Origin: Empedobacter falsenii
Lineage (GTDB): Bacteria > Bacteroidota > Bacteroidia > Flavobacteriales > Weeksellaceae
Assembly (NCBI RefSeq): GCF_013488205.1
Contig: NZ_CP040908.1
Location: forward strand, 1,961,876-2,025,875
Direction of reading: 5' to 3'
Length of the DNA: 64,000 nt
Positions 1 through 64,000 of this stretch are shown piece after piece. Made by a program: the position numbers and the translations under genes. Position 1 is the stretch's first letter. Each line of letters begins with the position of its first letter. Below the pieces are notes generated by a model that did no database searches, was not told where the DNA came from, and saw only the letters and a list, made by a program, of their open reading frames with translations.

Positions 1-2
1 TT

Positions 3-509
3 TCTACAATCGAGAGAGCGTCTATTCGTCCTACTTTAGATGTAAACGGAATTTGGGGAGGATACATTGGCGAAGGTGCTAAAACAGTTATTCCTTCTCA
101 TGCTTATGCTAAAATTTCAATGCGTTTGGTTCCAGGACAAGACCCTGAGGTTGTAACAAAACAATTTGCAGATTATTTCCCAACATTAGCGCCATCTTCA
201 GTAGAAGTTAAAGTAAAGCCACATCACGGAGGTAAACCTTATATTTTACCAACAAATCACCCAGGTTTTATCGCTGCTAAAAAAGCATTAGCTGAAACTT
301 TTGAGAAAGAAGCGTTAGCTGAAAGAGCTGGAGGATCTATTCCAATTGTTGCTTTATTCGAAGAAGAATTAGGAACAAAATCTGTTTTAATGGGATTTGG
401 GTTAAACTCTGACGTTATCCACTCTCCTAACGAACATTATGGTTTATTCAATTTCTACAAAGGAATCGAAACTATTCCATATTTCTACAAATATTTTAAC
501 GAACAATAA
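3..509 (+). CDS. M20-family dipeptidase, C-terminal part (5' end outside window)
   Basis: The reading frame is already open at base 3 and continues to a TAA at 507-509, so this is the C-terminal ~168 residues of a longer protein (family members are about 450-460 residues). The visible part holds the end of the dimerisation ('lid') domain, with a Gly-rich stretch (GIWGGYIGEG) and SMRLVPGQDP, followed by the return to the catalytic domain with a conserved HGG and a late His near HSPNEHYG, the usual position of a metal ligand in M20 zinc peptidases. Such enzymes cleave dipeptides or short peptides in the cytoplasm. The first in-frame ATG (120) is internal and is not the start. A strong terminator follows. 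Confidence 0.85.
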   Translation, partial: STIERASIRPTLDVNGIWGGYIGEGAKTVIPSHAYAKISMRLVPGQDPEVVTKQFADYFPTLAPSSVEVKVKPHHGGKPYILPTNHPGFIAAKKALAETFEKEALAERAGGSIPIVALFEEELGTKSVLMGFGLNSDVIHSPNEHYGLFNFYKGIETIPYFYKYFNEQ

Positions 510-530
510 TTTTCGACAAAATAACTTCTG

Positions 531-557
531 AAAAGCGAATCAAATTGATTCGCTTTT
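531..557 (+). terminator. Rho-independent terminator of the M20 peptidase gene
   Basis: A perfect 13-bp stem (AAAAGCGAATCAA pairing with TTGATTCGCTTTT) with almost no loop is followed by a T-rich run. It lies 22 bases after the stop codon. Confidence 0.8.
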
Positions 558-560
558 CTT

Positions 561-589
561 TTTGGTTTATAGTAGAATGATTAATTTTG
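561..589 (+). promoter_or_regulatory. Flavobacterial-type promoter of the flavin monooxygenase gene
   Basis: TTTG at 561-564 is followed after 17 bases by TAATTTTG at 582-589. This fits the Bacteroidota pattern TTG-N17-23-TAnnTTTG. The start codon at 606 lies 17 bases downstream, giving a short leader. Confidence 0.55.
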
Positions 590-605
590 AACTTTATTTT
601 TATCA

Positions 606-1757
606 ATGAGTAAAAAATTCTTAATCGCCGGTGCAGGAATTGCAGGTTTAACTTTAGCAAAAGTTTTGCAAGATTTAAATTATGACTACGAAATTTTCGA
701 GGCTTCGCCAGAAGTTCGTGGAATTGGTGCTGGTTTTGGCTTGGCTTCTAATGCAATGAAAGCGTTTGAAATTCTTGGTTTAGCAGAAGAAGTTGCGCCT
801 TTGGGACATATGTTAGAAGATTTTGAAATTCAAGATTGGAAAGAAAAAACAATTCTGAAAGCGGATACCGAACGATTAAGAAAAAACTACAACAACGAAA
901 ATTTTGCCATTCATCGTGCAGATTTACATCATTATTTAGTTTCTAAAATTGATTCGAATAAAATTAAAACTTCAAAAAAAGTGAAGCTTTTCGAACAATC
1001 TTTTGAAAAAGTTGTGCTTCATTTTGAAGATGGAACTTCTAGCGAAGGCGATTATTTGATTGGTGCTGATGGAATAAATTCTACAATTCGTCAACAATTG
1101 TTAAAACAGTCGACGCCTCGTTATGCGGGTTATATTTGTTGGCGTGCTATTGTAGAAGATAAATCTTACAATTCAAAAAAGAGTATCGAAACATGGGGAC
1201 CAAATGGTCGTTTTGGATTGACACCTCTTATCAATCATCAAATTTATTGGTATGCATGTGTCAATACAAAACTAAATTCTGAAGTTTACAACTATACATT
1301 GAGTGATATTAAAAATCAGTTCAAAGATTATTCGGGACAAATCAGAAATACTTTACAAAAAACAAATCCAGAAAGTATAATTGCTACGCCAATTATGGAC
1401 ATAAAACCGATTAATAATTATGCATTTAATCGTGTATTGTTAATTGGAGATGCAGCCCATGCAACCACACCAAACATGGGACAGGGCGCATGCATGGCGG
1501 TGGAAGATGTTTGTGTTTTGTATGATGAATTAATCAAAAAAGATACTGATGTTTTGTTAGCTTTTGAACATTATAATTTACGTCGTTTGAAACGAACACA
1601 TTATATTATTGACACTTCTCGTTTGGCTGGAAAAGTTGCTCAAGTTGACAATAAATTCTTAATGAATATCCGAAATTTTGCTTTCCGAAATTTACCACAA
1701 TCTTTGATGCAAAGCCCTTTAGAAGACTTGTTGGAAGAAGATTTTATGAAGGTTTAG
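606..1757 (+). CDS. FAD-dependent monooxygenase (PHBH/aromatic hydroxylase fold)
   Basis: A 383-residue protein, normal for single-component flavin hydroxylases. The N-terminal Rossmann motif GAGIAG (residues 9-14) with a Glu at the end of strand 2 (FEAS, residue 32) binds the FAD adenosine. HRADL (103-107) and GADG (153-156) match the conserved motif that contacts both FAD and NAD(P)H, and GDAAH (281-285) with the following PNMGQG binds the flavin ribityl/pyrophosphate. The family inserts one oxygen atom from O2 into an aromatic or similar substrate using NAD(P)H. The substrate cannot be read from the sequence. In Bacteroidota, TetX-type tetracycline-inactivating enzymes belong to the same superfamily, but no TetX-specific feature can be confirmed by eye. 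It has its own promoter and ends 2 bases before the convergent esterase gene. Confidence 0.85.
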   Translation: MSKKFLIAGAGIAGLTLAKVLQDLNYDYEIFEASPEVRGIGAGFGLASNAMKAFEILGLAEEVAPLGHMLEDFEIQDWKEKTILKADTERLRKNYNNENFAIHRADLHHYLVSKIDSNKIKTSKKVKLFEQSFEKVVLHFEDGTSSEGDYLIGADGINSTIRQQLLKQSTPRYAGYICWRAIVEDKSYNSKKSIETWGPNGRFGLTPLINHQIYWYACVNTKLNSEVYNYTLSDIKNQFKDYSGQIRNTLQKTNPESIIATPIMDIKPINNYAFNRVLLIGDAAHATTPNMGQGACMAVEDVCVLYDELIKKDTDVLLAFEHYNLRRLKRTHYIIDTSRLAGKVAQVDNKFLMNIRNFAFRNLPQSLMQSPLEDLLEEDFMKV

Positions 1758-1759
1758 CG

Positions 1760-3412
1760 TTATAATTCAAAATCAATGTAATTAATCCAAAGTTGTAGTT
1801 TGTCCATATTTTTATTGAAATTATCTTGCATAAAAGATGGATTGTAATCTATTTTTTGATTGTAAATCAATTTATTATTGGCATAGACTTTTAATTTTTT
1901 GTTCAGATTAATCATTTCAGGAGAAATATATAATCGAAATGATTTTATAGAAGATGTTTCAATATCAAATCTATTTTTTGAATAATTTGCTTTGATTTGA
2001 CCTGATTTCCGAGGAAAATTAAAAGCCATTTTGTCCACATCTTTTACTTGCAAACTGTCATTATCATCATATTCTAACCATTTTGTTATTTTGAAATTAT
2101 AGTTTTTTTGCCATTCTTTATTAGGTGAAATAGTGTCTAATTTTGTAATTTCTATCCAATCAATTTTTCCGTATTTAACATCATCAGTTTCCCAAATTAA
2201 TTTATTTGGAAATGGATTTCTTTTTCTATTCAACAAATCATCAAACAAAATTTTATACGCAGGCTCTGAACCATTAAATTCTGGAAACCAATGCGGATAA
2301 CCATTATATCGATAATCTTTATAATCAATATGTAACAATTCCATCAATGTAGTTAAATCATCATTAGCTTGTGGTGGAAAATAATAATCTAAATCAGTAG
2401 AAAAATTTATATAAGAATGATTCAATGCATTTTGAATAAATGTGCCTCCTGTTCGTACAATTGGCTGGGTGTTAAAACCATAAAAACCTGCAAAAGAAGT
2501 GGGTTGTTTTACTAAATAATTAAACGAACCGGTTGCTCCATTAGAATGTCCCGTCAAAAAGACTTTATTATCATCGACATTAATCGTAGATTTTATTTGA
2601 CGAACAATTTCTGGAACCATATAAAATCCTTTTTCTGTCATCCAATTATAACGTTTATCAGCTTTAGGAAAAACTAAAATAATATCGTGCTGATCCGCAT
2701 ATTTAGTATAAAATCTATTCCAACCTTTCAAATCTTCATCAGTAGAAAATTTTTCAAGTTCACTGAAAAATACAGCTCCATGAAGAAAAATAAGCATAGG
2801 ATATTTTTTCTCAGGATTATAATTTTTAGGTAAATGAACAAAATAAGATGACTTTAAAGTATCATTAATTGAAAAGAAAATAGAATAATTTTGTTCTTTT
2901 TTCGGTAAATATGATGAAGAATTTCTCAAACTTTTATAAAGTTCTTTCTTATCTTTAATCTCTAAATTTGTTGATTTCTTAGTTCTAAAAAATTCATCAT
3001 TTGTCAATTGAATACTGTCATAAAATCTTTTAGATATTTTATTTGAAGTTGCTTCTAAATTCTGCCAACGTTTATCACTTAATAGATTTTTGAATTTCAC
3101 TTTCGAATCTTTATCCAAAATAAAATACCAACCTGGATATAGTTTTGGGTTTCTCTGAATTAACTTTTCTAAAAAATAAAATGATTGGTTTGATTGACCG
3201 ATTTTGTTAGAAAGTTTAGCCGCATCATATAAATCAAAATTAGTGGTACTGTCTTTATGTAGATTGAATGCTTTTGTATAATAATCTAAAGCTAATTCCT
3301 TTTTGTCTTCTTCAACTAGCTTTTCAGCTTTAGAAATTAAACTAGAATATGTTTCTTGACTAAAAACTTGTATGGATAATAATGCGATAAGTATAAAGAT
3401 ATAATTTTTCAT
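1760..3412 (-). CDS. Secreted alpha/beta-hydrolase (esterase/PHB-depolymerase-like) with N-terminal TPR-like region
   Basis: The start is set at the ATG at 3412, because it opens a clean signal peptide (MKNYIFILIALLSIQVFSQ). The frame can be extended upstream only through an ATG at 3439 and a TTG at 3445, without sense. Of ~550 residues, about 25-110 look like helical TPR-type repeats. Around residue 190 an alpha/beta-hydrolase begins with an oxyanion HG (210-211, in FLHGA), a nucleophile elbow GHSNG with Ser290, and a likely catalytic His at 374 (YPHWFPEF). The C-terminal ~150 residues form an uncharacterised beta-rich region. It resembles secreted esterases and peptidases of the Esterase-D/PHB-depolymerase group, with unknown substrate. 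An AraC regulator lies 62 bases upstream on the same strand. Confidence 0.75.
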   Translation of the reverse strand: MKNYIFILIALLSIQVFSQETYSSLISKAEKLVEEDKKELALDYYTKAFNLHKDSTTNFDLYDAAKLSNKIGQSNQSFYFLEKLIQRNPKLYPGWYFILDKDSKVKFKNLLSDKRWQNLEATSNKISKRFYDSIQLTNDEFFRTKKSTNLEIKDKKELYKSLRNSSSYLPKKEQNYSIFFSINDTLKSSYFVHLPKNYNPEKKYPMLIFLHGAVFFSELEKFSTDEDLKGWNRFYTKYADQHDIILVFPKADKRYNWMTEKGFYMVPEIVRQIKSTINVDDNKVFLTGHSNGATGSFNYLVKQPTSFAGFYGFNTQPIVRTGGTFIQNALNHSYINFSTDLDYYFPPQANDDLTTLMELLHIDYKDYRYNGYPHWFPEFNGSEPAYKILFDDLLNRKRNPFPNKLIWETDDVKYGKIDWIEITKLDTISPNKEWQKNYNFKITKWLEYDDNDSLQVKDVDKMAFNFPRKSGQIKANYSKNRFDIETSSIKSFRLYISPEMINLNKKLKVYANNKLIYNQKIDYNPSFMQDNFNKNMDKLQLWINYIDFEL

Positions 3413-3474
3413 GGGTTGAATTTTGTATAAAAATACCATCAACAACCCTAATAAACTTGTAAAATTGGGACATT

Positions 3475-4278
3475 TTAATCTTTATAAAATCTCCAAAAAG
3501 TATCTTCCTCTCCTATTAATTCACCATTTTTATAAAATTGATTCGGCGATTCAGAAACAAATTTTTTATACAACCGATTAAAATGAGATTGATCCGTAAA
3601 ATTTAATTTATGCGCAATCGACGTAAATGTTTCATCAGGATTATGTAATAATTTCTCTTCAACTGTTTTTCTAAATAAAACGATTTCATGAAAGTTTTTA
3701 ATAGAAACTCCAATATTTTCTTTGAAAACCCTATTGATATGTTTTCGACTAAAACCTAAATATTCAGCAAGTTGATTAACTGTAAAATCATCATAATGTT
3801 TGAAAATATAATCTATTGAATTTTCTATAATTACATTTTCAATTCTATTCATTTTGTTCAATAAAATAGACTCAATTATCGAAACAAATTCCTCAGATTT
3901 TATATGATTAAACAAATGATTACACTCTTCTTCATCAAAAAAGTTTAAATCATCTATAATACTTGAAAAATCTATATTAGTCAGAAATTGATTAATTCCA
4001 AAAGGTTTAAAAACAATTACAAAACGTTCAACAGAACCAATTTGTTGAATCTGTAAAACATCTGATCTTAATGGAGTAAAAATTTGAAGAGGAATTCCAT
4101 TTTGTTTGTAAACAGAATTCCCCTTTATATATTGATGCGATTTATAAACTGAAATCGTATTGTTATAATGAGGAAAGCAATCGTATATAGTTAATGTATT
4201 ATCATGTTTAATATCAACATAATAATAATCAATATACTTTTTTAAAACTTCTTTAGTAGGTTTAAATGTTGTGAACAT
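3475..4278 (-). CDS. AraC-family transcriptional regulator
   Basis: A 267-residue protein with an N-terminal cupin-like effector region (DUF6597-type, about residues 1-130) and a C-terminal double helix-turn-helix (about 160-255). The DNA-binding part shows the usual two helices (TVNQLAEYLGFSRKHINRVF and, later, FTSIAHKLNFTDQSHFNRLY) followed by the PNQFYK signature end. It is on the same strand as the downstream esterase, so it may control or be co-transcribed with it; this is inference. A 16-bp perfect AT palindrome (4277-4292) overlaps its start codon region and could be an autoregulatory site, although its composition makes chance likely. Confidence 0.85.
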   Translation of the reverse strand: MFTTFKPTKEVLKKYIDYYYVDIKHDNTLTIYDCFPHYNNTISVYKSHQYIKGNSVYKQNGIPLQIFTPLRSDVLQIQQIGSVERFVIVFKPFGINQFLTNIDFSSIIDDLNFFDEEECNHLFNHIKSEEFVSIIESILLNKMNRIENVIIENSIDYIFKHYDDFTVNQLAEYLGFSRKHINRVFKENIGVSIKNFHEIVLFRKTVEEKLLHNPDETFTSIAHKLNFTDQSHFNRLYKKFVSESPNQFYKNGELIGEEDTFWRFYKD

Positions 4279-4302
4279 TAAAAATTTTTAATCTAGATAC
4301 TA

Positions 4303-4785
4303 TCAGTAATGTAAAACGAATTTTACATTACTTCTTAACGTATATTTTTTATTAAGATAAGAAGTTAACAAATCTCCAAAACTCATATCAAGAGTTTCTC
4401 TTTGATTAATTGAAAATAATTTCACAATCTTAATCAAATATTTATTTAAGTTAATCAAATCAAAAGTAAATTCTTTGACCAACCAAAACAGAAAATATAA
4501 CGGAAGTAAAACCATATTGAATAGAACTTGGAATCCATTCGCTGATTCTCCTTCTGACAAAAAATGTTCTGAAAAATTAAATTTAGAAAAATCCAAATTA
4601 TATTTCTCAACAAACTCTTCAATTAAAAAATAAGTGTCATCACCACAAAACCCTAAATCTTGTTCAATTAGGATATTAGAATTATCAACCTTTTCATAAG
4701 ATGCTTTTTCTAGAAATTTTTTGACTTCTATATACGATTGTCTCAAAGTCGCGAAATCTATATATAAAATCTGTTTTTCTTCCAT
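4303..4785 (-). CDS. DUF1493-like protein
   Basis: A 160-residue protein. The segment around residues 40-80 (DLGFCGDDTYFLIEEF, then FDLSKFNF-like residues and FSEHFLSEGE) matches the shape of DUF1493 proteins: an acidic D-L-G-x-x-G-D-D helix followed by an acyl-carrier-protein-like helical bundle. After it comes a hydrophobic stretch (FNMVLLPLYFLFWLV) that could be a membrane segment. The biochemical role of the family is not established. The gene sits 5 bases downstream of another small gene on the same strand, so the two are probably one transcript. A strong hairpin overlaps its 3' end. Confidence 0.55.
   Translation of the reverse strand: MEEKQILYIDFATLRQSYIEVKKFLEKASYEKVDNSNILIEQDLGFCGDDTYFLIEEFVEKYNLDFSKFNFSEHFLSEGESANGFQVLFNMVLLPLYFLFWLVKEFTFDLINLNKYLIKIVKLFSINQRETLDMSFGDLLTSYLNKKYTLRSNVKFVLHY
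4305..4332 (-). terminator. UUCG-capped hairpin over the DUF1493 gene 3' end
   Basis: A perfect 12-bp inverted repeat (AGTAATGTAAAA / TTTTACATTACT) is separated by four bases that read TTCG on the transcribed (minus) strand. It starts inside the last codons. There is no following U-run, so it may be a 3'-end stabiliser or weak terminator. Confidence 0.45.
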
Positions 4786-4790
4786 AACAT

Positions 4791-5093
4791 CTACTTCAAC
4801 AGCACATTATCTTCTAATTCTTGCTTCGAAATTTGAAAATGCTTATCAAATTCTTGTTCAAAAGATTCTAAATCCATTGTAATTTCCCAATCACCAAATT
4901 CATTTTCGAACAAATCTGTTAGATATTCTTTTAAATCATCTAATTTTTGTTGAATAAATTCATTTTGCTGAATTTCTTTCTCTTCTTTCTTATCTAATAC
5001 AACTTGTTGATTGATTTTTTTCAGAATCAAAGCATTAATAAATTCTTCATGCGTATTCATAAAATCCTCAATCGTACCTGTAAATTGTGTCAT
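4791..5093 (-). CDS. Small acidic hypothetical protein
   Basis: The ATG at 5093 (MTQFTGTIEDFMNTHEEF...) is preferred. The frame continues upstream only to a TTG at 5156 and that extension is Lys/Trp-rich with no family sense. A purine-rich GGAAAA lies upstream of the ATG. The product is ~100 residues, strongly charged and predicted helical (KKEEKEIQQNEFIQQK), probably soluble. No family was recognised. It is followed after 5 bases by the DUF1493-like gene, which suggests co-expression. Confidence 0.5.
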   Translation of the reverse strand: MTQFTGTIEDFMNTHEEFINALILKKINQQVVLDKKEEKEIQQNEFIQQKLDDLKEYLTDLFENEFGDWEITMDLESFEQEFDKHFQISKQELEDNVLLK

Positions 5094-5213
5094 TTTTTTA
5101 TATTTTTTCCATTCACATTTCGAGAATAAATATAGAACTATTTTATTAACAAACAATTAAATTTAAGATTTCTATAAATGAGTTTTAACATAAGAATTAA
5201 CGTCTACTAATTA

Positions 5214-5242
5214 TTGAAATTGGTTGTTTTAAGATAAATTTG
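5214..5242 (+). promoter_or_regulatory. Flavobacterial-type promoter of the aldo/keto reductase gene
   Basis: TTG at 5214-5216, 18 bases, then TAAATTTG at 5235-5242, a good match to the TTG / TAnnTTTG pair. The start codon is at 5263. Confidence 0.55.
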
Positions 5243-5262
5243 AATACATAAATATTGAAAAA

Positions 5263-6102
5263 ATGGAAAACTTTAAACTATCAAATGGAATCGAAATTCC
5301 TGCAATCGGATTTGGAACATGGTTATTAGAAGGTGAAAAAGTTACAGAACCTCTAAAAATAGCGCTAGAAAAAGGATATACTCATATTGACACAGCAGCA
5401 ATCTACAAAAATGAAAAAGAAATTGGCGCAGTTCTGAAAGCTGAAAATGTAGATCGTAGCAAATTATTTATAACGTCTAAATGTTGGAATACTGAGCGTG
5501 GTTACGAAAAAGCAATGGCTGCATTTGAGCAAACTTTAACAGATTTACAGACTGATTATTTGGATTTATATTTGATTCATTGGCCTGCAAATGAAACGCA
5601 ATTTCCTGATACTTGGGCAGAATTGAATGCTGGAACTTGGCGAGCTTTCGAGGAAATTTACAAATCTGGAAAAGCAAAGTCAATTGGTGTAAGTAATTTC
5701 AATATCAATCATTTGGAAGCTTTATTTGAAACGGCTGAAATCAAACCTATGGTTAATCAAATTGAGATTCATCCTGGGCATTCACAACCAGAATTGGTAG
5801 ATTTTTGTAAACAACACAATTTATTGGTTGAAGCATGGAGTCCACTTGGTTCAGGAAGAATTTTGGAGAACGAATTAATTGTTTCTTTGGCGGATAAATA
5901 CAATGTTTCGGTTGGTCAAATTTGTATTAATTATTGTTTGGCGAAAGAAATTTTACCGCTTCCTCGCTCCTCTTCAGAAAAAAATATTGAAGCAAATTTA
6001 ACTTCAAATAATTTCAAATTGAGCGCAGAAGATGTAAAAACGATTGATGAAATGCCTGCAGATGGTTTTTCTGGATTGAATCCTTCAATGGTTGAATTTT
6101 AA
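5263..6102 (+). CDS. Aldo/keto reductase (2,5-diketo-gluconate reductase type)
   Basis: 279 residues, the usual length for AKR family 5-like prokaryotic reductases. The catalytic tetrad is visible: Asp43 (HIDTA), Tyr48, Lys73 (TSKCW) and His106 (LIHWP). GFGTW near residue 16-20 and IGVSNF after residue 140 are the family signatures, and LPRSSSEKNIEANL near residue 235-250 matches the NADPH 2'-phosphate binding loop. It reduces aldehydes or ketones with NADPH in the cytosol; the physiological substrate is not evident. It has its own promoter and terminator, so it is probably monocistronic. Confidence 0.9.
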   Translation: MENFKLSNGIEIPAIGFGTWLLEGEKVTEPLKIALEKGYTHIDTAAIYKNEKEIGAVLKAENVDRSKLFITSKCWNTERGYEKAMAAFEQTLTDLQTDYLDLYLIHWPANETQFPDTWAELNAGTWRAFEEIYKSGKAKSIGVSNFNINHLEALFETAEIKPMVNQIEIHPGHSQPELVDFCKQHNLLVEAWSPLGSGRILENELIVSLADKYNVSVGQICINYCLAKEILPLPRSSSEKNIEANLTSNNFKLSAEDVKTIDEMPADGFSGLNPSMVEF

Positions 6103-6133
6103 CAAGTTAAACGAATTCACTAAAATAAATTTT

Positions 6134-6161
6134 AAAAACCTCTGTTTTACAGAGGTTTTTT
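6134..6161 (+). terminator. Terminator of the aldo/keto reductase gene
   Basis: The stem AAAAACCTCTG/CAGAGGTTTTT (one mismatch-free GC core CCTCTG/CAGAGG) is followed by T residues. Confidence 0.8.
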
Positions 6162-6225
6162 CGTTTTAAATCTTCAAAAAATCAATACTTTTACTTTTTT
6201 AAATGATAAAATAAAATTATTCGAT

Positions 6226-7320
6226 ATGAGCCAAAATCCTGAAAATCCATTCAAAACTTATTTTGATCAAACCCTTGAAAGATGTGGTTTTGATGAAGAT
6301 TTGAAAGCTGGTATTTTATTTTTTTTAGGTGAAAGTATTATTGCTGCGAACACCAATCAGTTGATGAATATGTTTGCGGAAGAAGAAAAGATTCAGCAAG
6401 AATTTCGTCGTTTGTTTACATTGTATGCTACGCCAAATGCTGACATCAATCCTTTTGAAGCTTTAGACACAGCACCAATCAAGCAAATTATTTATACATA
6501 CAACGAAATTTATGTTAATATAATTAGAAAGAAAGCATTTGATTTCGATAAAGTTATCAATGATAATTTAAAGTCTGAGTTTAAATTAGATTTTATTAAA
6601 GAATTTGAAAATAAACAATATAAATTAGTTACAAATCATAATTTAAATACTTCTTTTTTCAAACAGATTGGAGCGTATCTTAATCAGTTTGAATTGAGCT
6701 ATGAGGACATTTATTTGGCTGGAATTAATTATTATCAAACGAATCAGAAAGTAGATTTTGAAGGAATAAATGTATTGAATTTAAATATTATTGATAGTTT
6801 TTCACCGTTGTACACAACATTGTTTCATTATCCATTATTGTACACATATTATCCATCAAATCTGAACGCAAACCATTTGTTTAGTTCGATTTTGCAGTTC
6901 CTTTATTTACATACCAATACGGATATTGCGAAACATATTCACGCTTTTCACAACCATATTTTTTATGAAAATAATCCGAGGAGAGTTCGTAAAGGTTGGG
7001 AATTTGAAGAATTGGAACGTGGCGTTTTGATTTCGCAAACTTTTCATAATGCATTAAATATTCGTAAATCTCCAATTTTCGGAACTCGTGCAGACTTTTT
7101 AGCTTCGGATAATTATTTATTAAATGAATTGAAAGATCAAAATATTCCGTTGGAGAATTTTAAAGCCTTGATGAATAAAACAATTGAAGAATATTACGAG
7201 GCAGATATTGATGAAGTGGTTGCTGGAAAGCTAAATCATGCTGAATTTTTACAATTATTAGCGATTATTTTCTACGAAACTTCTGCTAATGCAATGATTA
7301 TTAAATCATGGAAAAACTAA
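6226..7320 (+). CDS. Hypothetical protein, 364 residues
   Basis: The family is not recognised. The protein has no signal peptide or membrane segment and looks like an all-helical cytosolic protein, rich in aromatic residues (Tyr, Phe) and Asn. A stretch near residues 130-200 repeats short Tyr/Leu-rich helices. The ATG at 6226 (MSQNPENPFKTYF) is the first plausible start after the upstream terminator. It overlaps the next gene by 13 bases, so the pair is translationally coupled. Confidence 0.55.
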   Translation: MSQNPENPFKTYFDQTLERCGFDEDLKAGILFFLGESIIAANTNQLMNMFAEEEKIQQEFRRLFTLYATPNADINPFEALDTAPIKQIIYTYNEIYVNIIRKKAFDFDKVINDNLKSEFKLDFIKEFENKQYKLVTNHNLNTSFFKQIGAYLNQFELSYEDIYLAGINYYQTNQKVDFEGINVLNLNIIDSFSPLYTTLFHYPLLYTYYPSNLNANHLFSSILQFLYLHTNTDIAKHIHAFHNHIFYENNPRRVRKGWEFEELERGVLISQTFHNALNIRKSPIFGTRADFLASDNYLLNELKDQNIPLENFKALMNKTIEEYYEADIDEVVAGKLNHAEFLQLLAIIFYETSANAMIIKSWKN

Positions 7321-7571
7321 CAATTAATCAAGAAAATCGAATCAAATTAGAAGAACATTTTGGTGAACTTTTGCCAAGATTACCTTTTGAAATGGTTTCA
7401 TTTTACGAATCGAGTAATTCTTGGGAAGGACAAATTGAATATAATTTGAATTTGAAAACGGGAGAATTGACGTACAATACTATCGAAAATGTAAAACATC
7501 AAATCGAAATTTCGCCTGAAATGATGCAACGCATCGAAAGTGAAATTATCTTGATGTTGGAAAATTTATAA
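7308..7571 (+). CDS. Small hypothetical protein coupled to the preceding gene
   Basis: An 87-residue acidic protein (MEKLTINQENRIKLEEHFGE...). Its ATG lies inside the last codons of the 364-residue gene (13-base overlap), typical of translational coupling and partners made in fixed ratio. It has no signal peptide and no recognised domain. A terminator follows about 95 bases later. Confidence 0.55.
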   Translation: MEKLTINQENRIKLEEHFGELLPRLPFEMVSFYESSNSWEGQIEYNLNLKTGELTYNTIENVKHQIEISPEMMQRIESEIILMLENL

Positions 7572-7665
7572 ACTAATATTTTAAAATCTTTTTCTCGATA
7601 CAAAATTCTTACAGAATTTCACTCGAAATGACAATTTTAATAAAAAGTAAAATCATAAGTTAATT

Positions 7666-7691
7666 AAAATCTCACATTTGTGAGATTTTTT
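7666..7691. terminator. Bidirectional terminator between two convergent transcription units
   Basis: The stem AAATCTCACA/TGTGAGATTT is flanked by A-run and T-run on the two sides. It ends at the stop codon of the response regulator gene and can serve both strands. Confidence 0.75.
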
Positions 7692-8453
7692 TTATCTATT
7701 CATCCAATCCATCCAACTATTAATCTGCGTTTTGCTGATAAAAATAGCTTGTTCAGTTTCTGATTTTGGTTGAAGATGAATTTCAATTTTTTGACTTGAA
7801 TGTTTTATTATTTCAGTAATTGCATCAATGTGAACAATAAACTTTCGATTGATTTTGAAGAAAATAGTCTCATCCAATTTATTTATAATATCCTTTATTG
7901 TGTCATCATAAATATAGGTTTGATCATCTTTCGTTTTTATAAAAAGATGTTTTCCCGAAGCAAAAAAATAAGCAATCTCGTGTTCTTCTACCGAACGTAA
8001 TTTGTTTCCGTTAGTTACCAAAAAACGATGCATAATCTCGGACGGAGAATTTTCTAAAACAGCAATAGATTGTAATGTTGGCGAAATATCAAAACTTGTA
8101 CGAATTGTTTTAAATTTTTGCAAAGCAATATGCAACTCCTCTACTTCAAAGGGTTTCAGAATATAATCAATCGTAAAATGCTTGAAAACTTTCATCGCAT
8201 ATTCATCATAAGCAGTGATAAAAATAATTGGCGTTAGAATCTCAACTTCCTGAAAAATCTCGAAACTTTTCCCATCACCCAAATGAATATCCATGAAGAT
8301 TAAATCAACCGAATTCTCTCTAAAAAACTCCGTTGCTTGCTTTGTTGAACGCAAAATTGTAATCGAAGAAACAGCAACAATAGATTGCTCCTCTAACAGA
8401 TTTTTTAGATAAGTAACTGCCAATAATTCGTCCTCTACAATTGCAATTTTCAT
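7692..8453 (-). CDS. LytTR-type response regulator
   Basis: 253 residues. The receiver domain (1-120) shows the acidic pocket (E7, D8), the phospho-acceptor Asp55 (LIFMDIHLGDG), Thr80 and Lys100 (ILKPF). The C-terminal LytTR DNA-binding domain (about 140-250) has the FLVTNGNKL start and a FFKINRKFIVHID segment typical of LytTR proteins, which bind pairs of direct repeats about one helical turn-multiple apart. It lies at the end of the same minus-strand block as a LytS-type kinase, a metalloprotease and SusC/SusD, and is the likely partner of that kinase (inference from context). It appears to have its own promoter downstream of the SusD terminator. Confidence 0.9.
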   Translation of the reverse strand: MKIAIVEDELLAVTYLKNLLEEQSIVAVSSITILRSTKQATEFFRENSVDLIFMDIHLGDGKSFEIFQEVEILTPIIFITAYDEYAMKVFKHFTIDYILKPFEVEELHIALQKFKTIRTSFDISPTLQSIAVLENSPSEIMHRFLVTNGNKLRSVEEHEIAYFFASGKHLFIKTKDDQTYIYDDTIKDIINKLDETIFFKINRKFIVHIDAITEIIKHSSQKIEIHLQPKSETEQAIFISKTQINSWMDWMNR

Positions 8454-8458
8454 GAATG

Positions 8459-8466
8459 CAAAAGTA
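8459..8466 (-). promoter_or_regulatory. -7 box for the response regulator gene
   Basis: On the minus strand this reads TACTTTTG, a match to TAnnTTTG, 5 bases upstream of the ATG. The very short leader would be unusual, so part of the expression may instead come from read-through of the SusC/SusD transcript. Confidence 0.35.
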
Positions 8467-8467
8467 T

Positions 8468-8502
8468 AAAAAAAACCGTCTAAATGATGAATAAAGACGG
8501 TC
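8468..8502 (-). terminator. Terminator after SusD
   Basis: On the minus strand, ACCGTCT is followed by a ~13-base loop, AGACGGT and a run of eight or more T. It separates SusD from the response regulator. Confidence 0.65.
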
Positions 8503-8510
8503 TAAAAATG

Positions 8511-9830
8511 TTATAAATGAGGATTATTGAGCTTAGCTGCTTGTGGAATTTCTATTGTATAACGAACATCATTTTCTTGTAAAATATATTCTTTACCTGA
8601 AATTTGATGTATAATTTGTTTTTGATTTGCTCGACGTAAATCGTACCAACGCTGTCCTTCCAAAGCAAATTCTCTGAAACGTTCATCTAAAATAAACTTC
8701 ATCAATTCAGTAGAATTCATCGCAGAAATTTCAGTTTGTAATTTTGCAAAACCAGTTGTTGTATAACGATTTTGTAAAACCGAAAACAAAGTTGCTTTTG
8801 CTTGATCTATCTTGTTTAATTTCAAATATGACTCAGCTTTGATAAAATATAATTCAGCCACACGGAAAGACGTTTTGAACTCTGAATTTCCACCTTTAAT
8901 CACTTTATATTTTGAACCACTTTTCTCAAAATAAAGTGAAAAACGTAAATCATTTTGAGTATCATAACTGCTTAATAATTCTGGCGAGACATACGCCATA
9001 TATTGTACAGCGGGATTCAATGTATTGTCTAAAGCTAAAATAGATTCGGCAGATGTGTAGTGATTTGGAACTTGTTTTGTTGTGTTCAAATTTACTAAAT
9101 CACCTTTGATTTTTAGTGTTGAATCAGAAAAATCAATCGCTTTTTGCCATTCATTTTTATACAACGCGATTCTTGCTTCTAAAGCATTTAGAGCTACATT
9201 TGAGAATCTATAGTTTAATCCAGCTAATTCCTGATCCATTTTCATCAACTCTGTTGCTTGTGCTAAATCAGACTCAATATGATTATAAACTTCTTGAACA
9301 GATGATGGCTTAAGCGTTGCTTCTAAATCTACTTTTAAATTTAAAGGAACACCTTTGTCTGTACTTGCTGTTGCCGAATTGTATGGTTTTCCGTATAAAT
9401 TCACCAAATCAAAATACGCATACGCACGTAACGCATAAGCTTCTGCTAATAATTGATCTTTTTCAGCAGAATTTTCCATTGTTTTTGGTCCTTCATTGAT
9501 GATTTGATTGGCATAAAAAATCACTGTATAAAAACTAACCCAAGGAAATTGAATTGAGATTTGATCCGGATTTGTATCCTTCCATTGTGCAATTTCACGG
9601 TATGAAATAAAGTCATTTGAATATTCATTCAATGTAACATCATCCGTGCGTAAAGCTGTCAACGACTTGTGTGTTGGATATTTTGAATAAGCATTTGTTA
9701 ATACCATTCGATAATCTTCTACCGTTTTTGGAATCACTTTTCCATCTGGTTCAATATCCAAATAATTGTCACAACTAACTGCTGTAAAGCTAACTGCAAC
9801 TATGCTTAATAATAAAAATATTTTTTTCAT
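8511..9830 (-). CDS. SusD/RagB-family outer-membrane lipoprotein
   Basis: 439 residues with a lipoprotein signal (MKKIFLLLSIVAVSFTAVSC, Cys20 as lipidated residue) followed by the D-N-Y-L-D-I-E-P opening common to SusD proteins. Internal features include ALRAYAYFDLVNLYGKPY (TPR-like helices that contact SusC) and, at the C-terminus, DERFREFALEGQRWYDLRR, the family's diagnostic block. SusD proteins form the lid of a SusC transporter and capture the ligand at the cell surface. It is 12 bases downstream of SusC. At 439 residues it is small compared with glycan-binding SusD proteins (500-600). RagB-type peptide-binding lids are known, and the adjacent metalloprotease makes a peptide ligand more likely than a glycan. 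Confidence 0.92.
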   Translation of the reverse strand: MKKIFLLLSIVAVSFTAVSCDNYLDIEPDGKVIPKTVEDYRMVLTNAYSKYPTHKSLTALRTDDVTLNEYSNDFISYREIAQWKDTNPDQISIQFPWVSFYTVIFYANQIINEGPKTMENSAEKDQLLAEAYALRAYAYFDLVNLYGKPYNSATASTDKGVPLNLKVDLEATLKPSSVQEVYNHIESDLAQATELMKMDQELAGLNYRFSNVALNALEARIALYKNEWQKAIDFSDSTLKIKGDLVNLNTTKQVPNHYTSAESILALDNTLNPAVQYMAYVSPELLSSYDTQNDLRFSLYFEKSGSKYKVIKGGNSEFKTSFRVAELYFIKAESYLKLNKIDQAKATLFSVLQNRYTTTGFAKLQTEISAMNSTELMKFILDERFREFALEGQRWYDLRRANQKQIIHQISGKEYILQENDVRYTIEIPQAAKLNNPHL

Positions 9831-9842
9831 TTGATTTAAAAT

Positions 9843-12800
9843 TTAGAAAGAAACATTAAGTCCTACTGTTACAGATTTTGCAATTGGTTGTGCATAAATA
9901 TTTCCATAAGTTTCTGGATCAAAATAACCTTTGTATCCATTACTAAATACAAATAAATTACGTCCTTCTAAACTAAAACGAGCACTTTTGAAACCAACAA
10001 CCTCAGCATATTTGTTTGGTAAAGTATAACCAAGACGAATGCTACTGATTCGCATATAACTAATTTCTTTCGCCCAAATGTCTAATAAATTGTACGCATT
10101 TGCATTGTTTCCTGCAAACCATTTGTTCGCCATCCAGCTATCGTTATCGCCTTTAATTGGACTTGTAATTCCTGGAAGTGTAGAACCTGCCTCGAAAATA
10201 TCTTGTGTATAATTACGACCTGGATCCAATTCCATTCCACGATAAGAAGGCGTTTTCATTACCGTTTGTTTTAAATTGAACGCTGCAGAAATCGTTAAAT
10301 CAAAATTGTGAATTTTGAAATTATTGATAATACCTCCTGTAAATTTAGGATCGCGATCTCCGATGTATGTAAATAATTTACGTTTTTCTTCGCTTGTTAA
10401 TTTGGAATCAACAAATTCTCCTGGTAAAAAATCTTCGTATAAATCATATAAAGCAAAGAATTCTTTTGCTGATACTTTTTCATCTCCTTTCCAAAACATT
10501 GGATTTCCGTATTCATCAAATCCAGCTGTTTTTAAAGCAAAAATTGCATTTACAGGTAAACCTTCGCGAGATGGAATTAAACTATTTTCACGTTCTTGCT
10601 CTTTAAGAACTTTACTCTTATTGTGCGCAAAATTAATTGTTGTCGACCATTTAAAGTTTTTCTTATCAATGTTGCGTGTTGTTAAAGCAATCTCAAAACC
10701 TTTGTTTGTCAACTCTCCCCAGTTCACCATTGTATACTCAAAACCTGTTTCTAATGGCGTTTCGCGCATACTAATCATATCTGTTCCTTTACGATTGTAA
10801 ACATCAACGGCAAGGTTGATACGATTTTTGAAAAGACCTAAATCTAATCCAACATTTGTATTCGTTGTTTTTTCCCAACGCAACAAATCATTCGGTAAAT
10901 TAATCGCATTGATAATATCTTCTTTATTACCTGGCAAAATTGTTGCATCGTTATATTCTCCAATAAAGAAAGGAGAAGTATTACGATCAATATTTCCTTG
11001 TAAACCATAAGAAGCGCGTAAACGAAGATTCGAAATAAAATCAACATTCTCCATAAACGATTCTTTCGAAACTAACCAAGAAGCAGAAACTGCCCAAATT
11101 GGTAAGTATTTATATTTTTTATTAACTCCGAATAAATTTGTACCATCATAACGAACACTACCAAAAACTGTATATTTTCTGTCTAATGTATACGAAGCTG
11201 TTGCAAATGTAGATACATAAGCATTCTCATCCGTAGGCATTTCTCTGTACGTTTCGTAACGTTTGTCAGCTGCAGAACTTGAATTTGGGAAAACGATTGG
11301 CGTTCCTGTTTTAGTTATTTTATTGTAACCAAAAGCACGCGTTAAAGTCGTTTCGTTTTGAGTATGACGAATTTCTGTTCCAGCCATCAAGTCAATTTCG
11401 TGACGATTGTTAATCGTTGTACTATATGTACCTTGAAGCTTCCAGTTATATTGAAAAAATTCGTTGTCCCAATTTTGTTTAACTCCTCCGTCTGGTAAGA
11501 AATACAAATATTGTCCAGATTTATAATAACGCGTTCCTTCTTTCATTTTACGCGTAAAATAAGTTTCTTGTTCTGCGTATTTTTCTGTTTTGTTACTATC
11601 GTACTGAATTCCGAATTGAGATGTTAATTTTAAACCTTTTGCTAATTGATAATTAAGATCAATAATACCTTTTAACGAACGGTTTTTTAATGTATAATTT
11701 GTATTTTCTCTTTCTTCGATAAAATTGAAAGGAACAGAACGATCTTCAAATCCATCAATATCGTTGTCATAACGATAAGAACCATCTGCATTAAATGGAG
11801 ATAAATATGGATTCGCATTTCGTGAATAATTAATTGGATTGATAGACGCATCTGCATCTGTTACAAAAGATTTTTTATCACTTGAAGTTGCAAAAATAGA
11901 AATCCCTACATCTAATTTATCGTTAAGTTTATAATTGTTTTTTAAAGTAAGATTATAACGTTCAAAACCAGTTCCGATCGTAGTTCCTTGCTCATCATAA
12001 TATCCTAATGAGAAGTAATAATCAGAACGATCATTTCCTCCAGATATACTCAAACCATATTGTGTATTAATTGCATTACGATACAATAATTTCCCCCAAT
12101 CGGTTGTATTATTTCGTAAAGAATTAATTTGATTTTGCGTGATAAGATCTAAAGAATTAAATCCTCCATTTCGTAAAGCATTTAATTGACCATTCTTTTG
12201 TAAAATTCGCATGACTTCGCCTTTATCAGTACGATACGTTAAATCATCTCGACTAGCAAGCATTAATTCAAGATCAACTTTCTGTGAAGCATTTAATAAA
12301 TTTAAACGACCAAAATCAGGACGAGCCGTTACAAATGTATTCGCAGAAAAATTAACCGTCATAGCGCCTTTTTTACCACGTTTTGTTGTAATAGAAATTA
12401 CACCATTTGCAGCTCTTGCTCCATAAATAGCCGTTGCAGCAGCATCTTTAAGGATTGTAATATCTTCGATATCGTTTGGATTTAATCCAGCGATAGAAAA
12501 GTTTTGTAATTGATCGATGTTATCTTTATCGCTAAAGTTTGGCACATCATTTCCTTCTAATGGCAAACCATCAATTACCCATAACGGATCTTGAGGGCCA
12601 GAAAGAGAAGCTGTTCCACGAATTCTAATTTTACTAGGAGAACCAGGCGAACCAGTTTCTGTAGAAACAGCTACACCAGCAATTTGTCCGCTTAACAATT
12701 GATCAACACTAGCAACACCAGCTTGTTGAATATCATCCATTTTTACAGTTGATACTGCCGATGTTAGTTTACGTTTTTCGATTTTTTGATAACCTGTAAC

Positions 12801-13184
12801 AACAACTTCTTTCAGATCATTATTTTCTGGAAGAACTTCACCTGAAGTTGATTTTAAGCTCACATGATATGTTGCTAAATCGGTAGAAAGTTCAACTAAT
12901 TTAGAATCATAACCTAAATAACTAATCAATACAGATTTTGTACCAGCTGGAACCTCTAATGAAAAGAAACCATCTTCATCTGTAACAGTACCAACCGTTA
13001 CACTTTCTATAATTCCTTTTTGATCTGTTTTTGTCGAAATTGATTGAGCTTCAATTTTAACAGACGCACCAGCAATTCCAACCAACGATTTTTCGTCTTG
13101 AACCGAACCTGTAATCACTCTCTTTTCTTGAGAAAACGCAATACTTGCCGCAAAAAGTGGCAAAAGAATGAGTGTCTTTTTCAT
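9843..13184 (-). CDS. SusC/RagA-family TonB-dependent transporter
   Basis: 1113 residues. Order: signal peptide (MKKTLILLPLFAASIAFSQ), a carboxypeptidase-regulatory-like beta-sandwich (about 22-110), the EVVVTGYQ segment (about 126-133) before the plug, a plug domain with IRGTASLSG...PLWVIDG and NPNDIEDITILKDAAATAIY (the SusC signature, followed by YGARAANGVI), then a 22-stranded barrel ending in an aromatic Phe (GLNVSF). It imports large ligands with SusD across the outer membrane, powered by TonB. Odd: the N-terminal sandwich looks longer than usual, with an internal insertion around residues 52-65. It sits 9 bases after the metalloprotease stop codon, so all three are one operon. Confidence 0.93.
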   Translation of the reverse strand: MKKTLILLPLFAASIAFSQEKRVITGSVQDEKSLVGIAGASVKIEAQSISTKTDQKGIIESVTVGTVTDEDGFFSLEVPAGTKSVLISYLGYDSKLVELSTDLATYHVSLKSTSGEVLPENNDLKEVVVTGYQKIEKRKLTSAVSTVKMDDIQQAGVASVDQLLSGQIAGVAVSTETGSPGSPSKIRIRGTASLSGPQDPLWVIDGLPLEGNDVPNFSDKDNIDQLQNFSIAGLNPNDIEDITILKDAAATAIYGARAANGVISITTKRGKKGAMTVNFSANTFVTARPDFGRLNLLNASQKVDLELMLASRDDLTYRTDKGEVMRILQKNGQLNALRNGGFNSLDLITQNQINSLRNNTTDWGKLLYRNAINTQYGLSISGGNDRSDYYFSLGYYDEQGTTIGTGFERYNLTLKNNYKLNDKLDVGISIFATSSDKKSFVTDADASINPINYSRNANPYLSPFNADGSYRYDNDIDGFEDRSVPFNFIEERENTNYTLKNRSLKGIIDLNYQLAKGLKLTSQFGIQYDSNKTEKYAEQETYFTRKMKEGTRYYKSGQYLYFLPDGGVKQNWDNEFFQYNWKLQGTYSTTINNRHEIDLMAGTEIRHTQNETTLTRAFGYNKITKTGTPIVFPNSSSAADKRYETYREMPTDENAYVSTFATASYTLDRKYTVFGSVRYDGTNLFGVNKKYKYLPIWAVSASWLVSKESFMENVDFISNLRLRASYGLQGNIDRNTSPFFIGEYNDATILPGNKEDIINAINLPNDLLRWEKTTNTNVGLDLGLFKNRINLAVDVYNRKGTDMISMRETPLETGFEYTMVNWGELTNKGFEIALTTRNIDKKNFKWSTTINFAHNKSKVLKEQERENSLIPSREGLPVNAIFALKTAGFDEYGNPMFWKGDEKVSAKEFFALYDLYEDFLPGEFVDSKLTSEEKRKLFTYIGDRDPKFTGGIINNFKIHNFDLTISAAFNLKQTVMKTPSYRGMELDPGRNYTQDIFEAGSTLPGITSPIKGDNDSWMANKWFAGNNANAYNLLDIWAKEISYMRISSIRLGYTLPNKYAEVVGFKSARFSLEGRNLFVFSNGYKGYFDPETYGNIYAQPIAKSVTVGLNVSF

Positions 13185-13193
13185 TTCTATATC

Positions 13194-15773
13194 TTACTTT
13201 AAAGCTTCTTTAATACGGATGATTAAATCAGCATAATGCGCTTTTGTAGACGCATCTCCATTATTCTTTTTCTTGTTTAACAAAGTCAACACGCGTTGTA
13301 ATTCTGCTCTTTTATAAGTTGTCACTTCCGACACTCTTTTCATAGAAGAATAGTTAATGTTACGCGCCATTTTTTCTTCGTCTAAATAATTACAGATAGT
13401 TGGTACTTGTAGGTTTTGGTCAATTGTAAGTCCCGCAACAGTTGTTTTCTCAAATAATTTGTTTGTCGAAACAATCAATGCATCAACATAATTTTTTTGA
13501 GTCATTTTTTCAAGAATTGTTAAGTTTGATTTTTTATCAAAAGCTGCACTTCTTACTTGATCAAATAAATTTTCAACTGTATATATTTTTTCTTTTGAAT
13601 TTAATTCTTGGTGTTTCAATTCATTTTCTAACATGCGCAATAAACGATCGTCGGTAAATAAATTATAAATCAATCCATATTGCATTTCTCTCGCTAATGT
13701 GTACGGCGTTTGCTCATATGGTCCCATTGGCGAATTTTTGATTGCATACGTTTTATCTAAAATATCATTAAAGAATAACCATTTTGGTAATTGAATTACG
13801 TTTTCGTTTAAATAATTAACCGCTTTACGTTGCATATCTGCAGGAACCGGTTCGTATGCTTTTTTATCAATTCCGAAATATGTATTATTCAAATAAATTC
13901 CACCAATATTTGCTAAAACATGATTAGAATATAAATCCCATTGTCCGATAGTTTGGTAATATAATTTCCCTGTATTGATATAGCTTTTTCCATCTTCATA
14001 CGTCCATTTCAAAATATTTTCTGAGACACGTTTTAGATTTTTCATACCATATTCACTTGCCAAAATAGCATCATCACCTAAATCTTCAGATTGAGAACGC
14101 GGATCAATTGTACTTAAATAGCTTTGTTGTTCTCCATAGAAGTACATTGGATCATCTTCGTGCTTTTCAATCATTTTACGAAGCAAAGCTTTCTCTGTTT
14201 CTTGATTCGGGAACCAACGATATCCCCACTCGATTGCATATTTATCATACAAACCGATTTTTGGAGTAATCGCTGTAACACCATCTTCTGGCTGTGCTAC
14301 ATAATTGTAACGCGCATAATCCATAATAGATGGCGCAGTTCCACCCATTTTATCCGTAAATTCTTTCGAACGTAAAGATTCTACTGGATAAGAAAAAGAA
14401 GCGCCCATATTATGTTTCAGACCAAATGTATGACCAACTTCGTGAGATGATACAAATCGAATTGCTTCTCCCATATGTTCGTCACTAAATTTATTTCCTC
14501 TTGCTTTTGGATCAATTGGACCAGTTTGAATACGCATCCAATCATGCAAAGAAGTCATTACATTGTGCCACCAAATAATATCAGCTTCTAAAATTTCACC
14601 ACTACGCGGATCAACAACAGAAGGTCCCATTGCATTCGATTTTGGAGAAGCTGCATACGTAATTACCGAATAACGTACATCGTCAATATCAAAATCTTTG
14701 TCATCAGCAGTTGGTTCTTTTGCAATAATTGCATTTTTGAAACCAGCTTGTTCAAAAGCAACTTGCCAATCGTGTACACCTGCAATAATTTTTTGACGCC
14801 ATTGTTTTGGTGTTGAAGGATCGATATAATAAATAATTGGTTTTTTAGGTTCTACTAATTCACCTTTTAGATATTTTTCTTTATCCTCATCTTTTGGTTC
14901 AAAACGCCATTTTGTAATAAAGCGTTGATCTTCCATTTTGTGTTGAGCATCATTAAAAAACCAATGTTTTTCTGTGAAATATCCTACACGATTATCTGCT
15001 AACCTAGGTTGCATAGGAGTCGTCGAAAGTAAAACAATATTACTTGTAACACCCAAGGTAACAGCCAAATCTACCCCTCCTTCATTTACACTTGTCGTTA
15101 ACTGAGACTTAACCACAATGTTCTCTGGAAACGTTTTCACATTTTCCACATATGATAGATTTGCCTTTACCGAACCTCCTAAACCTATGTTCGTTAATAC
15201 ATCATTAAAACTTTTTTGATTTCCATCAAAAATTTTGTTCACTTTAATCGCAACTGCTGTCGAATCGTTGTTTTGAGCTTCTATATCAAAAACCTCAATA
15301 ATCGATTCTGAAAAATTATCTTTTACAGAAGCTGTAATTGCGTCATTTTTAGGCGAAGAAACTTGTGGGACAATTGTTTTAACCCACACTTTTTTAGCCA
15401 CTTTATCATGATAAAAAGAAATTACTTTGTTTTCGTAATTCATTCCTTTATTCAAGCCCGCTTCATTCACTTCCATCGGAACTTGAGACAATTTATTCAC
15501 AACCAAAAATTGACGACCAAATAAACTATCTGGAATCTCGAAATAGATATCAGTTTTTACTTGAATGGTATTAAACAAACCTTTCTTGTAGCTTCCTTTC
15601 TTGATTAATTCATCTATTTTTTTAACTTTCGTTACAGTAGAATCCTTTTTCTCTGTTATATCTTTTTCAGCTTTTTTATCCTCTTTTTTTTGTCCGTAAA
15701 CAACAGCCGAAGACATTGCCAAACCAAGATATAGTGCTAATTTATAATTCTTTCTTTCCTTATTATGACTCAT
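13194..15773 (-). CDS. Secreted zinc metalloprotease (DUF5117/DUF4953 type)
   Basis: 859 residues with an N-terminal hydrophobic export signal (LALYLGLAMSSAVVYG). The DUF5118/DUF5117 part covers about residues 45-300. The catalytic motif HEVGHTFGLKH (444-454) is the metzincin HExxHxxGxxH zinc site, followed by a possible Met-turn (SIMDYARYNY, residues ~484-493). The C-terminal half is the DUF4953 region. Proteins of this type are widespread in Bacteroidota and often sit beside SusC/SusD pairs. Here it is the first gene of the operon, 9 bases before SusC, which suggests that it cuts proteins into fragments for the transporter. The start ATG at 15773 is 80 bases from the kinase stop codon. Confidence 0.88.
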   Translation of the reverse strand: MSHNKERKNYKLALYLGLAMSSAVVYGQKKEDKKAEKDITEKKDSTVTKVKKIDELIKKGSYKKGLFNTIQVKTDIYFEIPDSLFGRQFLVVNKLSQVPMEVNEAGLNKGMNYENKVISFYHDKVAKKVWVKTIVPQVSSPKNDAITASVKDNFSESIIEVFDIEAQNNDSTAVAIKVNKIFDGNQKSFNDVLTNIGLGGSVKANLSYVENVKTFPENIVVKSQLTTSVNEGGVDLAVTLGVTSNIVLLSTTPMQPRLADNRVGYFTEKHWFFNDAQHKMEDQRFITKWRFEPKDEDKEKYLKGELVEPKKPIIYYIDPSTPKQWRQKIIAGVHDWQVAFEQAGFKNAIIAKEPTADDKDFDIDDVRYSVITYAASPKSNAMGPSVVDPRSGEILEADIIWWHNVMTSLHDWMRIQTGPIDPKARGNKFSDEHMGEAIRFVSSHEVGHTFGLKHNMGASFSYPVESLRSKEFTDKMGGTAPSIMDYARYNYVAQPEDGVTAITPKIGLYDKYAIEWGYRWFPNQETEKALLRKMIEKHEDDPMYFYGEQQSYLSTIDPRSQSEDLGDDAILASEYGMKNLKRVSENILKWTYEDGKSYINTGKLYYQTIGQWDLYSNHVLANIGGIYLNNTYFGIDKKAYEPVPADMQRKAVNYLNENVIQLPKWLFFNDILDKTYAIKNSPMGPYEQTPYTLAREMQYGLIYNLFTDDRLLRMLENELKHQELNSKEKIYTVENLFDQVRSAAFDKKSNLTILEKMTQKNYVDALIVSTNKLFEKTTVAGLTIDQNLQVPTICNYLDEEKMARNINYSSMKRVSEVTTYKRAELQRVLTLLNKKKNNGDASTKAHYADLIIRIKEALK

Positions 15774-15803
15774 TCGAACATTAAATTATCATTAATTATG
15801 GCA

Positions 15804-15811
15804 TAAACTTA
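15804..15811 (-). promoter_or_regulatory. Possible -7 box of the metalloprotease-SusC-SusD operon
   Basis: On the minus strand this reads TAAGTTTA, one base off TAnnTTTG, about 31 bases upstream of the start codon. The direct repeats at 15833-15873 end 21 bases upstream of it, the position expected for an activator. Confidence 0.35.
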
Positions 15812-15832
15812 AGCGCAGTTTTCTTATAATAA

Positions 15833-15873
15833 TAGTTTTTTGGAGTGAGTGGTTAGTTTTTTGGAGTGAATGG
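15833..15873 (-). repeat. Two tandem 20-bp direct repeats with 21-bp period, candidate LytTR operator
   Basis: TAGTTTTTTGGAGTGAGTGG (15833-15852) and TAGTTTTTTGGAGTGAATGG (15854-15873) differ at one base. On the minus strand they contain ACCACTCA (15846-15853) and TCCATTCA (15867-15874), 21 bp apart. LytTR regulators bind paired direct repeats with this period; the E. coli BtsR/YehT motif is ACC[G/A]CT[C/T]A twice with a 13-base spacer, and the proximal copy fits it exactly. The distal copy lies inside the last codons of the kinase gene. The repeats are 60-100 bases upstream of the metalloprotease start. Confidence 0.55.
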
Positions 15874-17478
15874 ATATTTTGATTCGATATAAGGTAAAAA
15901 ACAAATAAAATCTTCATTTTCTACTTTTGTTGAGAAATTATCAACTTGATAAAAATGATAGATTTTTTGTAAATAGTTTAAACCAAATTTCTCATTTTCC
16001 GTTGCTTTATTTTTTTTCTGAAAAGTATTTTTGACGATAATCAAATCAGATTTTACAACAATATTTATAGTCAAAGGTTGATCAATTGTAGCAATATTAT
16101 GTTTTATTGCGTTTTCTACAACAATCTGTAATGCTAAATATGGAATGTTTTTTTCTAAGCTTTTCGAATCTTCAATTTGTAAATCAAAAATTAATTCTTC
16201 CGAAAATCTACTTTTATGCAAATCCATGTATTGTGCAATAAAATCTAATTCTTTTTTTACAAGCACAACATTTTCCTTTGGCGGAACAATAAGATATCGG
16301 TAAATTTTAGAAAGATTCATCGTGAATTTCTGTGCATTCTCTTTGTTCAAACCAATTAACATATAAAGAGAATTCAAGGAATTGAATAAAAAATGTGGAT
16401 TAATTTGATTCTTTAATTGTTGTAATTGCGTTAGAGTATTCGCGTTTTTAATCTTTTCGTTTTCAATTAACAACCTATTTTTTTCTTCGATTACAAACGC
16501 TTTTTCCTTGTATGTTTTAGATGTTATTATATTGAATAACAAAAAGATAATTATAATTAAAAAAACAGTCCCTAAGAAAATAAAACCTATATAAAATTTA
16601 GTTCGTTCTACATTTTCATCAATGATATAACTCAAATGATTCACGACAATATATCCATCAAAATTTTTGGTGTGTAAAGGTTTTATAAAACGTTTGATAT
16701 CCGTATCTTTTATAAATTCGGACGAAGCATCATTCAACGTATATAAATCTTGTGAAAAATTAGAATTAATTGTGCTCGTTATCGTATCGTTTGGCTGGAT
16801 ATCTGTAAAATCGAAAACATTTTTCCCAATAAATTTTTCATCAGGATGCGTAATACAAATTCCATCTTTATTGAAAACATACATATAATTGGACGAAGTT
16901 GCATCAACTGTCGTAAAAAAATTATACAAATCAAACAGATTAATCGTCGAACCGTAATACATATTTTGTCCATCAGACAACTTAATAGAATCGTAATTTA
17001 CCCAATACAACGTGTCTTTATAATCCAATAAAAAATTATCAATCTGTTGATTTTTTGTAGTATATATCGATTGAAATTCTTTAATATTTGGTTGATTGAT
17101 AGCTTTTGAAAGGATTGATTCATCAGGAAAATAATTTGTTTCTGGAGAATGAATAGAAAACCAATCATGGCGAATTAACTTTCGATTTGAATTTAATTCA
17201 TTCAAAACCAAAAAATGATCTGCTACATTTTTTTCATTTGTCTTTTTAACAACTTTTTTTAAAACTTCTTGATATTCTTCGATGTTTTTAAACTCAAATT
17301 CAACTGCTTCATATTTCCTCAAAAAACTTTTTTTGACAAACTCATCATTATTTTTTTGACTTTCTTTATTAATCAAAAAACTCAATATAACAAGAGCAAA
17401 CACAGCAATAACACTTACAATAAGCGCTATAACATAAATGGATTTATTGGATAAATGGACTCGAAATCGAAAAGACAA
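15853..17478 (-). CDS. LytS-type sensor histidine kinase with extracytoplasmic Cache-like domain
   Basis: 541 residues: transmembrane helix 1 (about 14-35), an extracytoplasmic sensor of ~255 residues with a Cache-like end (MYVFNKDGICITHPDEKFIG at ~198-217), transmembrane helix 2 (about 294-317), then a His_kinase domain. The phospho-acceptor is His362 in NQINPHFLFNSLNS, and the N-box is ENAIKH (455-460). The start codon is TTG (17478), since no in-frame ATG precedes the first membrane helix and the -7 box candidate lies 15 bases upstream. It probably phosphorylates the LytTR regulator at the other end of the block, sensing an external ligand. Confidence 0.9.
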   Translation of the reverse strand: MSFRFRVHLSNKSIYVIALIVSVIAVFALVILSFLINKESQKNNDEFVKKSFLRKYEAVEFEFKNIEEYQEVLKKVVKKTNEKNVADHFLVLNELNSNRKLIRHDWFSIHSPETNYFPDESILSKAINQPNIKEFQSIYTTKNQQIDNFLLDYKDTLYWVNYDSIKLSDGQNMYYGSTINLFDLYNFFTTVDATSSNYMYVFNKDGICITHPDEKFIGKNVFDFTDIQPNDTITSTINSNFSQDLYTLNDASSEFIKDTDIKRFIKPLHTKNFDGYIVVNHLSYIIDENVERTKFYIGFIFLGTVFLIIIIFLLFNIITSKTYKEKAFVIEEKNRLLIENEKIKNANTLTQLQQLKNQINPHFLFNSLNSLYMLIGLNKENAQKFTMNLSKIYRYLIVPPKENVVLVKKELDFIAQYMDLHKSRFSEELIFDLQIEDSKSLEKNIPYLALQIVVENAIKHNIATIDQPLTINIVVKSDLIIVKNTFQKKNKATENEKFGLNYLQKIYHFYQVDNFSTKVENEDFICFLPYIESKYPFTPKN

Positions 17479-17492
17479 ACTAATTTTTTTTG

Positions 17493-17500
17493 CAAAACTA
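17493..17500 (-). promoter_or_regulatory. -7 box for the histidine kinase gene
   Basis: On the minus strand it reads TAGTTTTG (fits TAnnTTTG), about 15 bases upstream of the TTG start. No clear -33 box. Confidence 0.4.
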
Positions 17501-17583
17501 AGGGAAGCTTTTTAATCTAAAAAATAAGAGAACATTTATCATAAAATGATAATTTTCAAATAATTGACAATATTATATAAACT

Positions 17584-17608
17584 AAAAATCTCCCTTTTGG
17601 GAGATTTA
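17584..17608 (-). terminator. Terminator of the SnoaL-like lipoprotein gene
   Basis: The stem AAATCTCCC/GGGAGATTT with a 4-base loop is followed on the minus strand by T residues, 20 bases after the stop codon. Confidence 0.75.
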
Positions 17609-17627
17609 TTTATCTTTTAAGCGTCAT

Positions 17628-18119
17628 TTAGAACATTGGATGTGGATTGGCAGATTCTTTCGGAACATCTTGATGCACATCCCAATGTTCAACAATTTTA
17701 CCATCTTTTAGTCTAAAAATATCAATTGTTGATTTTAGCGAACCATCTGGATTTATATTTTTGATATGCAAGAAAACCAAATCTCCTTCTGCTGCAATAT
17801 GTTGTACATCAATTTTGGTTTTTGGAGCTCCTTTGAACCACCCTTCTGCAGCTTTTTTGAATGCTTCAGAACCATCTGCTACATTAGGATTGTGCTGAAT
17901 ATATTCTGGAGCAATATATTTATCAACCGCCGTTAAATCCTTATCACCAAACATTTGTTGGTAAAAATCAAGAACGATTTTTTTGTTTGATTCAATTTCA
18001 GAATTTGAATTAACTTTCGCAGATTCAGTTTTAGGTTCAGTATTCTTCGTGCAACTCATCATTTGAATAGAAAGCAAAACTGCTGAACAAAATAATAAAG
18101 GCGTGATTATTTTTTTCAT
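17628..18119 (-). CDS. SnoaL-like (NTF2-fold) lipoprotein
   Basis: 163 residues with a lipoprotein signal (lipidation Cys23 in IQMMSC). After a Ser/Asn-rich linker comes an NTF2-like fold of the SnoaL/predicted-ester-cyclase group: an opening helix KKIVLDFYQQMFGDKD, then YIQHNP, WDVHQDVP and FRLKDGKIVEHW, the usual signature of this group. It should be anchored to a membrane facing the periplasm. The enzymatic role, if any, is unknown. A perfect 25-bp palindrome lies directly upstream of its ATG. Confidence 0.8.
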   Translation of the reverse strand: MKKIITPLLFCSAVLLSIQMMSCTKNTEPKTESAKVNSNSEIESNKKIVLDFYQQMFGDKDLTAVDKYIAPEYIQHNPNVADGSEAFKKAAEGWFKGAPKTKIDVQHIAAEGDLVFLHIKNINPDGSLKSTIDIFRLKDGKIVEHWDVHQDVPKESANPHPMF

Positions 18120-18120
18120 T

Positions 18121-18145
18121 ATAATAGATTTTTAAAATCTATTAT
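18121..18145 (-). repeat. Perfect 25-bp palindrome in front of the SnoaL-like gene
   Basis: ATAATAGATTTT, one central T, then AAAATCTATTAT. It ends 1 base upstream of the ATG of the lipoprotein and 20 bases after the stop codon of the YopX-like gene. It could be an operator or a hairpin hiding the start codon. Confidence 0.6.
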
Positions 18146-18165
18146 CAAAAATCTATCCGAATAAG

Positions 18166-18558
18166 TTATTTAGTCTTTTCTTTCTTCGTAAATAAATGAG
18201 AAATCACTTCGAGTTTATCATGATCGAACAAACACAAACCTTCAACATAGAAAGGTGTAAAATGAAAACTTTGTTGATCTACGATTCCAAATTCTTTCAG
18301 TTTTGGTTCGTAAACGACAAAACCTGTACGTAAAAATGGCTTTTTAGAAACTTTATATAACACAATATCATTGGTAAATAATCGTCGATTTCGTTTATCC
18401 AATATATCTATTCCAATATCTATGGTATCAAATTGCAAAGCATTTTCGTGCCAAGAAAATTCATTATAACCTTTAAAATAGGTTACTCCATCAATCTCCT
18501 TCGCAAAACCTTCTACTTTATTTTTGTTTCGTAATCGATAATATCCGATCGTTTTCAT
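18166..18558 (-). CDS. YopX-like protein
   Basis: About 130 residues starting at the ATG at 18558 (MKTIGYYRLRNKNKVEG). A TTG five codons upstream is less likely. The middle segment LDKRNRRLFTNDIVLYK resembles the D-K-N-G-K-E-I-x-E-G-D-I-V core of YopX proteins, small beta-barrel proteins mostly found in phages and integrated elements. No other phage genes are near, so it is an orphan or a domesticated copy. Function unknown. Confidence 0.5.
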   Translation of the reverse strand: MKTIGYYRLRNKNKVEGFAKEIDGVTYFKGYNEFSWHENALQFDTIDIGIDILDKRNRRLFTNDIVLYKVSKKPFLRTGFVVYEPKLKEFGIVDQQSFHFTPFYVEGLCLFDHDKLEVISHLFTKKEKTK

Positions 18559-18647
18559 CTGACAAATTTGCAATAAAAAAAATTAAAATAGAAACGAACA
18601 ATATTAAAATAGATGATTAAATTTATCATCCGAAAACAACTAACACA

Positions 18648-19181
18648 ATGTACAAAGTATATCCACAAAAAAGATACAATGAAACCTTAGCTTTGCTGAA
18701 AAAATTTGCTCAACCTACTGATAAAATCCTTGATTTGGGAATCAAAAATCCTTTTACAGATGTGATGTTAGAAAATGGTTTTGATGTAAAAAATACAAAT
18801 GGCGACGATTTGGACTATTATTATAAGGATTTGCAAAATTATGATGCTAACTTTGTGACGGCTTTAGAAATTTTAGAACATTTAGTCAATCCAATGGAAG
18901 TGTTGAGAAATTTGCCTGGAGATAAATTATTAGCTTCAATTCCGATGCGTTTGTGGTTTTCGCCTGCTTATCGTAATCAAAATGATGTGCGAGATGTACA
19001 TTATCACGAATTTGAAGATTGGCAATTTGACATGTTAATGGAAAAAGCTGGATGGAATGTGATACATCGTCACAAATGGACGCATCCATCAAACAAACTG
19101 GGAATAAGACCCTTATTAAGAAGAATTACACCAAGATATTATGCTGTCTACGCAGAACGAAAAAAAGACTTTACTTACTAA
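18648..19181 (+). CDS. Class I SAM-dependent methyltransferase-like protein
   Basis: 177 residues. The segment KILDLGIKNPFTDVMLENGF (about 26-45) corresponds to the SAM-binding motif I, although the usual Gly-x-Gly is reduced to LGIKNP. ALEILEHLVNPMEVL (about 72-86) is the motif II/III region (E-x-L-E-H-L) of methyltransferases. The C-terminal region has the SNKLGIRPLLRRITPRYYAVYAERK ending typical of lipid- or glycan-linked methyltransferases. It overlaps the glycosyltransferase gene by 41 bases, so both probably work on the same cell-envelope glycan or lipid. Confidence 0.65.
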   Translation: MYKVYPQKRYNETLALLKKFAQPTDKILDLGIKNPFTDVMLENGFDVKNTNGDDLDYYYKDLQNYDANFVTALEILEHLVNPMEVLRNLPGDKLLASIPMRLWFSPAYRNQNDVRDVHYHEFEDWQFDMLMEKAGWNVIHRHKWTHPSNKLGIRPLLRRITPRYYAVYAERKKDFTY

Positions 19182-20028
19182 ATACTCTATTGTTATACCT
19201 GCACATAACGAAGAAGATTTTATTGCGATTACGCTAAATTCTCTCGTTAATCAAACTGTTTTGCCCTATGAAGTGATTGTTGTAAACGATCATTCAACTG
19301 ATAAAACACAACAAATTGTAGAAGAATTTACAGCTAAATATCCGTTCATCAAATTAAGAAATATCTTATCGAAAGGTGAACATCAGCCTGGAAGTAAAGT
19401 GATACAAGCTTTCTTGAAAGGTTATGAAATCATTGATCCAAATTATGATATTATTGTTAAATTGGATGCAGATTTAGATATTCCGTTTAATTATTTTGAG
19501 ACTATTTTAACTCATTTTAATCAAGATGAAGACATTGCAATGGTTGGTGGTTTTGCGTATATTGACAAAGACGGGAATTGGATTCTAGAAAATCTGACAG
19601 ATAAAGACCATATTCGTGGTGCATTTAAGGGTTATCGAAAAAAATGTTACGAAAAAATTGGTGGATTACGCGCGCATATGGGTTGGGATACAGTAGACGA
19701 ATTGTTGTGCAAATATTATGGTTGGAAAGTTGTTACAGACGAATCTTTACACATCAAACATCTAAAACCAACTGGTGCTAGTTACAATAAATCGGCGCTT
19801 TACAAACAAGGTGCAGCTTATTATGCATTAGGTTATGGATTTTGGATTACATTAATTGCTGGCACAAAATTGGCTTTACGTAAAAAGAAACCCACATATA
19901 TTTTGTATTATTTGAAAGGTTTTTTTGAAGCTAAAACCAATGGTACAAAAAAAATGGTAAATCGAGATCAAGAGAAATTCATCCGAAATTATCGTTGGTC
20001 GAAAATGAAACAAAAAATAAAAGGTTAA
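19141..20028 (+). CDS. Family 2 glycosyltransferase
   Basis: 295 residues with a GT-A fold: SIVIPAHNEEDFI (about 16-28), VVNDHSTDKT (about 46-55), and the nucleotide-sugar/metal motif KLDADLD (about 105-111), then GGLRAHMGWDTVDELL. The last ~80 residues are basic and amphipathic (LRKKKPTYILYYLKGFFE), suggesting membrane association. The ATG at 19141 lies inside the methyltransferase gene; a later start would cut into the first strand. It transfers a sugar to a cell-surface acceptor. Confidence 0.85.
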   Translation: MLSTQNEKKTLLTKYSIVIPAHNEEDFIAITLNSLVNQTVLPYEVIVVNDHSTDKTQQIVEEFTAKYPFIKLRNILSKGEHQPGSKVIQAFLKGYEIIDPNYDIIVKLDADLDIPFNYFETILTHFNQDEDIAMVGGFAYIDKDGNWILENLTDKDHIRGAFKGYRKKCYEKIGGLRAHMGWDTVDELLCKYYGWKVVTDESLHIKHLKPTGASYNKSALYKQGAAYYALGYGFWITLIAGTKLALRKKKPTYILYYLKGFFEAKTNGTKKMVNRDQEKFIRNYRWSKMKQKIKG

Positions 20029-20035
20029 ATCTAAC

Positions 20036-20800
20036 ATGCGATATTGGTTAACATACACGCTATTTATCTTTCCATTCATCAGCTTTGCGCAAAATAAGTT
20101 GATTACTGGTTCTGTGGTTGTAGACGAAGGAAACGATTATATTTCCTCGGTTTCTGGTGCTCGTATAGAAAATCTGACATCAGAAAGTAAGACATATACA
20201 AGCCCTTCGGGCTATTATTCTATCCAAGCAAATGTTGGCGATACAATTTTGTTTGAAGCAGATTTTTTGATTCCTAGAAAAATTGTAATCAATCAAAATA
20301 TTTACAACAAAGGTTTTTTACAAGCACATTTGGATATTGAAACAATTGAATTGAGTGGTGCAACAATTGGTAAAGGTCCTTTACAACCCAAATATCATAC
20401 GGATAATAAAACAGATTTGTACGATAAAATGGGACTTGATCAACGTTTACGAGATTTAGAACCTAAAAGAGATATTGCCAAATTCAAACCAATGGATGTT
20501 TTAAATCCTGTTCGATTAATTGGTCATATGAATGGTTTTTATCGTGAGCAACGCCGTGTACGTAACTACGAAACAAAACTTTCTCTTGTTCAAGAAGTTA
20601 AACATTATTATCCAACAGATTTTTATACAAATCAATTACAAATTCCTGAATATAAAATAGAAGAATTTTTATATTATGTTAATGCGCGTTATCCGCTCCA
20701 AGAAAAAGTTTTGAGTAGACAATTTGGTACGATAATGATTGATTTAGAATCTTATGCGAAAGATTATTTGAATGAATTAAATCAAAACAAAAATCAATAA
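20036..20800 (+). CDS. Secreted protein with carboxypeptidase-regulatory-like domain
   Basis: 254 residues, signal peptide MRYWLTYTLFIFPFISFAQ. Residues ~22-105 form a carboxypeptidase-D-regulatory-like beta-sandwich (GSVVVDEGNDYISSVSGA...NLTSESKTYTSPSGYY). The rest is a helical, charged region with the block RDLEPKRDIAKFKPMDVLNP. It follows the glycosyltransferase gene after 7 bases, so it belongs to the same transcript. The next gene is a clear paralogue (same layout, similar ends). Likely periplasmic or outer-membrane attached; function unknown. Confidence 0.65.
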   Translation: MRYWLTYTLFIFPFISFAQNKLITGSVVVDEGNDYISSVSGARIENLTSESKTYTSPSGYYSIQANVGDTILFEADFLIPRKIVINQNIYNKGFLQAHLDIETIELSGATIGKGPLQPKYHTDNKTDLYDKMGLDQRLRDLEPKRDIAKFKPMDVLNPVRLIGHMNGFYREQRRVRNYETKLSLVQEVKHYYPTDFYTNQLQIPEYKIEEFLYYVNARYPLQEKVLSRQFGTIMIDLESYAKDYLNELNQNKNQ

Positions 20801-20905
20801 TTCTTAATAGATTTTTAAAATTTAGCCAATAAACGTTAACAAAATTGATGCTAATTTATTAAGACTTATCTTCGTACAAATAATTAAACGTATAATCAAG
20901 AACAA

Positions 20906-21733
20906 TTGAAATCACTATTTACCATTCTAATATTGCTGTTATCGAATTTTATTTTTGCACAAGAAAAATGGGTTCAGGGAAACATTATTATTGATGATTC
21001 TGACGATACAGCAGAAGGAGTTTACGTTACAAATCTGAGAACAAATCATACAACAATTTCTAATTTTACAGGAACTTTTCTTATTCAAGCAAAAGTAAAT
21101 GACACGCTAAAAATACAATCTGATTGGTATGAAAATCGACTAATTATCTTAAGACCAAATTTGTTCAATAAACAAACAATTGTAGTCCATTTAGCTGTTC
21201 AGACAATTCAATTGAATACCGCATATATTGGTCAAAAGTTGACAGGTATTCTTGAAAAAGATGTAAAAAATGGAAAAAAAGCTGATGTTGTAACAAAACT
21301 TTATAAAAGTCTTGGCGTTAATCCTGATATCAAACCTATAAAAGATACATCTTCGTTGAAAGCTGGATTTTTGAGTGGAGATATTACGTTGACGAGGTTG
21401 GATATTGGACGTATTTATGATGTTTTTTCTGGCAAAGCAAAACAACGAAAAGCATTACTAGATTATGAAGATAAGTATGATAAAATTACAAAAATCAAAA
21501 ATTATTTTGGTGATGATTATTTCACAAATGATTTAAAAATTCCGAAATTCAAAATCAGAGATTTCATTGATAATGCATTAACGAATACCGAATCTAAAAT
21601 AGAATTGAATGATGTAAATTATTTCAAATTACTCCAATTATTTAATTCTTATAGTAAAATATATCTCGACTTTTTATACGGAAAAGTCCCAAATAATACA
21701 AAAGTTATTAAAAAAGATACGATAGATGATTAA
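20906..21733 (+). CDS. Secreted protein, paralogue of the preceding gene
   Basis: 275 residues, signal peptide MKSLFTILILLLSNFIFAQ. The start is TTG (20906). No in-frame ATG exists before the mature part, and the signal peptide needs this start. Domain order is the same as in the preceding gene: a carboxypeptidase-regulatory-like sandwich (GNIIIDDSDDTAEGVYVTNL...), then a helical region with LNTAYIGQKLTG and a DDYFTNDLKIPKFKIRDFI segment that parallels TDFYTNQLQIPEYKIEEFL in its neighbour. It ends at a strong terminator. Function unknown. Confidence 0.6.
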   Translation: MKSLFTILILLLSNFIFAQEKWVQGNIIIDDSDDTAEGVYVTNLRTNHTTISNFTGTFLIQAKVNDTLKIQSDWYENRLIILRPNLFNKQTIVVHLAVQTIQLNTAYIGQKLTGILEKDVKNGKKADVVTKLYKSLGVNPDIKPIKDTSSLKAGFLSGDITLTRLDIGRIYDVFSGKAKQRKALLDYEDKYDKITKIKNYFGDDYFTNDLKIPKFKIRDFIDNALTNTESKIELNDVNYFKLLQLFNSYSKIYLDFLYGKVPNNTKVIKKDTIDD

Positions 21734-21763
21734 AAAAAGAGCTTGATAAATCAAGCTCTTTTT
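21733..21763 (+). terminator. Terminator, copy 1 of a repeated 31-base sequence
   Basis: AAAAAAGAGCTTGA, loop, TCAAGCTCTTTTT. The same 31 bases occur at 49050-49080. Confidence 0.85.
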
Positions 21764-21806
21764 CGTGTTTTATAACTATTCTTTTCTAAAATTATACCTT
21801 AAACTG

Positions 21807-21814
21807 TATCTTTG
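21807..21814 (+). promoter_or_regulatory. -7 box upstream of the pseudouridine synthase gene
   Basis: TATCTTTG fits TAnnTTTG, 20 bases before the start codon. No clear -33 box. Confidence 0.4.
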
Positions 21815-21834
21815 CATCGATTTTAAAGAAACAA

Positions 21835-23517
21835 ATGTCCAGTTATTTTCAATATTTTAAACAATCAATTACAACATACGAACTTCCCGAAAAGTTTGAT
21901 TATCCATTTTATTATGAACCAACTGAAATTGCAAAACAAGCATGTAAAGAGGTACAAGAATACTTGGAAAATCAAATCGATTTTGAACATAATTTTGGTT
22001 TAGAAAATGACGTATTTTCTACTCCAATTGGTAAAATGTTTGGAGTTTTAGTTGTTCGAAATCAGGAGAACAAAATTGGTTATTTAGCAGCTGTTTCGGG
22101 GAAATTGGCTAATACTAATCAGCACAAAGTTTTTGTTCCACCTGTTTTTGATATGTTGAATAAAAATGGTTTTTTCTTAGAACAAGAAGAACGTTTGAAT
22201 GAAATCAATCGTATTTTAGAATCATTAGAGAATAATCAAAACTATCTACAACTTAAAGAAGATTTTCTTCAATTTGAAATCAATTCTAAATTAAAAATTG
22301 AAGAAGGAAAACAACTTTTAAAATCAAATAAAAAAGATCGAAAAGCTCAACGCGAAACAATTTTATCAACTTTATCTGAAGAAGAAATTAAATTTTTTGA
22401 AGAAGATTTAGTAAAACAAAGTTTACGTGATAAATATGAATTCAGAGTTTTGAGTGAAAAACTTGATGCTGAAAAACAGCTTTTATTAAACGAAATAAAT
22501 GTTTTTGAGAATAAAATCAGTTCTTTAAAAGAAGAACGAAAAACAAAATCTAATTCACTTCAAAATCAATTATTTAATCAATATCAGTTCTTGAATAAGT
22601 TTAAGCAAGAAAAAGGATTATTAGAGATTTTTTCGAACACTGTTTTTCAACAACCTCCAGCTGCTGCCGGAGAATGTGCTGCACCCAAATTATTGCAATA
22701 TGCGTTTCAAAATGATTTAGAACCAATTTGTATGGCTGAGTTTTGGTGGGGAGATTCACCTAAGTCTGAAGTTAGAAAACATGGACAATTTTATCCAGCT
22801 TGTACAGGAAAATGTGAGCCTATTTTAGGACATATGTTGCAAGGAATTGAACTGAATGAAAACTTATTGTTGAAGCAAAATTCAATTATTGAAGAGTTAG
22901 AAATTTTATATCAAGATGATGATCTGGTTGTTATCAATAAACCAGAAGAGTTTCTTTCGGTTCCTGGAATTGAGATTAAAGATTCGGTTTATCTTAGAAT
23001 TAAACATCAATTTCCGTTGGCTACAGGTCCAATTATTGTTCATCGTTTGGATATGTCAACTTCTGGAATTCTTGTTTTAGCTTTAAATAAAGAGAGTCAT
23101 AAAATTCTTCAACAACAATTCATTAAACGTAAAGTTCATAAACGTTATATTGCCCTTTTAGACGGAAATATCGAACATGATAACGGTTTTATAGATTTGC
23201 CTTTGCGTGTCGATTTGGACGACAGACCACGACAAATGGTTTGTTATGAATATGGAAAAACGGCGCAAACAAAATATGAAGTCATTTTAAGAAAAGACAA
23301 TAAAACACTTGTTTATTTTTATCCAATTACTGGTCGTACACATCAATTGCGCATGCATGCTTCGCATCGTTTAGGACTAAATGCGCCAATTATTGGCGAT
23401 GATTTATATGGAAAAAAAGCAAATCGTTTACATTTACATGCAGAATCTTTGGAATTTACACATCCAAAAACGAAAGAATTGATGAAATTTCAGGTAGAAC
23501 CAAATTTTAATCTCTAA
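21835..23517 (+). CDS. RluA-family RNA pseudouridine synthase with long N-terminal extension
   Basis: 560 residues. About 200-300 residues are usual for the catalytic part, so the N-terminal ~340 residues are an extra region. The first ~130 residues hold a mixed domain (FDYPFYYEPTEIA...), followed by a Lys/Glu-rich coiled coil (~130-245) and a Cys-containing block (PPAAAGECAAPKLLQYAF, then CTGKCEPILGHMLQG). The catalytic domain begins near residue 345. HRLDMSTSGILVLA carries the catalytic Asp, and TGRTHQLRMH is the conserved RNA-binding/structural motif. It isomerises uridines in rRNA or tRNA. Enzymes of this long architecture are known in gamma-proteobacteria and Bacteroidota; the exact position modified is not readable. 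Confidence 0.88.
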   Translation: MSSYFQYFKQSITTYELPEKFDYPFYYEPTEIAKQACKEVQEYLENQIDFEHNFGLENDVFSTPIGKMFGVLVVRNQENKIGYLAAVSGKLANTNQHKVFVPPVFDMLNKNGFFLEQEERLNEINRILESLENNQNYLQLKEDFLQFEINSKLKIEEGKQLLKSNKKDRKAQRETILSTLSEEEIKFFEEDLVKQSLRDKYEFRVLSEKLDAEKQLLLNEINVFENKISSLKEERKTKSNSLQNQLFNQYQFLNKFKQEKGLLEIFSNTVFQQPPAAAGECAAPKLLQYAFQNDLEPICMAEFWWGDSPKSEVRKHGQFYPACTGKCEPILGHMLQGIELNENLLLKQNSIIEELEILYQDDDLVVINKPEEFLSVPGIEIKDSVYLRIKHQFPLATGPIIVHRLDMSTSGILVLALNKESHKILQQQFIKRKVHKRYIALLDGNIEHDNGFIDLPLRVDLDDRPRQMVCYEYGKTAQTKYEVILRKDNKTLVYFYPITGRTHQLRMHASHRLGLNAPIIGDDLYGKKANRLHLHAESLEFTHPKTKELMKFQVEPNFNL

Positions 23518-23538
23518 TTTTGTGAAAGAATACAAAGA

Positions 23539-23889
23539 ATGGAAAATAAAGATTTGACAATACGAGAAGTGATTTATCGCGATATGGATACGTTGATTAT
23601 GGCAAAATTGAAAAACGGATCTAACATTTCAATAGATGATTTGATCGATATTTCTTCTTATTTAGCAGCAAGTTTGTTCCGTGAACGTTGGAAACAAAAA
23701 GGTGAGTTGAGCGAAGAGGAAGTGAATATCGTTTTAGGAAATTTAGGTGATTTTTGCAACGAGCATTTTGGTGAATATTTTACTCAACAAGATTTTGATA
23801 AAATTGTAAAGATCTCTCAATTATTGTTACAAAAACCTACGTTTGATAACGATTCGAAAGATTTTTTTGATGAAATATTGAAAAAATAA
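23539..23889 (+). CDS. Small hypothetical protein
   Basis: 116 residues, acidic, all-helical, no signal peptide. No family recognised. It starts 21 bases after the pseudouridine synthase stop codon, so it is probably co-transcribed. The nearest comparison by eye is to regulatory or adaptor proteins with helical bundles, but nothing supports a definite call. Confidence 0.5.
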   Translation: MENKDLTIREVIYRDMDTLIMAKLKNGSNISIDDLIDISSYLAASLFRERWKQKGELSEEEVNIVLGNLGDFCNEHFGEYFTQQDFDKIVKISQLLLQKPTFDNDSKDFFDEILKK

Positions 23890-23921
23890 AAAAACCTCTC
23901 AAATATTTGAGAGGTTTTTTT
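23888..23921. terminator. Bidirectional terminator between convergent genes
   Basis: AAAAAAACCTCTCAAA/TTTGAGAGGTTTTTTT, a long perfect inverted repeat with A-run and T-run ends. It serves the 116-residue gene and, on the other strand, the RND efflux operon. Confidence 0.85.
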
Positions 23922-23938
23922 ATTAAGATTAGAATTGC

Positions 23939-25345
23939 TTATTGCCATCCACCTCCAACAGCACGATACAATTCGACCATTGATGATAAAGATGATAATT
24001 TCGCATCAACAACATTCAATTCAGCATTTAACCCATTGTCTCTTGCTGTAATTACTTCTAAATAGTTTGCCATACCGTAGTTTAACAATTCTTCAGAATA
24101 GGTAATTGCTTGATTGTATAATTGATATTCTTTTTGTTTATATTCAGCTTTCTTCGTTGCTGCATTGTATGTGTATAACGCATCAGAAACCTCTTTACTT
24201 GCATTTAAGATTTTGCTTTTGTAATTAATCAAAGCATTTTCTTGATTTGCTAAAGCGACTTCTTTTTGCGTACGCAATTTACGTTGTTGTAATAAAGGTT
24301 GAGTTAAGCTACCGATAACCGTCGCAAATAAAGATTGCGCACTAAACAATTTATCGATATCAATTCCTTGTACACCACCAGTTGCAGTAATAGAAAGAGA
24401 AGGATAAAAACTTGCATTCGCAACGTTAACATTCTCAAAAGCGTTCATCAATCCAAACTCTGCAGCTTTGATATCAGGACGATTTTCTAATAATTGAGCT
24501 GGAACACCAACAGATAATTTTTCGTCAATTTTTTGAGAAGCTAAGTTTGTACGATTAATAGATTGAGGATTTGTTCCTAACAAAATACTCATCACATTTT
24601 CGTTCATCTTAATTCCATTTTCAACGTCAACCAATAATGATTTCACATTGAACAATTGCGCTTCCGTTTGGTTAACTGCAACTTCTGTAACATTACCAGC
24701 TTCTTTCAAAGCTTTCGTTGTTTCTAAACTTTGCTCGCGGTTGATTAAAGTTTTATCTAAAATTCTTTTTTGCTCATCTAAAGCCAATAAGTTGTAATAC
24801 GTATTTGCAATAGAAGCAACAATTTGTGTTTTAACCGCTTTGTGCGCTTCTACAGTTTGCAAATAAGTTGCAGCTGATGCACGTTGATTACTTCTAATTT
24901 TACCCCAAATATCTGCTTCCCAACTTAAGTTCCCTGAAACTTCGTATTGACTTTGTGCACGTTTTGACATCAATGCACCAAACTGAGTGTTACGAGAGTT
25001 TTCTGTAAACGTATATTTTGGCCCAACAGATAAAGTTGGTAAATAACCTGCTTTACCTTGTTTAGCATACGCTTCAGCGACTGCAATATTTTGCAGTGCT
25101 GAACGTATATCTAAATTATTTTGTAAACCTTGATTAATCAAAGCTTGTAATTGAGTGTCTGTAAAAATTTGTTTCCAAGAAACAGTTGCAACACTTGCAC
25201 TGTCTTTTGCAATAACATCTGTTCTGAAATTTGCTTCATTTACAACAGCTTCAGGACGATGATAATCTTTTGCTACGAAACAAGACTGAACAGCAAACAA
25301 TCCAGCTGCGATTAAAGTAATATTAAATATTCTGTACTTTTTCAT
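23939..25345 (-). CDS. Outer-membrane efflux lipoprotein (TolC/NodT type)
   Basis: 468 residues with lipoprotein signal MKKYRIFNITLIAAGLFAVQSC (Cys22). NodT-type order: an N-terminal linker with DYHRPE, then two repeats of the TolC fold. LENRPDIKAAEFGLMNAFENV is the family's consensus loop, and FYPSLSITATGGVQG marks the start of the second repeat's beta strands. It forms the outer-membrane exit duct for the adjacent RND pump. It is the last gene of a four-gene operon, 2 bases after the pump gene. Confidence 0.92.
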   Translation of the reverse strand: MKKYRIFNITLIAAGLFAVQSCFVAKDYHRPEAVVNEANFRTDVIAKDSASVATVSWKQIFTDTQLQALINQGLQNNLDIRSALQNIAVAEAYAKQGKAGYLPTLSVGPKYTFTENSRNTQFGALMSKRAQSQYEVSGNLSWEADIWGKIRSNQRASAATYLQTVEAHKAVKTQIVASIANTYYNLLALDEQKRILDKTLINREQSLETTKALKEAGNVTEVAVNQTEAQLFNVKSLLVDVENGIKMNENVMSILLGTNPQSINRTNLASQKIDEKLSVGVPAQLLENRPDIKAAEFGLMNAFENVNVANASFYPSLSITATGGVQGIDIDKLFSAQSLFATVIGSLTQPLLQQRKLRTQKEVALANQENALINYKSKILNASKEVSDALYTYNAATKKAEYKQKEYQLYNQAITYSEELLNYGMANYLEVITARDNGLNAELNVVDAKLSSLSSMVELYRAVGGGWQ

Positions 25346-25347
25346 TT

Positions 25348-28300
25348 TTAGATTGAATTATTATGTTCAATTTCTTCTTGTGGACGATCAAATTTAATTG
25401 GTTTAACTTTTTCTTGTAATGTTTGGAAAACAACAAACAATACTGGAATAACAAATAAACCTAAAATTGTACCTACTAATAAACCAAATGCTGCTCCTGT
25501 TGCTACAGAACGGTTACCAGCAGATGATACACCTGTTGCAAATACTAATGGCATTAATCCTAAAATGAAGGCAAAAGATGTCATCAAAATTGGACGTAAA
25601 CGAGCTTTCGCTCCATCTATAGCTGCCTGAATAATTGACATTCCGTGTACACGTCTTTGTAATGCAAACTCTACAATCAAAATGGCATTTTTGGCGAGTA
25701 AACCAACCAACATGATTAAGGCAATTTGGAAATAAATATTATTTTCTAATCCAGCTAACCATTGAGATAAATATGCACCCATCATACCACAAGGAACAGA
25801 TAATAATACTGCGAATGGTAAAACATAAGATTCATATTGTGCAGATAAAATAAAGTACACGAATACGATACATAAAGCAAAAATCATTGCTGTTTGAGAA
25901 CCTGAATTAATCTCTTCACGAGTAAGACCTGTAAAGTCAGTACTATAAGAAGTAGATAATGTTTGTTCAGAAACTTGATTAATTGCTGTAATTGCATCAC
26001 CTGTAGAAAATCCTGGTTTTACAGCTCCTGTAATATTAGCTGATGTAAATAAGTTGAAACGGTTAACAGAGTTAGGACCATATACACGTTTTAAAGTCAC
26101 AAATTGTGAAACTGGTGTCATTGAACCTGCATCCGTTTTCACGAACATTTTATTTAAACTTGTTTCATTGATACGATCATCTGGCGAAGCTTGAATGTAC
26201 ACACGGTATTGTTTACCAAAACGTGTAAAGTCAGCTGCATATAATCCTCCAATATATCCTTGTAAAGTTGAGAAAATAGAACTTACTGAAACACCAGATT
26301 GTTTTGCTCTTTCAATATTAACATCGATTTCGTATTGAGGGAAACCTGTATTTAAAGAAGTTTGAGCATACATAATTTCTGGACGTTGCATTAATGCACC
26401 AATATATTCCTTTGCAACTTTATCAAAATCAGCAATGTCTCCACCTGTTTTATCTAATAATTTCAATTCGAAACCAGAAGACATACCAAAACCTGGAATT
26501 GATGGTGGTTGGAAGAAAATCATTTGAGCATCAGGAATTTGAGCTGCAGCACCAAATAATTGTCCAATGATTGATTGTACTGATAAAGCATCTGTTGTAC
26601 GTTCTTCGAATGGTTTCAATTTAATGAACATCATACCATAATTAGAACCAGCTCCAGAAATAATAGAGTTACCTGAGATAATTGTTGCTTTATCTAATCC
26701 AGGAATTTTTTCAATTTTTTTCTGGAATTCTTTTTCAACTTCATACACACGGTCCATAGAAGCACCCGCTGGTAATTCGATATTACCAATAATAAATCCG
26801 TTATCTTCAGTTGGCACGAAACCTGTTGGCATCATTTTTCCAATACCCCAAATTCCTACTCCACTAAGAATAATTAATAAGAATGAAATCCATTTGTGTT
26901 TAATTAAAAATTTGAATGAATTACCATATTTATGTGTCATACGATCAAATGAAGCATTGAAAGCATCAAAGAATCGTTGAATAAAGTTACGTTTTTGCTC
27001 TCCTTCTTGATGTGGTTTTAAGAATAAAGCACACAATGCTGGAGATAATGTCAAGGCATTTAATGCCGAAATTAAAATGGCAACAATTAAAGTAATACCA
27101 AATTGTTTGTAGAATACTCCAGTAGGTCCTGAGATAAATGTTACTGGTACGAACACCGCACACATTACTAATGTAATTGAGATAATCGCTCCAGAAATTT
27201 CATCCATCGCATTTTTCGTTGCATCCATAGGAGCTTCGTGATGAGACTCCATTCGAGCATGCACGGCTTCCACAACAACAATGGCATCATCCACCACAAT
27301 ACCAATGGCGAGTACTAAGGCAAATAACGTTAATAAGTTTAACGAGAATCCTGCCAAATTAAGGAAAAAGAATGTACCAATAATAGACACTGGTACCGCA
27401 ATCAATGGTACTAATGTAGAACGGAAATCTTGTAAGAAAATATATACAACAATAAATACTAAGATAAACGCCTCTATCATTGTGTGAACAACTTTAGAAA
27501 TAGACGCATCTAAGAATGTATTTGTATCCATTAAGATAGTGTAAGAAACTCCTTCTGGTAATAATTTAGAAGCTTTTTCTAACTCAGCTCTTAAGTTTAC
27601 AATAATTTCTTGTGCATTAGATCCTGGCGTTTGATAAACAGCAAATACAGCAGAAGGATCTCCATCCATTGCAGAACGTCCTGCATAAGATTGAGCACCA
27701 AATTCTACATTCGCTACATCTTTTAATCTAAGAACCTGTCCGTTTGGTAAAGATTTAATAACAATATTACGATATTGATCTTCTGTCTTGTATCGTCCAG
27801 AATATGTGATTGTATATTGGAATGATTGTCCAGAGTTTTCCCCTAACGAACCAGCAGCAGCTTCAAGAGATTCTTGAGATAAAGCTGCAGAAACTTCAGA
27901 AGGAACTAAACCATAACTAGCCATACGAGAAGGATCTAACCAAATACGCATAGAATAAGTCATCGCACCAAACACAGTTGCATCCCCTACACCGTTTACA
28001 CGTTTTAAGGCTGGAATAATGTTGATGTTCAAATAATTCTGAAGATAAATCTCATCATATTTAGGGTTTGTTGAACTAAACGAAGCAAACATCAATGCTG
28101 ATGTCTGTTGTTTTTGTGTCACAACCCCAGAACGAGTTACCTCCGAAGGTAATAATGGTGTAGCACGTGCCACACGGTTTTGTACGTTTACCTGTGCGAT
28201 ATCTCCATCTACACCTGGTTTAAATACAACATCGATAGAAGCAGAACCGTTATTAGAGGCAGTAGAAGAAATATAATCCATTCCTTCAACCCCGTTCACC

Positions 28301-28503
28301 TGTTCCTCTATCGGAATAATTACAGACTCCATTACTGTCTTTGCATTTGCTCCAGGATACGAAGCAGAAATTTTTACAGTAGAGGGTGCAATATCTGGAT
28401 ATTGTGTTACTGGAAGCGATATAAGCCCCAGTATCCCCAATATCAATATAAGGATAGAAATTACCGTAGATAGTACGGGTCTTTCAATAAACTTTTTTAA
28501 CAT
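25348..28503 (-). CDS. RND efflux pump, AcrB/HAE1 type
   Basis: 1051 residues with two halves of six transmembrane helices plus two large periplasmic loops each. N-terminus MLKKFIERPVLSTVISILIL, then the periplasmic domain starting PVTQYPDIAPSTVKISASYPG. The proton-relay pair is in helix 4 (GIVVDDAIVVVEAVHARME, two Asp). The second half carries GAYLSQWLAGLENNIYFQIA and NAILIVEFALQRR. It exports hydrophobic and amphiphilic compounds (antibiotics, detergents, dyes) from the periplasm, driven by protons. It follows the adaptor gene by 13 bases in the same operon. Confidence 0.95.
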   Translation of the reverse strand: MLKKFIERPVLSTVISILILILGILGLISLPVTQYPDIAPSTVKISASYPGANAKTVMESVIIPIEEQVNGVEGMDYISSTASNNGSASIDVVFKPGVDGDIAQVNVQNRVARATPLLPSEVTRSGVVTQKQQTSALMFASFSSTNPKYDEIYLQNYLNINIIPALKRVNGVGDATVFGAMTYSMRIWLDPSRMASYGLVPSEVSAALSQESLEAAAGSLGENSGQSFQYTITYSGRYKTEDQYRNIVIKSLPNGQVLRLKDVANVEFGAQSYAGRSAMDGDPSAVFAVYQTPGSNAQEIIVNLRAELEKASKLLPEGVSYTILMDTNTFLDASISKVVHTMIEAFILVFIVVYIFLQDFRSTLVPLIAVPVSIIGTFFFLNLAGFSLNLLTLFALVLAIGIVVDDAIVVVEAVHARMESHHEAPMDATKNAMDEISGAIISITLVMCAVFVPVTFISGPTGVFYKQFGITLIVAILISALNALTLSPALCALFLKPHQEGEQKRNFIQRFFDAFNASFDRMTHKYGNSFKFLIKHKWISFLLIILSGVGIWGIGKMMPTGFVPTEDNGFIIGNIELPAGASMDRVYEVEKEFQKKIEKIPGLDKATIISGNSIISGAGSNYGMMFIKLKPFEERTTDALSVQSIIGQLFGAAAQIPDAQMIFFQPPSIPGFGMSSGFELKLLDKTGGDIADFDKVAKEYIGALMQRPEIMYAQTSLNTGFPQYEIDVNIERAKQSGVSVSSIFSTLQGYIGGLYAADFTRFGKQYRVYIQASPDDRINETSLNKMFVKTDAGSMTPVSQFVTLKRVYGPNSVNRFNLFTSANITGAVKPGFSTGDAITAINQVSEQTLSTSYSTDFTGLTREEINSGSQTAMIFALCIVFVYFILSAQYESYVLPFAVLLSVPCGMMGAYLSQWLAGLENNIYFQIALIMLVGLLAKNAILIVEFALQRRVHGMSIIQAAIDGAKARLRPILMTSFAFILGLMPLVFATGVSSAGNRSVATGAAFGLLVGTILGLFVIPVLFVVFQTLQEKVKPIKFDRPQEEIEHNNSI

Positions 28504-28516
28504 ATCTATTTACAAT

Positions 28517-29758
28517 TTAGAATACCGTTTTTGTAGATTCTACGATTTGATCAAAGTTTGCTGGAGTTGGTTTAACAGCTGTTTTATCACGTAATTTACC
28601 TACACCTTGTGCAACAACTTTATCACCTTTCTTCACTCCGTCTTTTACAACTGCCATATTGTTCGCTCTTTCTACAACAGTAATTGGAGTTGCATAAGCT
28701 GTATCTTTTGTTACTTTGTAAACATAAGTCATACCTTGCTGTTCAAATGTTGCAGCTTCTGGTACAACCAATACATCAACATAAGTTTTTGGAACACGAA
28801 TACGTCCTGAATTACCATTTGCCAAAAGCTTAGCCTCGTTGTTAAACGTAACACGGAAATCGATTGTTCCTGTTGTTGGGTTAATTTGACCAGTTACAGT
28901 TTGTATTTTACCTTTCTCAGGATAAACATCTCCATTAGCTAATACTAATTCTACTGCTGGAATTTTATTTAATTTATCTTTTAAAGTAGTTCCTTCTGAT
29001 TTAGAAATAAAGTTTAAATATTCTTTCTCATTCATAGAGAAATAAGCATATACTCTACTTGTATTTGAGACTGTAGTAATTGGAGTTTGATCCGTAGGAC
29101 CAACTAATGTCCCTTGACGAGAATTAATAGAACCAACCACTCCACTAATAGGTGCTCTAACAACAGAATAATCTACATTTGCTTGCGCTCCTTTGTAATT
29201 TGATTGAGCTTGAGTAACACCAGCCTGCGCTTGAGACTTAGCAGCTAAAGCTTGATTGTAACTCGCTTGTGCTTTTGCTAGATTAGCTTTTGCAGTTTCT
29301 AATTGTACATTACTAATAATGTTTTTTTGTACCAACGGAGTCAATTTGTTCACCTCTACTTGAGCTGCTTGCACTGCCGCTTGCGCTGCACTTACATTAG
29401 CCTGAGCCGCTTTTACATTAGCTTGCGCTGCACCAACACCAGATTTTAAAGCATCCGCATTTTGAGTTAAAACATTTGTTTCTAATTTGAACAAAGGTTG
29501 ACCAGCTTGTACATATTGACCTTCATCAACATAAACTTCTGTAATGTATCCTTGGATTTTTGCACGAACATCATTATTTACGATACCTTGAATATTTGCA
29601 GGGTATTCATCATAACTCGTCACCACTTTCGTAGGCACATCAACTACCGGATAAGGTGTTGGACCTTGTGCTTGTTGAGCAGCAGCATTGTCTTTCTTTC
29701 CACAAGAACTCAAAGCTATTGCCAAAGCACCAACCATTATAACGTTAACGTTTTTCAT
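28517..29758 (-). CDS. RND adaptor (membrane fusion protein), AcrA type
   Basis: 413 residues with a lipoprotein signal (VGALAIALSSC, Cys19). Order: lipoyl half (YPANIQGIVNNDVRAKIQGY), an Ala-rich helical hairpin (~100-180, with many AQANV/AQA repeats), the second lipoyl half (VRAPISGVVGSINSRQGTLV), beta-barrel and membrane-proximal domain (VVPEAATFEQQGMTYVYKV). It bridges pump and outer-membrane duct. It is the second gene of the operon. Confidence 0.93.
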   Translation of the reverse strand: MKNVNVIMVGALAIALSSCGKKDNAAAQQAQGPTPYPVVDVPTKVVTSYDEYPANIQGIVNNDVRAKIQGYITEVYVDEGQYVQAGQPLFKLETNVLTQNADALKSGVGAAQANVKAAQANVSAAQAAVQAAQVEVNKLTPLVQKNIISNVQLETAKANLAKAQASYNQALAAKSQAQAGVTQAQSNYKGAQANVDYSVVRAPISGVVGSINSRQGTLVGPTDQTPITTVSNTSRVYAYFSMNEKEYLNFISKSEGTTLKDKLNKIPAVELVLANGDVYPEKGKIQTVTGQINPTTGTIDFRVTFNNEAKLLANGNSGRIRVPKTYVDVLVVPEAATFEQQGMTYVYKVTKDTAYATPITVVERANNMAVVKDGVKKGDKVVAQGVGKLRDKTAVKPTPANFDQIVESTKTVF

Positions 29759-29765
29759 ATTACTT

Positions 29766-30260
29766 TTACTTATTTTCTAGTTGAATTTTATTTATTTTTT
29801 GTATTGTTTCGTCTAATATCACTTTTGTTTGATTAAGATGTTCCAAATAGATATCAACTACTCTATTTTCAACATTTTTAGAAAGCGTATTATTCGCTAG
29901 TTTATGTTCTTTTATTCGATTTGTATAACCTATATCTTGAGAAATCATTTCAAATAAAAAATCTAATTTCTCTGTCAAATAATTAAAATTTAATCTAAAA
30001 TATCTTTTTCTAGAGTTAATTTTATTTATGTATTCGATGTGTTTCATCGATAGTAAGTAGTTAATAGAGTTTGATAAGGAACTTTTACTAACATTAAAAA
30101 TCTCAAGAAGTTCTTCAAACGTAAACCCCTCCTCATCCGATTCTAAAATCATGTATGCTTGCAATTTAGCCGTCAATGGAGGAAAACTATAGGTTCTCTC
30201 CAGAAAAGCGCTAAAGCTGCAAAAAAGATCCGAATTACATGCTTGATTTTTTATATTCAT
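29766..30260 (-). CDS. GbsR/MarR-family transcriptional regulator
   Basis: 164 residues. An N-terminal leader (~1-28), then a winged helix: LTAKLQAYMILESDEEGFTFEELLEIFNVSKSSLSNSINYLLSM is the expected helix-turn-helix with the recognition helix SKSSLSNSINYL, followed by an aromatic wing (SRKRYFRLNF) and a C-terminal helical part for dimerisation. First gene of the efflux operon and probably its repressor. A perfect inverted repeat stands in its promoter. Confidence 0.88.
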   Translation of the reverse strand: MNIKNQACNSDLFCSFSAFLERTYSFPPLTAKLQAYMILESDEEGFTFEELLEIFNVSKSSLSNSINYLLSMKHIEYINKINSRKRYFRLNFNYLTEKLDFLFEMISQDIGYTNRIKEHKLANNTLSKNVENRVVDIYLEHLNQTKVILDETIQKINKIQLENK

Positions 30261-30285
30261 AATGTGTATAATCTACAAAACCATG

Positions 30286-30293
30286 CAAATATA
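30286..30293 (-). promoter_or_regulatory. -7 box of the efflux operon
   Basis: Reads TATATTTG on the minus strand (fits TAnnTTTG), 25 bases upstream of the regulator's ATG. Confidence 0.5.
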
Positions 30294-30295
30294 AA

Positions 30296-30327
30296 ATAGT
30301 TAGTTCGGTTTACACAGAACTAACTAT
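30296..30327 (-). promoter_or_regulatory. Perfect 11-bp inverted repeat, candidate operator of the efflux operon
   Basis: ATAGTTAGTTC (30296-30306), 10-base spacer, GAACTAACTAT (30317-30327). It lies 2 bases upstream of the -7 box, covering the -33 region, the usual place for a repressor dimer site. Confidence 0.65.
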
Positions 30328-30488
30328 ACTTTTTTCGATATTTAACAATTAATTAAATTAATAATTTGTTAATTCATACCTAAAATCCTAACAAAAAATA
30401 GACCAAACAAATTAAAAATAAAGCTATTATAGCATAATTAATTATTATTTTACACAATATTATATAAACAACCTTTTGTTTTAAAGAG

Positions 30489-31049
30489 CTATTGAGGTTT
30501 GAAATTTATAGGAGTTTTTGTTAAAAAATTATTAATTTCATCAACATCGTTCTGGTAATCAAATTTTAAATCTTCATGAAATTTTTCAAAAATAGAAAAA
30601 ATCAATTTCAATCTCCCAAGTTGATAGTTGTATAATTTTTCTGCATTATCTCCCGTTGTATAAGTTTCAAAAAGATAAGGATAACGACTAAAAGATTCTT
30701 GAATGATATATTTTCTCAATTCAAATTCTGACACTTTATCTTTCGTAATTTGAACATGATAATTCACAATTCCACTCAATGTTTTTAGCGTCAACAACAA
30801 TTGACGATGACTTCTATTTATATTAATCTGATTAATTAAGTGATGAGACTTTTTAAACTGTAAATCAATCTTTTCATAAATATTTTTTACACGTTCCTGC
30901 AAATCACTTTCATCTTCTAATAATTGAAAATGTAAATGCTCTACCAAGGTTTCATCTTTATTGATAAGACGTAAAAGAAGTTTATCCTTTTCTTTTGAAG
31001 GAAGATCTAAAATAGAATTTTTCAATTCAGGAACGTCTTTCAATTTCAT
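30489..31049 (-). CDS. Hypothetical helical protein, 186 residues
   Basis: A cytosolic, Lys/Leu/Glu-rich, mostly helical protein beginning MKLKDVPELKNSILDLPSKEKDKLLLRLI. No membrane segment, no catalytic motif and no family is recognised with certainty. A charged, regularly spaced Leu pattern suggests a bundle or coiled coil. It stands alone between the efflux operon and a divergent membrane protein gene. Promoter signals are not clear. Confidence 0.5.
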   Translation of the reverse strand: MKLKDVPELKNSILDLPSKEKDKLLLRLINKDETLVEHLHFQLLEDESDLQERVKNIYEKIDLQFKKSHHLINQININRSHRQLLLTLKTLSGIVNYHVQITKDKVSEFELRKYIIQESFSRYPYLFETYTTGDNAEKLYNYQLGRLKLIFSIFEKFHEDLKFDYQNDVDEINNFLTKTPINFKPQ

Positions 31050-31169
31050 ACTTATTTTGTTTGCTGTTAGCTTGTTTAAAATTACAAAAATATTCGAGAA
31101 AATTCGTTTTATCCAAAACGATTAAATCATATAAATAATGTATATTCGAAAAAATAAATCATAACCTAA

Positions 31170-31775
31170 ATGCCAAAATCACTCAAAACCTACATCATTT
31201 CCTCTGTTCTTTTCATTCTTTTTTTGTTGAGTTTAAGCCTTATTGGTTTGAATTTAAAAGGAGAATATACCTATCAAATTCTAGCTTGGACTTGGATTAT
31301 TTTCACCTTTTACATCATTATTAAATTTTGGAAAATCATCTATATCAAAATTTATGGATTTTTGCTTTTTGCTTTAGTTGGATTAAGCATTTTACCAATG
31401 GCAATTCCGTTTATTGCAATCCTTAGTTTTTTATTTAATTTGGATACAATTCAAACCATTAAAATGAACGACGAATACAAAATAGTGGTTATGAAAAAAG
31501 TTATGGCAAAGAAACGTGCCTATATCTACAATTCTGAATCTAAATTTCTTATTTTAGAAAAATCACAAAATATTGCGAGACCAGATTATAGTGACATTGT
31601 TTCTGAAACATTAAATATTAATTTTGATGATCCAAAGTTATATGAATACGAAAACGAACCTATTCAACAAGCTAAATTGGTTTCTGTAAACAAGGATAGT
31701 ATTGGCATTGAATATCAAATTCTCAACAAAAAGAAAATTATTTATCATAATCTTAACGAAACTTATGGATATTAA
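31170..31775 (+). CDS. Membrane protein of unknown function
   Basis: 201 residues with three hydrophobic helices in the first ~90 residues (about 9-27, 34-52, 58-85), then a soluble C-terminal part (~95-200) that is probably cytosolic or periplasmic. No family recognised. Confidence 0.5.
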   Translation: MPKSLKTYIISSVLFILFLLSLSLIGLNLKGEYTYQILAWTWIIFTFYIIIKFWKIIYIKIYGFLLFALVGLSILPMAIPFIAILSFLFNLDTIQTIKMNDEYKIVVMKKVMAKKRAYIYNSESKFLILEKSQNIARPDYSDIVSETLNINFDDPKLYEYENEPIQQAKLVSVNKDSIGIEYQILNKKKIIYHNLNETYGY

Positions 31776-31799
31776 ACGTATTTCGTGATTTATAATCCG

Positions 31800-31807
31800 T
31801 ACTTTTG
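31800..31807 (+). promoter_or_regulatory. -7 box upstream of the J-domain gene
   Basis: TACTTTTG fits TAnnTTTG, 25 bases before the ATG at 31832. Confidence 0.45.
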
Positions 31808-31831
31808 CACTCCGAAAAAAGGATTATAATT

Positions 31832-32278
31832 ATGAAAAGCGTTGTAGAACACAGAAAATTACTTGGAGTTGATAAAAATGTTACTCTAAAAGAGTTGAAA
31901 ACAATTTACAGAAATACGATGAAAGATGCGCATCCTGATAAATTTATCAACGACGAAGCAGGTAAAATAGAAGCCGAAGAAAAAAGTAAAGTTGTGATCG
32001 AAGCATACCACTTTTTAGTAAGTATTAATCCTGAAACGCACGAAAAAAACAAAGAAGAATATACGATTACAACTGCAAAATCCAACATTCATGATTTTTA
32101 TATGGATGAACAAATTTTGAAAGTAGAACATTTAGATGGAAATCATTACGAATATTTCGGTGTTCCTAAAAACACGTACATCAAAATGGTAAATTCTGAC
32201 TCTCCAAGCCGTTTTGCTAGAAGACATATCTATGGAAAATTTACACATAGAAAAGCTGGTGAAGCAATGAAAGATTAA
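31832..32278 (+). CDS. J-domain protein fused to a KTSC domain
   Basis: About 148 residues starting at the ATG at 31832. The upstream TTG in frame is ignored because it overlaps the -7 box. The first half is a J domain with the HPDKF tripeptide that stimulates Hsp70 ATPase (about residues 31-35). The C-terminal ~55 residues (VEHLDGNHYEYFGVPKNTYI, then SDSPSRFARRHIYGKF) are a KTSC domain. KTSC is thought to bind RNA or act in translation-linked roles, although this is not firmly shown. It is followed after 2 bases by a small gene, so the two are coupled. Confidence 0.75.
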   Translation: MKSVVEHRKLLGVDKNVTLKELKTIYRNTMKDAHPDKFINDEAGKIEAEEKSKVVIEAYHFLVSINPETHEKNKEEYTITTAKSNIHDFYMDEQILKVEHLDGNHYEYFGVPKNTYIKMVNSDSPSRFARRHIYGKFTHRKAGEAMKD

Positions 32279-32280
32279 TT

Positions 32281-32595
32281 ATGTCTCAATATTATAATGA
32301 AAAAATCTGCTCACTAGTCGAAAAATTATATATTTCTTCAGGCAACTCAAAAGAAAGATTATCAGAATGCCAAGAAAAAATAATATCGTGTTATTTAGCC
32401 TCTAAAACTGCTAATTTATCTGATGAAGCAAATGAATTTTGGAATAAATTTAACGAAGAGTATTTATCCAAAATTAATATATATGAAGATAATAGAGCTA
32501 AAAATGTAAATTTATATAGTTTATTAAGTAAAAAACGATTTAAATCTCTAGAAAAATATTATCTCTTTTTTCTAGAAGAATATTCTAAAATATAG
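32281..32595 (+). CDS. Small hypothetical protein coupled to the J-domain/KTSC gene
   Basis: 104 residues, mostly helical, with Ser/Lys/Tyr-rich sequence (MSQYYNEKICSLVEKLYISSG). Only two bases separate it from the J-domain/KTSC gene, so both are very likely translated from one message. No family recognised. A terminator follows. Confidence 0.5.
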   Translation: MSQYYNEKICSLVEKLYISSGNSKERLSECQEKIISCYLASKTANLSDEANEFWNKFNEEYLSKINIYEDNRAKNVNLYSLLSKKRFKSLEKYYLFFLEEYSKI

Positions 32596-32597
32596 CA

Positions 32598-32632
32598 TAA
32601 AAAAAACCACATCATGAGATGTGGTTTTTTTG
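32598..32632. terminator. Bidirectional terminator
   Basis: AAAAAAAACCACATC/GATGTGGTTTTTTT with a short loop, between the convergent small gene and deoxyhypusine-synthase-like gene. Confidence 0.85.
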
Positions 32633-32650
32633 GTTTATATATTCTATTGA

Positions 32651-33625
32651 TTAGTTTCCTAAAATATAGTTGAAAATCAATGGTGCTACGATTGTTGCAT
32701 CAGATTCGATCATGTATTTTGGTGTATCGATATCTAATTTACCCCAAGTAATTTTCTCGTTTGGAACAGCTCCAGAATAAGATCCGTAAGATGTTGTAGA
32801 GTCAGAGATTTGACAGAAATATGCCCAGAAAGGAACATCTGTCCACTCTAAATCTTGATACATCATTGGAACAACACAAATAGGGAAATCTCCAGAGATA
32901 CCACCTGCAATTTGGAAGAAACCTACACCTTTACCATCAGAATTTGCACGATACCATTCTGTTAAGTAAATCATGTATTCAATTCCAGATTTTACCGTAG
33001 ACGCTTTTAAATTTCCTTTGATTACATTAGATGCAAAAATGTTTCCTGTTGTAGAATCTTCCCAACCTGGACAAACGATAGGTAAATTTTTCTCAGCTGC
33101 AGCAACAATCCAAGAATCTTTAGGATCAATTTCGTAGTATTGTTCTAGAACTCCAGAATTTACAACTTGGTATAAAAATTCGTGTGGTAAATAACGTTCA
33201 CCTTTTTCTTCTGCTGCATGCCAAACATTTTCTAAATGCTCTTGTAAACGACGAAAAGCTTCCTCTTCTGGAATACAAGTATCTGTAACACGGTTAAAGT
33301 GCGTATCTAACAATTCACGCTCTTGCTCTGGTGTTAAATCACGGTAATTTGGAATTCTTTTATAGTGTGAATGCGCAACTAAATTCATTACGTCTTCTTC
33401 TAAATTTGCTCCTGTACAAGAAATGATGTGCACTTTATCTTGGCGAATCATTTCAGCTAATGAAATTCCTAATTCAGCAGTAGACATTGCTCCACCCAAA
33501 GAAATTAACATTTTACCACCTTCTAACAAGTGTTGCTCATATCCTTTTGCAGCGTCAACTAAAGCAGCTGCATTAAAGTGTCTATAGTTATGTTCTATAA
33601 ACTGACTGATTGGTCCTTTACTCAT
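32651..33625 (-). CDS. Deoxyhypusine-synthase-family enzyme (bacterial polyamine type)
   Basis: 324 residues. Family core: GGAMSTAELGISLAEMIRQD (about 44-63), HIISCTGANLEEDVMNLVAHSHY (NAD-binding region), and GISGDFPICVVPM. The active-site lysine that carries the aminobutyl intermediate is present as Lys296 in ITWGKLDID. Bacteria lack eIF5A, the eukaryotic target of deoxyhypusine synthase, so the bacterial members probably transfer an aminobutyl group to a small amine (homospermidine synthase-like). The arginine decarboxylase gene lies directly upstream, 31 bases away on the same strand, which fits a role in polyamine synthesis. Confidence 0.85.
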   Translation of the reverse strand: MSKGPISQFIEHNYRHFNAAALVDAAKGYEQHLLEGGKMLISLGGAMSTAELGISLAEMIRQDKVHIISCTGANLEEDVMNLVAHSHYKRIPNYRDLTPEQERELLDTHFNRVTDTCIPEEEAFRRLQEHLENVWHAAEEKGERYLPHEFLYQVVNSGVLEQYYEIDPKDSWIVAAAEKNLPIVCPGWEDSTTGNIFASNVIKGNLKASTVKSGIEYMIYLTEWYRANSDGKGVGFFQIAGGISGDFPICVVPMMYQDLEWTDVPFWAYFCQISDSTTSYGSYSGAVPNEKITWGKLDIDTPKYMIESDATIVAPLIFNYILGN

Positions 33626-33656
33626 TTTATTTGTTTTTTATTTATTTAAAATTTAA

Positions 33657-35039
33657 TTATTTGTACCCCAAAGTATTCAACACATCTTGATGCGTTTGCT
33701 CTTCAGAATATACTTTTGCTTCATAATTTTCGTCAATCAAAATATATTTAGGTTGAGGAATCAAACAGTGATTAATTCCACCAAATCCACTAATATTATC
33801 TTGATATGCTCCTGTATTAAAGAAACCAATGTACAATGGTTTTGCTTGATCATATTTCGGAAGATAAATGGCATTTACATGTTGTTCTGAATTGTAATAA
33901 TCATCAGAATCACACGTTAAACCTCCTAATAATACACGCTCATACTTATCGTACCAACGGTTAATTGGCAACATGACAAATCGTTTCGAAATTGCCCAAG
34001 CATCTGGCAAAGTTGTCATAAAAGAAGAATCGATCATATCCCAATATTCCTTATCATTTTGTTTCTTTTGATAAAGAATTTTGTAGACTACTCCTCCACT
34101 TTCTCCTACTGTAAACGAACCAAATTCTGTAAAAATGTTTGGAACAGGAATTCCTTCTTCATCACAAATCATTTTAATTTGCAACAAGATTTCTTTCGCC
34201 ATGTATTCGTAATCGTATTCGAAATTCAACGAATTTTTGATTGGGAATCCACCACCAATATTCAAACTATCTAATTCTGGACAAACTTTTTTAAGGTTTA
34301 CATAAACTCTCAAACATTTTGTCAACTCATTCCAATAATACGAATTATCTTTAATACCTGTATTAATGAAGAAATGAAGCATTTTCAATTTAATGCGTTC
34401 ATTTGGTTTTACCATTGTTTGATAAAACGGTACAATATCCTTGTATCCAATTCCTAAACGAGAGGTATAAAACTCAAATTTCGGTTCTTCTTCCGATGCA
34501 ATACGAATTCCGATTTCAAAATCGCCTTCTATCGCTTCCGAAAACAGATCAACTTCTTCGTAATTATCAATCACTGTGATTGTTTTACGATGTCCGCTAT
34601 TTACCAAACGAGCAATGTTTTCTACATACTCCTCACGTTTGAAACCGTTACAAACAACATACTGATCGTCTGTAATCAAACCTTCTCCAATCAAATTTTC
34701 GACAATATTAATGTCAAATGCAGAAGATGTCTCAATGTGAATATCGTTTTTTAATGCTTCACCTAAAATGTGACGAAAGTGAGAACTTTTTGTACAATAA
34801 CAATAATTGTAAGTTCCCTCATAGTTTAACTCTTCACGCGCTTTTTCGAACCAACCTTTCGCTTTCTGAATGTTTTGCGAAATTTTAGGCAAATATGTGA
34901 ATTTTAATGGTGTTCCATGTTCTTCGACCAAAGCTTTTAGGTCAATTCCATTAAATTTTAAGTACTCTCCATCTAATTCAAATTCATCTTGTGGAAAGTC
35001 AAATGATTGCGTGATTAAATCTATGTATTTAGTTTTCAT
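33657..35039 (-). CDS. speA: Arginine decarboxylase, PLP-dependent (alanine-racemase fold)
   Basis: 460 residues, shorter than the ~630-residue E. coli enzyme, as is usual for the Bacteroidota form. The PLP Schiff-base lysine is Lys84 in YCYCTKSSHF. The phosphate-binding Gly-rich loop is NIGGGFPI, and a catalytic Cys-Asp pair is visible in LTCDSDDYYN. Fold-III decarboxylases of this group make agmatine from arginine. The enzyme heads a two-gene unit with a deoxyhypusine-synthase-like enzyme, so agmatine would feed polyamine production. It has a long untranslated leader. Confidence 0.85.
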   Translation of the reverse strand: MKTKYIDLITQSFDFPQDEFELDGEYLKFNGIDLKALVEEHGTPLKFTYLPKISQNIQKAKGWFEKAREELNYEGTYNYCYCTKSSHFRHILGEALKNDIHIETSSAFDINIVENLIGEGLITDDQYVVCNGFKREEYVENIARLVNSGHRKTITVIDNYEEVDLFSEAIEGDFEIGIRIASEEEPKFEFYTSRLGIGYKDIVPFYQTMVKPNERIKLKMLHFFINTGIKDNSYYWNELTKCLRVYVNLKKVCPELDSLNIGGGFPIKNSLNFEYDYEYMAKEILLQIKMICDEEGIPVPNIFTEFGSFTVGESGGVVYKILYQKKQNDKEYWDMIDSSFMTTLPDAWAISKRFVMLPINRWYDKYERVLLGGLTCDSDDYYNSEQHVNAIYLPKYDQAKPLYIGFFNTGAYQDNISGFGGINHCLIPQPKYILIDENYEAKVYSEEQTHQDVLNTLGYK

Positions 35040-35278
35040 TATGCTTTATAAATGTTACGTGTGTTTAATAATTCTAAAAATTTTGCAAAAAAATTAGGGT
35101 ATTACAGACGTATCGCATAATATACATTGCGAAGCAATAAGGGGAAAGAATAATTCTTAAATTCGTTTCTATTCATTAAAACTACTGCGTTAAAGCTCTT
35201 TCTATTCTCAACGCTTTCGAATAAAAGGTTAAAACTCATCAACTTTTTTTATTAAAAAAATTATAAAAATACTTGTCG

Positions 35279-35286
35279 CAAATATA
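35279..35286 (-). promoter_or_regulatory. -7 box of the speA transcript
   Basis: On the minus strand TATATTTG fits TAnnTTTG. It implies an untranslated leader of roughly 230 bases. Confidence 0.35.
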
Positions 35287-35425
35287 AGTTTTTTAATTCT
35301 GTTAAAAAGATAAAATAATATTAAAATTTAGCTTTACAGAACTGATGTTTTATGATGTAAAACAAATATTCAACAATTATTCAAAAATTTATTTTTTCTT
35401 TAAGGTTTAGCAAGGTTAAATATTG

Positions 35426-35433
35426 TATTTTTG
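35426..35433 (+). promoter_or_regulatory. -7 box of the parA operon
   Basis: TATTTTTG fits TAnnTTTG, 22 bases upstream of the start codon. No obvious -33 box. Confidence 0.4.
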
Positions 35434-35454
35434 AAATCGTTTTGAACGTAAATT

Positions 35455-36228
35455 ATGGGTAAAATTATTGCTATTGCTAACCAAAAAGGTGGTGTTGGTA
35501 AAACGACAACTTCGTTAAACCTTGCCGCTTCATTAGGTGTTTTAGAGAAAAAAGTTTTATTAATTGACGCAGATCCGCAAGCAAATGCAACATCTGGTTT
35601 GGGTTTTGATTTGGATGAAATCGAAGCAGGAACCTATGAAGTATTGGAAAATGAAGTACTTGCAAGCAAAGCTATTTTACAATCAGAATCGCCAAACCTA
35701 GACTTGATGCCTGCTCATTTAGATTTAGTTGCTGCCGAGATTGAGATTGTAGATTACGAGAACCGCGAATACATGTTAAAAAACGCGTTGTCAGAAATCA
35801 AAGATCAATATGATTATATTATTATAGATTGCGCGCCTTCACTTGGCTTGATTACTTTGAACGCGCTTACAGCTGCTGATTCTGTGATTATTCCTATTCA
35901 GTGCGAATATTTTGCGTTAGAAGGTTTAGGTAAATTATTAAATACGATAAAAGGAATTCAACAACATCACAACAAGGAACTGGATATCGAAGGTTTATTG
36001 TTAACGATGTATGATTCTCGCTTACGCCTTTCTAATCAGGTTTTAGACGAAGTGAACAATCATTTTCCGCAAATGGTTTTCAAAACAATTATTACTCGAA
36101 ATGTACGTTTGTCAGAAGCACCAAGTTTTGGCGAAACAATTATTCAGTACGACGCAGCAAGTAAAGGTGCAGAAAATTACTTAAATTTAGCGCGTGAATT
36201 TTTAATTAACAACAACGATACAGTTTAA
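35455..36228 (+). CDS. parA: Chromosome-partitioning ATPase ParA/Soj
   Basis: 257 residues. Deviant Walker A motif KGGVGKTTT (11-19) with both lysines, DADPQANAT (switch I, ~40-48), IDCAPSLGL (Walker B/switch II). It moves the origin region with ParB and non-specific DNA as matrix. No N-terminal DNA-binding extension, so this is the chromosomal type. It is 5 bases from parB in one operon. Confidence 0.95.
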   Translation: MGKIIAIANQKGGVGKTTTSLNLAASLGVLEKKVLLIDADPQANATSGLGFDLDEIEAGTYEVLENEVLASKAILQSESPNLDLMPAHLDLVAAEIEIVDYENREYMLKNALSEIKDQYDYIIIDCAPSLGLITLNALTAADSVIIPIQCEYFALEGLGKLLNTIKGIQQHHNKELDIEGLLLTMYDSRLRLSNQVLDEVNNHFPQMVFKTIITRNVRLSEAPSFGETIIQYDAASKGAENYLNLAREFLINNNDTV

Positions 36229-36233
36229 ATAAA

Positions 36234-37124
36234 ATGGCAAAGCCAAATAAAAATAATCGCTTGGGACGTGGATTATCTGCTCTATTAAAGGATGAACCAA
36301 CTGTAAAAACTGCACAAGATGAAGGTGCTAAAAAATTGGTTGGAAATATTTTGGAAATAGATTTAGAAAAAATCACCGCGAATCCTTGGCAACCACGAAC
36401 GAATTTCGATAAAAAAGCTTTAGAGGAATTGGTTTCGTCTATTCAAACATTAGGCGTTATTCAACCAATTACGATTCGTAAAAAACCAACAGGTGAATAT
36501 GAATTGATTTCTGGTGAAAGACGTTTTCGCGCTTCGCAATTAGCTGGTAAAAAAACAATTCCGGCTTATGTGCGTTTAGCAAATGACCAAGAAATGCTGG
36601 AAATGGCATTAGTCGAAAATATTCAGCGTCAAGATTTAGATGCGATCGAAATTGCACTTTCTTACCAACAATTGATTGATGAAATCAAGTTAACGCAAGA
36701 AGAATTAAGTAAACGTGTTGGAAAAGACAGAACGTCTATTACCAATTATTTGCGTTTATTGAAATTAGATCCGATTATCCAAACAGGAATTCGTGACGGA
36801 ATGATTTCAATGGGACACGGTCGCGCTTTAATGGCTATTGATGATACTGATTTACAATTTGATATTTACGAAAAAATTGTCAAAAACAATTTATCTGTTC
36901 GCGATACAGAACGTTTAATCAAATCGATAAAAGAAGGTAAACCTGAGAAAAAAGCAACAAATGAATTACCTTCTCAGTACAAAGAAGCATTAAGTTCTAT
37001 TTCAAATTCATTGAATACGAAAGTTGAAATAAAACGTGCAAATAATGGAAAAGGTAAAATAATTTTGAATTTTACTTCTGATGATGAGTTTGAACGATTA
37101 AGAAAATTTTTAAATGAGAATTAA
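36234..37124 (+). CDS. parB: Chromosome-partitioning protein ParB
   Basis: 296 residues. The N-terminal leader RLGRGLSALLKDE is the ParA-interacting peptide. ANPWQPRTNFD and SGERRFRASQLAGKK form the ParB/sulfiredoxin CTPase fold, and GKDRTSITNYLRLLKL is the helix-turn-helix that binds parS. The C-terminal part is a dimerisation helix. No parS (TGTTNCACGTGNAACA-like 16-mer) was recognised in this window. It overlaps the following gene by 11 bases. Confidence 0.95.
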   Translation: MAKPNKNNRLGRGLSALLKDEPTVKTAQDEGAKKLVGNILEIDLEKITANPWQPRTNFDKKALEELVSSIQTLGVIQPITIRKKPTGEYELISGERRFRASQLAGKKTIPAYVRLANDQEMLEMALVENIQRQDLDAIEIALSYQQLIDEIKLTQEELSKRVGKDRTSITNYLRLLKLDPIIQTGIRDGMISMGHGRALMAIDDTDLQFDIYEKIVKNNLSVRDTERLIKSIKEGKPEKKATNELPSQYKEALSSISNSLNTKVEIKRANNGKGKIILNFTSDDEFERLRKFLNEN

Positions 37125-37692
37125 AGCATTCTTACTTGGATTAACGATCTCTTCGACGTTTGCTTTCGGTCAAGTTAAAACGGATTCTTTAGTCGTTGTC
37201 GAAAATAATGTTATTGTAAACGATACAATGAGCGTAACTAAAGAAGCATTAATGGAGAAAAGTCCAATTAGAGCCTCTTTGTATTCGGCTATTTTACCTG
37301 GTGCTGGACAATTGTATAACAAAAAATGGTTAAAAGCACCTATTGCGCTTGGTTTAGTAGGTACAGGAACAGGTTTTACGATTTATTACAATAATTTGTA
37401 CAAAAAATACCGAAAAGCTTATATTGCGGTAAGAGAAGGAACACCAAACGAATTCACAGGAATTTTATCTGCAGAGCAATTGGCAGTTATTCAAGATGAT
37501 TACAAACGAAAACGCGATTATAGTGTCGCTTTAACTGCATTAGCTTATTTATTAAATATTGTAGATGCAACAGTAGATGCGCATTTATTCACAGTTCGTA
37601 ATGACACAGAAATGTCATTCAAACCAACAGTCATTCAAGATGAAATGACATTAGAGCCAGTTTTAGGATTGGCATTTAACTTAAAATTTTAG
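37114..37692 (+). CDS. DUF5683-domain secreted protein
   Basis: 192 residues, signal peptide MRIKAFLLGLTISSTFAFGQ. The core shows SLYSAILPGAGQLYNKKW (G-A-G-Q-x-Y-N-K-K/G), a marker of DUF5683, then membrane-embedded helices (APIALGLVGTGTGFTIYYN; SVALTALAYLLNIVDATVDA). It is a small membrane or outer-envelope protein, conserved between parB and dapB in flavobacteria. Role unknown. It starts inside parB. Confidence 0.75.
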   Translation: MRIKAFLLGLTISSTFAFGQVKTDSLVVVENNVIVNDTMSVTKEALMEKSPIRASLYSAILPGAGQLYNKKWLKAPIALGLVGTGTGFTIYYNNLYKKYRKAYIAVREGTPNEFTGILSAEQLAVIQDDYKRKRDYSVALTALAYLLNIVDATVDAHLFTVRNDTEMSFKPTVIQDEMTLEPVLGLAFNLKF

Positions 37693-37701
37693 AAATTACA
37701 G

Positions 37702-38406
37702 ATGAAAATTGCATTAATAGGATACGGAAAAATGGGAAAAGCCATTGAAGAAATTTTAATTCAACGCGGACACGAAGTTGTACTTAAAATATCTCGTACT
37801 CCACTTGCGGAAGAATTAAATAATGTTGAAGTTGCAATAGAATTTTCGAGACCAGAATTCGCTTACGACAACCTTAAAGTATTACTTGAAAATAAAATCG
37901 CAACAATTTGTGGAACAACAGGATGGTTAGATAAACAAGAAGAAATTAATCATTTAGCAATTTCAAATAACACCGCTTTTTTATATGCTTCTAACTTTAG
38001 TTTGGGCGTTAATTTATTCTTCGAATTAAATTCTATTTTAGCTCGAATGATGAATAAATATCGTAACGAATACCAAATTAATCTAGAAGAAATTCATCAT
38101 ACACAAAAACTTGATGCACCTTCTGGAACAGCGATTACAATTGCCGAAGGAATTATTGACAATTCAACATATAATTCTTGGTCGATGGACGAAAAAGCAA
38201 AAGACATTATTCCAGTTGAAGCAAAAAGAATCGAGGATGTTCCCGGAACACATATCGTACAATATAACTCTGATGTAGACACTATTGAGATTTCTCATAC
38301 TGCGCATTCTCGCAAAGGTTTTGCCTTAGGTGCCGTGATTGCTGCGGAATGGATTTGTAATAAACAAGGTGTTTTCACAATGAAAGATGTACTTGAACTA
38401 AACTAA
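37702..38406 (+). CDS. dapB: 4-hydroxy-tetrahydrodipicolinate reductase
   Basis: 234 residues. GYGKMGKAIEE (7-17) is the dinucleotide-binding loop, GTTGW (about 73-77) contacts NAD(P)H, and EIHHTQKLDAPSGTA holds the catalytic His/Lys. It reduces the product of DapA to tetrahydrodipicolinate in the lysine and meso-diaminopimelate pathway. Start 10 bases after the previous stop codon, so part of the parAB operon. Confidence 0.93.
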   Translation: MKIALIGYGKMGKAIEEILIQRGHEVVLKISRTPLAEELNNVEVAIEFSRPEFAYDNLKVLLENKIATICGTTGWLDKQEEINHLAISNNTAFLYASNFSLGVNLFFELNSILARMMNKYRNEYQINLEEIHHTQKLDAPSGTAITIAEGIIDNSTYNSWSMDEKAKDIIPVEAKRIEDVPGTHIVQYNSDVDTIEISHTAHSRKGFALGAVIAAEWICNKQGVFTMKDVLELN

Positions 38407-38432
38407 ATTAAAATACTAAATATCAAAAACTT

Positions 38433-39995
38433 ATGCATGTACTAATTTACTGGTTAATTGGTTTTATTATTGCCAATATAATCTTTGGAGCTGCAACTTG
38501 GAAATTATATAAAAATGCTGGAAAGCAAGCAATTCAAGCTTATATTCCTTTTCTAAATATCTGGAAAGGTTTAGAAATTATTCATCGTCCAAAATGGTGG
38601 ATTATTCTATTTTATTTGCCAATTGTTGGTCCTATTTTTTGGTTAGTATTCTTTGTTGATTTAGGAGATTCTTACGGAAAAATTGAAACAAAAGACAAAG
38701 TCATTATGGTTTTGACTTTAGGTTTATACATTTTTGCAGTTAATTATTCTGATAATCCAAAATATTTAGGACCAGAAAAACGCAAACCAACATTTGTTTC
38801 TTCCTTAATTTTTGCCCTTGTTTTGGCAACTTTGGTTCATAACTGGTTTATTCAACCAATGATTGTTCCTACAGGATCAATGGAAAATACAATCAAAATT
38901 GGTGATGCTTTATTTGTAGAAAAAGTAAGTCACGGAGCGCGCGTTCCTATGACGCCGATCGGAATTCCATTTTCTGAGTTCATTTACCGTGATGGTTTTA
39001 TCGACAAAGCGCGTTTGCCTTATATGCGTCTTCCAGGTTGGAGAGATTTAAAATCGAACGATATTGTTGTCTTCAACTATCCTACAGATTCTGTTTATTC
39101 TGCTATCGATCGTAAAGATGCGTATGTAAAACGTTTGGTAGGTTTACCAGGTGAAACGATTCAAGTTCGTAATGGAGTTTTATATGTAAATGATAAAAAA
39201 TTCATTCCGAAAAAAGATGCACAAGTTCAACATGCGTATACAGTTATTGTAAAATCTCCTTTCAGCGATAAATTATTATACGATAATTTCGGAATTATTA
39301 GTACTGATTATAACGCTGCAAAACAAGCTGACGGAACATTTATTTATCAATTTGCTGCTTTGACTGATGCTCATGTTACAGCAATGAAATCTAATGCAAA
39401 TGTAGTTTCTGTTGAACCAATTTTACAACCAGTTGGTGAAAAAACAGAGCACATTGTAAATGGAAAAATTGATAGTACAAATACGATTTTCCCTGTAAAC
39501 AAAACGTGGAATACAGATCAATATGGACCTTTATATATTCCGAAAAAAGGTGATGTAGTTGATGTAAACAAAGAAACCTTAGCACAATACATCAATGTAA
39601 TTCGTAAATACGAGCACAATAGTTTGCGTGTAGATTCTGCGAATGGTAAGTTTGATGTGTACATTAACGATCAAAAAACAAATAAATACGAAATCAAACA
39701 AAACTATTACTTCATGATGGGAGATAATAGAAATCAATCGTTAGATGCGCGTTTCTTTGGATATGTTGGAGAAGATCACATCATTGGTCGTCCAATTATG
39801 ATTTGGGCAAATATGAACGGAATGTTCGAGCCTGCTGCTCCTAAGAAATTTATTTGGAACCGTTTCTTTACATCAATCAATAATGATAATCCAGACAAAA
39901 CTTCGTACGGAATTTATGTTTTAATTGCCTTAATTGGTTGGATTGGATACGATATTGTAAAAGCTCGTAAAGAGAAGAAGAAAAACAAATATTAA
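38433..39995 (+). CDS. lepB: Signal peptidase I, flavobacterial long form
   Basis: 520 residues; the E. coli enzyme has 324. The first ~100 residues carry three hydrophobic helices (DUF5684-like: LIYWLIGFIIANIIFGAATW...). The catalytic Ser is in PTGSMENTIKIGD (about residue 149) and the Lys in VKRLVGLPGETI (about 230). MGDNRNQSLDARFFGYV (about 430) is the conserved box D/E. The long stretch between them is an insertion seen in the flavobacterial form. A final hydrophobic helix (YGIYVLIALIGWIGYD) anchors the C-terminus. It cleaves signal peptides at the periplasmic face of the inner membrane. Confidence 0.92.
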   Translation: MHVLIYWLIGFIIANIIFGAATWKLYKNAGKQAIQAYIPFLNIWKGLEIIHRPKWWIILFYLPIVGPIFWLVFFVDLGDSYGKIETKDKVIMVLTLGLYIFAVNYSDNPKYLGPEKRKPTFVSSLIFALVLATLVHNWFIQPMIVPTGSMENTIKIGDALFVEKVSHGARVPMTPIGIPFSEFIYRDGFIDKARLPYMRLPGWRDLKSNDIVVFNYPTDSVYSAIDRKDAYVKRLVGLPGETIQVRNGVLYVNDKKFIPKKDAQVQHAYTVIVKSPFSDKLLYDNFGIISTDYNAAKQADGTFIYQFAALTDAHVTAMKSNANVVSVEPILQPVGEKTEHIVNGKIDSTNTIFPVNKTWNTDQYGPLYIPKKGDVVDVNKETLAQYINVIRKYEHNSLRVDSANGKFDVYINDQKTNKYEIKQNYYFMMGDNRNQSLDARFFGYVGEDHIIGRPIMIWANMNGMFEPAAPKKFIWNRFFTSINNDNPDKTSYGIYVLIALIGWIGYDIVKARKEKKKNKY

Positions 39996-40094
39996 TAAAA
40001 AGAGCGATAAAATCCTCTAAATTATAAAATTAACAACACTATAAATGTGCATTATAAGCTACTTGTAATGCACATTTCCATATAAAATAATAGA

Positions 40095-40700
40095 ATGAAA
40101 AATACGTTTGCAGCTTTTTATTTTGGACCGATTGATTACTATGCAGAAATGGTAAAAAGCCAAACTTTGGATATCGAAGTTCAAGAAAATTTTCAAAAGC
40201 AAACTTACCGTAACCGCATGTATATTTTGGGCGCAAATGGTAAATTAATGTTGAATATTCCAATTTTACACAACGGAACACGTTTGTTCAAAGATTTGCA
40301 ACCTTCTTATGAATATGATTGGCAAAAAGAACACATCAAATCGTTAAAATCAGCTTATCAAAGTTCTCCATATTTTGAATATTATGAAGATGAAATTATT
40401 CCAATTTTAGAACAAAAAGAGAAATTTCTTTTAGATTTTAATCTAAAAACAATTGATTTCATCAACAAGAAATTAAGCTTAGATTTGGAGATTTCTAAAA
40501 CTGAAACCTATCAAGATCTGAATCCTGAAAATGATTTCAGAAATCAATTTTCTGCTAAAAAAGCACCTCAATATAACTTACCAGAATATGCACAAGTTTT
40601 TGATGATAAATTTGAGTTTATAGAAGGTTTGAGTATCTTAGATTTACTTTTTAGCGAAGGACCAAGTGCCGCAGTATATTTAAAAAACTTAATAAAATAA
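40095..40700 (+). CDS. WbqC-family protein
   Basis: 201 residues. Features of the family: FGPIDYYAEM near the start, QKQTYRNRMYILGANGKLMLNIPI (about 35-60), and SAYQSSPYFEYYEDE. The WbqC family is linked to surface-polysaccharide synthesis in some bacteria, and in flavobacteria the gene usually follows lepB, as here. The enzymatic step is unknown. Confidence 0.8.
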   Translation: MKNTFAAFYFGPIDYYAEMVKSQTLDIEVQENFQKQTYRNRMYILGANGKLMLNIPILHNGTRLFKDLQPSYEYDWQKEHIKSLKSAYQSSPYFEYYEDEIIPILEQKEKFLLDFNLKTIDFINKKLSLDLEISKTETYQDLNPENDFRNQFSAKKAPQYNLPEYAQVFDDKFEFIEGLSILDLLFSEGPSAAVYLKNLIK

Positions 40701-40704
40701 CAAC

Positions 40705-42306
40705 ATGAGAAAATTATTTATTGCTTTAGGATTTGCCTTTACATTAGGGTTTGCTCAAGCACAAACAACAGAGGTACCAAAAGAAAAATGGTATCATGCA
40801 GGTGTAGAACAAACAGGTGTTTATGGTGTAAATACTGATCAAGCTTTACAATTCTTAAAAGACAACAAAAGAAAAGCTAATACAATTATTGTAGGAGTTT
40901 TAGACAGTGGTGTTGAAAATTTCCACGAAGATTTGAAAGCAAATATGTGGTCAAATCCAAAAGAAATTCCAGGAAACGGAATCGATGATGACAAAAATGG
41001 TTACATTGATGACGTACATGGATGGTCTTTTTTAGGAACAGCAAAAGGAATCAATTACAATGATGATACCACTGAATTAACACGTGTTTACAAAGCTTTA
41101 TCATCTAAATACGCAACTTTCGATCAAAAGAAAAATCATGAAGCTATTGTAAAAAATCCTACTGAATATGCTGAATTTCAAAAAATTGAAAAAGAATATT
41201 TAAGCGCTGTAGGAAAAGCAAAATATAACCAACAAGTTGCTCAATCTAAATTGAATGCAGTTGAAGGTGGTGTAAATAAAATGGTTCTTGAATTTGGAGA
41301 TACTAAATTAACTAAAGATATTTTAAAAAATTACCAACCAACAGATTCTCAAATCTTAGAAGCTTTATGGATTTTTGGTGAATTGAAAGAAGAGCAATGG
41401 GTTGGGAAAACGATGAAAGAAGTTTCGAATACCTATTTAGGAGCTGCTCGTCGTGCTGCGAAGGGAGATGCTTTATCTTCTCACTTAAATTTAGATTTGG
41501 TTGATCGTAAAGATGTTGACAATCCAAATGATAAGAAAGAGCGTTTTTATGGAAACGGAGATTCTAACGGACCTGAGTCTTCTCACGGAACTCACGTTGC
41601 TGGAATTATCGGTGCTGTAAGAGGAAATAATATCGGTTCTGAAGGAACAACAGGAGGAAATAATGTGAAAATTATGTCTGTTCGTACAGTTCCAAATGGA
41701 GATGAGCGCGATAAAGATGTTGCAAATGCTATTTATTACGCAGTTGACAATGGAGCAAAAATCTTGAACATGTCTTTCGGAAAACCTTATTCTCCTGATG
41801 CAGATTTAGTTTGGGATGCATTCAAATATGCTTCTGATAAAGGTGTTTTAATCGTTAAAGCGGCAGGAAATAGCAACGAAGACATTGATGTTCATGTACA
41901 TTATCCAACTAATTTCAGAAATGGAAATACAGTTTCTAAATCTGTCCTTACAGTTGGTGCTTCTACTAAAGATCCAAATGCCTTAAAAGCTCGTTTCTCA
42001 AACTATGGTAAAAAATCGGTAGATGTTTTTGGACCAGGACAAGAGATCTATGCAACATATCCAGGGGTTGATCAATATCGCTTCTTAAACGGAACTTCTA
42101 TGGCCTCACCTGCTGTTGCTGGTGTTGCAGCGTTAGTTTGGTCACATTATCCAAAATTAACGGCAGAAGATATTCGTACTATTTTAATGGAAACAGTAAA
42201 TAAAAACGAGCAATTAAAAGATATTTCTGTTGCTGGAGGTGTTGTAGATTCTTACAAAGCTGTAAAAAAAGCTGAAGAAATTTACAAACAACGTAAGTTG
42301 AAATAA
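40705..42306 (+). CDS. Secreted subtilisin-like serine protease (S8), first of a tandem pair
   Basis: 533 residues with signal peptide MRKLFIALGFAFTLGFAQAQ. Catalytic triad: Asp67 (IIVGVLDSGVE), His294 (SSHGTHVAGI) and Ser465 (NGTSMASPAVAG), with the oxyanion Asn in KAAGNSN (~388). The gap between Asp and His is 227 residues, far more than the ~35 of subtilisin; it holds an acidic EF-hand-like stretch (GIDDDKNGYIDD, ~92-103) and a charged helical insertion. No C-terminal sorting domain is seen. It starts 4 bases after the WbqC gene and is followed by a paralogue. Confidence 0.9.
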   Translation: MRKLFIALGFAFTLGFAQAQTTEVPKEKWYHAGVEQTGVYGVNTDQALQFLKDNKRKANTIIVGVLDSGVENFHEDLKANMWSNPKEIPGNGIDDDKNGYIDDVHGWSFLGTAKGINYNDDTTELTRVYKALSSKYATFDQKKNHEAIVKNPTEYAEFQKIEKEYLSAVGKAKYNQQVAQSKLNAVEGGVNKMVLEFGDTKLTKDILKNYQPTDSQILEALWIFGELKEEQWVGKTMKEVSNTYLGAARRAAKGDALSSHLNLDLVDRKDVDNPNDKKERFYGNGDSNGPESSHGTHVAGIIGAVRGNNIGSEGTTGGNNVKIMSVRTVPNGDERDKDVANAIYYAVDNGAKILNMSFGKPYSPDADLVWDAFKYASDKGVLIVKAAGNSNEDIDVHVHYPTNFRNGNTVSKSVLTVGASTKDPNALKARFSNYGKKSVDVFGPGQEIYATYPGVDQYRFLNGTSMASPAVAGVAALVWSHYPKLTAEDIRTILMETVNKNEQLKDISVAGGVVDSYKAVKKAEEIYKQRKLK

Positions 42307-42329
42307 TTTTAAATTTAACACAACATTAT

Positions 42330-42359
42330 AAAAAGGCTTCAAATTTTGGAGCCTTTTTT
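42330..42359 (+). terminator. Terminator between the two subtilases
   Basis: AAAAAGGCTTC, loop, TGGAGCCTTTTTT with one wobble pair in the stem, followed by T residues. Confidence 0.75.
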
Positions 42360-42429
42360 GCGTTTAAACTCGGGATAATTTTAGATGTAACAATTTCGGT
42401 TGTTTCTCGACATATAGATAAAATCAATT

Positions 42430-44064
42430 ATGAAAAAATTCTTATTAAGTATATCAGTTGCCATGTTTGTTGGTGTGACATCGTTCGCACAAGAAACGAC
42501 AACTGCTCTACCTTTACCTAAAGTTGATCAAAAATATTGGCAACACGAATCTTTCGAAGAAAGTGGTGTTTATGGTGTTAATACTCAAAAAGCGTTACAA
42601 TTTTTAGAATCAAAAAAACGTAAACCATCACAGTTAATTGTTGGTGTTTTAGATTCTGGAGTTGAGATTACTCATCCAGATTTAAAAGATAATATTTGGA
42701 CAAATAGCAAAGAAATTGCTGGGAATGGAATTGACGATGATAAAAATGGTTATATAGATGATATTCACGGTTGGAATTTTATCGGAGGAAAAGATGGTAA
42801 AAATGTTGATGGAGATACATTAGAGTTAACACGTCTTTTTGTAAAATACCGCGATTTATTCGAAAAAAGTAAAGATGCTGCTTCAAACAAAACGAAATTC
42901 CCAAAAGAATTTGAAGAATATCAAAAAATAAAACCTGAGTTCGAAAATAAATTAGCCGAAGCAAAACAAAATGCAGCGCAATATGTACAGATGAATGATA
43001 TTTTCTCTGTTGCATTTCCTGCTTTGATTAAAGAATGGGGCGAAAAAGATTTGAATGAAAAAAATATGATGTCTTTTAAACCTGCTTCTAAAGAGGCACA
43101 ACAAGGGATGATTATTTTTGGTATGGTTCCGAAAGAAGCTTGGGAAGGAAAATCGATGAAAGATTTCTTAACAGAAGTTGGAAATGAAATTTCAGAAGGA
43201 ACAAAATATTACAAAGAACAAGTTGAAATTAACTTGAATACAGAATTAGATCCTCGTCCAATTGTTGGTGATAATTATGCTGATAAATCAGAACGTTTTT
43301 ACGGAAATAATGATGTAGACGGTCCTGATTCTATGCACGGAACGCACGTTTCTGGAATTATTGCGGCAAAATCTGGTAACGGAATTGGAATGGATGGAAT
43401 CGCAGGAAATGGTTATGTAAAAATCATGTCAGTTCGTACAGTTCCAAATGGTGACGAACGCGATAAAGACGTTGCAAATGCCATTCGTTATGCTGCAGAT
43501 AATGGAGCAAAAATCTTGAACATGTCTTTTGGAAAAGCTTATTCTCCAGATAAACAAATTGTTTGGGATGCATTTAAATATGCTGAGAAAAAAGGTCTTT
43601 TATTGATTAAAGCTGCAGGAAATGAAAACGTAAATATTGATGACGAAATTCACTTCCCTACTGTTTATGATAACAAAGGCGCAGAAGTTTCTAAAAACGT
43701 AATTACAGTTGGAGCAAACACAATGGATAATAACAATTTAAGAGCAAGTTTCTCTAATTTTGGTAAAAAGTCTGTAGACGTTTTTGCGCCAGGAAATGAA
43801 ATATATTCTACTGTTCCTAATAAAGATGGGGAATACAAAAACGAAAGTGGAACTTCTATGGCTTCCCCAGTTGTAGCAGGAGTTGCGGCTCTGGTTTGGG
43901 CTCATTATCCCAAATTAACTGCAACAGATATCAAACAAATTTTGTTAGAATCTGTCAATAAAAATCCTGCTTTAACAGATATTTCTGTAACAGGCGGTGT
44001 CGTTGATGCGTACAAAGCTGTTCAATTAGCAGAAAAAATGTATGTTGCTAAAAAATTGAAATAA
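42430..44064 (+). CDS. Secreted subtilisin-like serine protease (S8), second of a tandem pair
   Basis: 544 residues with signal peptide MKKFLLSISVAMFVGVTSFAQ. Catalytic triad: Asp75 (VGVLDSGVE), His303 (SMHGTHVSGI), Ser476 (SGTSMASPVVAG), Asn in KAAGNEN. It is a clear paralogue of the preceding gene, with the same GIDDDKNGYIDD motif, the same Asp-His insertion of about 228 residues, and an almost identical end (SVTGGVVDAYKAVQLAEKMY vs SVAGGVVDSYKAVKKAEEIY). It has its own terminator and, probably, its own promoter. Confidence 0.9.
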   Translation: MKKFLLSISVAMFVGVTSFAQETTTALPLPKVDQKYWQHESFEESGVYGVNTQKALQFLESKKRKPSQLIVGVLDSGVEITHPDLKDNIWTNSKEIAGNGIDDDKNGYIDDIHGWNFIGGKDGKNVDGDTLELTRLFVKYRDLFEKSKDAASNKTKFPKEFEEYQKIKPEFENKLAEAKQNAAQYVQMNDIFSVAFPALIKEWGEKDLNEKNMMSFKPASKEAQQGMIIFGMVPKEAWEGKSMKDFLTEVGNEISEGTKYYKEQVEINLNTELDPRPIVGDNYADKSERFYGNNDVDGPDSMHGTHVSGIIAAKSGNGIGMDGIAGNGYVKIMSVRTVPNGDERDKDVANAIRYAADNGAKILNMSFGKAYSPDKQIVWDAFKYAEKKGLLLIKAAGNENVNIDDEIHFPTVYDNKGAEVSKNVITVGANTMDNNNLRASFSNFGKKSVDVFAPGNEIYSTVPNKDGEYKNESGTSMASPVVAGVAALVWAHYPKLTATDIKQILLESVNKNPALTDISVTGGVVDAYKAVQLAEKMYVAKKLK

Positions 44065-44453
44065 GAAAGTATCACTATTTTTTATAGTATTTAAGTAACA
44101 AAAATAAACTTGGGTTAGATTCTATTTTTAGAGTCTAACCTTTTTTTGTATAAGATATTTCTTGTTCAAATTGAATTAAAACTCTTTTTCAACTCTTTCT
44201 ATTTTTATGTTAATCAGTTATAAATGATTGATTTTTAACTTAAAGTTTAACACTTCTCATAATATATTGTTACATAATGTATTAATAATTTAGCTACAGT
44301 TTTAAGTAAAATATGTAAGTATTTATCATTTATCGATTGATTTCATTTTAAATATCTTAATTACGAATAGAATTTATTTTTTAACAATTTGATATAAAAC
44401 AACTTAATTCATAAACTTAAAACAAAACATTAAAATATTTATTCTATACTACC
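44065..44453. other. 389-bp AT-rich intergenic region
   Basis: It holds a terminator (44112-44147) just after the subtilase gene. In the remaining ~300 bases no gene or RNA is recognised. It probably contains the promoter of the following secreted-protein gene, but no convincing TTG/TAnnTTTG pair is seen. Confidence 0.4.
44112..44147 (+). terminator. Terminator of the second subtilase gene
   Basis: GGGTTAGA, ~13-base loop, TCTAACC followed by T-run. Confidence 0.8.
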
Positions 44454-44963
44454 ATGCAGAAATATATTTATGTTAGCCTATTCATTTTTTCAATGAATAA
44501 TGTTAATGCGCAATTAATTATTGCAAATAATCAGAATAATGTCCAACTTTCTGAATCTACATTAATGCAGTTTGAAGATGGATATACGAACGGAATCATC
44601 TTACCAGCGAACGATCAAGCTCCTATAAATGCTACAAATGGAACTTTTATTTTAGACCAATCTGATAAAAGAGTAAAAGTTTTTGAGAACAATCAATGGA
44701 AAAATCTTTCATATGAAGGAAATTTATCTGATATAATTTCAAATCCATCTGATGACTTAGGAGATGGTGTAATTTTAGGCTCTGAAACGTCTAATGCAAA
44801 AGGAGTTTTGGTCTTAGAGTCGGATGACAAATCATTGATTTTACCACGTATTAATGATCCTGTAAGTAATGTAAAATCTCCGTATCCAGGCATGATTTGT
44901 TACGATACAAAATCAAGAACGATTTGCATTTATGATGGTAAAGTTTGGAATTTTTGGAAATAG
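44454..44963 (+). CDS. Secreted protein with a repeated-type C-terminal module
   Basis: 169 residues, signal peptide MQKYIYVSLFIFSMNNVNAQ. The first half is Asn/Asp/Ser-rich and beta-like (LSESTLMQFEDGYTNGIILP). The last ~50 residues (GVLVLESDDKSLILPRIND, then GMICYDTKSRTICIYDGKVW) form a module with two short-strand motifs 'GhhhhcS..KGhhlPRh' and 'GMhhYDt..chchYdG..W'. The same module closes the next, convergent gene. This module is common at the ends of Bacteroidota surface or adhesin-like proteins. Function unknown. Confidence 0.6.
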   Translation: MQKYIYVSLFIFSMNNVNAQLIIANNQNNVQLSESTLMQFEDGYTNGIILPANDQAPINATNGTFILDQSDKRVKVFENNQWKNLSYEGNLSDIISNPSDDLGDGVILGSETSNAKGVLVLESDDKSLILPRINDPVSNVKSPYPGMICYDTKSRTICIYDGKVWNFWK

Positions 44964-44986
44964 ATTTGAGATTTCAAATCATTTTT

Positions 44987-46387
44987 TTATTCATTACAAC
45001 TTCGTTCAATACAATGCCAAGTCGTCCCATTGTACAACTTAATACATAAATCTGTTTGGTCATATATCAACATTCCTTCTACTGGTGTTTTAATTTGATC
45101 CGTATTGAGAACTCTACTAATTACGAATCCTTTTTCTTTAGAAGACAAAACAATTGCACCATTTGGAATATTTGAAGGCCAATTTACATTATTATTTTTG
45201 TATGTGCTTATCCCAATTTTACTCGGATCTCCGACAGATGATGTATTGGCTATTTTGACGCATTCTGTAGTAAAGTCCCCATTTTTGTCCGCACATTTCT
45301 TTAATTGCGCTATCATTGGAGCACTACAATTTCCTGCCGATTCACAATCAAAAGTAACATTGGCAACAGTTGAATTAACAATTGTTCCATTTGCATCTAC
45401 ATAATTGGGTAAATTACTAAAAACATAATTTTCACCTTGATTATAACTTTTTTGATCAGGATTATAAGAATCATATTTTGTAAAGTTAAGATTTGGACCA
45501 ACTTTAGAACCATTTGGATTTAAAGGTTGTCTTGTATAAAAATATCCTTTGCTCGAATTATTTTTTGGTCCTTCTAATGACATTCCATTCATATTGACTG
45601 TACTCAATTTTACCAAACCTGCATTGTATATACTCGCTTGTGTGTTGCCATTTATTCCATTATTAAAAATAAATGTTCCATAATTTTCAATTCGGCTTGT
45701 TCCACTCAAATCACTATTTCCTCCTTCTATTGTTACTGTTCCAGTATTAACAATACGCGAACCTCCCATATTAAAACTTGATAATGAATAAATTTCGCCA
45801 CAATTCACCATTAAAGTTGTCGCATTATTATCTATTGTATTCGAAACATCAATTCGCCCTTTGTTCAAAAATGTATTATTACCTTCGCTCAAATTAAATC
45901 GAACCACCTTCATTTCTTTGTTATTTTCGATGTAATTAATTGCTGTAGGAGAACCAAAATTTAAGGTACTTCTGATATCTACAGTTCCATTATTAATAAG
46001 ATTTGTCGCATTATTACGAATTGTAATTCCAGATTGATTACTTAAAGTACCTGTCGTTGAGATATTAATATCCAAATCGGAAGAAAAGTTCGGATTATTA
46101 TTAAATTCTAATGAACCTTCAATCTCAAATCCATTTTTGAAACCTGTAGTAGTTGATAGATTGGTATTAAAAATTAATTTAGTGTTTGGTGCTATATGTA
46201 TTATTGCACCATCTTCTAATTTCACATCATTAAAAGTCGTGTTTTCCGTAAAACAAACTCTCTTATTTGCAGGAAAAACATAATTATCAATAGGGCTTGG
46301 ATTGGTTACATCACAACTTGTTTGTTGTCCATAAAGAAAGTTAAAACCAAACAAAAAAATGTAAAAAGGGTATAATTTGGTAAGCAT
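44987..46387 (-). CDS. Secreted, beta-helix-like surface protein with shared C-terminal module
   Basis: 466 residues from the ATG at 46387, which opens the signal peptide MLTKLYPFYIFLFGFNFLYG. A longer frame from a TTG (46417) adds an unlikely charged lead. Residues ~60-310 are Asn/Gly/Thr-rich with regularly spaced short strands (NNATNLINNGTVDIRSTL, FNMGGSRIVNTGTVTIEGG, ...), the look of a right-handed beta-helix as in adhesins. A Cys-rich linker follows (CESAGNCSAPMIAQLKKC). The C-terminus carries the module AIVLSSKEKGFVISRVL...EGMLIYDQTDLCIKLYNGTTW, as in the convergent neighbour. Probably surface-exposed. Confidence 0.65.
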   Translation of the reverse strand: MLTKLYPFYIFLFGFNFLYGQQTSCDVTNPSPIDNYVFPANKRVCFTENTTFNDVKLEDGAIIHIAPNTKLIFNTNLSTTTGFKNGFEIEGSLEFNNNPNFSSDLDINISTTGTLSNQSGITIRNNATNLINNGTVDIRSTLNFGSPTAINYIENNKEMKVVRFNLSEGNNTFLNKGRIDVSNTIDNNATTLMVNCGEIYSLSSFNMGGSRIVNTGTVTIEGGNSDLSGTSRIENYGTFIFNNGINGNTQASIYNAGLVKLSTVNMNGMSLEGPKNNSSKGYFYTRQPLNPNGSKVGPNLNFTKYDSYNPDQKSYNQGENYVFSNLPNYVDANGTIVNSTVANVTFDCESAGNCSAPMIAQLKKCADKNGDFTTECVKIANTSSVGDPSKIGISTYKNNNVNWPSNIPNGAIVLSSKEKGFVISRVLNTDQIKTPVEGMLIYDQTDLCIKLYNGTTWHCIERSCNE

Positions 46388-46518
46388 AGGTGTAGATTGT
46401 TTTTCTCTCTCTATCAATCCATATGCCTTTTTTTCAAATAATTGTATTTTAATAATTATAAATAGTTAAAAAAGATAATATCGTACTATTTTTACTTTGT
46501 AAATTATTAATGAATTAT

Positions 46519-47172
46519 TTATTTAAAATCATAATTTCTTCTCGCCCATTTTTTACTTGGTTCAATCCATTCATCAAGAGCTTTATAAAGAAAACCATGC
46601 TTTAAGCCATTATTTAATTCAATTTCTTTGAAATGATTGATTTTATTGGTTGAATTTTCTTTTCGTTTTATAGCAGAAATACCATAAACATCAGACTTTT
46701 CGTAAATAGTTAAAACGTTTCCAGAAAAATTTATGTCAGGCATTTCTTCTAAATCACTTTCTTGAAACGAACCAATAAATACATAGTTGATTTGAGGATT
46801 ATTTTTAAAAGTTGATATATATTGCGCAATATAACCACCTTTGGAAGTTCCTACAACCGTAATATGATTAGGTTCAACTCCTATATTAATCAAACTATCA
46901 ATTTGATTAACAACCTTTTTTGCATATATTATTCCGTCTGTTTTTGGCTTTCTTTTCTCGCTAATCACAATAAATCCGTCATTCCTGAATGAATTCAAAA
47001 CTTTAGAATATTCAATTTTAGTTTTATAAACTGTATCATAATCACCATCGTTATGTGTTTCTAAATATTTATTATGGAGAAAAAAGATATAATCTTTGTC
47101 CTTTACACTTTTAGATATTTTATGTTGCGAACAACTCATTAAACCAATTATGAGAATCAACAAATATTTCAT
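46519..47172 (-). CDS. Alpha/beta-hydrolase lipoprotein
   Basis: 217 residues with a lipoprotein signal (MKYLLILIIGLMSC, Cys14). The catalytic Ser is in TVVGTSKGGYIAQY (~109), with a possible His in LKHGFLYKALDEW (~195). The mature protein is a compact alpha/beta-hydrolase without a lid, of the group that includes esterases and thioesterases. Substrate unknown. A terminator separates it from peptidase E upstream. Confidence 0.7.
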   Translation of the reverse strand: MKYLLILIIGLMSCSQHKISKSVKDKDYIFFLHNKYLETHNDGDYDTVYKTKIEYSKVLNSFRNDGFIVISEKRKPKTDGIIYAKKVVNQIDSLINIGVEPNHITVVGTSKGGYIAQYISTFKNNPQINYVFIGSFQESDLEEMPDINFSGNVLTIYEKSDVYGISAIKRKENSTNKINHFKEIELNNGLKHGFLYKALDEWIEPSKKWARRNYDFK

Positions 47173-47202
47173 TATTCAATTTTAAATCAATCAAATATAA
47201 CC

Positions 47203-47235
47203 AAAAAACCCTTCACTGAAAAGTGAAGGGTTTTT
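47203..47235 (-). terminator. Terminator of the peptidase E gene
   Basis: AAAAAACCCTTCACT, 4-base loop, AGTGAAGGGTTTTT, a strong stem. It follows the peptidase E stop codon directly on the minus strand. Confidence 0.85.
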
Positions 47236-47958
47236 CTATATTCTATAAACTTTTTCCTCTAAAATACCAGATTCAAACTCAATTGGTTGTTCATTTTGTC
47301 TAAAAATTCGGGCAGATAATTTTCCTTTCAACTCCACCACTCCATTTTCTACACGAAGCCAACTTCCTTCTCTCAATCCAACTACAACTTGATGATTAAA
47401 CTTGTGAAATTCATTGATACGCGTTTCTCTTGTTTCTCCTTTGTGCGTAGAATTAGGATCAGGATCCAAATAATGCGGATTAATATTAAAAGGTAAAAAT
47501 TGTAACGCATCAAAACTTGGTGGATAAACAATCGGCATATCATTTGTTGTTCCAATTGTTAAACCTGTCAAATTACTTCCTGCACTCGTTCCAATATATG
47601 GTGTTCCATTATGTACAACGCTTCTCAATTCTTCTATCAAACCAAGTTCATACAACGTTTTTAGCAATAAAAATGTATTTCCTCCACCAATAAAAATCGC
47701 TTTAGCATGCAAAATTGCTTCTTTTTTATTCTCGAAAGTATGCAAACCTTTTACAGAAATTCCAACCGTTTGCAAAGCATCTTTTACATTTTGCGTATAA
47801 TCATCGTACGAAATTCCCGAAGGACGCGCATAGGGAACAAAAATGATTTCATCAGATTGAATAAATTCTTTGATTTCATCTTTTATATATTCTAAAAAAC
47901 TAAAACCGTGAATAGTACTCGTACTTATCACTAATAGTCTATCATTTGGATTTATCAT
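47236..47958 (-). CDS. pepE: Peptidase E (alpha-aspartyl dipeptidase, S51)
   Basis: 240 residues from the ATG at 47958 (MINPNDRLLVISTSTIHGFSF). The frame runs 38 codons further upstream to a TTG but the extension is out of line with the family (E. coli PepE has 229 residues). AIFIGGGNTFLLLKTL and YIGTSAGSNLT hold the oxyanion Gly and the nucleophile Ser of the Ser-His-Glu triad. It splits Asp-X dipeptides in the cytosol. Confidence 0.85.
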   Translation of the reverse strand: MINPNDRLLVISTSTIHGFSFLEYIKDEIKEFIQSDEIIFVPYARPSGISYDDYTQNVKDALQTVGISVKGLHTFENKKEAILHAKAIFIGGGNTFLLLKTLYELGLIEELRSVVHNGTPYIGTSAGSNLTGLTIGTTNDMPIVYPPSFDALQFLPFNINPHYLDPDPNSTHKGETRETRINEFHKFNHQVVVGLREGSWLRVENGVVELKGKLSARIFRQNEQPIEFESGILEEKVYRI

Positions 47959-47975
47959 GTTATCGAATTTTAACT

Positions 47976-47983
47976 CAAAAGTA
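47976..47983 (-). promoter_or_regulatory. -7 box of the peptidase E gene
   Basis: TACTTTTG on the minus strand fits TAnnTTTG, 18 bases before the ATG. Confidence 0.45.
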
Positions 47984-48038
47984 AGTTTAAAATAAGAAAG
48001 TAGGTGAAAAATTGACAAAAAATTATACCAAATTACTT

Positions 48039-48046
48039 TACTTTTG
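48039..48046 (+). promoter_or_regulatory. -7 box of the SGNH-like protein gene
   Basis: TACTTTTG fits TAnnTTTG, 42 bases before the ATG at 48088. A TTGAC at 48012 lies 24 bases upstream, slightly too far for a good -33 match. Confidence 0.4.
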
Positions 48047-48087
48047 TACAATTCTAAAAAATGGAATTTCAAGATTTCTAAATCTTC

Positions 48088-49032
48088 ATGAAAAAAATAG
48101 TACGCTTCATTATACCTTTATTCATAGTTGTTATTATGCTAATAATTGGAATAGAACAAACCCTTCGCAAAATTCCGAACGATTACAAATACAAAGCTGA
48201 TTATTTAAAAGAAAATGGAAGTGAAATAGAAACTTTGATTCTTGGGAGTTCGCATACTTTTACGGGATTGAATCCAAAATTATTTAAAAATAAAACTTTT
48301 AATGCTGCACATTCTGCCCAATCATTGGATTTAGATTACAAAATTTTTGAACAAAATCGAAAATATTTACCCAATTTAAAAACCATTATTATTCCCATTT
48401 CGTATTTTTCATTTACAAAACAATTGAATGATTTTAATCAAAAAAAGTTAAAATATTATTCAATTTATTGGAATATTGATATTAATAATAACGATTTAAA
48501 TCTTAATTACGAAATTTTTTCAGAACCTATTGATATTGATTATAATCGAATAAAAGATTATTGGATTGAGGATAAAAATAATTTGACAATAGATATTAAT
48601 GGATATATAAATAAGCGATACGAACCAAGTTGGAATGATAGTATTTATGCTAAAAAAACGTTTGAAAGACATCGTGCAAATTTGAATTCAACTCAAGTAC
48701 AACATATTATAAAAACACATTATCATGATTTAGAACAAATTATAAAACAAGCAAAATCAAATGATATAAAAGTTGTTCTATTGGCTACTCCTACAACTAA
48801 TTTGTATAAAAATTATGTTATAAAAACACCTCAATATTTCAATTTAAAAAATAATATTAATCGATTATCGAAATATAATAATGTCATTTTCATCAATTAT
48901 TTTATTAATAATGAAAATTTCAGTAAAAAAGATTTCAAAAATTCAGATCATTTAAATGCAAAAGGTGCAGATAAGTTAACGTTGAAGGTGGACTCTATTA
49001 TGAATAAAACATTTGCGTTGATTACAAAATAA
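48088..49032 (+). CDS. Membrane-anchored SGNH-hydrolase-like protein
   Basis: 314 residues with one N-terminal transmembrane helix (about 4-25). ETLILGSSHTFTGLNP (about 48-63) looks like the SGNH block I (G-S-S-H, nucleophile Ser region), and DHLNAKGADKL near the C-terminus fits the block V D-x-x-H. Between them the sequence is Asn/Asp/Lys/Tyr-rich. Proteins of this type remove or add acyl groups on surface polymers or on lipids (DltD/AlgX-like). No specific partner is near; the divergent neighbour is pepE. The exact substrate is unknown. Confidence 0.55.
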   Translation: MKKIVRFIIPLFIVVIMLIIGIEQTLRKIPNDYKYKADYLKENGSEIETLILGSSHTFTGLNPKLFKNKTFNAAHSAQSLDLDYKIFEQNRKYLPNLKTIIIPISYFSFTKQLNDFNQKKLKYYSIYWNIDINNNDLNLNYEIFSEPIDIDYNRIKDYWIEDKNNLTIDINGYINKRYEPSWNDSIYAKKTFERHRANLNSTQVQHIIKTHYHDLEQIIKQAKSNDIKVVLLATPTTNLYKNYVIKTPQYFNLKNNINRLSKYNNVIFINYFINNENFSKKDFKNSDHLNAKGADKLTLKVDSIMNKTFALITK

Positions 49033-49049
49033 ATCGAATATCTATGATC

Positions 49050-49080
49050 AAAAAAGAGCTTGATAAATCAAGCTCTTTTT
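49050..49080 (+). terminator. Terminator, copy 2 of a repeated 31-base sequence
   Basis: Identical over 31 bases to 21733-21763 (AAAAAAGAGCTTGA...TCAAGCTCTTTTT). It follows the SGNH-like gene and can also serve the convergent ABC permease. Confidence 0.85.
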
Positions 49081-49101
49081 GGGTTTATAAGTTGTGTGAA
49101 A

Positions 49102-50421
49102 TTAGTTTTTATAAGAAATCCATTTCATCATTTCTTTTACAGTTGGTTTTTTACCATAAATTAAAATCCCAATTCTATAGATTTTTCCAGCAATATAAAC
49201 CATAAATATTGTACTTATTAACAGCAAAAATAAGGATAAAGCTAATTGCCAAATCGGAACATCAAAAGGAATTCGAGTAATCATTGATATAGGTGAAGTC
49301 AATGGAATCATTGATAACCAAAAAGCAACTGGACCATCAGGATTTTCGAAAGTTGTCATACTTCCATAAAGTCCAATCATCATCGGAACTAAAGGAAAAT
49401 ATGTGAATTGTTGTGTATCAGTATCATTGTCAACAGCAGAACCAATTGCCGCAAAAACAGAGCTGTAGAACAAATATCCTAAGATAAAATAAGCAATAAA
49501 AGCAAAAATTATTAACGGATAATTAAACGTCAACAACACTTCGCTAATTTCTGTTACTTTCTGCATCATATCTGGATTAGTCTCCGCTAATTGTGCTTGA
49601 TTCATCATTTGTTGTGACATATCCATTCTCGACGCTGCAATTGCTGGAAATAAAATCAATAACCCCATTGTCATCCCAATCCATATTGCAAATTGAGTCA
49701 CTGCAACCATTGTTGTTCCTAAAATTTTACCCATCATCAATTCGAAAGGTTTTACAGAAGAAATGATAATTTCGACCACGCGATTATTCTTTTCTTCAAC
49801 AACCGAACGCATAACTTTTACGCCATAAATCATTACAAACATGAAAATAATGTAAGTTAAAAACATCGATAATCCGATTTTCAACTCCATTCCTTTATCT
49901 TCTTTTCCGTCTGTAACATTGAAAACATTCAGGTTAACGCGAGCCTTAGAAGCTTCTAAAGCAGCTTTATCAATACCAGATTTTGCTTGTTTTTCTTTTT
50001 CAATCTTATCACTAATTGTTCTCGAAAGTTTTTCTCGATCAGTAATTCCAAGATTTCCATTTGTAATTAATTCTGTATTTTTCTCAATATTTTCATAATT
50101 TCCATCTGTATTTTTTGGAATATGAAGAATCGCATTCAAATATTCGCTTCCTTTCAACGTGTCCTTAATTGATTGCAATTCTTGAGGCGTGTAAATACTG
50201 AACATCATTTGTTTAGTCGATTTAAACGAGGTTACAAACTCTGTACTTTCATCTACAATTGCAATGTTTTTCACTTCGGAATTATTTGCAGAACTCAAAA
50301 AGAAAATCACAGCTCCTGCTCCAACAATCAACAAAGGCGAAAGAAAAGTCATAACAATAAACGCTTTGTTTTTTACTTGAGAAAAGAACTCGCGTTGTGC
50401 AACTAAAAATATATTTTTCAT
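49102..50421 (-). CDS. ABC transporter permease (NatB/ABC-2 type)
   Basis: 439 residues with a first helix near the N-terminus (about 20-42), a large extracytoplasmic loop (~45-180), then five membrane helices from residue ~185 on. Between them sit the MRSVVEEKNNRVVEIIISSVKPFELMMGKI motif block (shown in part) and a Met/Gln-rich loop. Such permeases pair with a NatA-type ATPase to export sodium or an antibiotic-like compound. It is 12 bases downstream of the ATPase gene. Confidence 0.85.
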   Translation of the reverse strand: MKNIFLVAQREFFSQVKNKAFIVMTFLSPLLIVGAGAVIFFLSSANNSEVKNIAIVDESTEFVTSFKSTKQMMFSIYTPQELQSIKDTLKGSEYLNAILHIPKNTDGNYENIEKNTELITNGNLGITDREKLSRTISDKIEKEKQAKSGIDKAALEASKARVNLNVFNVTDGKEDKGMELKIGLSMFLTYIIFMFVMIYGVKVMRSVVEEKNNRVVEIIISSVKPFELMMGKILGTTMVAVTQFAIWIGMTMGLLILFPAIAASRMDMSQQMMNQAQLAETNPDMMQKVTEISEVLLTFNYPLIIFAFIAYFILGYLFYSSVFAAIGSAVDNDTDTQQFTYFPLVPMMIGLYGSMTTFENPDGPVAFWLSMIPLTSPISMITRIPFDVPIWQLALSLFLLLISTIFMVYIAGKIYRIGILIYGKKPTVKEMMKWISYKN

Positions 50422-50433
50422 TTGAAAATTAGC

Positions 50434-51366
50434 TTAAAGATTAGGAATTGAACTTTGTTTAACGGCTTCCAAAAACACATCATTCATCGAAGGAATAATC
50501 TCTTTGAATTGATGAACTTGTCCAACTTGCATCAATTTATCTAAAATCACATTGGTTGGTGTTTCTTTATTATACAATAAATTAAATTCAGTTCGTTGAT
50601 TAATGTTTCGTACATCCGAAATCTCAAATTCATTGGCTAAATTTTGAAGAGAATCAGCAGGAATTTCATTCAATTGAATCGAAAACTTTCCTGTCTTAAA
50701 TTGATTTCTAACTTCTTCAATCGTTCCATCTAACACTTTATTCGATTGATTAATCAATGCCACATGATCACACATTTCTTCAACAGATTCCATACGATGT
50801 GTTGAGAAAATAATTGTTGTTCCTTTGTCTCTTAATTCAAGAATTTCATTCGCAATAATTTGTGCATTTACAGGATCAAAACCACTAAAAGGTTCATCGA
50901 AAATCAGTAAAGAAGGATTGTGAATAACTGTAATCACAAACTGAACTTTTTGTCCCATTCCTTTCGACAACTCGCTCAATTTCTTATTCCACCAAGACAT
51001 CATATCAAGTTTCTCGAACCAATATTCGGTACGTTTTCTGGCTTCCGCAGAAGAAAGACCTTTCAGTTTTGCAAAATACAGTGCCTGTTCTCCAACTTTC
51101 ATATTCTTGTACAAACCACGTTCTTCTGGCATATAACCAACTTGCCCGATTGATTTTTTCGTCAAAGGTTCTCCATTCAACAAAATTGTACCGCTATCTG
51201 GCGCTGTAATTTGATTGACAATACGAATAAAAGTCGTTTTTCCAGCACCATTTGGTCCCAAAAGTCCATAAATAGAACCTTGTGGAATATTGATACTAAA
51301 ATTATTAAGCGCAACTTTATCTTTATATTTTCTTGTTAAGCCTTGAGCTTGCAATAAAAATTCCAT
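50434..51366 (-). CDS. ABC transporter ATP-binding protein (NatA type)
   Basis: 310 residues. Walker A GPNGAGKTTF (36-45), signature LSKGM (~135, in place of LSGGQ), Walker B LLIFDEPFSGFDP (~157), H-loop STHRME (~192). The C-terminal ~90 residues form an accessory domain of the drug- or sodium-efflux DRA type. With the permease it makes one exporter. Confidence 0.9.
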   Translation of the reverse strand: MEFLLQAQGLTRKYKDKVALNNFSINIPQGSIYGLLGPNGAGKTTFIRIVNQITAPDSGTILLNGEPLTKKSIGQVGYMPEERGLYKNMKVGEQALYFAKLKGLSSAEARKRTEYWFEKLDMMSWWNKKLSELSKGMGQKVQFVITVIHNPSLLIFDEPFSGFDPVNAQIIANEILELRDKGTTIIFSTHRMESVEEMCDHVALINQSNKVLDGTIEEVRNQFKTGKFSIQLNEIPADSLQNLANEFEISDVRNINQRTEFNLLYNKETPTNVILDKLMQVGQVHQFKEIIPSMNDVFLEAVKQSSIPNL

Positions 51367-51424
51367 TTTCTATATCATTTGATTTGTAAAATTAGTAAGA
51401 AGAAAGTAAATTTTGTTACAGATT

Positions 51425-51757
51425 TTAATGAGATTCATTCGGATCCCATACAATTTCTTTAAAATTAATCACTTTATCATTTATAATCTCCACACCTTCA
51501 TTTTCTAACAATTGTTGCATCAAACTCGAAGGATTAAAATGATGTTTTCCAGTTAACAAACCATTTCTGTTTACAACACGGTGCGCAGGAACGTCTTCTC
51601 TATTATGTACATGATTCATTGCATAACCAACAACACGAGCCGAAAATTTTTCTCCTATATATTTTGCAATCAATCCATAAGTAGAAACACGTCCTTCGGG
51701 AATTTGACGAACTATTTCATAAATTTTCTCATAAGTATCAGAAATGATTTTTGTCAT
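51425..51757 (-). CDS. Alkyltransferase-like protein (ATL), MGMT family without catalytic Cys
   Basis: 110 residues, the DNA-binding half of the MGMT fold. The active-site PCHRV is PAHRV here (57-61), so the methyl-accepting cysteine is replaced by Ala. The arginine finger (RVVGYAMNHV) is present. ATL proteins of this kind (E. coli YbaZ has Trp at this place) bind O6-alkylguanine and hand it to nucleotide-excision repair. Divergent from a membrane-protein gene (41 bases). Confidence 0.85.
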   Translation of the reverse strand: MTKIISDTYEKIYEIVRQIPEGRVSTYGLIAKYIGEKFSARVVGYAMNHVHNREDVPAHRVVNRNGLLTGKHHFNPSSLMQQLLENEGVEIINDKVINFKEIVWDPNESH

Positions 51758-51798
51758 AATCTAAAGATTTATTGTAAATTTAAAGAAAGTAATAGAAT

Positions 51799-52344
51799 AT
51801 GAGCCAAAAAGTTCCAATTAAATCTCTTTTAAGCCGACCACGATTTAAGGTTTTTACACATTTATCAAAACAAGAATTTATTGATTTAATCAAAAAACAT
51901 CTTGAAACTAATTCTACCGAATACGGAGGTTATGCGAATCAGGAAGTTGCAATGATTCGTGTCAGAAAAGACAAGGATAAATATTGGCATCCGCAATTGC
52001 AAATCAGAATTGAAGAAGATGATGATCATCCTGATTATTTGGTTGTAAGAGGAATTATTGGTCCGCCTTCTAATGTTTGGACATTTTTCGCATTTTTGTA
52101 TGGTTTGAGTGGAGCTATTTTTATCACTTTAGGCTCTTATGCGGTTTCCGAATATATTGTACAGGGAAATAGTGTATGGATTTGGAGTATTCCTATTGCA
52201 TTATTGATGGCTTTAGGTACTTATTTAGCTAGTTTATATGGTCATTATTTGGCAAAATATCAATTGGGAAGATTGTATCATTTCGTGAATGAATTGCTTC
52301 GTGATGCAGAGTTTTATCAAAATAGCGACGAAATTAAGGAATAA
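51799..52344 (+). CDS. Membrane protein of unknown function
   Basis: 181 residues. A soluble N-terminal part (~1-85, mixed alpha/beta, with MIRVRKDKDKYWHPQLQIRI) and two membrane helices (about 93-115 and 124-145), then a short cytosolic helix. No family recognised. Promoter shared with the divergent ATL gene. Confidence 0.5.
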   Translation: MSQKVPIKSLLSRPRFKVFTHLSKQEFIDLIKKHLETNSTEYGGYANQEVAMIRVRKDKDKYWHPQLQIRIEEDDDHPDYLVVRGIIGPPSNVWTFFAFLYGLSGAIFITLGSYAVSEYIVQGNSVWIWSIPIALLMALGTYLASLYGHYLAKYQLGRLYHFVNELLRDAEFYQNSDEIKE

Positions 52345-52370
52345 AAAAAAGCGACCTAAACAGGTCGCTT
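52343..52370. terminator. Terminator of the cold-shock gene
   Basis: AAGCGACC, 6-base loop, GGTCGCTT followed on the minus strand by an eight-T run. It also lies at the stop codon of the convergent membrane-protein gene. Confidence 0.85.
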
Positions 52371-52399
52371 ACAAGAAATATGTTGAGATAATATATTAA

Positions 52400-52591
52400 T
52401 TAGATTACTTTCACATTAACGGCGTTGATGCCTTTTTTTCCTTGTTCTAAGTCAAAAGATACTTTATCGTTTTGAGCTACTTTGTCTGTTAAACCAGAAA
52501 CGTGTACGAAGTACTCTTTTCCTGATTCGTCATCTTTAATAAATCCGTATCCTTTTTCTTCATTAAAGAATTTTACAGTTCCTTTATTCAT
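52400..52591 (-). CDS. Cold-shock protein (CspA family)
   Basis: 63 residues, normal Csp length. RNP-1 appears as KGYGFIK (13-19) and RNP-2 as YFVHVSG (27-33), with the usual FFNEEKG start. It binds single-stranded RNA or DNA and melts RNA secondary structure. The leader of ~110-130 bases to hemW contains no clear -7 match on this strand; a cold-shock 5' UTR is possible but not shown. Confidence 0.9.
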   Translation of the reverse strand: MNKGTVKFFNEEKGYGFIKDDESGKEYFVHVSGLTDKVAQNDKVSFDLEQGKKGINAVNVKVI

Positions 52592-52693
52592 AGTATTTTA
52601 TTTTCGTTGATAAAGATATAAGATTTATTTACAAAACCAATATTAATTTTTAGTTTTTTTTTATAACAATTTTTTTAGGCTATAATTTCATTA

Positions 52694-52701
52694 TAATTTT
52701 G
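52694..52701 (+). promoter_or_regulatory. -7 box of hemW
   Basis: TAATTTTG fits TAnnTTTG, 17 bases before the TTG start. Confidence 0.5.
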
Positions 52702-52718
52702 TCTCAAATCATAATATT

Positions 52719-53846
52719 TTGGCAGGAATTTATATTCATATCCCGTTTTGTAAACAAAAATGTAGCTATTGCGACTTTCATTTTTCGACTAATCTTCAAC
52801 ATAAATCAAATTTAATTCAAGCAATTAATAAAGAACTTGAGATCAGAAAAAATGAAATTTCTACACCTTTAGAAACGATTTATTTTGGAGGAGGAACACC
52901 TTCTATCCTAAACGAAATTGAGTTAGAAAGTATTTTCGAAACGATTTATAAAAATTATTCGACCAAAAATTTAAAAGAAATTACACTAGAAGCGAATCCT
53001 GATGATCTGAACAAAGAAAAACTTAATTTCTTGAAATCAACTCCGATTAATCGTTTTTCGATTGGTGTTCAATCATTTTTTGAAGAAGATTTGAAATTAA
53101 TGAATCGAGCACATAACGCACAAGAAGCTGAAACTTCTATAAAATTGGCGCAAGATTTTGGTTTCGAAAATATCACTATTGATTTGATTTATGGTTCTAC
53201 AACCACAACTAACGAAGTGTGGAAACAAAATTTGCAAAAAGCAATTGCGCTAAATGTTCCACATATTTCTTCTTATGCCTTAACAGTCGAAGAAAAAACA
53301 ATTTTAGATCATCAAATCAAAAAAGGAATCACTAAACCAGTTGATGAAGATCGTCAAAACGAACAATTTCAACTTTTAGTAGACACTTTAACTTCGAATA
53401 ATTTTATTCAATACGAAATCTCCAATTTCGGAAAAGAAAACTATTTTTCTTTGCACAATTCTAATTATTGGAAAGGAATTCATTATTTAGGAATTGGACC
53501 TTCTGCACATTCTTATAACGGAAAAACTCGAGCTTGGAACATTGCAAATAATTCAAAATATATACAAACTATCAACGAAAATAAGCTACCTCAAGAAATT
53601 GAAGTTTTAAATGAAGTAGAACAATTTAATGAAATGATAATGATTGGATTGAGAACAATTTATGGAATAGATTTAAATCGAATTAATTCAGAATTTTCTC
53701 AACCTTTAGTGAATTCTTTTTATCAAGAACTCAATCAATTAATTAACGAAAATTTAGTCGAAAAGAAAGAAAATAGAATTATTTTGAAACCCGAAGCAAA
53801 ATTTTTCGCAGACGGAATTGCTTCAAGATTATTTTACATCGATTAA
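52719..53846 (+). CDS. hemW: Radical SAM coproporphyrinogen III oxidase-like protein HemW
   Basis: 375 residues. The iron-sulfur cluster is bound by C11, C15 and C18 (FCKQKCSYCDF), followed by YFGGGTPS and VQSFFEEDLKLMNRAHNA. The C-terminal HemN_C domain is present. The start codon is TTG (52719): it gives the family-typical MAGIYIHIPFC and no ATG fits. Despite similarity to HemN, HemW proteins act as heme chaperones. It starts 17 bases after a -7 box and ends 17 bases before murI. Confidence 0.9.
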   Translation: MAGIYIHIPFCKQKCSYCDFHFSTNLQHKSNLIQAINKELEIRKNEISTPLETIYFGGGTPSILNEIELESIFETIYKNYSTKNLKEITLEANPDDLNKEKLNFLKSTPINRFSIGVQSFFEEDLKLMNRAHNAQEAETSIKLAQDFGFENITIDLIYGSTTTTNEVWKQNLQKAIALNVPHISSYALTVEEKTILDHQIKKGITKPVDEDRQNEQFQLLVDTLTSNNFIQYEISNFGKENYFSLHNSNYWKGIHYLGIGPSAHSYNGKTRAWNIANNSKYIQTINENKLPQEIEVLNEVEQFNEMIMIGLRTIYGIDLNRINSEFSQPLVNSFYQELNQLINENLVEKKENRIILKPEAKFFADGIASRLFYID

Positions 53847-53863
53847 TTTGTTAAATTTGCGAT

Positions 53864-54673
53864 ATGAATGATAACAGACCAATTGGTGTTTTCGACTCTG
53901 GAGTTGGCGGTTTGACGTTTGCAAAAGAAATAAAACGTCTGCTACCAAACGAAAGTTTGATCTATTTTGGCGATACTCAAAATTTGCCTTACGGAGAAAA
54001 ATCGAAAGAAGCGATTACACAATTTTCGGTAGACATTACTAATTTTTTAATAGACAATAATTGTAAAGCGATTTTAGTTGCATGTAATTCCGCAACAGCT
54101 AATTCGTTGAAAGAAATTAGAGAAGCCGCAGGAAAAGATGTTCCTGTTATCGATGTTATTTCGCCAGTTGCGGAGAAAGTTTCGTTCGAATTAAGAGAAA
54201 AAATAGGTGTTATTGCAACAAAAGCAACTGTAAATTCGGGCGCTTACAAAAAGGCTATTCGTCGTCGGAATAAACATATTACGGTTATTGAAATGGCAAC
54301 TCCGCTCCTAGTTCCTGTTATCGAAGAAGGTTTTACAAATTCGACGATTTCTAAAGCAGTTTTAGAAACTTATTTGTTGAACAAAAAATTAGAAGGAATT
54401 GATTCGATTATTTTGGGATGTACACATTATACACATCTAGAAAAAGAAATCAATCAAGTGTTTGAAGGAAAAGTTGATATTGTAAATTCGCCTTTAATTG
54501 TCGTGAATCAAGTGATTTATCAATTAGCAAAAGAAGGAAAATTGGCTGCTAAAGATGCTGTTGCAAACTATACATTTTATATTTCTAACAATACGGATAA
54601 TATTATAAAAGTTGCAAAAAAATTCTTTGGAAAAGATATTCAATTAATTGAGAAAAATTTAGAAACGAAATAG
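53864..54673 (+). CDS. murI: Glutamate racemase
   Basis: 269 residues. IGVFDSGVGGLTF (7-19), ACNSATA (catalytic Cys, about 77-83) and GCTHYTHL (second catalytic Cys, about 186-193) are the family signatures. It makes D-glutamate for peptidoglycan. A TAAATTTG sequence (53852-53859) lies 4 bases before the ATG and would give a nearly leaderless mRNA if used; otherwise the gene is read through from hemW. Confidence 0.92.
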   Translation: MNDNRPIGVFDSGVGGLTFAKEIKRLLPNESLIYFGDTQNLPYGEKSKEAITQFSVDITNFLIDNNCKAILVACNSATANSLKEIREAAGKDVPVIDVISPVAEKVSFELREKIGVIATKATVNSGAYKKAIRRRNKHITVIEMATPLLVPVIEEGFTNSTISKAVLETYLLNKKLEGIDSIILGCTHYTHLEKEINQVFEGKVDIVNSPLIVVNQVIYQLAKEGKLAAKDAVANYTFYISNNTDNIIKVAKKFFGKDIQLIEKNLETK

Positions 54674-54700
54674 AACCGACCATTATTTGTCGGTTTTTTT
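54674..54700 (+). terminator. Terminator of murI
   Basis: AACCGAC, 8-base loop, GTCGGTT followed by T-run, directly after the stop codon. Confidence 0.8.
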
Positions 54701-54736
54701 ATAAAATATTACGAACAAACAAAAACAAATCATTAC

Positions 54737-55969
54737 ATGGAAAAATCAGCAGAATTAATTGCATTAGAAGAAAAATACGGAGCGCATAACTATCATCCGC
54801 TTCCAGTTGTATTGGAAAAAGGTGAAGGTGTTTACGTTTGGGATGTTGATGGGAAAAAATATTTCGACTTTTTATCAGCTTATTCAGCTGTTAATCAAGG
54901 TCACTGTCATCCTCGAATCATCAAAGCGTTAAAAGATCAAGCCGAAAAATTAACGTTAACTTCTCGTGCTTTTTATAATGCGGAATTAGGAAAATACGAA
55001 AAATTTATCACAGAATTATTCGGTTTCGATAAAGTTTTACCAATGAATACGGGTGCTGAAGCAGTAGAAACAGCGCTAAAAATTGCTCGTAAATGGGGGT
55101 ACGAAAAGAAAGGAATTCCAGCTGGTGAAGCGATTATTGTGGTATGTAAAGACAATTTCCATGGTCGTACAACTACTATTATTTCTTTCTCGAATGATGA
55201 AGATGCACGTAAAAATTTCAATCCTTACACAAGTGGTTTTGAAGCTGTAGAATACAATGATATTGAAGCTCTAAAACAAATTTTAGAAGAAAAAGCAGAT
55301 AAAATTTGTGGATTCTTAGTAGAACCAATTCAAGGAGAAGCGGGTGTTAATGTACCTTCTGAAGGATATTTGAAAGCTTGTGAAGAATTATGTAAACAAC
55401 ATAATGTTTTATTTATCGCCGACGAAATTCAAACAGGAATTGCACGTACAGGAAAAATGTTAGCAATCGATCACGAAAATATTGATGCCGATGTTTTAAT
55501 CTTAGGTAAAGCCGTTTCGGGTGGAGCTTATCCAGTTTCTGCAGTTTTAGCAAATGATGAAATCATGAATGTGATCAAACCAGGACAACACGGTTCTACT
55601 TATGGAGGAAATCCATTAGCTGCGGCTGTTGCAACAGAAGCTTTGCAAGTTGTTTTGGACGAAAAATTAGCTGAAAATTCTGAAAAATTAGGGCAAATTT
55701 TTAGAGCAGAAATCACAAAAATGGCAGAAGAATTTCCGTTATTCAAATCAGTTCGTGGAAAAGGTTTATTAAATGCAATTTTAATCAACGATACACCAGA
55801 ATCTGAAACAGCATGGAATTTCTGTGTTGCAATGAAAGACAACGGATTATTAGCCAAACCTACGCACGGAAACATCATTCGTTTCGCTCCTCCTTTAGTG
55901 ATGAACGAAGAACAGTTACACGAATGTTTAGCGATTATTCGTAAAACTGCACAAGAGTTTAAAAAATAA
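54737..55969 (+). CDS. rocD: Ornithine--oxo-acid aminotransferase
   Basis: 410 residues, standard for class III aminotransferases. [18 protein letters not shown] (~103-120) binds the PLP phosphate, [16 protein letters not shown] (~228-243) holds the Asp that pairs with the pyridine nitrogen, and the Schiff-base Lys is in [14 protein letters not shown] (~258). [11 protein letters not shown] completes the site. It converts ornithine to glutamate semialdehyde. Terminators on both sides make it monocistronic. Confidence 0.92.
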
Positions 55970-55989
55970 TCAACAATAAAATGATATAG

Positions 55990-56022
55990 AAAAAACCTGA
56001 TGAAATTTCATCAGGTTTTTTT
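55990..56022 (+). terminator. Terminator of rocD
   Basis: AAAAAACCTGATGAAA/TTTCATCAGGTTTTTT, a long perfect stem. Confidence 0.85.
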
Positions 56023-56046
56023 ATATTCGAAGCTTTAAATAACACT

Positions 56047-57613
56047 ATGAATTCTTTTAAAATAAACGTTTCTGAAACGTACAAAAAGGCTCAAAAAAAA
56101 TCGGCTGTTTGGATTGCTCTTTTCTTGATTACTCTTTTCTTTTCTACAATTTTGAGCATCATCATTTTTATAATTTGTGTTTGTGCAGGAATCGCTATTG
56201 TCATTACAAAACCAATGTGGATTACCATTATTTTAGGTTTGGGACTGTTGGCTTTAGGAGGTTTAATCGTTTATTATAACATTAAATTTATTCTGAATAT
56301 TTTCAAAAAAACAGCTACGAATGGAATTGAAATTTTTGAAACAAATCAACCAGAATTATTCAAATTAATAAAAGAAACCGCAGATAAAGTTGGCACAAAA
56401 CATCCAAAAAAAGTATTTATTATTGATGATGTAAATGCATATGTTTCCTACTCGAACAATTTGCAAAGTTTAGTTTTTCCAACGAGAAAAAATTTGTCGA
56501 TTGGTATTGGTTTGCTTCATGGTATTTCTCAAAATGAATTAAAAGGGATTATTGCACACGAATTTGGGCATTTTTCTCAAAAATCAATGACAATTGGTAG
56601 TCATGTTGGGAATGCGACCAAAATTATGGAAGATATTTTATACAGTAATCAAACCTTGAGATTTGATGTCGATAATTTAGGTCAAATTAATGGAATTGTT
56701 GGTTTTATCTCGATGGGCGCTGTTGCTTACAATAAAATGATTGAATCTATTTTGAAAATAATTCACAAAAAATTAGAATTTAATTATCTAAAATTAAGTC
56801 GAGAAATGGAATTTCATGCGGATCAAATTGCGACAAATGTTGTAGGAATTGAAACGATGAGTAAACCATTATTGAGAATAGAATTATATCAATTTGTTTA
56901 CCAAGAATTAGCCAATTTTTATACAAGTTTACAAGATGATAAAAAGTTTTCGATTAATATTTATCAAAATATGAATCAATTAGTTGATTTTTATATCGAT
57001 GATTATGAACTTTCTTTAGAAAATAATTTAGCAATTGTTGGAATTAATGAATTTAATCAAAATCATTCGTTACTACAATTTGAAGATTTATGGTCGACGC
57101 ATCCAGAAATGGACAAACGTTTGGCAAATATAGCGTCTACAAATCATCATTCTGAAATAGATAAATCTCCAAAAGCCATTACTTTACTTCAAAAAAATAA
57201 TGAATTTGAAGAAGAATTTACATTCAATTTTTTCTTTCAATTAAATTTATATCGTGTCAATGAGATAGACAATTCAGAATTTATTGAAACGTTTAAAACC
57301 ATTCATAATAAATACAATTACCCTAAAGTTTACAATCATTTTTTTTCAAATTATGATTTACCTTTTGATCGATTTAAAAAAGCTGATTTAACGGATAAAC
57401 AACAAAATATTCCTACGAATGAATTGTTTTCGGATGAAAATATTATAGTTGCAAAACAATATTTAGCTTTACAAATTGATTTATTGCAATTAGATTTTTT
57501 TTCCAGTCAAAAAAAGCCGCAACCATTCAAATACAACAATGTTGTTTACAATAAAAAACAAGATGTACTGAAAGTTAAAGAAGAATTGGAGCAAATAAAT
57601 AGTCTCTCCTTAA

Positions 57614-57624
<11 letters not shown>
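56047..57624 (+). pseudogene. M48-family metallopeptidase, N-terminal part, gene split by an insertion sequence
   Basis: 525 residues are encoded before a stop that lies inside the insertion element. Two membrane helices (about 20-50 and 53-80), then the zinc motif HEFGH (171-175) and EMEFHADQIA (~253, third ligand Glu), the normal M48 layout with active-site residues in place. The host gene ends at about 57614 (EEQINSLSL), and the last few residues come from the element. The rest of the gene (~178 residues) continues after the element at ~59054. The N-terminal fragment keeps the whole catalytic domain and might still be made. M48 proteases of this kind cut misfolded membrane proteins. Confidence 0.85.
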
Positions 57625-59053
<1,429 letters not shown>

Positions 59054-59056
<3 letters not shown>

Positions 59057-59579
59057 GGAACGACTAAATAAGGAAAAAGAAGTTGAGTTTTCTGAATATT
59101 TAGACAATATCAAAATATTCTTCAGATCTAATTTAGATGAACAAAAATCTATTTTATTAGAAGATTGTATCAAAGTTGAAGCAGATTTATCAGCGAATAT
59201 TCAATTGGTAAATGAAATTAGAACTCATATTAATTTTGCTACAAAACCTATTCACGAAAAACTAAGAATTGAGGCTTTAACAGTTTTGAATGATCAAGTA
59301 GAACAACTAAAAAATGTAACAAAAGATATTCTACAAAGTGAAATTGCAAAGGAAAAAATAACAATTCGAGAAATTGAAAATGCGCAATATTTTATAGATG
59401 AAGATTGGATTTTCTTTTTTGACTCTACAGGTTATAACAACAACGCTTTTGAGAATTTGATTGAAAATTTATACTTTGTAGATCAAGTTTCAAATAATTT
59501 ATTGTTTCAAAAGAAATCTGCTTTTCTAAAAGAATACGAACCATTGTTAGACTATACATCAAAAACAAAAGCCTCTTAA
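59054..59579 (+). pseudogene. M48-family metallopeptidase, C-terminal fragment
   Basis: This frame runs to 59579 and reads [20 protein letters not shown] at its start, a charged helix that continues the last helix of the N-terminal fragment (KEELEQINSLSL). The remaining ~170 residues are helical and soluble. An in-frame GTG at 59043 lies inside the insertion element, so it is not a natural start. The fragment has no catalytic motif. It ends in a terminator stem. Confidence 0.75.
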
Positions 59580-59591
59580 TTAGAGGCTTTT
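59567..59591. terminator. Bidirectional terminator at the end of the M48 fragment and pdxH
   Basis: AAAAGCCTCTTAA/TTAGAGGCTTTT. The left arm overlaps the stop codon of the M48 fragment. Confidence 0.8.
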
Positions 59592-59601
59592 ATTTTATAT
59601 C

Positions 59602-60249
59602 TTAAGGAGCTAAACGCTCTTTTTTCCAATCAAAATCGTCTTGTAAAACATAACGAACTCTATCGTGTAAACGACTTGGACGTCCTTGCCAAAACTCTAT
59701 TTCCGTGGGGCGAATCAAGAAACCACCCCAATGTGCTGGGCGCGGAATTTCTTTTCCTTCGTATTTTTTCTCTAATTCCAATTCTTCTGCTGCTAAATCT
59801 TCGTGCTCATCAATCACAGAACTTTGTGCCGAAATCCAAGCACCTAACTGGCTACTTCTTGGACGCGTTTCGAAATATCCATCCGAATTATTATCCGATG
59901 TTTTTTCTGCTACACCTTTTATAATAATCTGTCTTTCTAGAAATGGCCAAAAAAATGATAAACAAACATTCGGATTTTCTAACAAAGCTTTTCCTTTCTG
60001 GCTGTTATAATTCGTATAAAAAATAAAACCTTCATCCGTATATCTTTTCAATAAAACAACGCGAGTTCTCGGAAAACCATCTTCACCAATCGTCGCAACA
60101 GACATCGCATTTGCTTCATCCACTCCATCCGATTCTTCCGCTTGCAGAAACCAATCACGAAATTGTTCGATCGGATTTTCTCTTAACGAATCAAAATTCA
60201 TCGACTGTTTTTCGTAAACTTTTCTTTTATAACTTAAATCTTGTTTCAT
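59602..60249 (-). CDS. pdxH: Pyridoxamine 5'-phosphate oxidase
   Basis: 215 residues, the standard length. RVVLLKRYTDEGFIFYTNY binds FMN, the middle segment SRSSQLGAWISAQSS and the C-terminal WQGRPSRLHDR are family signatures. It oxidises pyridoxamine/pyridoxine phosphate to PLP, the cofactor of several enzymes in this window. It ends in a shared terminator. Confidence 0.93.
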   Translation of the reverse strand: MKQDLSYKRKVYEKQSMNFDSLRENPIEQFRDWFLQAEESDGVDEANAMSVATIGEDGFPRTRVVLLKRYTDEGFIFYTNYNSQKGKALLENPNVCLSFFWPFLERQIIIKGVAEKTSDNNSDGYFETRPRSSQLGAWISAQSSVIDEHEDLAAEELELEKKYEGKEIPRPAHWGGFLIRPTEIEFWQGRPSRLHDRVRYVLQDDFDWKKERLAP

Positions 60250-60324
60250 TAATGATTATTTTATATTTTTAAACAGCTAATTGTATATTTCGTTAAGATT
60301 TTACTCAATAAAACCGAAACAAAA

Positions 60325-60876
60325 ATGTCTATCAAAAGTATAAAAAAAGGAGCTATTTTGGTCGCAAAACCAACATTAAGTAATGATATTTTTCAGCGAA
60401 GTGTTATTTTAATTACAGAACACTTAGAATCTGGAAGTATTGGTTTTATTCTTAATCATTCTTCTCATATTCCGATTAGTATTTTTGTATCTGAAATAGA
60501 ATCTGCTTCTATTGTTTTTGAAGGTGGACCTGTCGATAAAGAAAATATCTATTATATTCACAAACGACCTGATTTAATCAGAAATAGCGAAAAAATTGCT
60601 GACAATTTATATTGGTCTGGTGTGTATGAAGATGTACGCGATGCGGTAAATCAGAATTTGATTACGCAAGATGAAATCAAATTTTTTATTGGATATTGTG
60701 GTTGGGCGCCAAAACAAATCAAAGATGAATTAAACGATAATTCGTGGGCTGTAACAGATTTGGATTTTGATATTTTTGAGCGTTGGGATGCTGATTTGTG
60801 GAAAAAATTAATGAAACAGCTTGGAGGTGAAAACTTAATTTGGCTAAACACCCCCGCTGATCCTTCTATGAATTAA
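60325..60876 (+). CDS. YqgE/AlgH-family protein
   Basis: 183 residues. KGAILVAKPTLSNDIFQRSV (shown near residue 7) and the EGGPVDKENIYYIHK segment are the family's core, with YCGWAPKQIKDELNDNSW late in the sequence. The fold is known but the function is not established. It ends 4 bases before the stop of the convergent class IV aminotransferase homologue, a neighbourhood seen in related bacteria. Confidence 0.88.
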   Translation: MSIKSIKKGAILVAKPTLSNDIFQRSVILITEHLESGSIGFILNHSSHIPISIFVSEIESASIVFEGGPVDKENIYYIHKRPDLIRNSEKIADNLYWSGVYEDVRDAVNQNLITQDEIKFFIGYCGWAPKQIKDELNDNSWAVTDLDFDIFERWDADLWKKLMKQLGGENLIWLNTPADPSMN

Positions 60877-60880
60877 TCGA

Positions 60881-61690
60881 TTATAAATACTTAAAAATCG
60901 ATTTTGTTTTGTCTAAAGTGTATTCTTTTTTACGATTTTTGGTAATTGGTAAAATTCCAACTCCATCAATCAAAATGAAAACTTCTTCGGCTTTCTGAAT
61001 TTCGAATGGAAAAATTTCGACTTCTTCTACTTTAAATTCTTCGGCTTTATTAATTTTTGTAATGAAATTATTTCTCAAAACACTTGTAATAACACCTTCT
61101 TCTTTTTTCGGTGTACGAATTGTTTCTCCATTCACCACAAAAATATTTCCTCGTAAAGAACGTGCCATTTTTTTGTTTGCATTTAGCAAAATAATATCAG
61201 CATAATCATTCTCTAAACGATAGATTTCTGCAATATTTTCTTCTGGACGATACGTATTCACAAGTGAGTAAAATGCAGTATTGATCGCATAATCTTTATA
61301 AACATCAATCTCGTTTTCGGCTTGTAAAAACTCCCAATCATTGTCACTGTTTTCGATAGAAATCAAATAATTGATGGATGCTTTTAGATAATCTTCCTCA
61401 TCATTTCTGAAAGCAAAAAATTCTACTTTTCCTGACTTGGTCTGATTTACTTCTGCTAATAAATTGATTTGTTCTTGAAAAAATTCTGGTGTAAAATCCA
61501 ACGGAATATTCATGCGGTAAATACGCATAGCAGCCATTAGATTGAAATAATGATCTTCCCAATCAATAATTTCACCATTTACAAATCGTAAAATTTCTTT
61601 TACAGCATCACCATTACGAAAAGCTCTGTTCTGAATTCCTATTTCTGCATTTGCTTTTTCGACAATAACGCCACCTAAGTTAATTTTCAA
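60881..61690 (-). CDS. Class IV aminotransferase-fold protein lacking the catalytic lysine
   Basis: 269 residues. The fold is visible: an N-terminal NRAFRNGDAVKEILRF, and a C-terminal GNIFVVNGETIRTP...GVITSVLR, as in PabC/branched-chain aminotransferases. The position that should hold the PLP lysine (K-T-x-N-x-x) reads SLVNTYRPEE, without Lys. The Glu of the EGTSSNIF motif is Arg (RSLRGNIF). So it probably does not bind PLP as a Schiff base. The start codon is TTG (61690). It is 11 bases after the START-like gene. Confidence 0.75.
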   Translation of the reverse strand: MKINLGGVIVEKANAEIGIQNRAFRNGDAVKEILRFVNGEIIDWEDHYFNLMAAMRIYRMNIPLDFTPEFFQEQINLLAEVNQTKSGKVEFFAFRNDEEDYLKASINYLISIENSDNDWEFLQAENEIDVYKDYAINTAFYSLVNTYRPEENIAEIYRLENDYADIILLNANKKMARSLRGNIFVVNGETIRTPKKEEGVITSVLRNNFITKINKAEEFKVEEVEIFPFEIQKAEEVFILIDGVGILPITKNRKKEYTLDKTKSIFKYL

Positions 61691-61701
61691 AATAATAGAT
61701 T

Positions 61702-62085
61702 TTAAACAGATCCTAAGATTTTTTTAAGATCTTCAATTTGACTTTCCCACAATTGTTTTGATTCTTCTACTTCGTCTTCATCAGCAAAATCTGTAATAAC
61801 TAATGATACATCGTTCGTTAAATCGTCTTCTACAATTGTTAATTCGAAGAAATATTTTGTGTCTTCATCATATTCCCATTGAAAGCGCACGTATCCATCT
61901 TGCTTAGATTTCATCAAAAATGCAGATTCTTCGTGTCCATCCCAAATAAAAGTATATTTTTCTCCACGAGAATTTACGTTATCTGCAAACCATTCTGATA
62001 AACCTGAAGGGTTTGAAATATAGTTATATAGCAAAGACGGTGAAGACTTGATTGAAAATTCTACTTGATATTTCTTTTTTGGCAT
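61702..62085 (-). CDS. START-like (AHSA1-type) domain protein
   Basis: 127 residues. The sequence VEFSIKSSPSLLYNYISNPS and LSEWFADNV are the SRPBCC-fold opening, with WDGHEESAFLMKSKQDGYVR in the middle and a C-terminal helix (QLWESQIEDLKKIL). Such proteins bind small hydrophobic ligands or act as co-chaperones. Followed by the aminotransferase-like gene in one operon. Confidence 0.75.
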   Translation of the reverse strand: MPKKKYQVEFSIKSSPSLLYNYISNPSGLSEWFADNVNSRGEKYTFIWDGHEESAFLMKSKQDGYVRFQWEYDEDTKYFFELTIVEDDLTNDVSLVITDFADEDEVEESKQLWESQIEDLKKILGSV

Positions 62086-62153
62086 AATTCTATTTTATTG
62101 AAGTCGCAAGATATAAAATGAATTGTATCTACCAAAGAAAATCAAAATAAGTT

Positions 62154-62184
62154 TTGTTATAAAATCAAAAAAAAATTACCTTTG
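62154..62184 (+). promoter_or_regulatory. Promoter of tRNA-Met
   Basis: TTG at 62154-62156, 20 bases, TACCTTTG at 62177-62184, then the tRNA begins 16 bases later. Confidence 0.6.
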
Positions 62185-62200
62185 CAAAAATTAAAATTTA

Positions 62201-62274
62201 GGCGAGGTAGCTCAGATGGTTAGAGCGCAGGATTCATAACCCTGAGGTCGGCAGTTCGATTCTGCTCTTCGCTA
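62201..62274 (+). tRNA. tRNA-Met (anticodon CAT)
   Basis: 74 bases. Acceptor arm GGCGAGG against CTTCGCT (first pair G-U), D-arm with GCTC...GAGC, anticodon stem CAGGA/CCCTG (last pair A-C mismatch), loop TTCATAA with CAT at 62235-62237, T-arm GGCAG-TTCGATT-CTGCT. The discriminator is A. No encoded CCA. The anticodon stem lacks the three G-C pairs of an initiator tRNA, so an elongator tRNA-Met is more likely; a lysidine-modified tRNA-Ile cannot be excluded by eye. Confidence 0.92.
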
Positions 62275-62280
62275 CAAATG

Positions 62281-62314
62281 AAAAGCCCAAACAGATAATC
62301 TGTTTGGGCTTTTA
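62281..62314 (+). terminator. Terminator of the tRNA
   Basis: AAAAGCCCAAACAGAT/ATCTGTTTGGGCTTTT with a 2-base loop, 7 bases after the tRNA. Confidence 0.85.
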
Positions 62315-62334
62315 CTTAACTACTAAAACCTATA

Positions 62335-63207
62335 CTAATCTAAATAACCTACTACTTGATAAGCTCTTGTTCCTCTGTTGTAAATTTTTTGGTACAAAAC
62401 ACCTCCAAATTCATACAGATATTCGCCTCCATAATCTACTCTTTCATATCCTGCTGGTAACGCATATACGATAGCACCTAGAGGAGCTTGAACTACTTCA
62501 TAATAATTTCTATTAGGGCTGTAATAAACTCCTTCGTAGAAATAATATGGATTTCTATTACCAATATTAATTGTTACATAACCCACTGGTAAAATATTAA
62601 TTCTAAATCCTACATATGGCATATATCTCACATATCCACTGTTATAAGGACGATAGTAAATACCGTTATTTCCGTAGAAATTATAACTGTTGTACGAATA
62701 CTTGTTATAGTTTCTTACATTCACATTAGAAACTGGTCGGTTTCCTCTGTTGTATGAGCTAGAATTTATACGAACTGGATTGTTGTAGAAATCTCTGTTT
62801 TTTAAACTCTCAGATCTATTACCTTGATTACCTTGGTTATTTTCTCTGTTATTTCTACTATTATTCCAATCTTTATTAGAACTTGGTCTACTACTTACAA
62901 TCGCTGTATTGTTTCTATCTATACGTGTACTCGTTTCACGTTCTGTTCTATTTGTAGAATTCTTCCAAGAGTCATTCGTAGAATTACTGCGATCTATTCT
63001 TTCTGTTCTATTTCCTTCAATACGACTAGTTCTATTTTCTGTTCTAGCCATTTCAGAGCGTCCATTCCCTTGACTTCTTGAAGTTGCTTCTCTTGAAGAA
63101 GAACTTCTCTCACCACCTCTTTGACCTCTATCTTGAGCATTTACACCAACAGCTAACATGGCTGTAAAAGCTACTCCTAAAAGTGTAAATCTAATTTTTT
63201 TCATCAT
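62335..63207 (-). CDS. Secreted DUF6515-type protein with a long Ser/Arg/Asn-rich region
   Basis: 290 residues, signal peptide MMKKIRFTLLGVAFTAMLAVG...NAQ. The mature N-terminal ~130 residues are a low-complexity Ser/Arg/Asn/Glu region (SSSSREATSRSQGNGRSE and similar). The last ~110 residues are Tyr/Gly-rich and end in a repeated P-x-G...L-P-x-G motif (APLGAIVYALPAGYERVDYG) that resembles DUF6515. Probably outer-membrane- or surface-associated; function unknown. Confidence 0.65.
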   Translation of the reverse strand: MMKKIRFTLLGVAFTAMLAVGVNAQDRGQRGGERSSSSREATSRSQGNGRSEMARTENRTSRIEGNRTERIDRSNSTNDSWKNSTNRTERETSTRIDRNNTAIVSSRPSSNKDWNNSRNNRENNQGNQGNRSESLKNRDFYNNPVRINSSSYNRGNRPVSNVNVRNYNKYSYNSYNFYGNNGIYYRPYNSGYVRYMPYVGFRINILPVGYVTINIGNRNPYYFYEGVYYSPNRNYYEVVQAPLGAIVYALPAGYERVDYGGEYLYEFGGVLYQKIYNRGTRAYQVVGYLD

Positions 63208-63384
63208 CCAACTTTTTAATAAATTAAGACATCTCTCCTAATACTATTTCCGTGCCATAATTATAAGTTTAAACCATAGAAAATGTTATAACAATCAAAA
63301 TAATTTATAAGCTATTCAAATTCAATGAATTGAATTAACAATTTTGTTTGACAATTTTGTTAAATATTTTTATTCCTGACATCG

Positions 63385-63415
63385 TTTGTATTGATTTGTG
63401 AATTGATTACTTTTG
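63385..63415 (+). promoter_or_regulatory. Promoter of the nucleoid-associated protein gene
   Basis: TTTG at 63385-63388, 19 bases, TACTTTTG at 63408-63415, the best match to the flavobacterial consensus in this window. The ATG is at 63436. Confidence 0.65.
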
Positions 63416-63435
63416 TTTTTAAGAAATTATATAAA

Positions 63436-64000
63436 ATGATTGACGTTAAAAATGCTTACATCGCCTTTATTAGTTTACAAAAAGTTGGACATAAAGTTCG
63501 AGAAGAAGCTAACATTTTTGCCGATAAAACACTAGAATACGACGAATCTAAGGAAGAACAATTGGTTCCTTTCTTATTAAGTCCTTTCAAAAAAACGCTC
63601 GAAATTAATCGTTTCACGCATTATACAGAAAAGTTAGAATTTAATGTTTTGTATAATCAATGCAAGCAAATGTTTGATGAAGAAACAGATTTTATTGATT
63701 TTTCGCAAGAAGTTTTAAGTCATTTATACGAGAAATCATTGCATCCACAGATCAAAAGTGGTGAAGTTTTTATTGCACTTTTCGAAAATATGATGTTCGA
63801 CGGAATTCCTTGTCGTGGAATTGGAATTTATAAATTAGAAAATAAGAAAAAATTCTTGCGTTTCGACGAATCTCGTGGTTTAGATTACAACATTTGGAAA
63901 GGTTATAAGTTAGAAGGAATCGACAAAGCCTGTCTTATTCTTGATGCTTATCGCGACGAAGGTTTCCGCGTCTACTCTATCGATGATAAAAATGTGGAGT
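63436..64000 (+). CDS. Nucleoid-associated protein (NdpA/YejK family), N-terminal part; 3' end outside window
   Basis: The ATG at 63436 begins MIDVKNAYIAFISLQKVGHK and stays open to the end of the window (188 codons). Features of the family: KTLEINRFTHYTEKLEFN, GEVFIALFENMMFDGIPCRG (shown in part) and DEGFRVYSIDD. The family is found with the nucleoid; its DNA contact is not well characterised. It has the strongest promoter in this window. Confidence 0.75.
   Translation, partial: MIDVKNAYIAFISLQKVGHKVREEANIFADKTLEYDESKEEQLVPFLLSPFKKTLEINRFTHYTEKLEFNVLYNQCKQMFDEETDFIDFSQEVLSHLYEKSLHPQIKSGEVFIALFENMMFDGIPCRGIGIYKLENKKKFLRFDESRGLDYNIWKGYKLEGIDKACLILDAYRDEGFRVYSIDDKNVE

What the first reader, a model, noticed from the sequence alone, without database searches (positions are those of the whole stretch)
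7692..17478. Metalloprotease-SusC-SusD operon enclosed by a LytS/LytTR sensor-regulator pair
Five minus-strand genes form one block: LytS-type kinase, DUF5117/DUF4953 zinc metalloprotease (HExxHxxGxxH), SusC, SusD, LytTR regulator. Seen in sequence: order, close gaps in the operon (9 and 12 bases) and a terminator after SusD. Known: RagAB (a SusCD pair) imports peptides, and most SusCD loci are regulated by ECF sigma/anti-sigma, hybrid sensors or SusR rather than by LytS/LytTR. Inferred: the secreted protease makes peptides, SusCD imports them, and the kinase's Cache-like sensor reports their presence. A peptide-utilisation locus under LytSR control would be unusual.
Basis: partly seen in the sequence, partly recalled or inferred. 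Interest (0 to 1): 0.72.

Follow-up and report, generated by a model that had tools for sequence, protein, structure and literature searches.

The report
Sensor-controlled protease and peptide-import gene block
A conserved five-gene block in Empedobacter and relatives pairs a two-component sensor with an outer-membrane importer and a protease, and carries one dedicated DNA switch site; the importer's nearest solved relative is a Bacteroides transporter seen bound to a ubiquitin-like toxin.

Summary
The window (Empedobacter by its relatives; nearest named locus E. falsenii) holds kinase–DUF5117/DUF4953 metalloprotease–SusC–SusD–LytTR regulator on the minus strand. The block is conserved: 78 of the 80 best protease loci in named genomes (Empedobacter, Chishuiella, Faecalibacter, Chryseobacterium, Flavobacterium, Myroides and unclassified Bacteroidota) keep the order. 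At up to one mismatch it occurs once per genome and only in genomes with the block (13 of 99). It has the layout of known LytTR operators and resembles E. coli BtsR's site. LytSR control of protease–SusCD is thus strongly supported by comparison, not by experiment. The importer is closest not to RagAB but to ButCD, solved in complex with the B. fragilis ubiquitin-like toxin BfUbb. The protease–SusC–SusD trio also occurs without the regulators, in the same family and in another family of the class. The protease shows no type IX secretion tail or lipobox, so it is more likely periplasmic than secreted. Substrate and kinase ligand are unproven. New variant of a known kind.

The parts
15853..17478 (-). 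LytS-class (PF06580) membrane histidine kinase with periplasmic double-Cache-like sensor; TTG start
15843..15873 (-). LytTR-type operator: CCATTCACTC-N11-CCACTCACTC, 21-bp period; overlaps the last kinase codons in this genome
15804..15811 (-). -7-like promoter element TAAGTTTA, 31 nt after the operator
   Evidence: position read
13194..15773 (-). DUF5118/DUF5117/DUF4953 Met-zincin metalloprotease, Sec-type signal by eye, no T9SS tail match
9843..13184 (-). SusC/RagA-family TonB-dependent transporter, closest solved relative ButC (8ypt/8ypu)
8511..9830 (-). SusD-family surface lipoprotein, closest solved relative ButD (8ypt chain A)
8462..8510 (-). stretch with an intrinsic-terminator-like hairpin after SusD
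7692..8453 (-). LytTR response regulator, own TAnnTTTG box upstream

Best explanation
A self-contained, single-target uptake module for polypeptides. The kinase samples the periplasm through its Cache domain and phosphorylates the LytTR regulator, which binds the 21-bp-period direct repeat between kinase and protease. It then activates a promoter that has a -7-like box but mostly no -33 box, switching on the protease-SusC-SusD operon. The SusCD pair, of the ButCD type, imports peptides or small proteins, and the Met-zincin cuts them in the periplasm, so the kinase could sense its own product (positive feedback). Supported by comparison: the gene unit, the operator, the operator-promoter spacing and one operator per genome. 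Inferred: activation rather than repression, phosphotransfer between these two proteins, binding of this regulator to this repeat, peptide/protein cargo, periplasmic cleavage, and product sensing.
For: Order kept in 12 of 12 relatives with a full-length kinase and 78 of 80 named loci. Operator score >=18/20 in 79 of 80 upstream regions (the exception, L113, is a 4.7-kb fragment with 143-167 bases before the protease) and nowhere else in the 1.74 Mb of those loci on either strand; of periods 12-30, only 21 is common. In 64 of 79 it begins after the kinase stop, so it is not a coding artefact. With up to one mismatch it occurs in 13 of 99 genomes, once each, exactly those with kinase and protease, with 0 control hits. 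One exact site in the own genome; 8 more at 3 mismatches against 10 for the control. A TAnnTTTG-like box (at least 5 of 6 positions) lies 31 nt (59) or 32 nt (20) after the operator in 79 of 79; 41 of 79 are perfect. TTTG at the -33 place in 3 of 79, TTG in 23. In G297, where protease and SusCD are split, each unit has its own YTCACTC-N14-YTCACTC repeat, a pair not found away from the operator in the 79 loci. Almost all LytTR sites are direct or inverse repeats of 9-11 nt with 11-13-nt spacers, and the E. coli YehT/BtsR oligonucleotide holds ACCGCTTA-N13-ACCACTCA (PMC4847170). Cargo: SusC and SusD match BfUbb-bound ButCD at E 5e-284 and 7e-98, far above the next structures; protease sequence lies directly upstream of SusC in 17 of 17 loci of family f25.
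Against: No experiment. The sensor resembles amino-acid-binding Cache domains only as a fold (Z 12.1-14.4, 7-14% identity), the model is modest (pLDDT 73, pTM 0.48), and the arginine of the amino-acid motif (recalled) is not conserved. ButCD's normal cargo is not known to me; binding a toxin need not reveal it. The trio occurs without LytSR in other lineages. In L137 the regulator is not within 5.3 kb after SusD; a 54% match lies about 17 kb away on what is, by length, the same contig. By a stricter promoter pattern (TAnnYTT 20-45 nt after the operator) 13 of 79 loci have no box, and G004 had none.
Confidence: 0.7

Rival explanations
1. Same regulatory circuit, but the SusCD imports a non-peptide ligand (glycan, cofactor or metal complex) and the Met-zincin is an accessory, for example a maturation or shedding protease.
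For: SusCD pairs are mostly known for glycans (general knowledge); the SusD model also aligns with other SusDs, several of them glycan-binding, at Z 19-29. No substrate test exists.
Against: No carbohydrate enzyme among the five genes; the protease keeps company with this SusCD type in most lineages seen (G297 has both, but apart); the closest solved pair binds a protein.
Confidence: 0.2
2. The kinase reports a general nutrient or overflow signal such as pyruvate, as BtsS does, and induces the importer when nutrients change, without sensing the importer's product.
For: The regulator's best NCBIfam hit is BtsR, below cut-off (73 vs 246 bits); the operator is close to the BtsR site.
Against: The sensor is Cache-like, not the 5TMR_LYT domain described as characteristic of LytS-type kinases.
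Confidence: 0.2
3. The regulator represses the operon and phosphorylation releases it.
For: Nothing in the sequence fixes the sign directly.
Against: The operator lies upstream of the -7-like box at fixed spacing and the -33 box is mostly missing, the usual layout for activation.
Confidence: 0.08

Closest known systems
ButCD of Bacteroides fragilis (PDB 8ypt, 8ypu; 8ypt title: BfUbb-ButCD complex)
   Same: Closest solved relative of both SusC and SusD over the mature length; related pairs in family f25 sit behind the same protease family.
   Different: SusD is 36% identical in the structural alignment; f25 loci L170 and L171 have no LytS/LytTR and no operator; the B. fragilis locus itself was not seen; binding of a ubiquitin-like protein was not tested.
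RagAB of Porphyromonas gingivalis
   Same: SusCD fold and the idea of peptide import; SusD aligns with RagB at Z 26-27, rmsd 3.5-3.6, 370-371 residues.
   Different: Much more distant in sequence (RagA E 2.9e-58 vs ButC 5.2e-284).
BtsS/BtsR and YpdA/YpdB of E. coli
   Same: LytTR regulator, direct repeat of 21-bp period with a downstream half-site identical to BtsR's, a transporter as target.
   Different: Cache sensor instead of 5TMR_LYT; the target is an outer-membrane importer operon with a protease.

Membership tests
LytTR response regulator with LytTR operator | Receiver plus LytTR DNA-binding domain | tested here: met
   56.6 and 52.5 bits, both over cut-off
LytTR response regulator with LytTR operator | Two direct or inverse repeats of 9-11 nt separated by 11-13 nt (PMC4847170, passages) | tested here: met
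   10-nt direct repeats, 11-nt spacer in 79 of 80 loci
LytTR response regulator with LytTR operator | Regulator binds the repeat | not testable with these tools
   needs EMSA or footprinting
LytS/BtsS-type kinase | PF06580 kinase domain with phospho-acceptor His | tested here: met
   H362 invariant in 12 sequences
LytS/BtsS-type kinase | 5TMR_LYT sensor domain (PMC10653868, passages) | tested here: not met
   no such Pfam match at E 0.001; Cache instead. Works like LytS in its kinase part; not filed as a BtsS-type sensor
SusCD transporter | SusC/RagA TonB-linked protein plus SusD lipoprotein as neighbours | tested here: met
   VSC-D lipobox in SusD by eye
ButCD | Closest solved sequence match of both subunits, whole mature length | tested here: met
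ButCD | Binds or imports a ubiquitin-like protein | not testable with these tools
   only the entry title of 8ypt was seen
Polysaccharide utilisation locus | Carbohydrate-active enzyme in the locus | tested here: not met
   none among the five genes by Pfam
Met-zincin metalloprotease | HExxHxxGxxH and Met-turn | tested here: met
   H444-H454 and M484 invariant in 13 sequences

The most novel reading that the evidence does not exclude
ButCD-type SusCD pairs are dedicated importers of whole small proteins or long polypeptides across the outer membrane, which a partner periplasmic Met-zincin digests; Bacteroides ubiquitin-like toxins hijack this nutrient route, and in one clade of Flavobacteriales the route is under a dedicated Cache-LytS/LytTR switch that senses the digestion products.
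Probability: 0.3. Interest if true: 0.78.

Novelty: new variant of a known kind. Interest (0 to 1): 0.55.

Why it matters
It gives a testable DNA switch, apparently with a single target operon, for a SusCD system under LytS/LytTR control. It also suggests what the normal job of the ButCD toxin receptor could be: this transporter type travels with one protease family in three of the families sampled (f1, f3, f25), so protein or peptide feeding is a direct hypothesis. The conserved site makes the kinase's ligand searchable with a simple reporter.

Tried and rejected
Coding origin of the repeat: rejected, it begins after the kinase stop in 64 of 79 loci. Exact BtsR-like ACCACTCA-N13-ACCACTCA: not in the window; the upstream half differs. 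Larger regulon: no second site at up to one mismatch in any of 99 genomes; looser sites were sought only in the own genome, at control level. Amino-acid Cache motif: W106 is invariant but the arginine is not (motif recalled), so an amino-acid ligand is not claimed. Anti-phage role: no PADLOC match at E 0.001 for protease or kinase. The protease has no strong PDB sequence relative (best E 0.0085, 4l63) and no NCBIfam match.

Literature (8 of 10 searches used): 8YPT/8YPU, 0 papers; SusC/SusD/cryo-EM/TonB/peptide/metalloprotease since 2023, listing only; LytTR+SusC+SusD+histidine kinase, 2 papers: PMC10197871, abstract and passages, not relevant; PMC5320581, listing only; a badly chosen search swamped by 'susceptibility'; DUF5117/DUF4953/DUF5118, 0 papers; ButCD/BfUbb, 19 papers, the two 'butcd' matches unrelated by title; BtsR/LytTR sites; LytTR+SusC+Bacteroidetes and others, 25 of 141 listed, listing only. 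None showed a description of this block, but most subscription papers are not held. Seen as passages only: PMC5552118, PMC10653868, PMC4847170, PMC7730263, PMC5705921, PMC12853789. The ButCD paper was not seen.

Not examined: G018 and G026, which also hold the 54-58% protease, and the 313 of 393 protease relatives that one search did not keep.

Full report
What is there. The kinase has a PF06580 phospho-acceptor domain and an N-terminal sensor region. Pfam Cache matches are weak (sCache_2 26.7 bits over a cut-off of 25; dCache_1 22.8 bits under its cut-off of 45). An AlphaFold2 model from 12 orthologs (pLDDT 73, pTM 0.48) aligns over residues about 30-298 with double-Cache ligand-binding domains (for example 7prq Z 14.4, rmsd 4.3, 240 residues; 6iov Z 14.2, rmsd 3.1, 192 residues). 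The protease has the DUF5118-DUF5117-DUF4953 layout, with HEVGHTFGLKH and the Met-turn methionine invariant in 13 orthologs.

Conservation of the block. In 99 relatives (own included), full-length Cache kinases occur in the own genome and 12 others (G009 and G012 matched in two pieces), and the protease at 69-100% identity occurs in the same 13. All 12 relatives carry kinase-protease-SusC-SusD-regulator in this order (in G076 an ORF is inserted before the regulator; in G009 the kinase runs off the contig). A 13th fetched region, G003 (L044), is decayed: regulator open, SusD and kinase in pieces, no protease or SusC found. In named genomes 393 stretches encoded a relative of the protease and the 80 best were kept. 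78 of 80 show the order: 77 by ORF search and L069 by tblastn. The others are L113, a 4.7-kb fragment, and L137, where no regulator lies within 5.3 kb after SusD. Among the 78, L075 and L134 have a split kinase frame, L083 a split SusD, and L128 an insertion before the regulator.

The operator. Between kinase and protease lies CCAYTCACTC-N11-CCAYTCACTC. It is present in 13 of 13 first loci and in 79 of 80 named loci at 18-20 of 20 positions (31 at 20, 47 at 19, 1 at 18; the scoring was derived from the first 13 and allows A/G at one position and C/T at the next). No other hit at that score lies in the 1,740,716 bases of these loci on either strand; other periods from 12 to 30 reach the score in at most 3 upstream regions. 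It begins after the kinase stop in 64 of 79 and overlaps the kinase end in 15, as in the window. With one mismatch allowed, 13 of 99 whole genomes have it, once each: the 13 with the block; the reversed control pattern has none. In the own genome a slightly shorter pattern with up to 3 mismatches gives one exact hit and 8 hits at 3 mismatches, against 10 for the control.

The promoter. A TAnnTTTG-like box (at least 5 of 6) starts 31 nt after the operator in 59 and 32 nt in 20 of 79 loci; 41 of 79 are perfect. By the stricter TAnnYTT pattern 13 of 79 lack a box 20-45 nt downstream. TTTG at the -33 place occurs in 3 of 79, TTG in a further 23. Fixed spacing with a weak -33 element fits an activator. 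The Bacteroidetes -7/-33 consensus is recalled. Kinase and regulator have their own TAnnTTTG just upstream of their starts, and a terminator-like hairpin separates SusD from the regulator.

Comparison with known operators. PMC4847170 (passages) states that almost all LytTR sites are two direct or inverse repeats of 9-11 nt separated by 11-13 nt, and prints an E. coli yjiY oligonucleotide for YehT (BtsR) that contains ACCGCTTA-N13-ACCACTCA. The window reads TCCATTCA-N13-ACCACTCA in the same register. The regulator's best NCBIfam model is BtsR, well under its cut-off. The kinase, however, lacks the 5TMR_LYT sensor that PMC10653868 (passages) calls characteristic of LytS-type kinases.

A natural rearrangement. 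In G297 (same order, f3), the protease stands on the other strand from regulator-kinase-SusC-SusD. Both transcription units carry a repeat that keeps YTCACTC-N14-YTCACTC but has drifted in the first three positions of the halves; neither reaches 18/20. This core pair was not seen away from the operator in the 79 operator-bearing loci. The regulator there is 43% identical to the window's. In the protease tree G297 lies inside the Flavobacterium group.

Age of the parts. In a phylum-wide draw of 395 genomes, 15 have this SusC type at E <= 1e-220 (about two candidates per genome were scored, so misses are possible). Of these 15, 12 (own included) have the block in order with the operator (in G340 the regulator lies about 2.6 kb beyond SusD), 1 is the split G297, and 2 (f25, another family of the same class) have protease-SusC-SusD without kinase, regulator or operator. 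In f25, 17 of 121 genomes have it at E <= 1e-200 and 17 of 17 have protease sequence directly before and SusD directly after; no kinase or regulator hit in the 1.5-kb flanks, and wider flanks were read only for L170 and L171. Same-family genomes G041, G046 and G014 have the trio without LytSR, and G015 a remnant (G041's contig ends just after SusD, so its downstream side is untested). In a 35-row protease tree, rooted at the midpoint and with long-branch warnings, the LytSR rows plus G297 form one group with moderate support (83/86) and the trio-only rows another (80/79). The simplest reading is one gain of the regulator pair around an older trio; loss elsewhere is not excluded.

What it imports. 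SusC finds 8ypu/8ypt at E 5.2e-284/1.7e-283 and SusD finds 8ypt at 7.4e-98; the next solved relatives are at 6.8e-72 (5t3r, BT1762-1763) and 1.7e-16 (3mcx). The 8ypt title reads 'Cryo-EM structure of BfUbb-ButCD complex' (SusD model, pLDDT 65: Z 37.7, rmsd 3.4, 401 residues, 36% identity; next Z 28.8). BfUbb is a secreted ubiquitin-like antibacterial protein of B. fragilis (PMC5705921, passages and start of abstract). The ButCD paper was not available to me. So the importer's closest studied relative binds a whole small protein. With a protease as usual partner and no glycan enzyme in the block, peptide or small-protein cargo is the best guess, at perhaps 60%.

Where the protease works. The N-termini of the 27 LytSR-clade proteins printed look by eye like signal peptidase I signals without a Cys at the cleavage point, and the window protein has no NCBIfam match, so no type IX tail model. 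No signal-peptide predictor was run.

Verdict. Observation confirmed; LytSR control strongly supported by comparative evidence; secretion of the protease and close kinship to RagAB not supported; peptide feedback plausible and untested. New variant of a known kind.

Noticed in passing
L044 (G003:C1:2826000-2842000): Decayed copy in a same-genus genome: regulator frame open, SusD and kinase in fragments, protease and SusC not found, no operator in that genome at up to one mismatch.
   Followed up: partly
L172 (G297:C1:152000-171000): Rearranged locus with regulator-kinase-SusC-SusD on one strand and protease on the other, each unit with its own drifted repeat.
   Followed up: yes
L153 (G061:C20:422000-437000), 9367-14976, minus strand: A second, distant DUF4953-type protease follows a different SusC-SusD pair, order SusC-SusD-protease, suggesting repeated partnership of this protease class with SusCD.
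   Followed up: no
L206 12969-15540; L128 about 17245-18568: Extra DNA between SusD and the regulator in two f3/Flavobacterium loci, while the operator stays intact.
   Followed up: no
window 23939-28503, minus strand: AcrB-type RND pump next to an outer-membrane efflux protein, outside the block.
   Followed up: partly
window 17628-18119, minus strand: SnoaL-like small protein upstream of the kinase; of the 12 relatives with the block it was seen beside it only in L033.
   Followed up: partly
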